Below are positions 1 to 50,840 of a stretch of DNA of 50,840 nt, in pieces (position 1 is the stretch's first letter; each line of letters begins with the position of its first letter). The DNA comes from an uncultured bacterium (GTDB taxonomy: Bacteria > Actinomycetota > Actinomycetes > S36-B12): NCBI GenBank assembly GCA_903850745.1, contig CAINMH010000138.1, positions 1 through 50,840 of the forward strand. The letters run 5' to 3'. The position numbers were made by a program, and so were the translations under genes. The notes beneath the pieces are model-generated. The model was given only the letters and a program-made list of their open reading frames with translations, did no database searches and had not been told where the DNA came from.

Positions 1-1
1 C

Positions 2-769
2 AAAGTCCAAGGCATCTCGTTCTATGAACGCATCAACGAGATGGCTGAAGCATCCGTCGCCGAAGAGCGCCAAGCAGTGCAAGACGCAGGGCATGATCCG
101 GCGAGCGTGCGCACGATCAACCAATGCCGAGCAGATGTCTTGGTTGAGTTGGTCCTCAACGCCGGAAACATCACCTCGAATGGCAAGGGCCAGCAGGGTG
201 AGGCAACACACGAGACTGCCACTGCCGTTATCGGATGCGGTAACTCCTCTGCCCGTGTGAGTGTTGGTCTGCTGATCGACCTGCCAACTCTTCTCGCGCT
301 GCGTGACAACCCCGCGGAGCTACCCGGCTACGGACCACTTGATCCCGAACTTGCTCGAGCACTTGCTGCCGACAATGAATGGCGAAGATTTCTGCACGAT
401 CCGATAACCGGACAAATATTGGACCTCGGCCACACAAAATACGAACCCAGTCGAAAACTTCGAGAATTCATTCATGCCCGAGACCCCAAATGCACCTATC
501 CCGGATGCAACCATCAAGCGCGAAGATCCCAACTCGACCACATCACACCCTGGCCCCAAGGTCCAACCGACCGCCACAACCTGCACCCGTTATGCGTGCA
601 TCACCACAACTTGAAAACGCATGGCAATTGGCAGGTCACCCGCGACCACGATTCGGGCGAAACTACTTGGACCAGCCCTAGAGGTCTCAGAGCGATAGCA
701 CCACACCCTTACACGCCCACGCCCAAAATAGTCTCGCCCGACGAAAACGACGGACCACCACCGTTCTGA
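2..769 (+). CDS. HNH endonuclease domain protein (DUF222/13E12-type), 5' truncated by window edge
   Basis: Frame is open from base 2 (KVQGISFYERINEM...); C-terminal HNH motif CTYPGCNHQARRSQLDHITPWPQGPTDRHNLHPLCVHHHNLKTH. Confidence 0.85.
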   Translation, partial: KVQGISFYERINEMAEASVAEERQAVQDAGHDPASVRTINQCRADVLVELVLNAGNITSNGKGQQGEATHETATAVIGCGNSSARVSVGLLIDLPTLLALRDNPAELPGYGPLDPELARALAADNEWRRFLHDPITGQILDLGHTKYEPSRKLREFIHARDPKCTYPGCNHQARRSQLDHITPWPQGPTDRHNLHPLCVHHHNLKTHGNWQVTRDHDSGETTWTSPRGLRAIAPHPYTPTPKIVSPDENDGPPPF

Positions 770-818
770 AATCTCGAGTCGCGTCGCCTCGTAGCCGCAC
801 CTTAGGTAGCGTGGGTAC

Positions 819-1787
819 ATGTTCGCTGTCTATGCAGATCACATTGATGCCGATAACCCGCTGAACGCACTCGTCGTGGGGGAGCGCCCCGAGCCCGAGG
901 TGCCCGATGGCTGGGTAGTGGTGGACGTCAAGGCCGCGAGCCTCAATCACCACGATCTGTGGTCGCTGAAGGGGGTGGGCATCACTGAAGACCGCATGCC
1001 AATGATCCTCGGCTGCGACGCGGCGGGGATCGCACCGGATGGTTCTGAAGTGATTCTGTACTCCGTCATAGCCGACGCCAAGGCGGGCAACGGGGACGAG
1101 ACACTTGACCCACGTCGGTCAATGCTCTCGGAGATCTATCCGGGCACCTTGGCCGCGCGCGTAGCCGTGCCGGCCACCAACTTGATCCCCAAGCCCGCCG
1201 AACTTACGTGGGCCGAGGCTGCTTGCTTGCCGACCGCATGGTTGACCGCTTATCGCATGCTTGCAACGCGTTCTGGGCTTAAGCCCGGAGACACCGTGCT
1301 GGTGCAAGGCGCTGGCGGCGGCGTCGCGACAGCATGCATCGTTTTAGGAAAGGCTCTGGGCTTTCGCGTCTGGGCCACCTCGCGTGATGAAGCCAAGCGC
1401 GCTCGTGCTCTCGAGCTTGGTGCTGATGCGGTGTTTGAGCCGGGTGCCAGATTGCCTGAGCGTGTTGATTCGGTCATGGAGACTGTGGGTGCTGCGACAT
1501 GGAGTCACACGCTGAAGTCACTCAGACCGGGCGGCACCGTGGTCATCTCGGGAGCAACGAGTGGACCCAACCCGCCCGCGGATCTTGCGCGCGTGTTCTT
1601 CCTGCAACTCAGCATCATCGGGTCAACGATGGGTACCATCGAAGAACTTCGCGCTCTGGTTGATTTGTGCGTCAAGACCGGAGTACGACCGCTGATCGAC
1701 AGTGAGCGGCCAATGGCTCAAGCGCGCGAGGCGTTCGAAGTGCTTGCCGGTGGAGACGTCTTCGGCAAACTCGTACTTACGTTGTAG
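819..1787 (+). CDS. Zinc-independent MDR-family alcohol dehydrogenase / quinone oxidoreductase
   Basis: GroES-like N-term, nucleotide-binding VLVQGAGGGVATACIVLGKALG, MDR architecture. Confidence 0.85.
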   Translation: MFAVYADHIDADNPLNALVVGERPEPEVPDGWVVVDVKAASLNHHDLWSLKGVGITEDRMPMILGCDAAGIAPDGSEVILYSVIADAKAGNGDETLDPRRSMLSEIYPGTLAARVAVPATNLIPKPAELTWAEAACLPTAWLTAYRMLATRSGLKPGDTVLVQGAGGGVATACIVLGKALGFRVWATSRDEAKRARALELGADAVFEPGARLPERVDSVMETVGAATWSHTLKSLRPGGTVVISGATSGPNPPADLARVFFLQLSIIGSTMGTIEELRALVDLCVKTGVRPLIDSERPMAQAREAFEVLAGGDVFGKLVLTL

Positions 1788-3039
1788 CAACCTCTTCGCG
1801 ACCGTCCTCGGCAGGAGTGAGTTCACGGCGCAGCAACTGCGACAGCAGGCCAGCCACGAGACAGCCGCAGGCGATAATGAGGGCCCATAGAACGCCGCGC
1901 CCCGAACCGATGAGCGCACCAGTGAAAACTGGAGCAAGCATGGATCCCAATGACCATGTCAACGACTGTGCGGCGTTATAGCGTCCGCGTAGGTGATCGG
2001 GTGCAATCGCGTTGATGAGACTCGGGGCGGTAGGGCTCCACACAGTTTCGCCCAGAGCGAAAATGAGCGTGGCAATCAACAGAACAGTGATTGCTGCCCA
2101 GGTGGGAAACCCTGGCACGAGTGCCCCGAGGAACCACGAAGCAGCCCACAGCAACGCGGTGAGTCCAAGTAGTCGCACACGCGAGCGTCCGCGCAGCCAC
2201 TTAAGCACGAGCAACTGGCCCACGACAATAGTGAGTGTGTTGACGAGAAAGACGATGCCGATCAGGCGAGCGGAGAGTTGCGCGGTGTCGGTGATGAAGA
2301 TCGCGAGGCCAGCCTCCATCGAGCCATAGCCGCAGGTGATCAAGATGAGTGAAGCGAGTACGACTCCAAGCAGTCGTCGATCGCGCAGTGCGACGCTCCA
2401 GCCACCACGTACCTCAATGTCGTCCTTGTCCCGCGTGATGGGTCCACCGTGACGACGTAATGTGAGGATCACAACCCAGAAAATCAAGTACGTCGCCGCA
2501 TCAGCGAGATACAAGACCATAAACGTCTCTGGTCTAGACACATCGACGATCGATGCGCCGATAAGACCACCAAGACCCAGACCCAGATTAAGCATCATGA
2601 AGCTCACGGCGAATGCAGTCGAGCGCTGATGATCGGGGACGACCTGTGCGATGAAGGTGCTGAGTGGACCCCATACGCCGGATGCACCAAGTGCCATCAA
2701 GGTAGCCACTGCAAAAGTCTTTGCGGGGGAATCGACGAAACCCATGAGCCCAACGCCAGCTGACTCAAGAAGTAGCGCGACCAGGATCACCTTGCGTGGA
2801 CCGATGCGGTCGGTGATGGTGCCAACTGCCGGCGTGGCAGCTAAGCCGATAACGGCCATCCACGTCAACACGAGCGAAGCCGTGAGGATCGACAACGACC
2901 GCACCTGCGAGAGGTAGACGATCAGCAGCGACAAAGTCATGCCGCTGCCCACTGAGTCGAGAAGTCGTCCCAGCAACAGCACGCGCAAAGGTCCTCGCAC
3001 GACGGCGCGTACGTCCTTGAGGGCGCTGGTGGAAGTCAC
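1777..3039 (-). CDS. MFS transporter
   Basis: 12-TM-like hydrophobic pattern, MFS loop motif TDRIGPRKVIL. Confidence 0.85.
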   Translation of the reverse strand: MTSTSALKDVRAVVRGPLRVLLLGRLLDSVGSGMTLSLLIVYLSQVRSLSILTASLVLTWMAVIGLAATPAVGTITDRIGPRKVILVALLLESAGVGLMGFVDSPAKTFAVATLMALGASGVWGPLSTFIAQVVPDHQRSTAFAVSFMMLNLGLGLGGLIGASIVDVSRPETFMVLYLADAATYLIFWVVILTLRRHGGPITRDKDDIEVRGGWSVALRDRRLLGVVLASLILITCGYGSMEAGLAIFITDTAQLSARLIGIVFLVNTLTIVVGQLLVLKWLRGRSRVRLLGLTALLWAASWFLGALVPGFPTWAAITVLLIATLIFALGETVWSPTAPSLINAIAPDHLRGRYNAAQSLTWSLGSMLAPVFTGALIGSGRGVLWALIIACGCLVAGLLSQLLRRELTPAEDGREEVATT

Positions 3040-3060
3040 CCGCCCGATGGTAGCCCCCGG

Positions 3061-3243
3061 CTAGTCCTCGTCGGTGTCGTCATCGAGGCGGGCCAGCCAC
3101 GTGGCTAGGCGCTCGATGGGCACCTCAAACTCCGGATTGAGGTCCACAAAAGTGCGAAATTGGTCGGCGAGAACCTCGATAGTGACCTCTTCGTCACCAC
3201 GGCGCTTGACGAGTTCTTCTATGCCTCGGTCGGTGAAGTACAT
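3061..3243 (-). CDS. DUF6104-like small protein immediately downstream of kgd
   Basis: 60 aa MYFTDRGIEELVKRRGDEEVTIEVLADQFRTFVDLNPEFEVPIERLATWLARL; conserved small protein adjacent to kgd in actinobacteria (recalled). Confidence 0.75.
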   Translation of the reverse strand: MYFTDRGIEELVKRRGDEEVTIEVLADQFRTFVDLNPEFEVPIERLATWLARLDDDTDED

Positions 3244-3251
3244 GTGCCCCC

Positions 3252-6200
3252 TTAGATCCGGAAAGCAGCCTCAACGAGAGCAGCCTGCTCAACGTCGTGA
3301 CGATGATGGGCACCCACTGCCGGCGAAGAAGAAGCCGGACGCGAGACAACGCGCAACGGGCGATCAAGTAGCGGCGGCAAATTGACCGCGAAGAAGCTCG
3401 CGGCACCTTGATTTGCTGGCTCTTCTTGCACCCACACCAATTCGGCACCGGGATAGTCGGCCAGTACCTTCGGCAACGTGCGCGTCGCTATCGGGTAGAG
3501 CCGCTCCATGCGAACGATGGCCACGTCAGTGCGACCGGTGCGCTCGCGCTCGGCAGCGAGGTCGTAGTAGACCTTGCCGGCGCACATCAATACGCGACGA
3601 ACCCCTTCCTTCGCGACGGTGGTGTCGGGAAGGATCGGGCGGAATGTGCCCTGGGTGAAGTCCTCAAGTGGTGAACTCGCTTGCTTTGCACGCAGAAGTG
3701 ACTTCGGCGTGAAGATGACGAGTGGGCGTGTGAGTTTGGAGTAGACCTGCCAACGCAGCAGATGGAAGTACGACGCTGGGTTAGAGGGCATCGCAACCGT
3801 CATATTGTCCTGAGCGCACAACTGCAAGAAGCGCTCGACGCGTGCAGACGAATGATCAGGACCCTGACCCTCGAAGCCGTGGGGGAGCAGCAGTGTGACC
3901 GCTGAGCGCTGGTTCCACTTTTGCTCACCTGCGGAAATGAACTCGTCGATGATTGTCTGCGCGCCATTGACGAAATCGCCGAACTGCGCCTCCCACATGA
4001 CGAGTACGTCGGGTCGCGCAACGGAGTAGCCGTATTCGAAGCCGAGAACTGCGAATTCGCTCAGGAGTGAGTCGTAGACCCACAATTTCGATCCATCGCG
4101 GTAGCACTGCTTCAGTGGCTTGTACTGCCAGCCCGTCGCCTTGTCCACTATGACTGCGTGGCGGTGACCGAAGGTGCCACGACGTGAATCCTGACCCGAG
4201 AGGCGAACACTGCGACCGTCGAGTAGGAGCGAGCCGAAGGCAAGCGCCTCGCCCGTGCCCCAGTCGATCTGGTCGTCTTGGATCATCTGCGCGCGGCGTT
4301 GCAGCTGCGGCGCGAGTCGGGGGTGCACGGTGAAGCCTTCCGGCATTTCGAGCTGGGTACGGATGACCTCGTCGACTGCTTCGCGGGTGATGCCCGTGGG
4401 CACCTCCCATGAAGGTGCCTGTGGTTCCAGAGTGCTCTGGCCGTCGCGTACGACCTCAGCGGAGCTGTGGCTGAAGTCCTCACCCGCAGGTTGATGTGTC
4501 GCTTGGAAGATTCCCTCGAGCTGCTCTTGGAAGTGCTTGAGTGCATTCTCGGCTTCTTCGAGTGTGATGTCGCCGCGGCCGATCAGCGCTTCGGTGTAGT
4601 GCTTGCGTGTGGAACGCTTGGCGTCGATCAACTCATACATCTTCGGCTGAGTCAGCGAGGGATCATCTGCCTCGTTGTGGCCTCGGCGTCTGTAAGACAC
4701 TAGGTCGATGACGACGTCCTTGCCGAACGTCTGCCGGAACTCAAAGGCGAGTTCGGCAACTCGTACAACGGCCTCAGGGTCATCGCCGTTCACATGGAAG
4801 ATCGGCACCTGAATTATATGAGCCACGTCAGTCGGGTAGACAGACGAGCGGCTGTATCGCGGCGATGTGGTGAAGCCCACCTGGTTGTTGACGACGATGT
4901 GAATCGTGCCGCCCGTGCGGTAGCCCTGCAGTTGTGACATCTGCAAGGTCTCTTGCACGATGCCCTGACCGGCGAACGACGCATCGCCATGCATGAGGAT
5001 CGGCAAGATAGACGACATCTCGTCCTTGGGCAGCTGATCCTGCTTGGCCCGCACGATGCCCTCGAGAACGGGATTGACCGCCTCTAGGTGCGAGGGGTTG
5101 GCCGCGAGATAGACCTTCGTGGTTGCGCCGTCTTGTGCAGTGAAAGTACCGCTGGTGCCGAGGTGGTACTTCACGTCGCCGGAGCCCTGTACGGACTCTT
5201 CGCCGTAATGGCCCTCGAACTCTTGGAAGATCTGGGCGTAAGACTTGCCTGCCACGTTTGCGAGCACATTGAGGCGTCCGCGATGCGGCATGCCGATCGC
5301 AACCTCAGAAACGTTCTTGTGCGCAGATGCTGTGAGGATCTGATCGAGCAGCGGGATGAGTGATTCGCTGCCCTCGAGGGAGAAACGCTTTTGCCCCACG
5401 TACTTTGTTTGCAGGAATGACTCGAAGGCCTCTGCTTCATTAAGCTTGTGCAGGATTCGAAGCTGCTCGTCGCGATCGACCTTGCGGTGGGGCACCTCAA
5501 CTCGGTCTTGAATCCACTTACGCTGATCGGGATCTTGAATGTGCATGTATTCGATGCCGACAGAGCGTGTGTAAGAGTCGCGCAGCACACCGAGAATGTC
5601 ACGCAGTTTCATTAGCGGCTTGCCAGCGAAGCCGCCAGTCGCAAACTCGCGATCGAGGTCCCAGAGGGTCAGATTGTGGGTCAGGACGTCGAGATCTGGA
5701 TGCGCACGCTGCTTGTATTCGAGTGGATCGGTGTCGGCCATGAGATGGCCACGAACACGGTAGGCATGGATGACTTGCTGCACTCGGACGTTCTTGTCGA
5801 GGTCTGTTTCGTGTGAGGCCGAGATGTCGTGCGCCCAGCGAATCGGCTCGTAGGGAACGCGAAGCGACTTAAAGATGTCGTCGTAGAAACCGTCCTCGCC
5901 GAGCAGGAGGGCGTGGACCCGCGCCAGAAAGTCACCGGACTGAGCGCCCTGGATGATGCGATGGTCGTAGGTCGACGTCAGCGTGAGGATCTTCGACACG
6001 GCATTGCGCACAATTGACTCCGCGGAGGCACCCTGCCATTCGGCTGGGTATTCAAGTGCGCCAGCACCGATGATGCAGCCTTGGCCCTGCATGAGCCTCG
6101 GTACAGAGTGAACGGTGCCGATGGTGCCGGGATTGGTGAGGCTGATCGTGGTGCCTACGAAATCATCGACCCCGAGTTTGTTGTTGCGTGCCCGGCGGAC

Positions 6201-6854
6201 AAGATCCTCGTAGGTGGCGTGGAACATTGCGAAGTCCATGGTCTCAGCGGCTTTGATGCTGGGCACCATCAACGTGCGCGATCCATCAGGCTTTTGTAGG
6301 TCGATCGCAAGACCGAAGTTCACATGCGGGGGAGTGACCACGGTGGGCTTGCCGTCGATCTCGGCGAATGAGTTGTTCATTGCCGGCTGCGCTGCGATTG
6401 CCTTGACGATTGCGTAACCGATGATGTGCGTGAACGACACCTTGCCGCCGCGACCGCGGGCGAGATGACGATTGATCACGTTGCGGTTGTCGGTGAGAAG
6501 TTTTGCGGGCACCGCACGAACGCTGGTGGCCGTTGGCACGCCGAGGCTGGCTTCCATGTTGTCCACGAGTCGCGCAGCGGGGCCGCGCATCACGGTGGTT
6601 GTCGCCTCTGCGGGTGCAGACGTGGGTGCAGTGACCGGCGCGGCGACGGGGGTCGCGGCAGCAGGAGCGGCTGCAGGCACTGGCGCGATAACTTTGGCGA
6701 CCATCGTCGCGTCACCTGGGACGTAGTCGGTAAAGAAGTCCCACCACGCCGGATCCACGCTATTGCGATCGGCGAGGAATTGCTGGTAGATCTCGTCTAC
6801 GAGCCATTCATTGGGTCCGAAGGTGGAAAGCCTGTCCGCAGCATCAGAAGTCAC
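3252..6854 (-). CDS. kgd: Multifunctional 2-oxoglutarate metabolism enzyme (2-oxoglutarate decarboxylase/dehydrogenase E1 with E2-like succinyltransferase domain)
   Basis: 1200 aa; N-term FGPNEWLVDEIYQQFLADRNSVDPAWWDFF, acyltransferase domain with TSTYDHRIIQGAQSGDFL, TPP-dependent E1 domain. Confidence 0.97.
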   Translation of the reverse strand: MTSDAADRLSTFGPNEWLVDEIYQQFLADRNSVDPAWWDFFTDYVPGDATMVAKVIAPVPAAAPAAATPVAAPVTAPTSAPAEATTTVMRGPAARLVDNMEASLGVPTATSVRAVPAKLLTDNRNVINRHLARGRGGKVSFTHIIGYAIVKAIAAQPAMNNSFAEIDGKPTVVTPPHVNFGLAIDLQKPDGSRTLMVPSIKAAETMDFAMFHATYEDLVRRARNNKLGVDDFVGTTISLTNPGTIGTVHSVPRLMQGQGCIIGAGALEYPAEWQGASAESIVRNAVSKILTLTSTYDHRIIQGAQSGDFLARVHALLLGEDGFYDDIFKSLRVPYEPIRWAHDISASHETDLDKNVRVQQVIHAYRVRGHLMADTDPLEYKQRAHPDLDVLTHNLTLWDLDREFATGGFAGKPLMKLRDILGVLRDSYTRSVGIEYMHIQDPDQRKWIQDRVEVPHRKVDRDEQLRILHKLNEAEAFESFLQTKYVGQKRFSLEGSESLIPLLDQILTASAHKNVSEVAIGMPHRGRLNVLANVAGKSYAQIFQEFEGHYGEESVQGSGDVKYHLGTSGTFTAQDGATTKVYLAANPSHLEAVNPVLEGIVRAKQDQLPKDEMSSILPILMHGDASFAGQGIVQETLQMSQLQGYRTGGTIHIVVNNQVGFTTSPRYSRSSVYPTDVAHIIQVPIFHVNGDDPEAVVRVAELAFEFRQTFGKDVVIDLVSYRRRGHNEADDPSLTQPKMYELIDAKRSTRKHYTEALIGRGDITLEEAENALKHFQEQLEGIFQATHQPAGEDFSHSSAEVVRDGQSTLEPQAPSWEVPTGITREAVDEVIRTQLEMPEGFTVHPRLAPQLQRRAQMIQDDQIDWGTGEALAFGSLLLDGRSVRLSGQDSRRGTFGHRHAVIVDKATGWQYKPLKQCYRDGSKLWVYDSLLSEFAVLGFEYGYSVARPDVLVMWEAQFGDFVNGAQTIIDEFISAGEQKWNQRSAVTLLLPHGFEGQGPDHSSARVERFLQLCAQDNMTVAMPSNPASYFHLLRWQVYSKLTRPLVIFTPKSLLRAKQASSPLEDFTQGTFRPILPDTTVAKEGVRRVLMCAGKVYYDLAAERERTGRTDVAIVRMERLYPIATRTLPKVLADYPGAELVWVQEEPANQGAASFFAVNLPPLLDRPLRVVSRPASSSPAVGAHHRHDVEQAALVEAAFRI

Positions 6855-6968
6855 GGGATAAGACTAATCGCGGCTTCCCGGATCGCTCATGCGGCGGTCA
6901 CGGGAGCGACCGAAGTATTGCGTGGGTCACATCTCTGGCGCAAAAGTCCTGCTGGTGGCGCTCGTTGC

Positions 6969-7811
6969 CTACCAGACGTAGAAACCGCGGCCAGTCTTGC
7001 GACCTAGGTGGCCCTCTGCGACCAGGTCCCTGAGGATCTGTGGAGGCGCGAACCGTGGGCCGAGTTGTGACTCTAGATACTCCGCAATCGCCAATCGCAC
7101 GTCGAGACCCACGACATCTGTGGTGCGGAGCGGACCCATGGGGTGTTTATAGCCCAGCGTCATTGCCGTGTCGATGTCCTCCGCCGAAGCCACACCTTCC
7201 TCGACCATTCGCATGGCCTCAAGTGCCAGCCCGACGCCGAGCCGAGAAGATGCAAAGCCAGGGGAGTCGGTCACCTGAATGGGAGTCTTGCCCAAATCTG
7301 TCGTCCAGTCCCGCGCGAGCGCGACAAGCTCGGGCGAGGTCTGCGCGCCCACGACGATCTCGATAAGAGAACTCGCGGGGACAGGATTGAAGAAGTGCAG
7401 GCCAATGAGTCGCTCAGGCGCAGACAACGACTCGGCGATGCCATTGAGGGACAGGCTTGACGTGTTTGTGCCCAGCCACGCGTCGGGAACGACCTCCTGA
7501 ACACTGCGTAGCACGGCACGCTTCAACTCGAGAACCTCGGGGACGGCCTCGATGACGAGGGAGCAGCCCGCTAGACCCGCAGATTCGGTCACTACTGTGA
7601 GTCGGGCGGTTATTGCTGCAACTGTCTCGGAAAGCCCGCCACGCTTGTCCGCTTGCGCAAGGGATGCAGCGACTCGCTCGAGCGCGGCGGCGGCAGTTTC
7701 TGCTGTGGACTCGACGATGACGACCTTCGATCCGCCGATGAGGAAGGAATGGGCAATACCTGCACCCATTCGACCGCCGCCGTAAACACCAACCTGCGCT
7801 GGGAGCGTCAT
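6969..7811 (-). CDS. 3-hydroxyacyl-CoA / 3-hydroxybutyryl-CoA dehydrogenase
   Basis: Rossmann GVYGGGRMGAGIAHSFL, LHFFNPVP, C-term RKTGRGFYVW. Confidence 0.92.
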   Translation of the reverse strand: MTLPAQVGVYGGGRMGAGIAHSFLIGGSKVVIVESTAETAAAALERVAASLAQADKRGGLSETVAAITARLTVVTESAGLAGCSLVIEAVPEVLELKRAVLRSVQEVVPDAWLGTNTSSLSLNGIAESLSAPERLIGLHFFNPVPASSLIEIVVGAQTSPELVALARDWTTDLGKTPIQVTDSPGFASSRLGVGLALEAMRMVEEGVASAEDIDTAMTLGYKHPMGPLRTTDVVGLDVRLAIAEYLESQLGPRFAPPQILRDLVAEGHLGRKTGRGFYVW

Positions 7812-8545
7812 CGCTTCTTCCTCTCCAGAAAGGCCGTCATGCGTTCGTACTTCTCTTCGGTTTCGAATAGGACTGCTTGAGCGAGATCGTCAATGAACGG
7901 GTGCGCTTCCGCCGGGGCGTGGAAGACCGCCTTCGTGAGGCGCACTGCAAGGGGGACCTGCCCGGCGATTCGATCGGCCCACCGGTGACCGGCTTCGAGT
8001 AGGTGCTCAGGCTCGACGACTTCGCTAAGCAGGTGCACATCCAGCGCTTCGTCAGCCGTGAGCATCCGACCGGCGAGCAATATCTCCTTGGCCACTGCCT
8101 CACCTACAAGTTCCTTCAGACGCCACGTAGCGCCAGCAGCGGCAAGAATCCCGAGCCCTGGCTCCGGATTACCGATGCGCGTTCGCGTCGAACCGAGACG
8201 AAAGTCGCAGGCGTACGCAAGTTCGGCACCACCACCAATCGCGAATCCATCCAGAAGTGCGATTGAGGGCATAGGGAGGTGACGGATTCGATCGAACACA
8301 CTTGAGTTGATGCCCTTCAGTGCGTCACTACGGCGTCGCTCTCGAAGTTGAGCGATGTCAGCGCCGGCCGCAAAGAATCCCTCGCCTCCGCAGAGCAGAA
8401 GAGTCTTTGGGTTGCTTTCGAGAGATGCGCACAACGCGTGCAAATCGTCAACCATGGACTGGTCGATTGCATTGCGTGCCTCTGGTCGATCGAGTTGCGC
8501 GATGACGCGGTCTTCGCGCTCTTCGATCCTGACAGCGGCGGTCAT
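7808..8545 (-). CDS. Enoyl-CoA hydratase/isomerase family protein
   Basis: Crotonase motifs; preferred start MTAAVRIEERED (8545) overlaps thiolase stop; the longer ORF start (8746) lies inside the thiolase gene. Confidence 0.9.
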   Translation of the reverse strand: MTAAVRIEEREDRVIAQLDRPEARNAIDQSMVDDLHALCASLESNPKTLLLCGGEGFFAAGADIAQLRERRRSDALKGINSSVFDRIRHLPMPSIALLDGFAIGGGAELAYACDFRLGSTRTRIGNPEPGLGILAAAGATWRLKELVGEAVAKEILLAGRMLTADEALDVHLLSEVVEPEHLLEAGHRWADRIAGQVPLAVRLTKAVFHAPAEAHPFIDDLAQAVLFETEEKYERMTAFLERKKR

Positions 8546-9705
8546 GGACGTTCTACCAAGACAGCAACACCCTGGCCTACGCCGACGCACATGGTCGCAA
8601 GTCCCCGACGCGCGCCCGTGCGTTCCATTCGCCCGAGAAGAGTAAGCAGAATACGAGCCCCGGAAGCGCCTAGGGGATGCCCAAGCGCAATTGCTCCACC
8701 GTCCGAGTTCACGATCGCCGGGTCGAGATGCAGGTCTCGGATACACGCGATGGACTGGGACGCGAATGCCTCGTTGAGTTCGACAGCGTCGAGATCCTCT
8801 GTTGACCAGCCGGCCTTTGCCAATGCTTTCAAAGTTGCTGGCACGGGGCCGATTCCCATGATCGAGGGGTCAACACCGGCGCTCGCCGAAGCAACGATGC
8901 GGGCCCGAGGCGTGATTCCGTGCCGCTCGATGTAGTCGGTTCCTACGACAATGAGTGCCGCGGCACCGTCATTGAGCGAACTAGCATTACCGGCAGTGAT
9001 GAGGCCGCCGGGACCGTGTACGGGACGAAGCGCACTGAGCGTGTCCATACTCGTGTCCGAGCGCGGACCTTCATCAACGGTTACGTCGCCCACCGCGATG
9101 ATCTCGTCGGCGAATTTCCCTGCAGCGATAGCGGCCACTGCGTTCTGATGCGAACGGAGGGCGAACTCGTCGAGTTCCTCTCGAGTGAGGTTCCACTGTT
9201 GGGCCACCTTCTCGGCAGTCTCCGGCATGGAGAGCGTGGTGGACGCATCGAAGTGTGGGTTAGGGAAACGCCAGCCAATCGAAGTGTCGAATACTGCACC
9301 TGGTTTGGCCCATGCACGGCTCGGCTTCTCCATCACCCATGGTGCACGAGTCATAGATTCGACGCCACCGGCTACGACCACATCCGCATCACCGCAGCCA
9401 ATCATTTGGCGTGCCGTCACCACTGCAGAGAGACTCGACGCACAAAGACGATTGACTGTGATGCCCGGAATCGTGTTGGGAAGTCCCGCGAGAAGTGTTG
9501 CCATGCGAGCTACGTTGCGGTTGTCCTCACCTGCTTGATTTGCTCCACCGAATACCACCTCGTCGATCTGATCATCGGCAAGATTCGCGCGACGAATCGC
9601 TTCGCGAATCGTAATCGCCGCAAGATCGTCGGGACGCACATTTGCCAACTTGCCGCCATAGCGGCCGATGGGAGTGCGTGCTCCAGCGACGATGTAGGCG
9701 TCCAT
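8542..9705 (-). CDS. Acetyl-CoA C-acyltransferase (thiolase)
   Basis: VNRLCASSLSAV active-site Cys, ALGHPLGASGARI, CVGVGQGVA. Confidence 0.95.
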   Translation of the reverse strand: MDAYIVAGARTPIGRYGGKLANVRPDDLAAITIREAIRRANLADDQIDEVVFGGANQAGEDNRNVARMATLLAGLPNTIPGITVNRLCASSLSAVVTARQMIGCGDADVVVAGGVESMTRAPWVMEKPSRAWAKPGAVFDTSIGWRFPNPHFDASTTLSMPETAEKVAQQWNLTREELDEFALRSHQNAVAAIAAGKFADEIIAVGDVTVDEGPRSDTSMDTLSALRPVHGPGGLITAGNASSLNDGAAALIVVGTDYIERHGITPRARIVASASAGVDPSIMGIGPVPATLKALAKAGWSTEDLDAVELNEAFASQSIACIRDLHLDPAIVNSDGGAIALGHPLGASGARILLTLLGRMERTGARRGLATMCVGVGQGVAVLVERP

Positions 9706-9746
9706 GTCTCTCCTTGACGTGCGTGTGTAATGACTTCGCGCTGAGA

Positions 9747-10934
9747 CTAACTACCCAGTTTGCGTTTGGCGGACTTGACCAGGCCTGCACCGATGATAAG
9801 ACGCTGAATCTCGCTGGTGCCTTCGTAAAGGCGAAGGAGGCGGACGTCGCGGTAAATTCGCTCTACTGCGACCTCGCGCATGTATCCCATGCCACCGTGG
9901 ACCTGAACCGCGAGATCTGCGACTTTACCCACCATCTCGGTGCAGTAGAGCTTGGCCACGGATGGGGCAATGCGACGATCTTCTCCCGTCTGGTACGCGA
10001 GGGCAGCTTCGCGCGCGAGGGCACGTCCGGCCATAACACCTGTCTGCATATCCGCGATCATGGCCTGAACCAACTGGAAATCACCGATTGCCACCCCGCC
10101 CTGTGTCGCGCTTGCGGCATAGGAAACGGACTCGTCGAGAGCTCGTTGGGCCGTGCCCACGGCAAGACCCGCGATATGAATGCGACCTCGAGCTAATGAT
10201 GTGAGAGCGGCACGGTATCCCGCATCGCCATCTTCACCTACAAGAGCGTCGGCTCCCACGTGGACATTGCTGAAATTCACGTCCGCGGTTCGCGAACCCT
10301 CTTGACCCATCTTGTGATCATGTGGACCAACCTCGATACCCGCTGCTTCACCAGGAACCAAGAAAACGGCGATGCCGGGGTCCTTGTCGGTTTGTGCCCG
10401 GACGCGTGCAAAGACGATGAAAAGATTGGCGTTGGGGGCGTTGGTGATGTACTGCTTGCTGCCATTGATGATCCACCCGTCACCATCGGGAGTAGCAGTC
10501 GTTCGCAGACTAGCCGGATTGGAGCCGGCGCCGGGTTCGGTCAACGCGAATGACGCGACGATCTCGCCACTTGCGATCCCCGGAAGCCACCTTGACTTCT
10601 GCTCTTTCGAGCCGAAGTCCACGAGCACCTGTCCGGCGATCCCGTTGTTTGTACCGACCATCGAACGCACGGAAAGCGACGTGTAGCCAAGCTCCATGGC
10701 AAGTTCGACGTCTTGGACTAAGTCGAGGCCGAGGCCGCCCCACTCCTGGGGAATGGCGAATCCGAAGAGACCCATATCAGCGATCTGGGCACGTAGATCT
10801 GCGGGGATCTCATCAGTCGACATGATCTCGTTTTCGCGCGGAATCACGCGCGTGCGCACGAAATCTCGAATCTGGATAAGGACATCACGAAAGACGTCGT
10901 CGGGCACATCTGGGTTTCCTGAGTACATGCGCAT
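9747..10934 (-). CDS. Acyl-CoA dehydrogenase
   Basis: FALTEPGAGSNPASLRTTA, QVHGGMGYMREVAVERIYRDVRLLRLYEGTSEIQR; start is one of several Met (10964/10934/10928). Confidence 0.93.
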   Translation of the reverse strand: MRMYSGNPDVPDDVFRDVLIQIRDFVRTRVIPRENEIMSTDEIPADLRAQIADMGLFGFAIPQEWGGLGLDLVQDVELAMELGYTSLSVRSMVGTNNGIAGQVLVDFGSKEQKSRWLPGIASGEIVASFALTEPGAGSNPASLRTTATPDGDGWIINGSKQYITNAPNANLFIVFARVRAQTDKDPGIAVFLVPGEAAGIEVGPHDHKMGQEGSRTADVNFSNVHVGADALVGEDGDAGYRAALTSLARGRIHIAGLAVGTAQRALDESVSYAASATQGGVAIGDFQLVQAMIADMQTGVMAGRALAREAALAYQTGEDRRIAPSVAKLYCTEMVGKVADLAVQVHGGMGYMREVAVERIYRDVRLLRLYEGTSEIQRLIIGAGLVKSAKRKLGS

Positions 10935-11042
10935 CACTATGGCCTCACGACTATTCCTCGTCAAATACCAAATGAATGACTCGGCAATACCTTAAGAGAA
11001 ACAATAGGTATCTTCGAGCTTCGTGCCAGTCGTTTCATGGTG

Positions 11043-11402
11043 TCACTTGATGAGATATCCGTCGAAGGGAGTGAAGTAGGTCGACCCGAACCCATCAAGA
11101 ATCTCAAGGGCGGCCGCATTGGGGCTGCCGTAAACGACGAACGAGTCGACGTCTACGCAGTCGACAAAGCGGTCTGCGTAGAGAGCAAAAACTGTTGTCA
11201 CGTGGCTGACGATCGCCTCGGAGCTCGCGTAGATCTCGACAATGTGAACTATCGTCTCGTCGGCGTTGACGTTGTAGTCATAGGCGAGATTTCCCGGCTC
11301 CTTGCGAGTGTCCTCGACGAGGGCGCGGACGACCTTCTTGAACTCCTCGAACTTACCGGGCTTGACTGAGCAGGTGACTACCCAAGAGATCTGATCACGC
11401 AT
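11043..11402 (-). CDS. Antibiotic biosynthesis monooxygenase (ABM/YgiN-like) domain protein
   Basis: Dimeric ferredoxin-like ABM pattern: EEFKKVVRALVEDTRKEPGNLAYDYNVNADE. Confidence 0.75.
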   Translation of the reverse strand: MRDQISWVVTCSVKPGKFEEFKKVVRALVEDTRKEPGNLAYDYNVNADETIVHIVEIYASSEAIVSHVTTVFALYADRFVDCVDVDSFVVYGSPNAAALEILDGFGSTYFTPFDGYLIK

Positions 11403-11431
11403 GACTGGAGCCTTTCGGTAGCGGAGAAGAG

Positions 11432-11468
11432 AAACCCCGGGGGCGGGATAAGCCCGCCCCCGGGGTTT
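11432..11468. promoter_or_regulatory. Perfect 16-bp stem-loop between LLM monooxygenase and ABM genes
   Basis: AAACCCCGGGGGCGGG-ATAAG-CCCGCCCCCGGGGTTT read directly from sequence. Confidence 0.9.
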
Positions 11469-11483
11469 GGAACGTTTTACTTT

Positions 11484-12566
11484 TTAGCGGAAGTTCGGCG
11501 CAACCTTTTCTGCAAGCAATTTCATTGACTCACGCTCATGAGCGTCGAATCCGTTGGAACCATCCATCATGGCCATCAACAAAGTGCCGAACGGCCCAGT
11601 CTCCTTGCGGAGTGTCTCGAGCTTCTGGGTCACCGTGTCAGGAGAGCCGTAGACGACCATGCTTTCCACGAGGCGCTCAATAGTGAATGCCTCATCAGGC
11701 TCTGTGGAGTCACCCTTCATCACTGCGGTGTAGTTAGCCGCTACCAAGACCTTCCAGAGGTAATCAAAGTAAAAGAAGTTGGGGCCGTTGGGATCCATTA
11801 CTCGGTCACGGGCTTCTTCATCAGTCTTTGCGATGACGATGTTGCGAGCTACTTTCCACTCATCGCCGGTCGGCTCCTTGCCCACCTTCTCGCAGCCTTC
11901 GACGTACTTCTTCCAGTGGCTCAAGATGACGTCCACACCACAGAAGTTGGCGCTCATTGGTGACCACCCACGCTGGACAGCTGTGGAAACGCTGCCCGAG
12001 TAGGGGGACATTGCAGTAGAGGCGATAGGCGGATGTGGCAGCTGGAACGGCTTCGGAATCGAGCCTACTCCAAGTTCTGGAATGAGTGTCTGGCTGATAC
12101 CGAAGTCATAGTGCTTCGTCTTGTAACTGTAGGGAGGCTCTGAAACCCAGATGTCGAGAATGATGTCAATTGCTTCCATCATCTTCTCGCCACGTCCCTC
12201 GTTGTCGAGAACGTCAAAGAGTTCCATGTCGCTGGCGAGGCCACCGGGTCCGATGCCGAAGACAAAACGGCCCCGTGACATGTGGTCAAACTGAGCGACC
12301 TGCGCGGCGACCATCGCCGGGTGATGGTTCGGGAGGGCGACGACACCACTGCCGAGTTTGATGTTCTTGGTCTGGTTGATGAGAGAAGCCAGGAACATGA
12401 GCGGCGAGGGGATTGGCTCGGTTGTGCACGACTGATGCTCTCCGATGAAAGCTTCATGGAAGCCGAGTTGGTCAGCCAAAATGATGCGGCCCGCATCTTC
12501 GTCATAAACCTCGGCCATGGGGCGGGTAGCCGGATGAAGCGGCATCCCGAAGAGTCCGATCTTCAC
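11484..12566 (-). CDS. LLM-class (bacterial luciferase-like) FMN-dependent monooxygenase
   Basis: MKIGLFGMPLHPATRP..., GVVALPNHHPAMVAAQVAQFDHMSRGRFVFGIGPGG; GTG start. Confidence 0.92.
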   Translation of the reverse strand: MKIGLFGMPLHPATRPMAEVYDEDAGRIILADQLGFHEAFIGEHQSCTTEPIPSPLMFLASLINQTKNIKLGSGVVALPNHHPAMVAAQVAQFDHMSRGRFVFGIGPGGLASDMELFDVLDNEGRGEKMMEAIDIILDIWVSEPPYSYKTKHYDFGISQTLIPELGVGSIPKPFQLPHPPIASTAMSPYSGSVSTAVQRGWSPMSANFCGVDVILSHWKKYVEGCEKVGKEPTGDEWKVARNIVIAKTDEEARDRVMDPNGPNFFYFDYLWKVLVAANYTAVMKGDSTEPDEAFTIERLVESMVVYGSPDTVTQKLETLRKETGPFGTLLMAMMDGSNGFDAHERESMKLLAEKVAPNFR

Positions 12567-12584
12567 GTCAGTCCTTTCGATTCG

Positions 12585-12601
12585 GGAGTCGGTGCGACTC
12601 C
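12585..12601. promoter_or_regulatory. 7-bp hairpin in leader of the LLM monooxygenase mRNA
   Basis: GGAGTCG-GTG-CGACTCC. Confidence 0.6.
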
Positions 12602-12694
12602 AGTGCTATTCCCGCCTACGTTTCGCTCCCGGTGCGTTCGACTGGATGAAATCGGCGGCTAGGGCTATTTTGATTCTCTGGCAAGGGGCTGAAG

Positions 12695-12711
12695 TGTTCC
12701 GATGTGGAACG
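12695..12711. promoter_or_regulatory. Putative regulator site A (inverted repeat) upstream of LLM monooxygenase
   Basis: TGTTCC-GATGT-GGAACG; matches sites B and C. Confidence 0.75.
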
Positions 12712-12735
12712 ACGAGACCGGGGTGGGCACTCGTC

Positions 12736-14109
12736 TCAGGCGAAACGCACCAGTTTTTTGTTGGAGAATTCGTCGATGCCGAAACGAGCTAGTTCACGGC
12801 CCATCCCTGAGTTCTTCACTCCGCCGAACGGCAGGTCAGGGGCGCTCTTGATCGTGGTGTTGAGGCCGACCATGCCAACTACTAACTGTGCAGCGACCTG
12901 GAGGGCACGATCCTCGTTGCTGCTGAAGACTGCGCCCCCAAGGCCGTATGGAGAATCGTTGGCTAGGCGGATCGCATCGTCTGCGGACGATACTCGGTAA
13001 ACCATAGCGACCGGCCCAAAGAGTTCTTCTCGATAGGCGCGCATGTCCGGCGTGAGCCCACTAAGGATGGTCGGCGGGTACCAAGCACCAGGCTGATCGG
13101 GAATCTCGCCACCAAGGTGGAGTGTGGCGCCCTTGTCGAGGGCATCGCTCACTTGACTCGTCAAGTCATTGCGTGCCGCGATCGAGGACAGGGGGCCGAC
13201 GAGAGTCTCTGGATCAGTGGGATCGCCGAGGGTCCACTCCCGCGACTTGGCGACGAATTTGTCCATGAACTCGTCGTAGATTGGGTCAAGCACGATGAAC
13301 CGCTTGGACGAACTGCAGACCTGACCGGCATTGCGGAAACGGCCGAAAACGGCTGCATCGACTGCGTCGTCGAGGTTGGCATCGTCGAGGACGATAAAGG
13401 GATCTGACCCGCCGAGTTCGAGTACACATTTCTTCAGATGCTGTCCAGCAAGAGCCCCAATAACACGTCCTGCGCGTTCTGAGCCTGTAAGTGAAACGCC
13501 TTGGATGTCTGGATGGGCGATGATGTCCGCAACTTGCTCATGCGTTGCGAAAATATCTCGATATACGCCTTCGGGGGCCCCACACTCTTCAAAGGCACTT
13601 TGGATGCGAAGTGCTTCTTGGGGGCAGTTGATCGCGTGCTTCAGGAGGATCGTGTTGCCTAGCAGGATGTTTGGCGCAGCGAAGCGCACGACCTGGTAGT
13701 ACGGAAAGTTCCACGGCATGATGCCGAGAATCGGCCCGATGGGCAGAGTGCTCACAACTGCGCGACCCGCGCCGGCGATGTCCAGTTCTTCGTCGCGGAG
13801 CAGTTCGGTGGCCTTGTCGGCGTAGTACTGGAAGATGGTTGCGCATAGACCGACCTCGCCCTTTGCCTGGGAAATTGGCTTCCCCATTTCAAGCGTTGTA
13901 AGTGCGGCAAGCTCATCGGTGTTGTCGCGAAAGTGCGCCGCCAGACGTTGAAGCAGATCCACCCGCACGCTGACATCCGTTTTCGACCAGTGGCCGTAGG
14001 CGCTCGTTGCAGACGCGATCGCAGCCGAGACCGCAGCGTCAGTAGCCGCGTGGAATGTCGCGAGCACCTGTCCGTTACTGGGGTTGAGCGTGGCGAACTG
14101 GTTAGACAT
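12736..14109 (-). CDS. NAD(P)-dependent aldehyde / succinate-semialdehyde dehydrogenase family
   Basis: CVLELGGSDPFIV, GQVCSSSKRFIV catalytic Cys, PFGGVKNSGMGRELA. Confidence 0.92.
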   Translation of the reverse strand: MSNQFATLNPSNGQVLATFHAATDAAVSAAIASATSAYGHWSKTDVSVRVDLLQRLAAHFRDNTDELAALTTLEMGKPISQAKGEVGLCATIFQYYADKATELLRDEELDIAGAGRAVVSTLPIGPILGIMPWNFPYYQVVRFAAPNILLGNTILLKHAINCPQEALRIQSAFEECGAPEGVYRDIFATHEQVADIIAHPDIQGVSLTGSERAGRVIGALAGQHLKKCVLELGGSDPFIVLDDANLDDAVDAAVFGRFRNAGQVCSSSKRFIVLDPIYDEFMDKFVAKSREWTLGDPTDPETLVGPLSSIAARNDLTSQVSDALDKGATLHLGGEIPDQPGAWYPPTILSGLTPDMRAYREELFGPVAMVYRVSSADDAIRLANDSPYGLGGAVFSSNEDRALQVAAQLVVGMVGLNTTIKSAPDLPFGGVKNSGMGRELARFGIDEFSNKKLVRFA

Positions 14110-14167
14110 ACAGCTCTCCTTATTCGAGCGTAAAGCCTCATTCTCGTGAGGCGCGGACGCTCTGCGG

Positions 14168-14184
14168 TGTTCCGATCCGGAACA
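14168..14184. promoter_or_regulatory. Putative regulator site B in ALDH / GAF-Fis regulator divergent promoter
   Basis: TGTTCC-GATCC-GGAACA, perfect 6-bp arms. Confidence 0.8.
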
Positions 14185-14285
14185 TTACGGTTAAACTTCA
14201 ATACCGAATGGGGAACAATAGATTTTAACTTAGGTGTAGTAGCCGCAGACGGACTGGTGCATCCTTGGCCTAGCCATGAGAGCGA

Positions 14286-16007
14286 GTGCTGTCCAGTGGA
14301 GGTGAGCAAGTGCCGGATCCGGTGAGAGACCTCAGACACGAACTCATCAGTTCTGGGCTCATGGGGGCGATAGAGACCAAAGGAATAGTCAACGATGTCA
14401 TCCTAAGGAGTTGGCGCAGATCCATCAGCGTGGAGGTCCCGCGAGACGTTCCTACTGAGCGCTTTGTTGAGATCGACACCGACTCGATTCTCTGTAGGGC
14501 TGCGGCGCCAATCTTCGATCGTTGGCAAGAGCATTTAGCTGATACGGGCGCCGCTCTTCTGTTGAGCGACCGTGGCGGCAGTATCGTTATGCGAAGGGCC
14601 ACAGACTCCCGTGTACTCCAAAGCCTTGATCGGGCGAACGCAGCTGAGGGCTTCAACTACTCCGAAGAGCAAGTCGGAACCAATGGCATCGGCACCGCCA
14701 TTGCTGAGCGTAATTCTGTCTTCGTCGTAGGTAGCGAGCATTTTAACGACGTACTCTCGGGGTTGACGTGCGCCGCGGTGCCTGTCTCAGCTCCTGGAGG
14801 CTCAATAATGGGAGCCGTTTCCATGAGTGCTCAACGAGATTCCTCAGATCCCCTCATGGTGACTTTGACCCGTGAAATTGGGCGGCAGATAGAAGAGCGC
14901 CTCAAAGCCACATCACAGCCAGAAGACCTTGCCTTAGCTATGTCATTCATGCGGCATGCAAATGCAGAGCGACCTATTGTCGTTATGGATCGGCAGTCAT
15001 TGCTGGCAAATACGCCGGGGCTTTCCTACGTCGATGCGTCGTCACATGTGGTCCTTTGGGAGATGCTGAATGCGCATGACTGGAGCCGTGGCCAGCTTCG
15101 TCTCGCGTCGTACGGGCCAAGTAACGCTGACGTCGCCGTACAGAGACTCGTGGGCGGAAGTGGAGAACACTTTGTCCTCCACTTCCGCGATTCACCAGAG
15201 CAAGGCGAGCGGCGAGCGAGCGCCCGGCGGCGGGCTCTCGAGGAGAAGAATGTCTTGCCCAACACGGTGACGCTTATCGAGGGTCCGAGTGGATCAGGAC
15301 GCGCAACTGAAGCCCGTAAGAAACTCAGCGAGATGGAGTACGTCGAACTTTGCGCCTCAGGTGAGACGCCGTGGTTGGAGCTAGAAGCGCGACTCACTGC
15401 GGGAACCAGTGTGCTACTGAGGTGCGTTGATCTTTTGCCAGACAGTGAGGCTAAACTACTCGAACATCTCATCAGAGTTCATCAAAATGCAGTTTTGATG
15501 GGCCAACGTGATGCGCGCCTTGTGATTACGGTGGACAGTAAAGCGACAAGTTCGGCGGTGGCGAACGTCCTCAGGATAATTCCTGGCACCTTGTCTCTGC
15601 CGTCACTAACCGAGACGCCAGAGCGTATTCCTGGTCTCGTGAGAGAAGTTCTTGAGCGAGTGGACTCGAATAGTCGACATTCGGTTTCGCCGGCAGCATT
15701 GCAATCCCTCATGCAATGGAACTGGCCCGGGAACATCACCGAACTTGTCGAGGTAGTGACGGGCCTCGTCGAGAGTGTGACCGAGCCGGTGATCCAGCGG
15801 CGTCATCTGCCTGCGTACCTCAACTTAGCGCCACCGCGTAGACGCATGTCGATGCTCGAATCGGCGGAACGTGACGCAATTGTGCGCGCACTCGCCGCAG
15901 CAGGTGGCAACAAGTCAGCAGCCGCGGAGTTGTTGGGGATCGGACGGACGACTCTCTATCGCCGTCTCAAACACTTCAAACTCGATTCGAGCGAGCGATC
16001 CCTTTAG
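14286..16007 (+). CDS. AcoR-like GAF plus degenerate AAA plus Fis-type HTH transcriptional regulator
   Basis: GAF region NYSEEQVGTNGIGTAI; C-term Fis HTH RDAIVRALAAAGGNKSAAAELLGIGRTTLYRRLKHF; no GAFTGA motif. Confidence 0.88.
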   Translation: MLSSGGEQVPDPVRDLRHELISSGLMGAIETKGIVNDVILRSWRRSISVEVPRDVPTERFVEIDTDSILCRAAAPIFDRWQEHLADTGAALLLSDRGGSIVMRRATDSRVLQSLDRANAAEGFNYSEEQVGTNGIGTAIAERNSVFVVGSEHFNDVLSGLTCAAVPVSAPGGSIMGAVSMSAQRDSSDPLMVTLTREIGRQIEERLKATSQPEDLALAMSFMRHANAERPIVVMDRQSLLANTPGLSYVDASSHVVLWEMLNAHDWSRGQLRLASYGPSNADVAVQRLVGGSGEHFVLHFRDSPEQGERRASARRRALEEKNVLPNTVTLIEGPSGSGRATEARKKLSEMEYVELCASGETPWLELEARLTAGTSVLLRCVDLLPDSEAKLLEHLIRVHQNAVLMGQRDARLVITVDSKATSSAVANVLRIIPGTLSLPSLTETPERIPGLVREVLERVDSNSRHSVSPAALQSLMQWNWPGNITELVEVVTGLVESVTEPVIQRRHLPAYLNLAPPRRRMSMLESAERDAIVRALAAAGGNKSAAAELLGIGRTTLYRRLKHFKLDSSERSL

Positions 16008-16510
16008 GATTTTGGTTGTGTGGGAGCAAGTTTATGAAATTTGCTGTGGTGGAAGATCAATGGAGCGTTTTCAGTGAAAATCTCCATTCCGTGTACCTCC
16101 AGCAGGGCGATCACATGGTCGCCTGCCATGACCTCGTCAAACAGTGAGACCTCAAACCAGGCCGTTGATGATCCAATAAAGACGCTATCGTGCGGACTCC
16201 GGTCCCATTCAATGCCAGCGAAGCGATCGCCATCCTTGCTCGCCAGTTGTAGGCACGCTTCATCGTGACCCTCGGCCAGCACGCTAAGTCCGAGTCGATT
16301 GCACTTGCGTAAAATGGGCCAAGTAGTAGACGTGTGCTGCATGCATACAGAAACTAATGGCGGATCGAGGGACACTGAGGTGAAGGAACTCGCTGCCACG
16401 CCTGCCGGTTGACCGTCGACATGGGCACACACCGCTGCGATTCCCGATGGGAACGCAGCGAAGGCTTTGCGCAGCGCTGCAGAGTCGCTAACAGGGGAGA
16501 GAGTGATCAC
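16004..16510 (-). CDS. Flavin reductase family protein (HpaC-like)
   Basis: AFAAFPSGIAAVCAHVDGQPAGVAASSFTSVSLDPPLVSVCMQ... Confidence 0.92.
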   Translation of the reverse strand: MITLSPVSDSAALRKAFAAFPSGIAAVCAHVDGQPAGVAASSFTSVSLDPPLVSVCMQHTSTTWPILRKCNRLGLSVLAEGHDEACLQLASKDGDRFAGIEWDRSPHDSVFIGSSTAWFEVSLFDEVMAGDHVIALLEVHGMEIFTENAPLIFHHSKFHKLAPTQPKS

Positions 16511-16580
16511 GGTCGGGAACCTTCCTGAATTTGCGGCGACTTATTTGACAGAAGACTGGCACGCATGGGGACGTGAAACT

Positions 16581-16597
16581 TGTTTCGATGTGGAACA
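16581..16597. promoter_or_regulatory. Putative regulator site C upstream of flavin reductase
   Basis: TGTTTC-GATGT-GGAACA. Confidence 0.75.
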
Positions 16598-16617
16598 GAG
16601 TTGATGCCGGTGATGCA

Positions 16618-17511
16618 TCAGCCCGAAACTTCTAACTTTTTTAGATGGTCTAAGACCGCGCGCAACGCACGTGACGTGTCCTCGGCACGCCAAGCGGCTG
16701 TGAGGTCAACCTCCGCGTCAACTCCCGGAATGGGAATAAATCTGAAGTTTTCATCTGTCACGTTCTTTGCGACCGAGGCCAGCGTGACATGACTTCCCAC
16801 GCCAGCACTTACAAGCACCAACGCAGACTGTGTGTCGGGCGCGATCTGCACGATGTCTGGAATGTAGCCCGCCGAACGTGTGAAACGCCTCAGGCGTTCA
16901 GGCATAACTGAACCTTCATGTGGTGGTAGTGAAATAAATTTCTCGTCGTGGAGCTCTGCGAATGAAATTTCGGTTCGCTGCGCAATCGCATTCGTGAGGG
17001 GCACTGCCACGACTAAAGAATCATGCATCACGGTCTCCACGGCGATACCGGCGGGTACGCCGTCCCACCGACCGAAGGCTAGGTCTGTCTCACGATTGAC
17101 GAGAAGGCGCATTGCGGGCAGGGCAAAAGTCTGGCTGGACAGTTCAAGTTGAATGCCGGGTTTGCTAGCGCGCAGAGATCGAGCGAGGGCGGCAACTAGA
17201 GGGTACGTCGAGATTCCCGAAAAGGAAATGCGGACTAGACCCGTTTCCCCTGCGGCGGCGTCCCGCACGGACTCCTCTGCGCGACGAATAGTGTGAATGA
17301 CCTCTTGCGCTGAAACCAAGAGTGCGCGACCGCTTGCCGTTAGCCGAACCGACCGAGTGTTTCTCTCGAACAACCGAGTATTCAGTTCACGCTCGAGTTG
17401 CTGGATCGTGCGGCTCAGTGGTGGTTGAGCCATGTGGAGTCGCTCGGCAGCTCGCCCAAAGTGCAATTCTTCGGCCACGGCGAGAAAAGCTCGTAACTGT
17501 GAAATATCCAT
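16618..17511 (-). CDS. LysR family transcriptional regulator
   Basis: MDISQLRAFLAVAEELHFGRAAERLHMAQPPLSRTIQQLERELNTRLFERNTR. Confidence 0.96.
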   Translation of the reverse strand: MDISQLRAFLAVAEELHFGRAAERLHMAQPPLSRTIQQLERELNTRLFERNTRSVRLTASGRALLVSAQEVIHTIRRAEESVRDAAAGETGLVRISFSGISTYPLVAALARSLRASKPGIQLELSSQTFALPAMRLLVNRETDLAFGRWDGVPAGIAVETVMHDSLVVAVPLTNAIAQRTEISFAELHDEKFISLPPHEGSVMPERLRRFTRSAGYIPDIVQIAPDTQSALVLVSAGVGSHVTLASVAKNVTDENFRFIPIPGVDAEVDLTAAWRAEDTSRALRAVLDHLKKLEVSG

Positions 17512-17629
17512 GACATAGAGGTATCACAGACCGACCAACTTTGTATTGGACGTGCATGAATCGATCTCAGACACTTATGACCGTGTCCACGCTAACGATG
17601 TCGAATAGCACTTTCCACGAGGGGACCTT

Positions 17630-18832
17630 GTGAACCTACCACTCGAAGGCCTCACTGTCGTCTCCATTGAGCAGGCGGTTGCCGCTCCATTGGCGACACG
17701 GCATCTCGCGGATCTGGGCGCAAGGGTAATCAAGATTGAACGGCCCGATGGCGGGGACTTCGCGCGGGAATATGACCACGTTGTTGACGGAGCTGGCGCT
17801 CATTTCGTGTGGCTGAATCGCGGGAAAGAATCTTTAGCCGTTGATTTGAAGTCTGAGGTAGGTCTCAACGCGGTGCTCCGACTAATCGCCGACGCCGACG
17901 TGTTCATTCAGAACCTGGCTCCTGGTGTCGCGCAGCGGCTCGGTATGGGAAGCGAGACCCTTCGTGCGCTCAATGCGAAGTTGATCGTGGTGGAACTCAC
18001 GGGCTATGGCACCGGTGGCCCACTCGAGCAGCGCAAGGCCTACGACATGCTGATTCAGGCCGAGTCGGGACTCATCTCCATCACTGGAACGCCGGAAACG
18101 GCCGTTAAGACCGGAATCCCTACGGCAGATATCGCAGCTGGGATGTACGCATGTCAGGGTGTACTCGCTGCGCTCATCCGCAGGCTGCGCACTGGAGAGG
18201 GCGCAACGATAGACGTATCAATGCTCGAGGCGACGGTCGAGTGGATCGGCTACGGTCTTTATACGGCGATGTTTACCGGAAGGAATCAGCCCCGCATGGG
18301 CCTTGGGCATGCGTCCATCGCTCCTTACGAAGCATTTCCTACGAACGATGGCCAAGTCCTGATTGGCGTCCAGAATGACAATGGCTGGCGCACACTCATG
18401 GCCGATGTCTTTGGTGCTCCGGAGTTTGTTGCAGATCCGAGATTCGTGACGAACGTAGCTCGCGTGCGCAATCGTGAAGAGTGTGACACTTTAGTCGCGA
18501 ATTATTCGGTGCGCTTCTCGAGCGAAGAGTTAACACAGAAATTAACGAAGGCTGGTGTTCCTGCTGCTGAGATCAAAACACCTCGCGAAGTCATCGAGCA
18601 TCCACAACTTAAGGCGCGCAATCGCTGGCGTGAAGTCGGCACTGAATTCAGTCGAATTCCCGCTCTCCTTCCTCCGGTCACCTTTGCGGATGTTGAGGCG
18701 CGAATGGGTGACGTTCCTGCTCTTGGTCAGCAGACAACTGCCTTGTTGCTCGAGGCGGGCGTAGACGCGAGCACGATTGAGGAAATGCTCAGTTCCGGAC
18801 TTGCCGTCCAGTCTGGGGCGTTGGAGCGGTGA
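17630..18832 (+). CDS. CaiB/BaiF family (class III) CoA-transferase
   Basis: [44 protein letters not shown]...[17 protein letters not shown] start. Confidence 0.93.
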
Positions 18833-20091
18833 CGTCCCTCAATGAGAATGAACAGCAAGTGCCCTTGGATGACATCCACAGTGCGATCAACGCGATCCGC
18901 GCCGGAAAGCCAGTGGTTGTCGTGGACGATGAGGATCGAGAGAACGAGGGCGATCTTATCTTCGCGGCAGAGTTTGCGACTCGTGAACTCACAGCGTTTA
19001 TGGTTCGACACACTTCTGGATACATCTGCGTGGCCATGCCAGGTAGTGAACTCGATCGACTGGGACTGCCACCGATGACTGTCGTCAATGAGGACCGACG
19101 TGGCACCGCATACGCAATCACGGTTGATGCGCGGGATGTCGTTGCGACTGGAATCTCAGCAGAAGATCGTACCTTTACTATTCGAACTCTTGCAGATCCA
19201 GCTACGACGTCAAATGAGTTGACTCGCCCGGGGCACGTTGTCCCGCTACGCGCTGTCGACGGGGGGGTCCTACGACGTGCCGGGCACACCGAGGCTGCCG
19301 TGGATCTTTCTCGGCTTGCCGGCCTCCGATCCGCTGGCGTCCTATGCGAACTCGTCAATGATGACGGTTCCATGATGCGCTCCCAGCAGTGTCGGGAATT
19401 CGCTGACAAACACGGTCTGCCGATGATTTCCATCGCTGACCTGATCTCGCATATTAGGCGCACGGAGCGGCAAGTCGACTTGCTGGTCGAAACTCCCATG
19501 CCGACTGAATTTGGCGACTTTCGCGCGGTGGGTTTCCGCTCCCGTATCGATGGCATAGAGCACATTGCGCTCGTCTACGGAGACATCAGCCATGGCGAGG
19601 AGATCCTCGTACGAGTGCACTCGGAATGCCTAACCGGTGATGCCCTCGGCTCTCGGCGATGCGATTGCGGACCGCAGCTTCGGGCAGCCCTCGCGGTTGT
19701 CGCTTCCGAAGGAAGCGGTGTTGTCCTTTACATGCGCGGGCACGAAGGTCGGGGCATCGGGCTGATTCGCAAATTGAGTGCCTATGCGCTCCAAGACGTG
19801 GGACATGACACGGTGGAGGCCAATCTCGCCCTCGGCATGCCAGCTGATGCCCGCGAATACGGAACTGGGGCGCAGATCCTGGCTGAACTTGGGATCCGCA
19901 CAATGCGGCTCCTCACAAATAATCCTCAGAAGCGAGCTGGTCTTGAGGGCTACGGATTGTCCATCCTCGAAAGAGTTCCCCTTGAGGTGGAGCCAACTGA
20001 GGAGAACGTCCGTTATCTGCGGACGAAGCGCGACCGAATGGGGCACGAGGTCCTGCGTTCTGAGCTCTCCGGGGGACAGCATGCGCAGTAG
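18829..20091 (+). CDS. ribBA: Bifunctional 3,4-dihydroxy-2-butanone-4-phosphate synthase / GTP cyclohydrolase II
   Basis: [16 protein letters not shown] (RibB) and [38 protein letters not shown] (RibA); GTG start overlapping upstream stop (GTGA). Confidence 0.96.
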
Positions 20092-20206
20092 AGGGCTTGT
20101 TTACCACCTATGTACGGATTCGAGTGATGCCACGCGCAAATCTTCGGAGAAATTAACAAATCTGAGTGAGATGATCACAATTACGCAACATCTACCCCCC
20201 AAAGAC

Positions 20207-20235
20207 TTGACGGGTGTTCACTAACACATGACAAT
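20207..20235 (+). promoter_or_regulatory. Sigma70-like promoter for ABC operon with inverted repeat in the spacer
   Basis: TTGACG-N17-GACAAT; spacer contains GTGTT-CACT-AACAC (20214-20227). Confidence 0.55.
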
Positions 20236-20244
20236 CCCGTCATG

Positions 20245-20271
20245 CCTGAGAGCAGGCAATCCTCTCTCAGG
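20245..20271 (+). promoter_or_regulatory. 5'UTR stem-loop upstream of SBP gene
   Basis: CCTGAGAG-N11-CTCTCAGG perfect 8-bp arms. Confidence 0.6.
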
Positions 20272-20307
20272 AGACGACAACCGCAATTAAACGAAGGAGA
20301 TTCACGA

Positions 20308-21480
20308 ATGGCATTTAACTCAATGGGCAAGGGGGCACGACGTCTCGTCATCACGAGCGGCGTGGCGTTCGTTGCCGCCGCCACGCTCGCCGCGTGCGGT
20401 TCCTCCGGCGGCGGTTCGTCGTCTTCATCCACGCCAGCACCGGCGCCTACGACCTCGGGCGCTCCGGCTCCCACGACGTCCTCGGCCCCAGTAGAGAAGT
20501 CGAAGGTTTACTTCACAAACAACTTCTCTGACAACGACTGGCGTCAGCAGATGCAGAAGACGGTCGAACTGGCTGCTGCACTCCCTCAGTACGCAGACAT
20601 TATGACCCTCGAGGTTTCGAACTCCGGCGTTGCACCCGAAGATCAGGCCGCGATGATCGAGAGCATCATCGCCAAGGGCGATGCTGACGCAATCATCATG
20701 GAGGCAGCTTCTCCCGAGGCCGTCAATCAGGCCATCCAGAACGCCTGTGACGCTGGCATCAAGGTCGTGACCTTCGATTCGTTGGCCACTGCACCGTGTG
20801 CGTGGAAGGTCGCAGTCGACTGGAAGTACAACGGTCAGGTTGCCGCAGCATTTGTCGCTGAGGCGCTTGGTGGCAAGGGCCAGGTCGCAGTTGACTACGG
20901 TCTAAAGGGTTTGGCTATCGGCCTTGACTTCACAAAGGGCGTCAAGGAAGAGCTCGCGAAGTACCCCGGAATCGAGATTGTTGGCGAGTACGAGGGTGGC
21001 TTCAACCCTGCACAGGAGAAGTCGGGTACAGCCGCCATTCTGGCAAGCTACCCCGATCTTGCGGCATCGATGACGATGTACGTGGGGGCTCCGGCAGCTG
21101 AGGCGTTCATCGCCGCAGGCAAGACCAGCTACGTCATCTCCGGCACCGCCAACAACGCTGGCGCAATGCAGTGTGCGGGCGACGCCAACCAGAAGTGTGT
21201 GTACTGGACTGACTCCCCCGGCATCAGTGTCTTGGCCCTGAACGTGGCGCTTGACGCGATTTCGGGTAAGGAAGCCACCCCACGCACGCTCGTGATGGAT
21301 GCCCCTAATGGGTACTTCTATGTCAAGGGCAACACCAGCATCGCTGCCTATCCGAACGCGAACGTTTCGGAGTGGACGGATGGAGTGAACTTCTACTCTG
21401 ACCAGCCAGGCTCGCTGTCCCTGCCGGTCCTCCCGGTTGGCATTGATCTTCCGATCACTGCTGCCGACGTCGTCGGCTAA
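20308..21480 (+). CDS. Sugar-type (ribose/CUT2-like) ABC transporter substrate-binding lipoprotein
   Basis: Lipobox LAAC|GSSGG, S/T/P linker, periplasmic binding protein fold; AAGGAGA RBS before ATG 20308. Confidence 0.9.
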   Translation: MAFNSMGKGARRLVITSGVAFVAAATLAACGSSGGGSSSSSTPAPAPTTSGAPAPTTSSAPVEKSKVYFTNNFSDNDWRQQMQKTVELAAALPQYADIMTLEVSNSGVAPEDQAAMIESIIAKGDADAIIMEAASPEAVNQAIQNACDAGIKVVTFDSLATAPCAWKVAVDWKYNGQVAAAFVAEALGGKGQVAVDYGLKGLAIGLDFTKGVKEELAKYPGIEIVGEYEGGFNPAQEKSGTAAILASYPDLAASMTMYVGAPAAEAFIAAGKTSYVISGTANNAGAMQCAGDANQKCVYWTDSPGISVLALNVALDAISGKEATPRTLVMDAPNGYFYVKGNTSIAAYPNANVSEWTDGVNFYSDQPGSLSLPVLPVGIDLPITAADVVG

Positions 21481-21496
21481 GTAAGTAGCACTTTTA

Positions 21497-21541
21497 GGCT
21501 CCGATTCTCCGTTCTCCCTGCGAGAACGGAGAATCGGAGCC
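21497..21541 (+). promoter_or_regulatory. Perfect 20-bp intercistronic stem-loop between SBP and ABC ATPase genes
   Basis: GGCTCCGATTCTCCGTTCTC-CCTGC-GAGAACGGAGAATCGGAGCC; no following U tract. Confidence 0.95.
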
Positions 21542-21601
21542 ACACTTAATGCGGTAGTCGTTCACCGCACGTTATGAGCGAAGTTGACAGGAGGCGGTGG
21601 G

Positions 21602-23113
21602 ATGCGAGAACTCGTCCTAAAAAACGTGGCCAAGAGTTACGGCGGCGTACATGCGCTCAAGTCTGTGGATCTCACGGCAACTGCGGGTGAGATCCATGGG
21701 CTAATCGGCGAGAACGGAGCGGGCAAGAGCACGCTGATCAAGATTCTCGCGGGCGCTCAAAAGCCAGACACGGGCACCGTTGTGTGGGATGGCGAGGAAC
21801 TCAGCCTTAGCAACCCTGTCGAGGCAGTTCGCAAGGGCATCGCCGCTGTTTTTCAAGAGCTGTCCCTTATTCCAGATCTCACTGTCGCGCAGAACATCTG
21901 GTTCAAACGCGAATCCCTTTCAATAGTGGGAAGTGTTCGGGCGAAAAAACTTTATGCCCGTACGGAAGAACTTTTTGCCAGTTTGAACCTTCCCGACATT
22001 GGCCCAGATCGCGTGGTTTCCACGCTCACAGTTGGTGAGAAGCAGCTCGTGGAGATTGCTAAGGCCATCTCCACAAATCCGCAGATTCTCATCCTTGACG
22101 AAGCAACCTCCGCGCTCTCTCATGCGCAGACTGAGTGGCTACTCACCATGTGCCGTCGCCTCGCCAGTGAGGGTGTGCTTATCTTCTTTATTTCACACCG
22201 CATGCGTGAGGTCCGCAATATCGCGAACCGAATCACTGTCTTGCGCAATGGCAATTCGGTTGGTTCCTTTGAGTTGGGCGAGAAGTCCGACGATGAAATC
22301 GTGACCATGATGCTAGGTCGTCGAATCGCTCAGTTGTTTCCGGAAAAGTCCACGACTCCGCCAGGCTCGGAACTCCTTCGTGCGGAGGCATTGAGTGTCG
22401 GGCACCGTCTGCGTAGTGCTTCATTGTCAGTTCGGGCCGGCGAGATTGTCGGCATTGGTGGTCTTCAAGGCCAGGGCCAGGTAACCCTCCTCTCTGCGCT
22501 TGCCGGCGCCATCAGTGCGGATGGCAAAATTTTGATTGAGGGTGAACCGAAGTCCTTCTCTAACCCGCGTGACGCGATGCGTGCAGGCATCGGCATCGCC
22601 TACGTGCCTGAAGACCGCAAGACCCAGGGCCTCCTGCTTGCTAAGTCCATCCGAATGAATCTCACACTTGCGAGCTTGTCTGCCCTCAGCCGTTATGGCT
22701 TCGTCAATAAGGCAAAGGAAGGCGAGGTGGTTGATCGACTCATCGCCGACAACCAGATCAAGGTCTCTAGCCCCGAAGCGCTGGTCAGCAGTTTGTCTGG
22801 CGGCAACCAGCAGAAAGTTGTTATCGCAAAGGCTCTTGAAACACACGCGAAAATTTTGCTCCTCTTCGACTTGACCCGCGGGGTAGATGTGGGCACAAAG
22901 TCTGAGATCTTCAAAATGATGCAGAGCCTCGCCTCGGAAGGCTACGGATTGGTGTTCTACTCGACCGATCTTGAAGAACTCGCCCATGTCTGCCATCGGG
23001 TCCTCGTAATGAGCGGTGGCGAGATCGTAAAGGAACTTCAAGGCGCAGAACTGAGTGATGAGGCGATTTTGGCGGCGTCTGTGGGCGCAGATGAGGTGAA
23101 GACCAATGTCTAG
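21602..23113 (+). CDS. Sugar ABC transporter ATP-binding protein, two NBDs (RbsA/MglA-like)
   Basis: GENGAGKSTLIKILAG, LTVGEKQLVEIAKAI, SLSGGNQQKVVIAKAL. Confidence 0.93.
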   Translation: MRELVLKNVAKSYGGVHALKSVDLTATAGEIHGLIGENGAGKSTLIKILAGAQKPDTGTVVWDGEELSLSNPVEAVRKGIAAVFQELSLIPDLTVAQNIWFKRESLSIVGSVRAKKLYARTEELFASLNLPDIGPDRVVSTLTVGEKQLVEIAKAISTNPQILILDEATSALSHAQTEWLLTMCRRLASEGVLIFFISHRMREVRNIANRITVLRNGNSVGSFELGEKSDDEIVTMMLGRRIAQLFPEKSTTPPGSELLRAEALSVGHRLRSASLSVRAGEIVGIGGLQGQGQVTLLSALAGAISADGKILIEGEPKSFSNPRDAMRAGIGIAYVPEDRKTQGLLLAKSIRMNLTLASLSALSRYGFVNKAKEGEVVDRLIADNQIKVSSPEALVSSLSGGNQQKVVIAKALETHAKILLLFDLTRGVDVGTKSEIFKMMQSLASEGYGLVFYSTDLEELAHVCHRVLVMSGGEIVKELQGAELSDEAILAASVGADEVKTNV

Positions 23114-24116
23114 TAGGACCACGACAAAAGTCGCAGCGCCAGAGCGCCGCAAAGTCGGCCTCGTAGCCAGTGGCAAGATCAATATGCTGGCTCCCTACAT
23201 CATCCTCTTGGTCCTGCTACTCATATGGGCCGCCAAGTTCCCCGGTTTGTTCGTCGGTAGCCCAGGTGCGCTTTCGTCGCTAAACCTTTGGATTCCGACG
23301 GCAATGACCCTTGCTCTGGCGGCGACTGCGCAGACGCTCGTGGTTCAGTCAGGTGGTATCGATCTGTCCATCGGCGGCGTAATGAGTTTGACTGCCGCCA
23401 TCTTCGTTACACGCGGATGGTCCTCGCTGGCTGAGTGCATCATGTGGTTTGTTATTTGCGTTGTGGTGGGTGCACTTTGTGGCGCGTTCAATGGTGTGAT
23501 CGTCGCGTACCTAAAACTTGAATCCTTTGTCGTGACGCTGGCGACCTGGTCGATTCTGAGCGGCATCGCACTCCTTCTCGTGCCAATCCCTGGCGGTGAT
23601 GTGCCTGAGTGGTTCACGAAGTCCTTCAGCGATAAGCCCCTGGTACTTTCTTGGGGAGTCTTCCTCTTCATCGGACTGATTCTTTTTGCGATCTGGTTCC
23701 GTCGGATTCGATTGGGAATTTCGATCCGAGCACTCGGTTCGGATCGCACTGGGGCTTTCTTGTCTGGAGTCCCGATCCGAAGGACGACTGTGACGACTTT
23801 TATGTTGTCGGGCGCACTCGCGGCTCTCGCAGGTCTTTATCTGGCATGGAAGACGGGTACCGCGGCCTCGGACATGGGCGACCCCTACATCCTGTGGTCC
23901 ATTGCGGCTGTGGTCATTGGCGGCACGTCACTCGCCGGTGGCAAAGGAGGTATCGGCGGCAGTCTCGTTGGGACGTTGATCGTCACTATCATTGCGCCGA
24001 TCATCTTTGCCTTTGGACTCCCTGACTTCCTTAAGGCTCTTGTTATCGGCTTGATTCTGATCATTGCGGTGGTCAGTTCCGCAGCTCTCGATGCGTATGC
24101 GAGGAGGACCCGATGA
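23106..24116 (+). CDS. ABC transporter permease (RbsC family)
   Basis: QTLVVQSGGIDLSIGGVMSLTA; hydrophobic, in operon. Confidence 0.92.
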   Translation: MSSRTTTKVAAPERRKVGLVASGKINMLAPYIILLVLLLIWAAKFPGLFVGSPGALSSLNLWIPTAMTLALAATAQTLVVQSGGIDLSIGGVMSLTAAIFVTRGWSSLAECIMWFVICVVVGALCGAFNGVIVAYLKLESFVVTLATWSILSGIALLLVPIPGGDVPEWFTKSFSDKPLVLSWGVFLFIGLILFAIWFRRIRLGISIRALGSDRTGAFLSGVPIRRTTVTTFMLSGALAALAGLYLAWKTGTAASDMGDPYILWSIAAVVIGGTSLAGGKGGIGGSLVGTLIVTIIAPIIFAFGLPDFLKALVIGLILIIAVVSSAALDAYARRTR

Positions 24117-25111
24117 GTATTGACACGCAGATTGATCCAGCAGAGGGAGTCGGCTCTAAGAGGCGTCGGATCTCTCCAAGCGCGCGCTCGATCATGATCG
24201 CCTACGGTGTCACAGCAGTAATTTTCATCGCCGCGACTTTGCGCTCGCCGGAATTTGCGTTCGCCAAGACAACGCCGTTGTTGCTCACCACAGCGGCTAT
24301 CATCGGTATTGCTTCGATCGGCCAGACCTTTGTCATTTTGGGTGGGGGACTAGATCTCTCGGTGCCGTGGATTATGACCGGATCAGCAATAGTTATCGCC
24401 CGATTGGCCAATCTCAACAGCGAGCGACTTATCTGGCTAATCCCGATCACTCTCGTCGTGGCGGGGCTGATTGGCTGGATCAGCGGCACGGTAATCGCCC
24501 GCCTTAAGGTTTCTCCCATCATCATGACATTGGGTATGGCCGGCGTAGTCGAAGGCGGAATCAAGTTCTATACGCAAGGCAAGGGCAGCCCGTCCGCGCC
24601 AGCCGCTCTCAAGACGCTGGCGCAGAACGTTATCGGCCCCTTCACGTGGATCACGATCATCTGGGTCGTTCTTGCCGTGATTGCAACGGTCATCCTTGCC
24701 AAGACGTCATACGGTCGGGGTCTCTACGCGACTGGCACGAACTCTGTGGTCTCCCGGTTCTCAGGGGTACGCACTGATCGAGTCACAACCTCGACCTATG
24801 TCATCTCCGCGGTTACGGCCTCGCTCGGCGGAATCCTGCTCCTAGGATTCCTCGGTGACCCGTCGTTGAACATGGGAACGCCATACTTGTTCGCCACGAT
24901 CGCGGCAGTAGCTATCGGCGGGGCATCGATTGCCGGCGGATCGGGCAACTATATCGGCACCGTCGCTGGCGCACTGCTTATGGTGGTGCTCATCGCTTTC
25001 CTTCGCGGACTTCCCGGCTTCGGCCCGGGCTGGCAGGGAATCGTCTATGGAGTGGTTATTCTTGTGGCTGTGGCGCTAGCCTCCGGTCGGTTCTCTCGAC
25101 AGGCGACCTAG
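24113..25111 (+). CDS. ABC transporter permease (RbsC family)
   Basis: QTFVILGGGLDLSVPWIMTGSA; GGASIAGGSGNYIGTVAGALL. Confidence 0.92.
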   Translation: MSIDTQIDPAEGVGSKRRRISPSARSIMIAYGVTAVIFIAATLRSPEFAFAKTTPLLLTTAAIIGIASIGQTFVILGGGLDLSVPWIMTGSAIVIARLANLNSERLIWLIPITLVVAGLIGWISGTVIARLKVSPIIMTLGMAGVVEGGIKFYTQGKGSPSAPAALKTLAQNVIGPFTWITIIWVVLAVIATVILAKTSYGRGLYATGTNSVVSRFSGVRTDRVTTSTYVISAVTASLGGILLLGFLGDPSLNMGTPYLFATIAAVAIGGASIAGGSGNYIGTVAGALLMVVLIAFLRGLPGFGPGWQGIVYGVVILVAVALASGRFSRQAT

Positions 25112-25148
25112 AGCTCACTAGTCGCATAAGTCGAGGGAAGGTTTTGCA

Positions 25149-25859
25149 GTGAGCGCAACGGTCGACGTTTCGACTGCTAACGGGGATCCAGTCGTGAGTC
25201 TCGGCGTCCACCTCAAAGAGGCACGGCTACAGGCTGGGCTAGCGTTGCGTGAAGTCGCCCGACAGTTGTCTGTATCACCCTCGTTTGTGTCCCAGATCGA
25301 AAATGGCAAGTCCCAGCCATCTGTAGCGACGCTCTATGCTCTTGCGACTCTCCTAGGTGTGTCTATCGACGCCCTTTTCCAAATACAGTCTGGAACGGCT
25401 GGATTTGCCCCAGGCGATCAGGGGTTAGATGGCGAAACGCCAATAAATCGATCCGATTTTGGGCAGCCAATGGATGCGTGGCAACGCGAAGGAAGCGATG
25501 CCCGCATTGTGGTGGTTCGTCCAATTGATCGGCCCCGGCTGATCATGGATTCCGGGGTGGTGTGGGAGCAACTTGCGTCCAATCGCAGCCGGGACTTGGA
25601 CTTCATGGATATCGAGTACCCGCCGGGGAGCAGTTCCACAAGCGACGGCTCCATGCTTCGGCATGATGGGATGGAATACGGGCTCATCATCAGTGGTGAA
25701 CTCACCGTGACGTATGGCTTTGACACCTACTTGTTGAAGCCGGGCGATTCCGTCTGTTTCGAGCCGCACATTCCACATGTGTTCACCAATAAGGGAACCG
25801 TACCGGCGCGTGGCGTCTGGGTGGTGCGCAATTACGTGAGCGAACGACCCGCTCAGTAA
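25149..25859 (+). CDS. XRE-family regulator with C-terminal cupin domain
   Basis: LREVARQLSVSPSFVSQIENGKSQPSVATLYALA HTH; cupin LKPGDSVCFEPHIPHVFTNKG. Confidence 0.93.
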   Translation: MSATVDVSTANGDPVVSLGVHLKEARLQAGLALREVARQLSVSPSFVSQIENGKSQPSVATLYALATLLGVSIDALFQIQSGTAGFAPGDQGLDGETPINRSDFGQPMDAWQREGSDARIVVVRPIDRPRLIMDSGVVWEQLASNRSRDLDFMDIEYPPGSSSTSDGSMLRHDGMEYGLIISGELTVTYGFDTYLLKPGDSVCFEPHIPHVFTNKGTVPARGVWVVRNYVSERPAQ

Positions 25860-25945
25860 ATTGCTCCCTAGGTACTTCTCAGCGTGGATCCAGGCCGATA
25901 GAGTGGTCACTCTCACTTAACAGTCGTTTGTGTGATCGGAGTGCC

Positions 25946-26995
25946 ATGAAGGCCGGAGTTCTGCACGCCCCGCATGACCTGCGGATCGAGGATCGTCCCG
26001 AACCAACCTTTGGGGCCGATGACGTGGTCATCCATGTTCGATTCAATGGGCTATGCGGCACCGATGCGACGGAGTACGCAAAGGGACCGATGATGGTGCC
26101 CCTCACTAATAGGCACCCGGGCAGCGGCCATGTTGGACCCACAACTCTCGGGCACGAATTCATCGGTGAGATTGTCGATGCCGGCGCCAATGTTCGATCG
26201 CGAATTGGTGAGCGGGTTGCATGCGGTGCCGGAATCTCTTGTGGCGCATGCAGATGGTGTTCGTCAGGGCGTACAAATTTGTGTGAGCGCTATTACACGC
26301 TTGGGCTTAGCACTCACGGTGGGCTGGCAGAGTTTGTCGCTGCTCCGTCTGGAATCTGCATCCCAATTCCAGACTCGTGTCTTGACAACAACGCCGCGCT
26401 AGCGCAGCCTCTCGCGGTTGGGATCCATAGTGTCCGCCGAGCTCGCGTTGTCGCAGGCGACACAGTCGTTGTGCTTGGGACCGGGGCGATCGGATCATTT
26501 ATCTTGGCGGCGCTCGCTGGTCACAATGGTCCCGTGATCGCGCTTGATATTGATCAGTCGCGGTTGGATACCGCCCGCATTCTTGGAGCAACGCAGACCC
26601 ATCTCATAATCCCAGAAGCGACTTCTGCGGACGTTCGTGATCTGCTCCCAAGTGGTGCACAGATCGTATTCGAGACGGCGGGAGTCATCGGGTCAGCGGA
26701 GCGTGCTTTTGCATTGGCGGCGCGCGGTGGAAGAGTTGTGTTGGTTGGGCTGACCAAAGTGCCGCAACCACTCACGCTGGCCGACCTGGTCTTACGCGAG
26801 GTTGATGTGACGACCACAGTCGCGCATGTATGCGGTACTGACGTTCCAGAGGCAGTCACTCTTCTCGACCGCACGGATCTGGCCTCGATTCTTCCGGTGA
26901 GCGTGATTAGTTTGGATGACGTGGTGCAAAGCGGACTCGAACGTCTGTCGCGCGGCGCGGCGGCGGGCAAGATTCTGGTAGATCCCCGTGGCTAG
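25946..26995 (+). CDS. Zinc-binding alcohol dehydrogenase (2,3-butanediol DH-like)
   Basis: CGTDATEY, TLGHEFIGEIVDAG, structural Zn Cys cluster CGAGISCGACRWCSSGRTNLC. Confidence 0.92.
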   Translation: MKAGVLHAPHDLRIEDRPEPTFGADDVVIHVRFNGLCGTDATEYAKGPMMVPLTNRHPGSGHVGPTTLGHEFIGEIVDAGANVRSRIGERVACGAGISCGACRWCSSGRTNLCERYYTLGLSTHGGLAEFVAAPSGICIPIPDSCLDNNAALAQPLAVGIHSVRRARVVAGDTVVVLGTGAIGSFILAALAGHNGPVIALDIDQSRLDTARILGATQTHLIIPEATSADVRDLLPSGAQIVFETAGVIGSAERAFALAARGGRVVLVGLTKVPQPLTLADLVLREVDVTTTVAHVCGTDVPEAVTLLDRTDLASILPVSVISLDDVVQSGLERLSRGAAAGKILVDPRG

Positions 26996-27863
26996 GGTCT
27001 GCGTTCTAGGAATGGGGCGCATGGGTGCAGCCATGACGCGCAAGCTCGTGCAGGCAGGACATGAGGTGACCGTCTGGAACCGGAGTGAAGGCCCGGTGCA
27101 GGCCCTCCAAGCAACTTGCGATGTCGCGGCTTTCGCAACTCCAGCAGAAGCTGTTTTGGGCAATCAATTCGCTATCTCGATGCTCGCCGATGGACCGACA
27201 ACGGAGCGAGTGCTTCTGGATCCTGCGGTACTGGCAGCGCTGGGTGCGGACGCAGTGGTCTGTGACATGGCAACGAGTGGAGTGGAGTCTGCGCGGAGAC
27301 TGAATGCTGTTTTGGACGCTGCACAGATTCGCTTCGTCGACGCCCCGGTATCGGGCAGTGTCCCAACAATCGAGGCTGGGCAATTACTCGTCATGGCGAG
27401 CGGGAGCGCGAGCGGCATCGCCGCCATTGAGCCCGTTTTGCTGGCCTTTGCTAAGCGCGTCATGGCACTGGGTGAGGCGGGTGCTGGACAGGCGATGAAA
27501 CTTGCAGTTAATCTTGTGGTGCATTCGCTCAATGCCGCTGTCAGTGAAGCGCTGGCGCTGGCGTCAGCGGGAGGTGTCGAATTTTCTGATGCGTATGACG
27601 TCTTTCAGGAGAGTGTGATTGCCGCCCCCTTCGTCAATTACAAGCGGGCTGCGTTCCTAGATCAGAGTCTGCCTCCCGCGATGACTCTTGCACTCTCGCG
27701 TAAGGATCTGAGCCTCATCAACGATTACGCGCAATCGATGGGCATTCATGCAGAGGTAGTGGGAGCGGCGCTGGCAGAGGTTTCGCGAGCATGTGAATCA
27801 GGCATTGCAGACCGGGATATGTCTGCCCTTGCGGGATTTCTCTCGAATGGTGCAGCTATCTAG
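26988..27863 (+). CDS. NAD(P)-dependent 3-hydroxyisobutyrate dehydrogenase-family oxidoreductase
   Basis: VLGMGRMGAAMTRKLVQAGHEVTVWNRS; DAPVSGSVPTIEAGQL; GTG start. Confidence 0.93.
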   Translation: MARVCVLGMGRMGAAMTRKLVQAGHEVTVWNRSEGPVQALQATCDVAAFATPAEAVLGNQFAISMLADGPTTERVLLDPAVLAALGADAVVCDMATSGVESARRLNAVLDAAQIRFVDAPVSGSVPTIEAGQLLVMASGSASGIAAIEPVLLAFAKRVMALGEAGAGQAMKLAVNLVVHSLNAAVSEALALASAGGVEFSDAYDVFQESVIAAPFVNYKRAAFLDQSLPPAMTLALSRKDLSLINDYAQSMGIHAEVVGAALAEVSRACESGIADRDMSALAGFLSNGAAI

Positions 27864-27866
27864 GGC

Positions 27867-29297
27867 TTACAGGTCGACAGCGAAGTATTGGGTTTCCAGG
27901 AATTCGTGGATGCCGGCGAAACCACCCTCACGACCCAAACCGGATTCCTTCATGCCTCCGAATGGAGCTGCGGGATCGGATGCAAGCCCTCGGTTGATGG
28001 CCACCATGCCGGACTCCATACGGCGGGCTAAGCGCAGACCCACACCGGCGTCCCTTGCGTAGACGTAGGAGATGAGACCGTAATCGGTGTCATTGGCCAT
28101 ACGCACGCCTTCGTCTTCTGAGCCGAAGACGATGATGGGAGCGACGGGCCCAAAAATCTCATTCCGGGTGAGTACGGACCCCTGTTCAACGCCAGTGATG
28201 ACGTAGGGGGCTATAAACGCACCTTGTTTCGGGATCTCCACAGCCGGGTCAAGCGCGAGGCCCTCGGCACTGGCTTCGTTGAGCAATTCCAGAATTTTGT
28301 CACGTTCACCATCGGACACCATTGCCCCGAGATCGTTCGCCTGATCTAGGCCCGATCCCACCTTCAGGTCAGCGAAGGCGTTGCGTAACTTGTGCGAAAA
28401 ATCAGCCTCGACTGACTCGTGTATGTAGAACCGATTGGCCGCGGTGCACGCAGCGCCGCCATTGCGCATCTTGGCGATCATCGCACCAGCGATAGCGGCA
28501 TCAATATCGGCACCTTCGAACACGATGAACGGTGCATTGCCGCCGAGTTCCATTGAGGACGGCAAGACCCGATCGGCGGTCTGTCGAAGCAGAAGTTTTC
28601 CTACGTAGGTTGAGCCGGTAAATGACAGCGTTGCGACACGGGGATCAGCGAGGATGGCGCTGGACACCATGCCAGTCTCAGTAGTCGGAATCACATTCAC
28701 AACACCGGCGGGAACTCCTGCCCGCTGAAGTACTTCCGCGATCCAGAGCGCCGTCAGTGGTGTTTCGCTGGCTGGCTTGAGAATGCAGGTGCAGCCAGCT
28801 GCGAGCGCGGGTGCAATTTTTCTAGTCGCCATAGCCGCCGGGAAGTTCCACGGCGTGATGAGGAAAGCGACTCCCATTGGGCGGTGATCGGTGACGATCG
28901 TCTTATCGCGACTAGGGGAGTAGCGGAAATCGCCTTCAATGCGCGACGCCTCTTCAGAAAACCATCGGAAAAACTCAGCGGCGTATAACGTCTCGCCCAT
29001 CGCATCGCGCCAGGCTTTGCCATTCTCCAAGACGATCAGTCGCGCACATGTTTCGGCCTCCGCGGTCATGATCTCCCACGCTTTGCGCAGAATCTCAGCG
29101 CGCTGGCGGGCAGGTGTAGTTGCCCAAGTGTGGAATGCATTATGTGCCGCGGTAACTGCATCTAAGCCATCCTGTAGTGAAGCACTACTGATGACTGCCA
29201 GCAGTTCCGATGTCGCAGGATCGGTTACTTCGAGGTGCTTGGTGGAATCAACCCACTCCCCACCGATGAAAAGTTTTGTGGCAGTAGTGACGGTCAT
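27867..29297 (-). CDS. NAD-dependent succinate-semialdehyde dehydrogenase-like aldehyde dehydrogenase
   Basis: TPWNFPAAMATRKIAPALAAGCTCILKPASETPL, ELGGNAPFIVFEGADID, GAACTAANRFYIHE. Confidence 0.93.
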   Translation of the reverse strand: MTVTTATKLFIGGEWVDSTKHLEVTDPATSELLAVISSASLQDGLDAVTAAHNAFHTWATTPARQRAEILRKAWEIMTAEAETCARLIVLENGKAWRDAMGETLYAAEFFRWFSEEASRIEGDFRYSPSRDKTIVTDHRPMGVAFLITPWNFPAAMATRKIAPALAAGCTCILKPASETPLTALWIAEVLQRAGVPAGVVNVIPTTETGMVSSAILADPRVATLSFTGSTYVGKLLLRQTADRVLPSSMELGGNAPFIVFEGADIDAAIAGAMIAKMRNGGAACTAANRFYIHESVEADFSHKLRNAFADLKVGSGLDQANDLGAMVSDGERDKILELLNEASAEGLALDPAVEIPKQGAFIAPYVITGVEQGSVLTRNEIFGPVAPIIVFGSEDEGVRMANDTDYGLISYVYARDAGVGLRLARRMESGMVAINRGLASDPAAPFGGMKESGLGREGGFAGIHEFLETQYFAVDL

Positions 29298-29334
29298 AGT
29301 TGTGCGGCCCTTTCGCGTCGGGCTAGGTGCGGAA

Positions 29335-30735
29335 TTACAGTTCGCCGCGGCCAGCGGCAGTGTTCAAATGCGATTGGGAGTCACGAAGCAAAGGAAGGGC
29401 TCCGCCTGTGGTGAAGTAGCGCTTGCCCGCGACCAGAAGCTCTTCGGCGGGGAACTTCGTGATGACTTCACAACCGTCCTTGGTCACGACAAGTTCCTCT
29501 TCGATGCGCGCAGCTCCCCAGCCATCTTTGGCTGGCCAGTAGGTCTCCAGCGCAAAGACCATGCCTTCTTCGAGGACCTCGGGAGCATCGAAACTTGTGT
29601 AACGCGAGAAAATTGGGCGCTCCCAGATGGAGAGTCCAACTCCGTGGCCGTACTGGAGGGCAAAGGCTGCTTCTTCGGATGGGAAGCCAAACTCCTCAGC
29701 AGTCGGCCACAATTCACAGATTTCGGCAGTCGTGGCGCCAGGCTTGACCGCCGCGATCGCGACATCCATGTACTCGCGGCAGATCTTGTAGGCATCACGC
29801 TGCGCCACTGATGCGCTACCGACCGCAAAGGTGCGGTAGTAGCACGTGCGGTAGCCGTTGTAGGAGTGCAGGATGTCGAAGAACGCGGGATCTCCGGGAC
29901 GAAGGATACGATCCGAGAACACATGCGGATGCGGGGAGCAACGCTCACCCGAGATCGCATTGACGCCTTCGACATACTCGGAGCCGAGAGTGTAGAGAGT
30001 GTTTGCCACGAGACCGACGCACTCGTTCTCGCGCACTCCTGGACGCAGGAATTCGTAGAGATTCTCGTAGGCAGCATCCACCATTGAGGCTGCATGCGTC
30101 AGGAGCCCGATTTCGTCGGGCGTCTTTATTTTGCGGGCCTCGAGAAAAGCCTGCTGACCGTCAACAACAGTTAGCCCCATGGCCTGCATAGCTAGTAGGA
30201 CAGGCATTTCGATCACGTCCACGCCAATGGGCTCGTTCTGCAAGCCACGCTCAGCAAGGACCTCATAGATCTTGAGTGCTACGTCTTCAGCGCGCTTTGC
30301 CGAAGGGCCGATGGCTCCGCGCAGGGTCGAGATGCCGGCTCGCGAGCCACCACCTTGGTGCTCTGGGGCAACAGCCCCGTGATGACGCTCGTGGCCGGTC
30401 AGGCCCGCGTCGGTATGTGACGCCGCGTAGTCGGCATCAAGCCACGGAGCCTGGAGCACGTGGTGCTTGGCGGCGGAGCCGAAATCCCAAAGGACCGGCG
30501 CTGCTCCGCGGGGGAGAATCGCGAATCGAATCATCTTGTCCATCGCCCAAGTCCCAATGTGGGTGCCGGTCATATACCGGATATTGGCGAAGTCGAAAGT
30601 GAGCAGGGACCCGAGTTCGGATCCGGCCAATGTGGTGCTGAGTCGGGCCAACCGGTCCCGGCGCAGTTGATCCATGTCAAGGCGGTTCTCCCAGTCAACG
30701 TTCATACTTCCGTACGTTGCCGTCGCGCGCGCCAT
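29335..30735 (-). CDS. M24-fold (aminopeptidase P/creatinase/DddP-like) hydrolase with altered metal site
   Basis: LLTFDFANIRYMTGT, YGHGVGLSIWERP, MVFALETYW, AARIEEELVVT; canonical second Asp region reads GYRTCYYRTF. Confidence 0.85.
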   Translation of the reverse strand: MARATATYGSMNVDWENRLDMDQLRRDRLARLSTTLAGSELGSLLTFDFANIRYMTGTHIGTWAMDKMIRFAILPRGAAPVLWDFGSAAKHHVLQAPWLDADYAASHTDAGLTGHERHHGAVAPEHQGGGSRAGISTLRGAIGPSAKRAEDVALKIYEVLAERGLQNEPIGVDVIEMPVLLAMQAMGLTVVDGQQAFLEARKIKTPDEIGLLTHAASMVDAAYENLYEFLRPGVRENECVGLVANTLYTLGSEYVEGVNAISGERCSPHPHVFSDRILRPGDPAFFDILHSYNGYRTCYYRTFAVGSASVAQRDAYKICREYMDVAIAAVKPGATTAEICELWPTAEEFGFPSEEAAFALQYGHGVGLSIWERPIFSRYTSFDAPEVLEEGMVFALETYWPAKDGWGAARIEEELVVTKDGCEVITKFPAEELLVAGKRYFTTGGALPLLRDSQSHLNTAAGRGEL

Positions 30736-30837
30736 GTGTCTACCTGCTCCCTCAATCTGCCAACGGCCCCCTCGGCAATCGGATGACTGCGGGAGGCTGC
30801 AATCTGTTCGTTTGCAGTGAACACCGACGGTGGGCAG

Positions 30838-30897
30838 GTGTCAAGATGTTCGTCGGAAAACGTGTCAAAATGTTCGCTAGTTGTGTCCAAGGACACA
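30838..30897. promoter_or_regulatory. Repeat-rich divergent promoter region: tandem GTGTCAARATGTTCG and palindrome TGTGTCCAAGGACACA
   Basis: Direct repeats at 30838-30852 and 30862-30876; inverted repeat 30882-30897. Confidence 0.7.
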
Positions 30898-30978
30898 TCG
30901 CGTTGGGCAGTAATGTGTAGTATAACTGCACAAACTTTGGGGCGCGCCAATCTGGCACCCTCCCGTGGAAGGATGAAG

Positions 30979-31632
30979 ATGGAACTTGAAAACTCGTTCG
31001 TCGTGCCAGCCGATCTAGAGACGGCTTGGGCCACGCTCCTGGACGTCGAGGCCATCACTCCATGTATGCCCGGTGCAACACTCACATCCTTCGAGGGTGA
31101 CCACTTCACCGCAGATGTCAAGGTCAAATTGGGGCCTGTTCTCATGACCTTTGCAGGCGAAGGCGATTTTGAGTCAATAAACGCGGCAGAGCACATTGCT
31201 GTGATTAAGGCCTCGGGTAAGGAAAAAAAGGGCGCCGGCACTGCCTCGGCTCATATCACTGCTCGCCTCGTTGCGGAGACTCCTGACACGACCAGGGCCA
31301 TGATCACCACTGAGCTCCTTGTTACCGGCAAAGCTGCTCAATTTGGCCGTGGCGTCATGGCTGATGTCTCCAAGCACCTCATTTCGCAGTTCGCGGGCAA
31401 TCTGGAGAAGGTCATGATGGCGCGTCAGGGATCTGCCTCCGCGGTTGCCGAGCCGGGCGCTAGCTCGGCCGAGGCTGCCGCAGTCGGCACATCAACCACG
31501 GCTCCCGTGCTCAATAACGAAGCCTTGAACCTTGGCAATGCAGCCCTAAAGCCGGTGTTGAAGCGGCTGATTCCGGCAGCCGTGGTGGTTGTCGCGGCTG
31601 TTGGTGTGATTTGGTGGCTAGTGGCCCGCTAG
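30979..31632 (+). CDS. CoxG-like SRPBCC protein with C-terminal membrane anchor
   Basis: MELENSFVVPADLETAWATLLDVEAITPCMPGA...; C-term TM PVLKRLIPAAVVVVAAVGVIWWLVAR. Confidence 0.92.
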   Translation: MELENSFVVPADLETAWATLLDVEAITPCMPGATLTSFEGDHFTADVKVKLGPVLMTFAGEGDFESINAAEHIAVIKASGKEKKGAGTASAHITARLVAETPDTTRAMITTELLVTGKAAQFGRGVMADVSKHLISQFAGNLEKVMMARQGSASAVAEPGASSAEAAAVGTSTTAPVLNNEALNLGNAALKPVLKRLIPAAVVVVAAVGVIWWLVAR

Positions 31633-31689
31633 ACGCTTCGAGGTCCAGAAGCAACAATGGGGGGGTAGGCGTTCTTTACGACGGAGAGG

Positions 31690-32583
31690 TTGAGCGAGTT
31701 GGACAATGTGTCATCGCTCGTGCCCAACCCATTGGCGCTCGCGGAGCAGTTGTCCGAGCTCGGCTACGTCACTGACGCGGGTCTTGCAACGGCTCTCTTC
31801 TGCGCCGTACGTCTGCCACAACCTCTGCTGCTCGAAGGAGAGGCAGGTGTGGGGAAAACTCAGGCGGCGAAGGCCCTAGCTGCTCTGCTGAAAGTGCCGC
31901 TCATAAGGTTGCAGTGCTTCGAGGGTATCGATGCGGCTGAAGCTTTGTACGAGTGGAACTATCCGCGTCAACTTCTCGGAATTCGCCTTGCCGAATCCCA
32001 GGGTGGGCTTTCTGAAAACTCCCTCTTCTCCCGTGACTATTTGATCACTCGGCCCATCATGCAGGCACTGGAGCATCCTGGACCCATGCCCGCTGTGCTT
32101 CTTATCGATGAGATCGATCGCGCAGATGAGGAGTTCGAAGCGTTCCTCTTCGAGATGTTGGCAGAATCGACTGTCACAATCCCCGAACTCGGGACGATCC
32201 GTGCACTGGTACCCCCTGTCGTGATCTTGACCTCGAATCGCAGCCGCGATCTGCACGATGCGCTCAAGCGTCGGTGTCTCTACCACTGGATTGACTACCC
32301 GGACCTCGATCGGGCTATTCGCATTGTCCGAATGAGAGTGCCAGAGGCCCCTGAACCCTTGGTTGCGCAGATTGCCGGAGCGGTTGAGCACCTTCGTCTG
32401 CTCCCGTTGCAGAAACCGCCTGGTGTCGCAGAAGCGATCGACTGGGTTCATGCCGCGGAACTCTTGGGATTGAACATTCTCAACGAGAGCACCGCGCAGG
32501 CGACTCTGGGATCAGTCCTTAAGTACCGCGAGGATCAAGAATTAGTACGGACCCCGGGCATGTCCTGGCTGCCGGATGCATGA
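31690..32583 (+). CDS. MoxR-family AAA+ ATPase (CoxD-like)
   Basis: LLEGEAGVGKTQAAKALAALL Walker A, VLLIDEIDRADEEFEAFLFEML; TTG start. Confidence 0.92.
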   Translation: MSELDNVSSLVPNPLALAEQLSELGYVTDAGLATALFCAVRLPQPLLLEGEAGVGKTQAAKALAALLKVPLIRLQCFEGIDAAEALYEWNYPRQLLGIRLAESQGGLSENSLFSRDYLITRPIMQALEHPGPMPAVLLIDEIDRADEEFEAFLFEMLAESTVTIPELGTIRALVPPVVILTSNRSRDLHDALKRRCLYHWIDYPDLDRAIRIVRMRVPEAPEPLVAQIAGAVEHLRLLPLQKPPGVAEAIDWVHAAELLGLNILNESTAQATLGSVLKYREDQELVRTPGMSWLPDA

Positions 32584-33772
32584 GGATGCCTTTGCTGCGA
32601 TCGTGACTGCGTTCGGTCACGAATTGCGTTCGACCGGAGTCCCAGTTTCTCCCGATCGCTGCCAACGATTTGCTCACTCTGTTTCACTGACCCAGACCAC
32701 GGACCGTCAGATTCTCTACTGGCTCGGGCGCGTGACGTTGCTGAGTGATCAGTCACAAATTTCCCGCTATGACGTGACGTTTGAGCGCTTCTTTCGGGAT
32801 GGGCGGGCTGAGTACCTAGAAGAGGACGAGCAACCACAGATGGTGCCCTCGCAGATCCCCGATCCAGATGGGCCAGAAGAGGATGCGCCCGAGCCCGAGG
32901 AGGAGCTCTCCGTCGTGGCAAGCCCGGACGTCGCGGTTCCTACGGCATCTGACGAGGAGGAGCCTGATCAGGACGAAGAGGAAGTAGTGGTTCAGGTCAG
33001 CGAAATGGAACGGCTCATGGACGCGGACTTTGCCCAATGCACCCCGGAGGAACTGGCCCTTATCCGGCAGCTGGTAGATCAGATCAGAATGAATCCACCT
33101 GTAAAGCTGGCGCGGAGGCGCAAGGTGCATCGGCGAGGATCGAGCATTGATATCCGACGAACGCTGCGTCGAGCCCAACGGACTGGCGGAGACCCGGTCT
33201 TACTCGTACGTCGCCGCTCCTCACTTAGGCCGCGTCGAGTCGTGCTGCTCGCCGACGTCTCTGGCTCAATGGAGTCCTATGCGCGTGTGTACCTACACTT
33301 AATGCGAGGAGCTGTTCAGGCACTTGAGGCTGAGGCATTCTCGTTCTCCACCCGCCTGACACGTCTGACGCGGCAGCTGGCAATGGGAACCCCGGATGTG
33401 GCCTATGAGCATGCCCGAGCGGTCGCCAAGGATTGGTCGGGTGGGACCCGCATCGGACAGGCTCTCGAAGATTTCCTTCGCGATTATGGCCGCCGCGGGA
33501 TGGCTCGAGGGTCGATCATCGTGATCGTTTCGGATGGCTGGGAAACCGGTGATCCACAACGAATTATGGTCGCTATGGAGCAACTTGGACGGATGGCGCA
33601 CCGCATCATCTGGGTCAACCCCCGCAAGGCCGTGCCGGGATATTTGCCGATTGTGGCGGGCATGGCAGCGGCACTGCCCTACGTCGACTCCTTCGTCTCG
33701 GGGCACTCGGTAAGGGCCCTCGCGGAGGTAGTGGATTCGATCTCAGGCGCTGCCGCATTCCGGATCAAGTGA
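32576..33772 (+). CDS. VWA domain-containing protein (CoxE-like)
   Basis: VVLLADVSGSMESYARVYLHLMRGAVQ MIDAS, IIVIVSDGWETGDP. Confidence 0.92.
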   Translation: MHEDAFAAIVTAFGHELRSTGVPVSPDRCQRFAHSVSLTQTTDRQILYWLGRVTLLSDQSQISRYDVTFERFFRDGRAEYLEEDEQPQMVPSQIPDPDGPEEDAPEPEEELSVVASPDVAVPTASDEEEPDQDEEEVVVQVSEMERLMDADFAQCTPEELALIRQLVDQIRMNPPVKLARRRKVHRRGSSIDIRRTLRRAQRTGGDPVLLVRRRSSLRPRRVVLLADVSGSMESYARVYLHLMRGAVQALEAEAFSFSTRLTRLTRQLAMGTPDVAYEHARAVAKDWSGGTRIGQALEDFLRDYGRRGMARGSIIVIVSDGWETGDPQRIMVAMEQLGRMAHRIIWVNPRKAVPGYLPIVAGMAAALPYVDSFVSGHSVRALAEVVDSISGAAAFRIK

Positions 33773-33792
33773 CTAAGAAAACCCTCCAAGTG

Positions 33793-33837
33793 AAATGTTC
33801 GCTATTACTTGACGGCCCATAGGTACGGAGGTAGTCT
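33793..33837 (+). promoter_or_regulatory. Promoter of Mo-hydroxylase structural operon with upstream AAATGTTCGCTA motif
   Basis: AAATGTTCGCTA (33793-33804), TTGACG (33809) -17 nt- TAGTCT (33832). Confidence 0.6.
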
Positions 33838-33882
33838 CCTCGCACCGCGACCCATTGATAAACGAGATTCGGAGGGGCTTAA

Positions 33883-34761
33883 ATGAAGCCACCACGGTTC
33901 GAATATTTGCGGCCTGACTCGGTCGGCGCCGCAGTTGCCCTGTTGAACGAACATGGCGAGGGCGCTCGCATTCTTGCGGGTGGCCAGAGCCTCATCCCGA
34001 TGATGAACTTCCGGATCGCGCAGCCGTCGCATCTGATCGATATCACCCGAGTTCCGGGACTGGATGCCATCACCGATGAGGGAAACGCCATCACCATCGG
34101 TGCTGCCGTGCGACAGTCAACAGTTGAGTATTCACCGGTTGTCAAGGATCGCTGCCCGCTCTTAGTGGAGGCGCTCAAGTGGGTTGCCCATGAGCCAATT
34201 CGCCACCGGGGCACAGTCTGTGGCTCCCTTGCACACGCCGATCCGCACTCAGAGTTAGCAGCGACTTCACTGGCACTTAACGCCACCTTCACTGTGGTGG
34301 GGGCTTCGGGCGAGCGTCAGGTCCCGGCAGTAGATTTCTTTATTGGGCCATTCACCACTGTGATCGAGTCGGGCGAAATGCTCTCATCAGTGTCCTTCCC
34401 GGTAGTGCCGGCAGGTTCTGGTTATGCGATCGATGAGTTCAGTCGTACGCATGGCAATTTCGCAATTGCGGGTGGCGTTTCGGTTATTCAGCTTGGCGCC
34501 GATGGCAAGGTCGCTTCTGCGACGCTGAGCATGTTTGGCATGGCAAGCCGCGCATTCCGCGCATTTGCCGCCGAGGAGCGGCTCATTGGCTCGATGCCGA
34601 CAGCCGAGGCCATTGCCGAAGCTGCAGACCTTGCACTCGTCGACGTTGATTGCAGCGCGGACATGCACGGCTCGGAGGAATACCGCGCACATCTCGGCCG
34701 TGTCTACGCGGGCCGAGTCTTGACTTCTGCAGTAGCACGCGCTCAGGGAGGATCGAAGTGA
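33883..34761 (+). CDS. Mo-hydroxylase FAD-binding (medium) subunit
   Basis: ILAGGQSLIPMMNFRIAQPSHLIDI, HRGTVCGSLAHADPHSEL. Confidence 0.95.
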   Translation: MKPPRFEYLRPDSVGAAVALLNEHGEGARILAGGQSLIPMMNFRIAQPSHLIDITRVPGLDAITDEGNAITIGAAVRQSTVEYSPVVKDRCPLLVEALKWVAHEPIRHRGTVCGSLAHADPHSELAATSLALNATFTVVGASGERQVPAVDFFIGPFTTVIESGEMLSSVSFPVVPAGSGYAIDEFSRTHGNFAIAGGVSVIQLGADGKVASATLSMFGMASRAFRAFAAEERLIGSMPTAEAIAEAADLALVDVDCSADMHGSEEYRAHLGRVYAGRVLTSAVARAQGGSK

Positions 34762-35303
34762 GCAACATTGACAAGCACGAAATTACACTCAACATCAACG
34801 GGAATTCGACGAGCCTGACTGTCGAAGGACGCACACTTTTGCATGACACGCTCCGGCGCGCTGGGATGGTGAGCGTCCATGCTGGGTGCGAGCACGGGGT
34901 CTGCGGCGCCTGCACAGTGCGCATCAATGGGCAGTCGGCCCGTTCGTGCATCACCCTGGCCGTCCAGGTTGATGGAGACGAGATCACCACGGTGGAGAGT
35001 CTTGCTAAAGGCGAGGAACTTAACATCATCCAAGAAGCGTTTTGGCGTCGCCATGGCCTTCAGTGTGGGTTCTGTACTCCGGGTATGCTGATGCGCGTAA
35101 CAGAGTTTCTTGAGGAGAACCCGGATCCAACCCGCGACGAAGCCCGCGAGGCAATCGCAAGCAACCTGTGCCGGTGCACTGGCTACCAGCACATCATTGA
35201 TTCCGTCATTGAGGCAGCCGCTCGTTTGCGTGGCGAAGAATGGTCTGACGACGCCGGTATCCCGGCGCGTGAACTTGGTGATGCGACGGAGGTGAGCAAC
35301 TAA
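34758..35303 (+). CDS. Mo-hydroxylase 2x[2Fe-2S] small subunit
   Basis: CEHGVCGACTVRINGQSARSC and CGFCTPGML...CRCTGYQHI; GTG start in GTGA overlap. Confidence 0.95.
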   Translation: MSNIDKHEITLNINGNSTSLTVEGRTLLHDTLRRAGMVSVHAGCEHGVCGACTVRINGQSARSCITLAVQVDGDEITTVESLAKGEELNIIQEAFWRRHGLQCGFCTPGMLMRVTEFLEENPDPTRDEAREAIASNLCRCTGYQHIIDSVIEAAARLRGEEWSDDAGIPARELGDATEVSN

Positions 35304-37708
35304 TGGGTCTCGGTGGCATGAACAAACTCAATTGGATTGGTCGATCCCTTCCTAGGGTGGAAGATAAGAAGTTCCTCATGGGTCGAGGCGGCTACATCGA
35401 CGACATGGACTTACATGGGATGTTGCACGTAGCTGTGCTCCGAAGCCCATTTGCGCACGCCATCATCAAGGGCATGGACACCTCGGCCGCTGAGGCGCTG
35501 CCAGGTGTGGTTGCCGTCATCACAGGCAAGCAGGCCGCGGAGCTCTGCGACTGGATGCCCGACTTCAACCCAGAGCCCAACCTGCACAAATGGCGTGTTC
35601 TGGCCGATGAGAAGGTCCGTTACGTCGGCGAAGGCGTTGCAGTGGTTGTTGCCGAGAGCCGCTACATCGCGGAGGATGGCCGAGATCTCATCGAGGTTGA
35701 TTACGAGCCCTTGGCTCCGGTTCCTAGCGCTCGAAAGGCGCAAGAGGCTGGCGCGGCACTGCTTCATGACGGCATGGAGTCCAACGTCGCACACGACAGC
35801 ACCCTTGCGTTCGGTGATGTCGACGGCGAATTCGAGCGTGCTGCGCACATCGTCCGGGAGCATGTTTATTGGGGTCGCACGGCGGCTCAGCCCATGGAGA
35901 CCGCAGGCTCGGTAGCAAGCTACAACCCAGGCAATGGAATGCTGACAATTCATGCCAATTCCGTGGCCCTGACCAACTTCTCGTTCCTGGTCGCTGGCAC
36001 GCTGAAAATCGATAGCAACAAGCTTGATCTTGTGCCGATGCCGGCAGGTGGAAGTTTCGGTTCGAAGTTCTGGGCAACTCGCGCCACTGTCACAGCGGGC
36101 ATGTGTTCGAAGTTCCTTGGCCGCCCGGTCAAATATGTCGAGGATCGCTTGGATCACGCTCTGAGCTGTGATCATCACGGATCTGAGCGTGAGTACGACA
36201 TCGAGATGGCGATCTCGGCGGACGGCGAGTTCCGTGCTCTTCGTCTTGTCTGCACGGACGACTATGGTGCCTACTTCCAGTTCGGCCTCGGCACTCATGG
36301 CAATGCGATGTCCCAAGTCATCGGGCCCTACGACATCAAGGCGATCTCCTATCGCGCGGTTGGCGTGCTGACTAATAAGTGTCAGCAAGGTGCATACCGC
36401 GGATTCGGTTCCGAGGTTCACAACTTCGCGCTCGAACGCCTCGTCGACAAGGCAGCGATCGAACTTGGCGTAGATGCCTTGGAGCTGCGTCGCAAGAACT
36501 TCATCACGCCGGATAAGTTCCCCCACAAGATCCCCGGCGGCAACGTCTACGACTCGGGCAACTATGAGGCGGTTCTTCAGGAGGCGCTAAAGGATGCCAG
36601 GCTTGACTACTGGAGGGCTGAGCAGGCTAAAGCCCGTGAAGAGGGTCGATACGTCGGCATCGGCATCGTGACGCAGCAGGAACGAAGCGTCTATGCAGCT
36701 AACGAGTGGTGGTTCTTCCGTGGCGCAGAGGGCGTGTCCAGCGTGCCCGAGAGCGTCTCGCTACATGTTGATGCACTAGGCAAGGTCTCTGTGACTATGT
36801 ACTCCACTGCATTCTGGGGCAACTCGCCTGAGACAGTGGCGGCGCAGGTTCTCGGAGAGGAACTCGGTGTCAACCCCGACGAGGTGTCCTTTGCGTATCA
36901 GGGCACCAATAAGGGTTTGCCCGGTAGCGGCCCCGGTGGCAGCCGATTCACCGTGATGATCACGGGTGCTGTTCAAGGCGCCTCAGCAAAGATCCGCGAC
37001 AAGGCAATCAAGATCGCTGCGCACATGCTTGAGGTTGCTGAAGGCGATCTGGAGTATGTCAATGGTGGCGTTCAGGTGAAGGGCGATCCAAGTCAGCGCA
37101 AGTCGCTGGCCGAGATCGCGATCATGCCGCGGCTCTTCAAGCACCAGTTGCCCGATGACATCACCAGCGGTTTCGATGCGGACATGGTCTACGACCATCC
37201 GTACACGACGCTTCCTACGGCCGATCGTAGCGATCTGGGCATCTTCTACCCGATGATGGCGCACGCCACTCATATTGCTGTCGTTGAGGTGGACGTTGAG
37301 ACTGGTGGAGTCAAGTTCCTTGACTACATAGCAGTGCATGACTGCGGCACTGTCGTGAACCCGCGCTCGCTTGACGGTCAGGTCATTGGCGGTCTGGCGC
37401 AGGGCGTTGGCCAAGCGCTATATGAGGAATTTGTCTACGACGATGAGGGACAGATTCAGAGTTCGTCGTGGCTGGATTACCTAATCCCGTCCGCGATGGA
37501 AATCCCCGAGGTTCGTCTTGGCCATCACGAGACTCCTTCGCCCTTTACTCCCTACGGCATGAAGGGCGGCGGCGAAGGTGGTCGTATGCATGCGCCTGCA
37601 GCAATCGCGAGCGCTGTCGACGACGCCTTGAAGCCGCTCGGTGCTACTCGAGCGACACATTTGCCGTTGACCCCGGAGCGGATCATTTCCATGGTTAATG
37701 GGCACTGA
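35303..37708 (+). CDS. Mo-hydroxylase large subunit (xanthine dehydrogenase/aldehyde oxidase family)
   Basis: GRSLPRVEDKKFLMGRGGYIDD, QGAYRGFGSE, GMKGGGEGGRMHAPAAIASAV. Confidence 0.95.
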   Translation: MGLGGMNKLNWIGRSLPRVEDKKFLMGRGGYIDDMDLHGMLHVAVLRSPFAHAIIKGMDTSAAEALPGVVAVITGKQAAELCDWMPDFNPEPNLHKWRVLADEKVRYVGEGVAVVVAESRYIAEDGRDLIEVDYEPLAPVPSARKAQEAGAALLHDGMESNVAHDSTLAFGDVDGEFERAAHIVREHVYWGRTAAQPMETAGSVASYNPGNGMLTIHANSVALTNFSFLVAGTLKIDSNKLDLVPMPAGGSFGSKFWATRATVTAGMCSKFLGRPVKYVEDRLDHALSCDHHGSEREYDIEMAISADGEFRALRLVCTDDYGAYFQFGLGTHGNAMSQVIGPYDIKAISYRAVGVLTNKCQQGAYRGFGSEVHNFALERLVDKAAIELGVDALELRRKNFITPDKFPHKIPGGNVYDSGNYEAVLQEALKDARLDYWRAEQAKAREEGRYVGIGIVTQQERSVYAANEWWFFRGAEGVSSVPESVSLHVDALGKVSVTMYSTAFWGNSPETVAAQVLGEELGVNPDEVSFAYQGTNKGLPGSGPGGSRFTVMITGAVQGASAKIRDKAIKIAAHMLEVAEGDLEYVNGGVQVKGDPSQRKSLAEIAIMPRLFKHQLPDDITSGFDADMVYDHPYTTLPTADRSDLGIFYPMMAHATHIAVVEVDVETGGVKFLDYIAVHDCGTVVNPRSLDGQVIGGLAQGVGQALYEEFVYDDEGQIQSSSWLDYLIPSAMEIPEVRLGHHETPSPFTPYGMKGGGEGGRMHAPAAIASAVDDALKPLGATRATHLPLTPERIISMVNGH

Positions 37709-37767
37709 CTGAGCCTTCCCTGGTTAACCTAGGGACGGGTCAGTTCCAGGGCATCAGGAGGCGGCAG

Positions 37768-38811
37768 ATGAGAGCGACGCTCATCTACGGCGCGCATGAT
37801 GTTCGATCCGAAGAGATCCCCGATGCGCGCATCCAGAGCCCGACAGATGCCGTCATCCGAATTCTGCGATCATGTATTTGTGGCAGCGATCTGCATCGGT
37901 ACAACGCTATGCCGGCGACAGTGGTGGGCGTCTCCATCGGACATGAGTGTTTGGGCATCGTCGAAGAGATCGGAAGCGATGTCACGGGCCTGGGTCGAGG
38001 TGATTTAGTAGTTTCACCGTTCTCGTATTCAGATGGTGAATGCGACTTCTGCCTTGAGGGCCTGACGAGTTCCTGTCGACATGGTGGTTTTTACGGGCAC
38101 GGGCGGGACGGCGCATCGGGGATGCAGGCCGAGGCAGCGCGGATCCCACTGGCCGACACTACGCTGGTTAAGCTCGGTGTTGCTGAGGATTCTGCGTTAC
38201 TTTCTGGACTTCTGACGCTCGCTGATGTTTTGCCCACGGGTCATCACGCTGCAGTGGTTGCGCGAGTGGGCCCGCGGACCTCGGTCACTGTCATTGGTGA
38301 TGGGGCTGTCGGTCTGTGTGCAGTCATTGCCGCAAAGCGGCTTGGCGCAGAGCGCATCATCTTGATGGGTCGGCACGACGACCGTCTTGAGCTTGGTCGT
38401 GACTTTGGGGCCACCGATCTTGTACCTGAACGTGGCGATGAGGGAGTGAAACGTGTGCGCGAGTTGACACGGGGCGATGGCACTCATGCAGTTCTGGAAT
38501 GCGTTGGCCATTTGGACGCCTATGAGCAGGCGCTCGGAGTTGTTCGCGCGGGAGGAATTATCGGCCGGGTAGGAGTCCCGCAATATGAGGTTGGTCCTAT
38601 CGGAATCAACACAATGTTCATGCGCAATATCACGTTGAGCGGTGGCCCCGCGCCAGTGCGTGCCTACATCGACGAACTTCTACCCGAGATCCTAGACGGG
38701 TCGCTACTAGCTGGCAAAGTCTTTGACTTGAGTCTGCCATTGGAGTCCGCCCCCGAAGGTTACCGCGCAATGGCGAACCGTCGAGCGCTCAAGGTGATGC
38801 TCACACCCTGA
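37768..38811 (+). CDS. Zinc-dependent alcohol dehydrogenase family protein
   Basis: CICGSDLHRY, IGHECLGIVEEIGSDV, CDFCLEGLTSSC; Rossmann VIGDGAVGLCAVIAAK. Confidence 0.93.
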   Translation: MRATLIYGAHDVRSEEIPDARIQSPTDAVIRILRSCICGSDLHRYNAMPATVVGVSIGHECLGIVEEIGSDVTGLGRGDLVVSPFSYSDGECDFCLEGLTSSCRHGGFYGHGRDGASGMQAEAARIPLADTTLVKLGVAEDSALLSGLLTLADVLPTGHHAAVVARVGPRTSVTVIGDGAVGLCAVIAAKRLGAERIILMGRHDDRLELGRDFGATDLVPERGDEGVKRVRELTRGDGTHAVLECVGHLDAYEQALGVVRAGGIIGRVGVPQYEVGPIGINTMFMRNITLSGGPAPVRAYIDELLPEILDGSLLAGKVFDLSLPLESAPEGYRAMANRRALKVMLTP

Positions 38812-39448
38812 ACAACTCGGCCAATTCGATGCGGGTTCGCCGGATATGTCCTGTGAGGTAACGCTCGCCATCCTCGACGTCTTGTCGCTCGATGGCATCG
38901 ACGAGTAGTTCATGTTCTGCGTTGACCATAGCGCGACGATGCGGTGTGGCCACCTGCATGAACGCGCGACGGTAGTGCTGGGTGCTGTTCCAGAAACGTT
39001 CGACGGTGGTCAGCAATGTCACGCTGGGACAGGCTGAGTAGGTGAGCATGTGGAATTGGCGATCCAAAGTGAGGAAGTCGATCAGGCCATCTTCGCGGGC
39101 GATTCGGTCCTGAATTTCATGGAGTTGCGCTACGGCAAGCGGTGTCAGTAGGGGGATGCTTGATGTGAGCGCGAGGGGCTCAAGCCGTTCGCGCATTTCG
39201 TAGACGATCGAGAGTTCTTCGCCGTCAAGTTCGGGGACACGCGCCCCCTTGTTCGTTTCCAACTCGACAAGTCCTTCGGCCGCAAGCATTCGCAGAGCCT
39301 CTCGTACGGGGAGTCGGCTCGCGCCGAATTCCGCAGCGACATCCTCTTGTCGAATCCGAGTGCCGGGAGCGAGCTCTCCAGCGAGAATCTGAGCCCTGAG
39401 ATGGCTTGCTACCCGCTCACTTGCGGTGCTCGAGGCCGCAGCAGTCAT
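38801..39448 (-). CDS. GntR family transcriptional regulator, FCD domain (FadR/VanR subfamily)
   Basis: VASHLRAQILAGELAPGTRIRQEDVAAEFGASRLPVREALRMLAAEGLVE wHTH; all-alpha FCD C-term. Confidence 0.95.
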   Translation of the reverse strand: MTAAASSTASERVASHLRAQILAGELAPGTRIRQEDVAAEFGASRLPVREALRMLAAEGLVELETNKGARVPELDGEELSIVYEMRERLEPLALTSSIPLLTPLAVAQLHEIQDRIAREDGLIDFLTLDRQFHMLTYSACPSVTLLTTVERFWNSTQHYRRAFMQVATPHRRAMVNAEHELLVDAIERQDVEDGERYLTGHIRRTRIELAELFRV

Positions 39449-39960
39449 GCGAACCTCGATGGGTCCTTGTCGAAGGCCTTGCCATCGGGGTAGGAGACCA
39501 GTTCAAATTGCATGCCCCATGGTGACATGAAGTAGACCCAGCGCTGACCCTCACTCGCACCTTTGCTGGCAGTTGACTCGCCAAGGATTGTTACGTGGTG
39601 ATCACGCAGGTGCTGAATCGCTTCGTCAAGATCATCGACGTAAAGCGCTATGTGATGTCCGCCAATGTCGCTATTGCGCGGCTGAGAATCGTTGGCTTCG
39701 GGCGCTTCGTACTGGAAGACCTCAAAGACGGCCTGCCCACCGCATCGGTAGAAGCGCAGTTCGCGCATGACCGTGAGTGGATCAACATTGAGGTGCACGG
39801 ACATCCAGTCATCGTCACTATGGAATGGGCCGAGGCGGTACAAGTATTCGCACCCGATGACGTCGACAAGCCAGGCATGGGCTTGCTCAAGGTCGGGCAC
39901 AGTGAAGCCGATGTGGTCTAGGCCGCGTAGGCCGGGAAGTCCTGGCATGGTGGCTCCCAT
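39445..39960 (-). CDS. VOC superfamily (glyoxalase/extradiol dioxygenase-like) protein
   Basis: LRGLDHIGFTVPDLEQAHAWLVDVIG; DIGGHHIALYVDDLDEAIQHL; FMSPWGMQFELVSYP. Confidence 0.9.
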   Translation of the reverse strand: MGATMPGLPGLRGLDHIGFTVPDLEQAHAWLVDVIGCEYLYRLGPFHSDDDWMSVHLNVDPLTVMRELRFYRCGGQAVFEVFQYEAPEANDSQPRNSDIGGHHIALYVDDLDEAIQHLRDHHVTILGESTASKGASEGQRWVYFMSPWGMQFELVSYPDGKAFDKDPSRFA

Positions 39961-39970
39961 CAGAGAGATA

Positions 39971-39980
39971 ATGGATCCAT
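39971..39980. promoter_or_regulatory. Putative GntR operator O2, palindrome ATGGATCCAT
   Basis: Direct reading; shares TGGATCCA core with 40032-40043. Confidence 0.6.
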
Positions 39981-40031
39981 TTATGGTGAAGTATGACCTA
40001 TATTGCGATATTTTAGGGAAAAGCCTTGCCG

Positions 40032-40043
40032 ATTGGATCCAAT
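40032..40043. promoter_or_regulatory. Putative GntR/VanR-type operator O1, palindrome ATTGGATCCAAT
   Basis: Perfect 12-bp palindrome between possible TTGCCG (40026) and TAATCT (40050) promoter elements. Confidence 0.7.
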
Positions 40044-40082
40044 ATGAGGTAATCTCCCGTCACCGACTGGCGGAGGTTTCAC

Positions 40083-42260
40083 ATGCCCGAACACAAGTCC
40101 CTGAGCCCACATGCCCCATGGGTCGAAGTTACGACGACGCCGGAGGATTGGGACAGCGCCGACCCGGGACTGCTGACCAGCATGTTCAGTCAGATGGTCC
40201 TGATTCGGTCCTTTGAGAAGTATGTCCTCGAGCTAGCCGGTGCCGGCCTGATTCACGGCCCAGCACATTCGAGCATCGGTCAGGAAGGCGCTGCGGTCGG
40301 ATCTGGACTCGCGCTAATCCCGGGTGACACCGTCAACGGATCACATCGCGGGCACCATCAGTTCCTTGCCAAGACGCTCCAGCATGTCGCTCCTGAAGGG
40401 ATCGATCCCACCGCACCAATCTCGGTCGAGGTACAGGGCCTGATGCTGAGGACTCTTGCGGAGATCGCGGGCCTTGATCGGGGATTCAGTCATGGACGCG
40501 GTGGCTCCATGCATCTGCAGTGGAACGAAGCTGGCGCGATCGGTACGAACGCGATTGTCGGCGGCGGGGTGCCTCTTGCGGCCGGATCGGCTTTTGCGCA
40601 TCAGCATGCGGGCACCGAAAACATCGCAGTCACCTACTTCGGTGACGGGGCCTCCAATATCGGCTCGACCCTTGAGACTTTCAATCTCGCTGCGGCCTGG
40701 CACCTGCCACTGTGTTTCTTTATTGAGAACAACCTTTATGCAGTGTCGACACACATCGATGAGGTCACGGCGGACTCTCGGCTTTCTGGCCGTGGTCCGG
40801 GCTTTGGCCTGGCCGCTTGGAAAGTAGATGGGATGGATCCTCTCGCGGTCTATCTGGCGTCCATGGAGGCTGCTGCGTACATGCGCGAGGGTCATGGTGC
40901 AACCGTGATTGAGGCGGATACCTACCGCTACTTCCATCAGAACGGCCCTTTCCCGGGAAGCGCCTTTCGCTACCGCAGCAAGGAGGAAGAGTCCTCTTGG
41001 CGTTCGCGCGATCCCATCGAGCTAGTTGCCTCCCATCTGGCTCGACGAGGTGTGCTCTCTGAGGATCAGGCCACGGCTTTCGTGATTGCCGCGGATGCGG
41101 TCATGGCCGGACTGGGTGATGTTCTTCTCGAACCGAAGCCGGACGGCAAGCCAGGTGAGCGTCGAATCAAGCCGTCGGAATGGCCGGACCCGGCATTCGT
41201 TGATGTCGGCATTCGTGGTGATCTCAGCGAGTTCGAGGGGGCAACGTTTAGTGACCGAGACTCCTATGCGGGTGGCATTGAGCAAATGAAGGTTATCGAT
41301 GCAGTCGCTGTCGTTATGGGACGTCGGATGGAGATGGACCCCCGCATAGTCGTCTTGGGCGAAGATGTACATCGCCTCAACGGAGGCACGAATGGTGCGA
41401 CTAAGGGCCTTCGTGACCTTTATCCAGCTCGAGTACTTGGTACGCCTATTTCGGAGAATGCTTTCACCGGCCTGGCTGGAGGCATGGCGCTTGACGGCCG
41501 CTTCCGGCCTGTCATCGAATTCATGTATGCGGACTTCATGTGGGTCGCCGCAGATCAGTTGTTCAATCAGATCGCTAAGGCGAGGCACATGTTCGGTGGC
41601 AAGGACCCCGTACCGGTAGTGCTCCGTAGCAAAGTCGCGATTGGCACGGGTTACGGTTCCCAGCATTCGATGGATCCTGCTGGAATTTTCGCCACCTCAG
41701 CGGGCTGGCGAATCGTGGCGCCCTCGAATCCGTTCGATTACGTCGGACTCATGAACAGCGCTCTGCGATGCGACGACCCGGTCTTAGTAATCGAGTCTGT
41801 TGATCTATACAACTCAACGGGCGATGGTCCAGCGGGTGATCTTGATTACTGTCTTCCGGTCGGCAAAGCGGCTGTGAAGAATACGGGTGCAAAGGGAACA
41901 ATCATTACGTATGGCACCATGACCAATTTTGTGATGGAAGCGGTCAAAGAGTTGGACGCTGATGTTGACGTCATTGACTTGCGATGGCTCGATCGTGCCA
42001 GTTTGGATTGGGAGACGATCTCTGCAAGCGTCAAAAAGACCAATGTCGTTCTGATTGCTGAGCAGGGTGCCGTCGGCACAAGTTATGGCGGTTGGCTTGC
42101 CGATGAGATCCAGCGCCGGCTTTTCGACTGGCTTGATGCCCCGATTGAGCGGGTGACTGGGAGTGTTGCTTCGCCGAGCATCAGCAAGGTGCTTGAGCGC
42201 GCTGCTTTCGCGCAGGCGCCAGAGGTTGTTGCAAAGCTTCGTCAGATGTTAGGGGCCTGA
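40083..42260 (+). CDS. Fused alpha-beta 2-oxoacid dehydrogenase E1 component (acetoin/branched-chain/pyruvate type)
   Basis: TPP motif GDGASNIGSTLETFNLAAAWHLPLCFFIEN; beta domain GEDVHRLNGGTNGATKGL, ISENAFTGLAGGMALDG. Confidence 0.93.
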   Translation: MPEHKSLSPHAPWVEVTTTPEDWDSADPGLLTSMFSQMVLIRSFEKYVLELAGAGLIHGPAHSSIGQEGAAVGSGLALIPGDTVNGSHRGHHQFLAKTLQHVAPEGIDPTAPISVEVQGLMLRTLAEIAGLDRGFSHGRGGSMHLQWNEAGAIGTNAIVGGGVPLAAGSAFAHQHAGTENIAVTYFGDGASNIGSTLETFNLAAAWHLPLCFFIENNLYAVSTHIDEVTADSRLSGRGPGFGLAAWKVDGMDPLAVYLASMEAAAYMREGHGATVIEADTYRYFHQNGPFPGSAFRYRSKEEESSWRSRDPIELVASHLARRGVLSEDQATAFVIAADAVMAGLGDVLLEPKPDGKPGERRIKPSEWPDPAFVDVGIRGDLSEFEGATFSDRDSYAGGIEQMKVIDAVAVVMGRRMEMDPRIVVLGEDVHRLNGGTNGATKGLRDLYPARVLGTPISENAFTGLAGGMALDGRFRPVIEFMYADFMWVAADQLFNQIAKARHMFGGKDPVPVVLRSKVAIGTGYGSQHSMDPAGIFATSAGWRIVAPSNPFDYVGLMNSALRCDDPVLVIESVDLYNSTGDGPAGDLDYCLPVGKAAVKNTGAKGTIITYGTMTNFVMEAVKELDADVDVIDLRWLDRASLDWETISASVKKTNVVLIAEQGAVGTSYGGWLADEIQRRLFDWLDAPIERVTGSVASPSISKVLERAAFAQAPEVVAKLRQMLGA

Positions 42261-42262
42261 TC

Positions 42263-43522
42263 ATGGCTGAGCTAATGCTGATGCCAGAAGTCGCAGCGGG
42301 TTCTGAAGCAGCCGTCTTGTCGTCGTGGTCCGTCCCGCAAGGCACGACGTATGCAGCAGGTGATGTTCTGGCCGTGATTGAAACAGAAAAGGCGATCGTC
42401 GAGTACGAGGCTGAGGCGGCTGGCGTCTTTGTCCAAGCGTTGGTGAAGGATGGCGCGGAGATCAAGGTCGGTGCGCCCATCGCATTGATCGCTCCCGTAG
42501 GTGAAGTCGTCACCGACGTGCCAGCAACGTTGGCAACTCTTGGCTTTGGTGGAGAAGAGGCAGCGAAACGAAGTACAGACGCAGCTACGGATGAGTCTGC
42601 CGCTGGTCCGCAACCCACGCCAGATTTCACACCAACATCCGTCGTTGACGTGAGAGGGAGTCGTGCCTTTAGCAGTCCCCTAGCAAGAAAACTCGCGCGT
42701 GAGGCCGACATCGAAGTGTCGACGCTAACCGGAAGTGGCCCCGCAGGGCGCATTGTGCGATGTGATGTGGAAGCGGCCATAGCCGCTGGCCCAATCGTTG
42801 CATCCTCTTCACCTCGACCGGGCGTCGCAGCACCGGCGGCCGGTGGTTTTGTCGATGTGCCGCACACGCGCCTTCGGCGTGCGATTGCTAAGCGGCTCAC
42901 CGAAAGCAAGACGACGGCACCGCACTTCTATCTTCGAGGTACAGCACGAGTGGATGCGCTTCTCCAGCTTCGCGAGCAGATCAATTCTGGTGGGGATGTT
43001 CGTGTATCTGTCAATGATCTACTCATTAAGGCAATGGCGCGTGCACATGTGCTCGTGCCGGGGATGAATGTGACGTGGAGCGCTGACGCGATTCGGCAAT
43101 ACGCAAGCGTGGACATCGCCGTTGCGGTTGCGACGGAAAATGGTCTAGTCACGCCTGTCGTGCGTGGGGTGGAGAATCTGTCTGTTTCTCAGATATCAGC
43201 GGTAGTGCGTGACTTTGCTGAACGTGCTCGCACTGGTCGGTTGACGCAAAACGAGCTCGAAGGTGGGAGCACTAGCATCTCGAACCTTGGGATGTACGGC
43301 ACTGAGGAGTTCGCGGCAATCATCAACCCGCCGCAAGCGTCGATCCTCGCGGTGGGCGCCACTCGCCAAGCTCCGGTGGCGCTAGATGGCTCTGTGGTAA
43401 TAGCCAACGTCCTCACGGTCACTTTGAGTGTCGATCATCGCCCAGTTGATGGTGTGCTCGCGGCGCAGTGGATGAAGGTATTCATCGATCTACTCGAAGC
43501 GCCTGCTCGGATACTTGCTTAG
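42263..43522 (+). CDS. 2-oxoacid dehydrogenase E2 (lipoamide acyltransferase)
   Basis: Lipoyl ETEKAIVEYEAEAAG; PSBD SSPLARKLAREADIEVSTLTGSGPAGRIVRCDVEAA; catalytic DHRPVDG. Confidence 0.94.
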   Translation: MAELMLMPEVAAGSEAAVLSSWSVPQGTTYAAGDVLAVIETEKAIVEYEAEAAGVFVQALVKDGAEIKVGAPIALIAPVGEVVTDVPATLATLGFGGEEAAKRSTDAATDESAAGPQPTPDFTPTSVVDVRGSRAFSSPLARKLAREADIEVSTLTGSGPAGRIVRCDVEAAIAAGPIVASSSPRPGVAAPAAGGFVDVPHTRLRRAIAKRLTESKTTAPHFYLRGTARVDALLQLREQINSGGDVRVSVNDLLIKAMARAHVLVPGMNVTWSADAIRQYASVDIAVAVATENGLVTPVVRGVENLSVSQISAVVRDFAERARTGRLTQNELEGGSTSISNLGMYGTEEFAAIINPPQASILAVGATRQAPVALDGSVVIANVLTVTLSVDHRPVDGVLAAQWMKVFIDLLEAPARILA

Positions 43523-43962
43523 GCGGGGTAGCGAAAAAAGAGTTCAAGCTGGATGTTGTCAGGATCTCGAAACACGATAGCCGCGTATGAGACGTGGGGC
43601 TTCTCGATGACGCCCGAGTGTGAAACACCAAGTTGTGTGAGCCATTCTGACCAAGCGTCAAGATCCGCACGGGTTGACACACCCCAAGCTAGGTGATCTA
43701 GACCGGCTCGACGTTCATCGAATTGACCGCCGTGGAAACCCTCGTGGTGGTGGAGTCCAATGAGGAAGCCCGTCGTCGGTTCAACAAGCAGAACTGCGTA
43801 GCCACCGTCCTCGTCGCCATGATGCGGAGCTAGTCGATCGAGTCGGGTCATGCCGAAGACACGTGTGTACCAGTCAGCAGACGCTTCTATGTCTGAAACA
43901 GTCGGTGAGAAGTGATGAATCCCGGTTGTCGGCGGTGGAGAAACGCGCTCGGTGTTGGCCAT
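43519..43962 (-). CDS. VOC superfamily protein
   Basis: GIHHFSPTVSDIEASADWYTRVFGM; FRDPDNIQLELFF. Confidence 0.9.
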   Translation of the reverse strand: MANTERVSPPPTTGIHHFSPTVSDIEASADWYTRVFGMTRLDRLAPHHGDEDGGYAVLLVEPTTGFLIGLHHHEGFHGGQFDERRAGLDHLAWGVSTRADLDAWSEWLTQLGVSHSGVIEKPHVSYAAIVFRDPDNIQLELFFRYPA

Positions 43963-43976
43963 GTTCTTACCCTCGC

Positions 43977-44486
43977 TCAGGTTCGGGACCCGGGATCGGC
44001 GGGGGAGTGATCGCCACCGGAGATCTGGTCAAGGGCATGGGCGAGCACGGGGGAGATAACGGCCAGGCCGTCGCGGACGCCCCCGGTCGAACCGGGGAGA
44101 TTGATGATCAGAGTACGACCAGCGACCCCCGCGATACCGCGAGAAAGCATCGAGCTTGTAACTCCCTGCGCAGCGCCGTAGGCACGGATTGCCTCTGAAA
44201 TCCCTGGGGCCTCGCGATCGATCACGCGCCGCGTCATCTCCGGAGTGAGGTCCATCGGTGTTAGGCCGGTTCCGCCCGTTGTGATGACGCAGTGGGCTCC
44301 GCCCGCGACGGCATCGCGAAGTGCGGATTCCACGGGCTCGCCGTCGGTGACAACTATCGGCTCACCGATTGCTAAACCCAATTCACGCAGGCCCCGAACC
44401 AAAATGGGTCCGGACTTGTCCTCCCAAACGCCGGCCGCCGTCCGAGTGGAGACGGTGATTACAACTGCGGTGCGTGGGATAGACAT
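43977..44486 (-). CDS. MoaB/Mog-family molybdopterin adenylyltransferase-like protein
   Basis: VITVSTRTAAGVWEDKSGP, CVITTGGTGLTPMDLTPEM, GRTLIINLPGSTGGVRDG. Confidence 0.92.
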   Translation of the reverse strand: MSIPRTAVVITVSTRTAAGVWEDKSGPILVRGLRELGLAIGEPIVVTDGEPVESALRDAVAGGAHCVITTGGTGLTPMDLTPEMTRRVIDREAPGISEAIRAYGAAQGVTSSMLSRGIAGVAGRTLIINLPGSTGGVRDGLAVISPVLAHALDQISGGDHSPADPGSRT

Positions 44487-45104
44487 TTAACGCGTGCGCT
44501 TGCGAGAGGAGATGATGACCACCAACACCACGACAGCAACGACTCCGATCGCGACTGGAATTAGGCGTTTGAGTACTGGGGCTCCTGCCGCACCGAGCAG
44601 GTCAATACTCTCGGCCGCCTGTGGCACCACAACGGGCTGGTCAGTCACAGGATTGACTTCTGCGGCAATGACGGCGGAGAGGTTCGCGGCGAATTGGTCG
44701 ATGATTCGTCCGGCGACGTCCTGCATCACTCCCCGCCCGAACTGAGCGGGCTTACCGGTGACGACCAGATCGGTCACGACCTCGACGCGAGTGCTCGTCG
44801 GGCTCTCAGCGACCAACTGGGTAGTGACCAGAGCTTTTGCGGTTCCTGACCCGCGGCTCTCCTTGCCGCTGGCGTCGATCACCGCTCGGCCATTGGCCTC
44901 ATCGGTTTCTACGAAGCGGGCAGTTCCGCCGTATGTCATGGTCACGGGGCCGAGTTTGACCTTGACCGTGCCCTCAAAGGTGTCGCCCTCGGACGCGGTG
45001 AGCACCGCCCCCGGCATGCAGGGGGCAATCCGGTGAATGTCGAGCAGGGCCTTCCACGTCGTCTCGATATCAGCCGGAACGACGAAAGAGTTCTGAAGAT
45101 CCAC
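44487..45104 (-). CDS. CoxG-like SRPBCC protein with C-terminal membrane anchor (second paralogue)
   Basis: MDLQNSFVVPADIETTWKALLDIHRIAPCMPGA; C-term PVLKRLIPVAIGVVAVVVLVVIISSRKRTR. Confidence 0.92.
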   Translation of the reverse strand: MDLQNSFVVPADIETTWKALLDIHRIAPCMPGAVLTASEGDTFEGTVKVKLGPVTMTYGGTARFVETDEANGRAVIDASGKESRGSGTAKALVTTQLVAESPTSTRVEVVTDLVVTGKPAQFGRGVMQDVAGRIIDQFAANLSAVIAAEVNPVTDQPVVVPQAAESIDLLGAAGAPVLKRLIPVAIGVVAVVVLVVIISSRKRTR

Positions 45105-45170
45105 GGGATTCCCCTCAAGGTGGTTAGTGCTCGGCCGTTAGTCTGCCACTTGAGAGAGGAGACTGCCATC

Positions 45171-45425
45171 GTGGGAGAGAAAGTCACAGTAGGGCTATAC
45201 GCCGCTGCAAGGGTCGCTGCGGGCCGCAAAGAAGCCCAAGTGGCTCCTGGAACACTCACTGAGGTTCTGGCCGAACTCGTTGCTGTGAGCGACGCCAAAC
45301 TGGGGGACGTCCTACAGCAGTGCTCGTTGTTGCTGGACGGCCTGGCCGTTCACGAAGATCCCGGTGTTGTTGTGGTGGCTGCCGGATCGCAACTGGATGT
45401 GCTACCGCCGTTTGCGGGCGGTTAG
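45171..45425 (+). CDS. moaD: MoaD/ThiS-family sulfur carrier protein
   Basis: VTVGLYAAARVAAGRKEAQV...LPPFAGG with C-terminal GG; GTG start preceded by GAGAGAGGA. Confidence 0.85.
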   Translation: MGEKVTVGLYAAARVAAGRKEAQVAPGTLTEVLAELVAVSDAKLGDVLQQCSLLLDGLAVHEDPGVVVVAAGSQLDVLPPFAGG

Positions 45426-46441
45426 CCGCCGATCGCCGACATCGGGCGGTCGGGCTGGATGAAGCTTGGGTCGTTGATGCCGTGTCCGGGGAGTTTGCCT
45501 GCGACGCACCCGCCGATGGCTGCAGCGATTGCGCTGGCTTGAGCAGAGTGGTCGAGTTCGCCGCGAAGTATCGGACGCAGGTCGGTCTCCTCGCGGGAGA
45601 ACAGACACGAGCGCAGTTGGCCATCTGCAGTGAGTCGCAAGCGGTCGCATGCTCCACAGAACGGGCGCGTCACGCTGGCAATGATGCCGACGGTCTGCGT
45701 GGTCCCGTTGACGAAGAACTCTTCGGCCGGGGCTGATCCACGAACCGGAACAGGGGACAGGTCGAAGGCTTCGGAGAGAGCGGACTGAATATCGTCAGCC
45801 GTCACCATTCGTGGGCGGACCCATAGGTTGCCGGCATCCAACGGCATCTGCTCGATAAAGCGGAGCTGCCAGCCTTCGTCGAGTGCGCGACGAAGGAGTG
45901 CCACAGCTTCGTCATCGTTGACCCCGCGCATGAGAACGCTGTTGATCTTGATTGGCGTGAGACCAGCCGTTCGTGCCGCCGAAAGACCCGCAAACACGTC
46001 ATCAATGCGATCACGCTTGGTCATCTCGGTGAAGCGGTCGCGGTCGAGGGTGTCAAGGCTGACATTGATGCGCTCAAGGCCCGCGTCACGAAGTGGACCC
46101 GCAAGTCCGGCAAGGCGCAGGGCGTTGGTTGTGACAGAAACTCGAGGAGCCTTGGGTAATGCCGTGATACGACGTACGACGTCCACGATGTCAGGGCGTA
46201 GCAGCGGCTCGCCACCGGTGAGGCGCACTTGGTCAATTCCGAGCTCGGTGGCCGTCTCGATAACTCGCATCATCTCGTCGGTGGTGAGCAGTTCGGGAGT
46301 GGGAATCCAGTCAGCGAAGTCAGCGGGCATGCAATAGGTGCATCGCAGAGAGCACCGGTCTGTCAAGGACACTCGAAGATCGCGATGTTCACGGCCGAAT
46401 GAGTCGGTGAGAAGGTCAGTGCTCATGCGCAGTTCACCCAC
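45422..46441 (-). CDS. moaA: GTP 3',8-cyclase
   Basis: Radical SAM CSLRCTYCMP; C-terminal CGACDRLRLTADGQLRSCLF; terminal GG; start may be 46426. Confidence 0.97.
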   Translation of the reverse strand: MGELRMSTDLLTDSFGREHRDLRVSLTDRCSLRCTYCMPADFADWIPTPELLTTDEMMRVIETATELGIDQVRLTGGEPLLRPDIVDVVRRITALPKAPRVSVTTNALRLAGLAGPLRDAGLERINVSLDTLDRDRFTEMTKRDRIDDVFAGLSAARTAGLTPIKINSVLMRGVNDDEAVALLRRALDEGWQLRFIEQMPLDAGNLWVRPRMVTADDIQSALSEAFDLSPVPVRGSAPAEEFFVNGTTQTVGIIASVTRPFCGACDRLRLTADGQLRSCLFSREETDLRPILRGELDHSAQASAIAAAIGGCVAGKLPGHGINDPSFIQPDRPMSAIGG

Positions 46442-46845
46442 TCCTCTGTGCCATCGGCAAATGTTTGATGCTTCCAGACGGGCAACTTCTCTTTTGTTGT
46501 GTCGACCAGGTCACTGCATGCGGCAAAAGCCTCGCCACGGTGAGCCGCGCTAACGGCCGCGATCAGAGCCGCATCACCTACGGCCAGTGCTCCGACGCGG
46601 TGGAGAACCGCAATAGCAATAACATCGTGCCGGGCTGCTACCTCGGCGGCGACCTCTGCAAGGACTGCGGCAGCGCTGGGATGGCCTTCGTAGTCGAGAT
46701 GGGCTACTTCGCGGCCGTGGTCGTGGTTGCGGACGTCACCGCTGAAGGTCACTGTTGCCCCAGCGGCCGGATCCCCCACTGCAAGTCTCACCTCGTCTAG
46801 GAGAATTGGGCGATCAACCACGTCGCTGAGCCGAACAGAAGTCAT
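46423..46845 (-). CDS. moaE: Molybdopterin synthase catalytic subunit
   Basis: FSGDVRNHDHGREVAHLDYEGH; HRVGALAVGDAALIAAVSAAHR; KEKLPVWKHQ. Confidence 0.95.
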   Translation of the reverse strand: MTSVRLSDVVDRPILLDEVRLAVGDPAAGATVTFSGDVRNHDHGREVAHLDYEGHPSAAAVLAEVAAEVAARHDVIAIAVLHRVGALAVGDAALIAAVSAAHRGEAFAACSDLVDTTKEKLPVWKHQTFADGTEEWVNCA

Positions 46846-46892
46846 ACAGGCATTATTGGGCATAGCGGTCTATTCCACTCACCGGAGGCGTC

Positions 46893-48008
46893 ATGCGCGA
46901 GGTTCTTCCCGAATTGCTAGAGGCATACGAGCGAGGTGAAGCCTCCGCGCTCGCCACGGTCGTTCGGACCTGGCGTTCGGCCCCCCGACCAGCTGGGGCC
47001 TCGATGATCGTCACACAGGGCGGTGAGGCCATCGGTTCTGTGAGCGGCGGCTGCGTCGAGGGCGCTCTCTACGAGCTCGGCAGCGAGGTCATCGCCGACG
47101 GCGTGGCCCGATTTGAGACCTATGGAGTCAGCGACGACGATGCCTTCACGGTGGGCCTCATGTGTGGTGGGATCCTCGAGGTCTTCGTCGACCGAGTCGA
47201 TCAGACAACGTGGCCGGAGATCCCCGGCATTGCCGCAAGTGTGGCCGCCGGGCTGCCAGTAGCCGTTGCCCAAGTGGTGTCGGCACCTGCAGGTTCACCA
47301 GCTCTTGGTCGCCACCTCGTCGTGCGAGCCGAAGGTTCGGAAGGTTCGCTGGGCACGACACGTCTGAACGACACAGTCGCCGCCGATGTATTGGGCATGC
47401 TCGAAGCGGGAACCACCGGTTTCTTGATGTACGGCCCCGAAGGCGAACGGTTGGGTGAGGGTCTCGAAATCTTTGTGTCTGTTTTTGCTCCGCCTGCGCA
47501 CATGATCATTTTTGGTGCGATCGACTTCTCGGCAGCCTTGTGTCGTGTGGGCAAACTTCTTGGTTATCGCGTGACCATCTGCGATGCGCGTGAAGTGTTT
47601 GCAACGGCAAAGCGATTCCCTGATGCGGACGATGTTGTGGTCGATTGGCCACATCGTTGGTTGGCTTCACAGCCAGTCGATCAGCGCACGGTGATCTGTG
47701 TTCTTACGCACGATCCGAAGTTTGATGTGCCCGCGTTGCAGGTGGCTCTGCGCAGTGCGGCTGGCTACGTCGGAGCGATGGGCTCTCGTCGCACACATGA
47801 GGATCGCCTCAAGCGGCTTGTCGAGATTGGTATGACCGAGGAGGAATTGTCGCGCCTACATAGTCCGATCGGCCTCGATCTTGGCGCGCGCACACCCGAA
47901 GAGACGGCGATTTCGATCGCCGCAGAAATCGTGCAGTCGCGTTGGGGCGGAAGTGGGAAGGGACTCACTAAGGCCTCAGGACCGATCCATCCGGGCGCTC
48001 CTCGTTGA
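46893..48008 (+). CDS. XdhC/CoxI-family molybdenum hydroxylase maturation protein
   Basis: VVRTWRSAPRPAGASMIVTQGGEAIGSVSGGCVEGAL; YVGAMGSRRTHEDRLKRL; GLDLGARTPEETAISIAAEI. Confidence 0.95.
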   Translation: MREVLPELLEAYERGEASALATVVRTWRSAPRPAGASMIVTQGGEAIGSVSGGCVEGALYELGSEVIADGVARFETYGVSDDDAFTVGLMCGGILEVFVDRVDQTTWPEIPGIAASVAAGLPVAVAQVVSAPAGSPALGRHLVVRAEGSEGSLGTTRLNDTVAADVLGMLEAGTTGFLMYGPEGERLGEGLEIFVSVFAPPAHMIIFGAIDFSAALCRVGKLLGYRVTICDAREVFATAKRFPDADDVVVDWPHRWLASQPVDQRTVICVLTHDPKFDVPALQVALRSAAGYVGAMGSRRTHEDRLKRLVEIGMTEEELSRLHSPIGLDLGARTPEETAISIAAEIVQSRWGGSGKGLTKASGPIHPGAPR

Positions 48009-48559
48009 CCACTGTTGGCCTCGTCCTCGCCGCTGGTTCTGGCTCGCGATTCGGGGGTCCAAAGGCTCCCGTCATGTTCCACGGTGAGCGACTCGTCGAT
48101 CGTGCTGTGCGAGTTCTGCGTGAAGGTGGATGCGACAGCGTGCTGGTCGTTCTTGGTGCTTGGCAGGGTGACATCGCGGATGCGCAAGTCGTCAGCAACC
48201 CAGACTGGGCCTCCGGAATGGGCTCCTCATTTCGCGTGGGGCTCGATGCACTCACGGACACGGCGGCCGAACGTGCACTTATCACTCTGGTTGACCTGCC
48301 GGGACTGACCAGTGAGGCAGTGGCCCGCATCTTGAGCACTCCCGCTACAGCCGTCTCAGCTGCCTACGACGGCGTACGCGGCCACCCGGTCATGCTTGCG
48401 CGTACTCATTGGACCGCTGCGGCCAAATCAGCCGACGGCGATCGCGGTGCGAGAGTCTTCTTGGACGCTTTGGGTGATGACCTTGTCTTGGTGGAGGTCG
48501 GTGATGTCGCGAGTGCGGATGACATCGACTTCGCGACTGACCTGCCGTTAGAGACCTAG
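48005..48559 (+). CDS. MocA-like molybdenum cofactor nucleotidyltransferase
   Basis: VGLVLAAGSGSRFGGPKAPV; TLVDLPGLTSEAVARIL; GVRGHPVMLAR; TTG start overlapping upstream stop. Confidence 0.93.
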   Translation: MTTVGLVLAAGSGSRFGGPKAPVMFHGERLVDRAVRVLREGGCDSVLVVLGAWQGDIADAQVVSNPDWASGMGSSFRVGLDALTDTAAERALITLVDLPGLTSEAVARILSTPATAVSAAYDGVRGHPVMLARTHWTAAAKSADGDRGARVFLDALGDDLVLVEVGDVASADDIDFATDLPLET

Positions 48560-48605
48560 CCGCACAGACCGAGCGCACGGGTGCAGTCCATGCCACGATG
48601 CCGGT

Positions 48606-49331
48606 ATGAATGGTGTGGATGGCATGGATGGGAAGGTCGCGCTGGTCACTGGAGGTTCTCGTGGCATCGGACTCGCTGCGGCCAGAGGGTTGGCGCAATT
48701 GGGCGCGACTGTCGTGTTGGTGGGGCGGACCACCGAATCCGCAACCCGTGCGGCTGATCTTCTGTTGAGTGATGGGCTCGATGTCGTGCCTGTCGGGTGT
48801 GACGTCTCTAATGCCGATGACGTCGCCCGGATGGCCCAAGACTTGGGGCCGCTAGCCGCGGTGGATGTGCTGGTGTGTGCAGCCGGTGTGATGAGCAGTC
48901 CAGCATCACGCACGATTCGCAGCGATCCGGCTGAGTGGTCGCAGGTGATGGCAACCAATCTCGATGGGGTCTTTCACGTCGTGCACACCTTTGTGCCCGG
49001 CATGATCGAACGCCGAAGTGGGCGGGTGATCACCGTGTCTGCGTGTCTGGGGCGGTTCTCCGGGCCCGGCACTGCGGGTGGTCTCGCGCCGTATCGCGTC
49101 TCGAAGGCGGCAGTGAATGCGCTCACCAAGAATTTAGCTGCTGAGGTGTTGTCTCGAGGTGTGCTCGCCGACGCGATGTGCCCGGGTCACTGTCGCACGG
49201 ACATGGGCGGTGAAAACGCGCCCCGATCGGCGGAGGAAGGCGCGGACACGATTGTGTGGCTGGCGACTCGCGAAGTTGAAGGTGCCCAAACGGGCCTCCT
49301 GTGGGAGGACCGCGCCGTCGTTCCGTGGTAG
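48606..49331 (+). CDS. SDR family oxidoreductase
   Basis: KVALVTGGSRGIGLAAARGLAQLGA; YRVSKAAVNALTKNLAAEV. Confidence 0.94.
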   Translation: MNGVDGMDGKVALVTGGSRGIGLAAARGLAQLGATVVLVGRTTESATRAADLLLSDGLDVVPVGCDVSNADDVARMAQDLGPLAAVDVLVCAAGVMSSPASRTIRSDPAEWSQVMATNLDGVFHVVHTFVPGMIERRSGRVITVSACLGRFSGPGTAGGLAPYRVSKAAVNALTKNLAAEVLSRGVLADAMCPGHCRTDMGGENAPRSAEEGADTIVWLATREVEGAQTGLLWEDRAVVPW

Positions 49332-49335
49332 GTCG

Positions 49336-50763
49336 TTAGGCCTTGACAGTTTCGAGAGAGCCGATGTCTTCGAGTTGCATGCCCTTCGTCTCTTTGACTT
49401 TGGCAATCACGAACAGCAGCGACAAGATGGCGAAGGCCGTAAAGATGCCGTACGCAAGTCCAAGGCTGACGCTGGCCAGACCGGGGAACGTCGTCGAGAC
49501 GATGAAGTTGGCGATCCACTGCGCTGCGGTGGCAAGCGCGAGTGCTGCTGCACGGATGCGATTGGGGAAGATCTCGCTGATCAACACCCACACGACTGGG
49601 CCCCATGTGGCAGCGAAGAAGGCCACGTAGAGATTGAACGCCACCATCGCCGCGATGTCGGGCCCGTCACTCAACACCGGATTGCCGTCGACAACAGGCG
49701 CGGTGCCGAATACGAAGGTCAGCACGCCGAGGGTCACGATCATGCCGATGGATCCAACGATGAGCAGTGGCTTGCGCCCGACGCGATCGACTAACGCGAT
49801 CGCGACGACAGTGAACACGACGTTGACTGCTGTGGTGATGAGTGAGGTCTGGAATGCCTGGCCTTCACTAAAACCGACTGCTTGCCAGATGGTGTTGGAG
49901 TAGTAGAAGACGGCGTTGATTCCGACGAACTGTTGGAAGACGCTGAGCAGGATGCCGATCCATACGATCGGCATGAGGCCGAGCCGCTTGCCGCGGAGGT
50001 CGGAGAAGCGCGGCTTGTGGTCCCCTTTGAGGGAGTTCGTGATGCTAGTGACAAGCGGCACCACATCGTCGATGTAGATCGAGGCGAGCACAGCGGTCGC
50101 CTTCTCGGTCTTCCCGACGCCGATGAGGAAGCGTGGCGACTCAGGAAGTCGAAGCGCCAACACGGCATAGACCACGGCCGGGATAACCATGAGAAGGAAC
50201 ATCCACTGCCAGGCCGCAAGGCCAAGCCAGAACGAGTTGGTGGACACGCCTCCAGCGGCTGTGAGGATGAGTTCGTTGACGAGTCCGGTAGCGAAAATGC
50301 CAATGACGATTGCAAGCTGCTGGAGTGACGCCATGCGGCCGCGCAGCGCGGCCGGGGCGATCTCGGCGATATACATCGGGGCCATCACGCTGGCCACGCC
50401 GATGCCTGCGCCACCGATAAAGCGCCAGATGCATAGGTCGACTATGCCGACGGGGAGCGCCTGCCCAATGGATGCTGCGAAGAACAACACTGCCGCGATG
50501 ACCATGACCGGGCGGCGGCCGTACCGCTCGGCGAGCCCGCCCGCGAACCACGCGCCGATCGCTGAGCCGATGAGGGCGATAGAGACGACGAAGCCAATCG
50601 CGAAGTCGCCGAGACCGAAAGTGGACTTGATGGCACTTGATGCCCCGTTGATAACTGCCGAGTCATAGCCGAAGAGGAACCCCCCTAGCGCCGCAGAGCT
50701 CGCCAGCCCCACCACTCGCCCGGTGCGGTAGCGCTCAGAGCCAGTTGCCATTGACATTGCCAT
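49336..50763 (-). CDS. Sugar porter family MFS transporter
   Basis: LGGFLFGYDSAVINGA, GLAERYGRRPVM, DRVGRKPLLIVGSIGM, PESPRFLIG. Confidence 0.95.
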   Translation of the reverse strand: MAMSMATGSERYRTGRVVGLASSAALGGFLFGYDSAVINGASSAIKSTFGLGDFAIGFVVSIALIGSAIGAWFAGGLAERYGRRPVMVIAAVLFFAASIGQALPVGIVDLCIWRFIGGAGIGVASVMAPMYIAEIAPAALRGRMASLQQLAIVIGIFATGLVNELILTAAGGVSTNSFWLGLAAWQWMFLLMVIPAVVYAVLALRLPESPRFLIGVGKTEKATAVLASIYIDDVVPLVTSITNSLKGDHKPRFSDLRGKRLGLMPIVWIGILLSVFQQFVGINAVFYYSNTIWQAVGFSEGQAFQTSLITTAVNVVFTVVAIALVDRVGRKPLLIVGSIGMIVTLGVLTFVFGTAPVVDGNPVLSDGPDIAAMVAFNLYVAFFAATWGPVVWVLISEIFPNRIRAAALALATAAQWIANFIVSTTFPGLASVSLGLAYGIFTAFAILSLLFVIAKVKETKGMQLEDIGSLETVKA

Positions 50764-50829
50764 AGGGTCCTCCTGTCACCTCGTGAGGCGACGTTATCGC
50801 TCCTAGGCTGTCCCTGAGAGGATGTTGGC

Positions 50830-50840
50830 ATGTCTTTCGC
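50830..50840 (+). CDS. Possible start of a CDS truncated by window end
   Basis: ATGTCTTTCGC preceded by GAGAGGA; only 11 nt visible. Confidence 0.25.

Follow-up and report, generated by a model that had tools for sequence, protein, structure and literature searches.

Regulators of the VanR group within the GntR/FCD family are recognised by an FCD domain of six helices instead of seven (PMC7797058). The group includes VanR of Caulobacter crescentus, whose operator word is ATTGGATCCAAT, and the VanO operator contains a BamHI site (PMC4920640). In Acinetobacter the vanA promoter carries two sites 63 bp apart. The structurally described member Atu1419 of Agrobacterium fabrum (PDB 6z74, 6za3) carries its short palindromes within a divergent promoter region, where one lies between the -10 and -35 elements; its effector is N5,N10-methylenetetrahydrofolate, and citrate in this protein offers an analogy for a metal-bound carboxylate ligand (PMC7797058). 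Arg45 of Atu1419 reads G3 of the operator and Thr46 touches the central A5, and the group offers a precedent for a tetramer bridging two palindromes, while dimers are the usual state of GntR proteins (PMC7797058). Another VanR-group repressor, AlkR of Pseudomonas aeruginosa (9isw), has a palindrome that overlies the promoter of its target (PMC12042122); its operator is ATTGTCAGACAAT and its effector a long-chain acyl-CoA. In general, FCD consensus operators carry GT..AC (PMC4494728).

We compared these systems with a divergent locus in a window of 50,840 nucleotides, the whole stretch of DNA that was analysed. The features of this locus are as follows.

38801..39448, minus strand: GntR/FCD regulator of the VanR group (Pfam GntR and FCD, structure model, Foldseek, conservation)
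39445..39960, minus strand: VOC protein, glyoxalase/epimerase-like, first gene of the regulator's transcript (Pfam Glyoxalase_4)
39970..39981, no strand: candidate operator O1, AATGGATCCATT, a 12-bp palindrome kept in relatives
40026..40031, plus strand: -35 element TTGCCG of the E1 promoter, its TTG kept across 27 aligned promoters
40032..40043, no strand: candidate operator O2, ATTGGATCCAAT, a 12-bp palindrome in the E1 promoter spacer, kept in relatives
40050..40055, plus strand: -10 element TAATCT of the E1 promoter, its A and T in register in 27 promoters
40072..40076, plus strand: GGAGG ribosome-binding site of E1, from the sequence
40083..42260, plus strand: E1, fused alpha/beta, of a 2-oxoacid dehydrogenase (Pfam E1_dh, Transket_pyr, Transketolase_C)
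42263..43522, plus strand: E2 lipoyl acyltransferase (Pfam 2-oxoacid_dh, E3_binding, Biotin_lipoyl)

The 38801 protein belongs to the GntR superfamily, FCD subfamily: its N-terminal winged helix-turn-helix (GntR, PF00392) and C-terminal FCD domain (PF07729) scored 66.8 and 79.9 bits, above the curated Pfam cut-offs of 27 and 24.3 bits. The AF2 model (pLDDT 92.7) has six predicted FCD helices (76-100, 103-118, 122-136, 143-165 with a one-residue break, 169-187 and 191-213), as in the VanR group, and with Foldseek the solved folds near the model were McbR (4p9f; 21-23% identity), PmiR (7xp0/7xp1; 28-29%), Atu1419 and AlkR. Like Atu1419, the protein appears to have a three-His metal site. Asp129 of this predicted site was found in 47 of 48 orthologs and each of His133, His179 and His201 in all 48, a pattern matching the Asp-His3 arrangement of metal-binding FCD regulators; Arg86, Trp153, Thr156, Arg160 and Arg161 were also invariant or nearly so across these 48 sequences. 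The recognition helix reads S44-R45-L46-P-V-R49, sharing the S44-R45-x46 motif with Atu1419.

The two palindromes that the initial annotation had located in the 122-bp gap between the VOC-GntR and E1-E2 transcripts are both present as placed, and the first grows to 12 bp (39970-39981). They occupy the spacer between the minus-strand VOC-GntR operon and the plus-strand E1-E2 operon, which has a G+C content of 44%, and their centres are 62 bp apart, about six helix turns; the corresponding sites of Atu1419, in contrast, are 190 bp apart. The figure of 122 bp is the gap between the VOC and E1 open reading frames; judging by comparison with relatives, the true VOC start is probably the second ATG at 39948, and the gap would then measure 134 bp. 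The expected number of copies of TGGATCCA in this spacer is 0.0016, and the probability of at least two is ~1e-6. Over the entire window four copies were observed against 0.9 expected, and the other two (25885 and 49749) are without A/T flanks on both sides. We found only five WWTGGATCCAWW sites in the whole 2.57-Mb genome and none of the reversed control pattern. Two of the five are O1 and O2, which form the sole pair, two lie within genes and one is intergenic. The intergenic one, a single ATTGGATCCATT at G000:C23:5645-5656 (L001), has a thiolase gene on one side and a VOC gene of the epimerase-like kind on the other, with a crotonyl-CoA reductase-like gene nearby; it is a possible distant member of the regulon.

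Of the 86 genomes of the family, 25 have an ortholog of the 38801 protein, and so do other Actinomycetota and Pseudomonadota (45-68% identity); a phylum-wide search gave no further ortholog among the seven candidates scored per genome. We took 25 non-redundant loci with a complete VOC-GntR/E1 divergent spacer, among them Nocardioides, Allosalinactinospora and two Pseudomonadota. At least one copy of TGGATCCA was present in all 25 spacers and two copies in 22, so that the non-conservation in orthologous divergent promoters, which the initial annotation had named as a refutation, is contradicted by every complete spacer compared. The orthologs of L038 (M. chlorophenolicum) and L047 had no matching site in their available flanks, and the VOC and E1 neighbours were missing there too. 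Further site pairs, each with one degenerate member, were observed in R. opacus at the promoter of a neighbouring NAD-dependent succinate-semialdehyde dehydrogenase (SSADH; L070 7443/7505) and in Citricoccus at an MFS transporter promoter (L073 5155/5207). Both pairs are phased, and they count in favour of a regulator acting on these operators. Some loci (L014, L017, L020-L023, L028) have one more TGGATCCA within the E1 gene, 63-64 bp beyond O2. We did not count it as an operator, since it falls in the codons TGG ATC CAR for a conserved W-I-Q and coding coincidence may explain it. Lone AATGGATCCAAT sites elsewhere in the relatives were set aside; they lie mostly within genes. One entry of the collection, L036 (CAMAWO010000101.1, titled as a Bifidobacterium breve MAG), carries a regulator sequence identical to that of G046 of the window's family, and looks wrongly labelled or derived from a contaminated bin.

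When 27 promoters were aligned on O2, a TTG upstream and A...T downstream were the only other constant bases. The E1 promoter was thus recovered by comparison of relatives alone, and the suggestion that the second palindrome sits between -35 TTGCCG and -10 TAATCT is borne out, as it stands in register with a promoter kept at 27 loci. The -35/-10 spacer holding this proximal operator is 17 bp across relatives and 18 bp in the window. A generic sigma-70 consensus scan of the O1/O2 spacer gave no promoter at its threshold, and on the VOC side no promoter was definable from the aligned relatives. For most of the relatives (L010-L028), only 28 bp separate the beginning of the operator core from the E1 start codon, which follows the -10 element by about six bases; the E1 mRNA is therefore probably leaderless in most of them. 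Unlike these, the E1 of the window has a leader with GGAGG.

We also compared the distances between the two operators. Across the spacers, the core distances fall at 52, 62-64, 72-75 and 104 bp, with 83 and 65 bp at further loci besides the Acinetobacter vanA value. With a period of 10.5 bp, the Rayleigh R (vector strength) is 0.89 at an offset of -0.15 bp. None of 200000 random sets matched this in a lineage-level null (0/200000), and p was 2e-5 when only changes of spacing class were counted. As an internal control, 168 genomes were scanned without bias for TGGATCCA pairs 48-78 bp apart. The E1-linked pairs (52, 62-64, 73 and 74 bp) were phased, R = 0.905, whereas pairs elsewhere were not (n = 11, R = 0.45, p = 0.11); the reversed control word gave zero pairs. 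As the spacings are whole helix turns, O1 and O2 lie on one face of the DNA and, as in the Atu1419 region, appear to be positioned for bridging within one promoter region.

The operators described here carry GG..CC, in contrast to the GT..AC of the FCD consensus; likewise, Atu1419 with Thr46 has ATGTATACAT (GT..AC) while the 38801 protein with Leu46 has TTGGATCCAA (GG..CC). We classified the operators as symmetrical (TGGATCCA), hybrid (TGTATCCA/TGGATACA) or GT/AC (TGTATACA) and observed that residue 46 of the recognition helix tracks base 4 of the half-site in the 42 orthologs with sites. None of the 29 Leu/Met46 orthologs has a hybrid or GT/AC site, whereas hybrid sites were found in 12 of the 13 with Ile/Val46 (Fisher 1.2e-9). 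On the tree residue 46 changes seven times; in independent contrasts over supported branches, a mean of 4.7 of 5 pairings went the same way, and the sign test value of 0.0625 is the limit for five pairs. Five loci that were added once the rule stood (L186-L190) all conform to it, L190 being close to L029. Among paralogs, the Val type had 28 hybrid and 10 symmetrical sites and the Thr type two GT/AC and three hybrid sites, with 0-2 for control words. Two cases depart from the rule: L044, where Ile goes with a symmetrical site, and the VanR of Acinetobacter, where Gln goes with TGGATCCA. A first rule, which paired every aliphatic residue at position 46 with TGGATCCA (Fisher 0.001), was dropped because V/I regulators mostly have hybrid sites and the Acinetobacter VanR has Gln. 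The covariation of residue 46 with base 4, as read from these alignments, appears to be new here, and it ties the sites to the adjacent regulator and not to another factor. We advance only tentatively the wider proposal that residue 46 may be a base-4 specificity switch (L/M for TGGA, I/V also for TGTA, T for TGTA), that tetramers may close micro-loops of five, six or seven turns, and that co-resident FCD regulators of different operons may share one word.

The resemblance to VanR concerns the fold group and the operator. The initial annotation had equated the palindrome with the Caulobacter VanR operator word, and rightly so: ATTGGATCCAAT is kept at vanA promoters beside VanR relatives (L180-L182), and here too it stands at the target promoter. 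A text search of the literature for the literal operator returned no regulator paper. The 38801 protein is 25% identical to VanR (against a VanR sequence entered by hand), the target genes differ, and no vanillate demethylase (vanA/vanB) was present among the scanned neighbouring genes; the protein does not qualify as a VanR ortholog. In many relatives, moreover, ATTGGATCCAAT marks the promoter of an acyl-CoA dehydrogenase-CaiB/BaiF-GntR operon (L104, L113, L126, L149, L150), sometimes in two copies 19 bp apart. The dehydrogenase of this operon is glutaryl-CoA dehydrogenase-like (sequence judged by eye), and its FCD regulator is only ~30-39% identical to the 38801 protein. Several genomes (e.g. 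G004, G006, G017, G031) have both regulators with near-identical operators. Since the word is common to several FCD regulators, it says little about the ligand and gives no hint of a vanillate-like one. The initial annotation had proposed a VanR-like autorepressor with an aromatic or acid effector. The VanR-group fold and the geometry of autorepression agree with this, and an acid would fit in general, as the conserved Asp-His3 site suits a metal-bound carboxylate or acid effector by analogy with citrate in Atu1419; the aromatic, vanillate-type part is not supported, given the low identity to VanR, the E1-E2 and VOC neighbours and the sharing of the word with another FCD regulator.

Several other explanations of these sites have to be weighed. 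Chance palindromes with no function are scarcely credible: 8-base words recur randomly and the window has its two additional copies of TGGATCCA, but the probability of the pair in this spacer is very small, and the retention of the sites in all 25 spacers already contradicts such an origin. It is improbable, though less so, that O1 and O2 serve another regulator, e.g. a second FCD protein that uses this operator word, with the 38801 protein binding elsewhere. The occurrence of ATTGGATCCAAT at acyl-CoA dehydrogenase/CaiB operons with an FCD regulator of their own speaks for this, and another such regulator could also bind the same word; against it, the operators co-vary with residue 46 of the adjacent regulator, and a search of the window's genome with the 38801 regulator gave only two matches at E<=0.001. 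It is very improbable that the 38801 protein is a genuine VanR with vanillate or some other aromatic acid as its effector. It shares the operator word and the VanR-group fold, but the distance in sequence, the lack of vanA/vanB nearby, the E1-E2 and VOC targets and the presence of the word in non-aromatic operons all argue otherwise.

A more serious alternative concerns only what happens between the sites. Two dimers may bind O1 and O2 independently, with no contact or loop, and the phase may come from another constraint, such as two polymerases on facing promoters or shared spacer ancestry. The usual dimeric state of GntR proteins agrees with this, and 52-75 bp is short for a loop. However, separate lineages differ in distance by whole turns (52, 63, 73, 83, 104) and yet keep the phase, it is seen also at promoters other than this divergent pair (SSADH in R. 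opacus, MFS in Citricoccus), and pairs elsewhere in the same genomes are unphased. We therefore regard independent binding as possible but somewhat doubtful.

We consider it highly probable, from sequence comparison, that the 38801 regulator has O1 and O2 as its pair of operators and that it represses E1-E2 and its own operon until an effector arrives, with the bound dimers most likely touching or bridging. The comparisons above show where the sites stand in the promoter, that they are conserved and phased, and which fold and metal site the regulator has; binding, repression, looping or bridging and the effector class we infer as follows. The effector-free regulator would occupy both operators. 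Occupancy of O2, between the -35 and -10 elements, would shut down E1-E2, and that of O1, at the head of the VOC-GntR transcript, would shut down the regulator's own operon. As the two sites share one helix face, six turns apart, the bound dimers would most likely be in contact, whether they form a single tetramer that closes a small DNA loop or simply touch as two dimers. The regulator would then be released by a metal-bound carboxylate, which is probably consumed or produced in the E1/E2/VOC pathway. Repression is preferred to activation because of the operator position only.

The neighbours that recur elsewhere, namely E3, SSADH, SDRs and amidase/RidA, hint that the pathway may cleave a 2-oxoacid or an acetoin-like compound. 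In the window, genes of a three-subunit molybdenum hydroxylase of the aerobic CO dehydrogenase/xanthine dehydrogenase type (33883-37708) adjoin the cluster, and genes of the molybdenum cofactor type lie around 43977-46863; the hydroxylase is possibly an aldehyde oxidase of the E1/E2/VOC pathway. Near an E1 relative on a Paenarthrobacter plasmid we also noted an annotated Pycsar cyclase/effector pair (L074 20009-21338).

For most of the very many GntR/FCD regulators no operator is known. The system described here joins the known VanR-group regulators, and its phasing and residue-46 rule are the parts worth testing. The locus gives a set of regulator, operators and targets kept from Actinomycetota to Pseudomonadota. 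Several regulators share the well-known operator word of VanR, and the ligand is not predictable from it; the residue-to-base and spacing rules may be usable for operator prediction and biosensor design.
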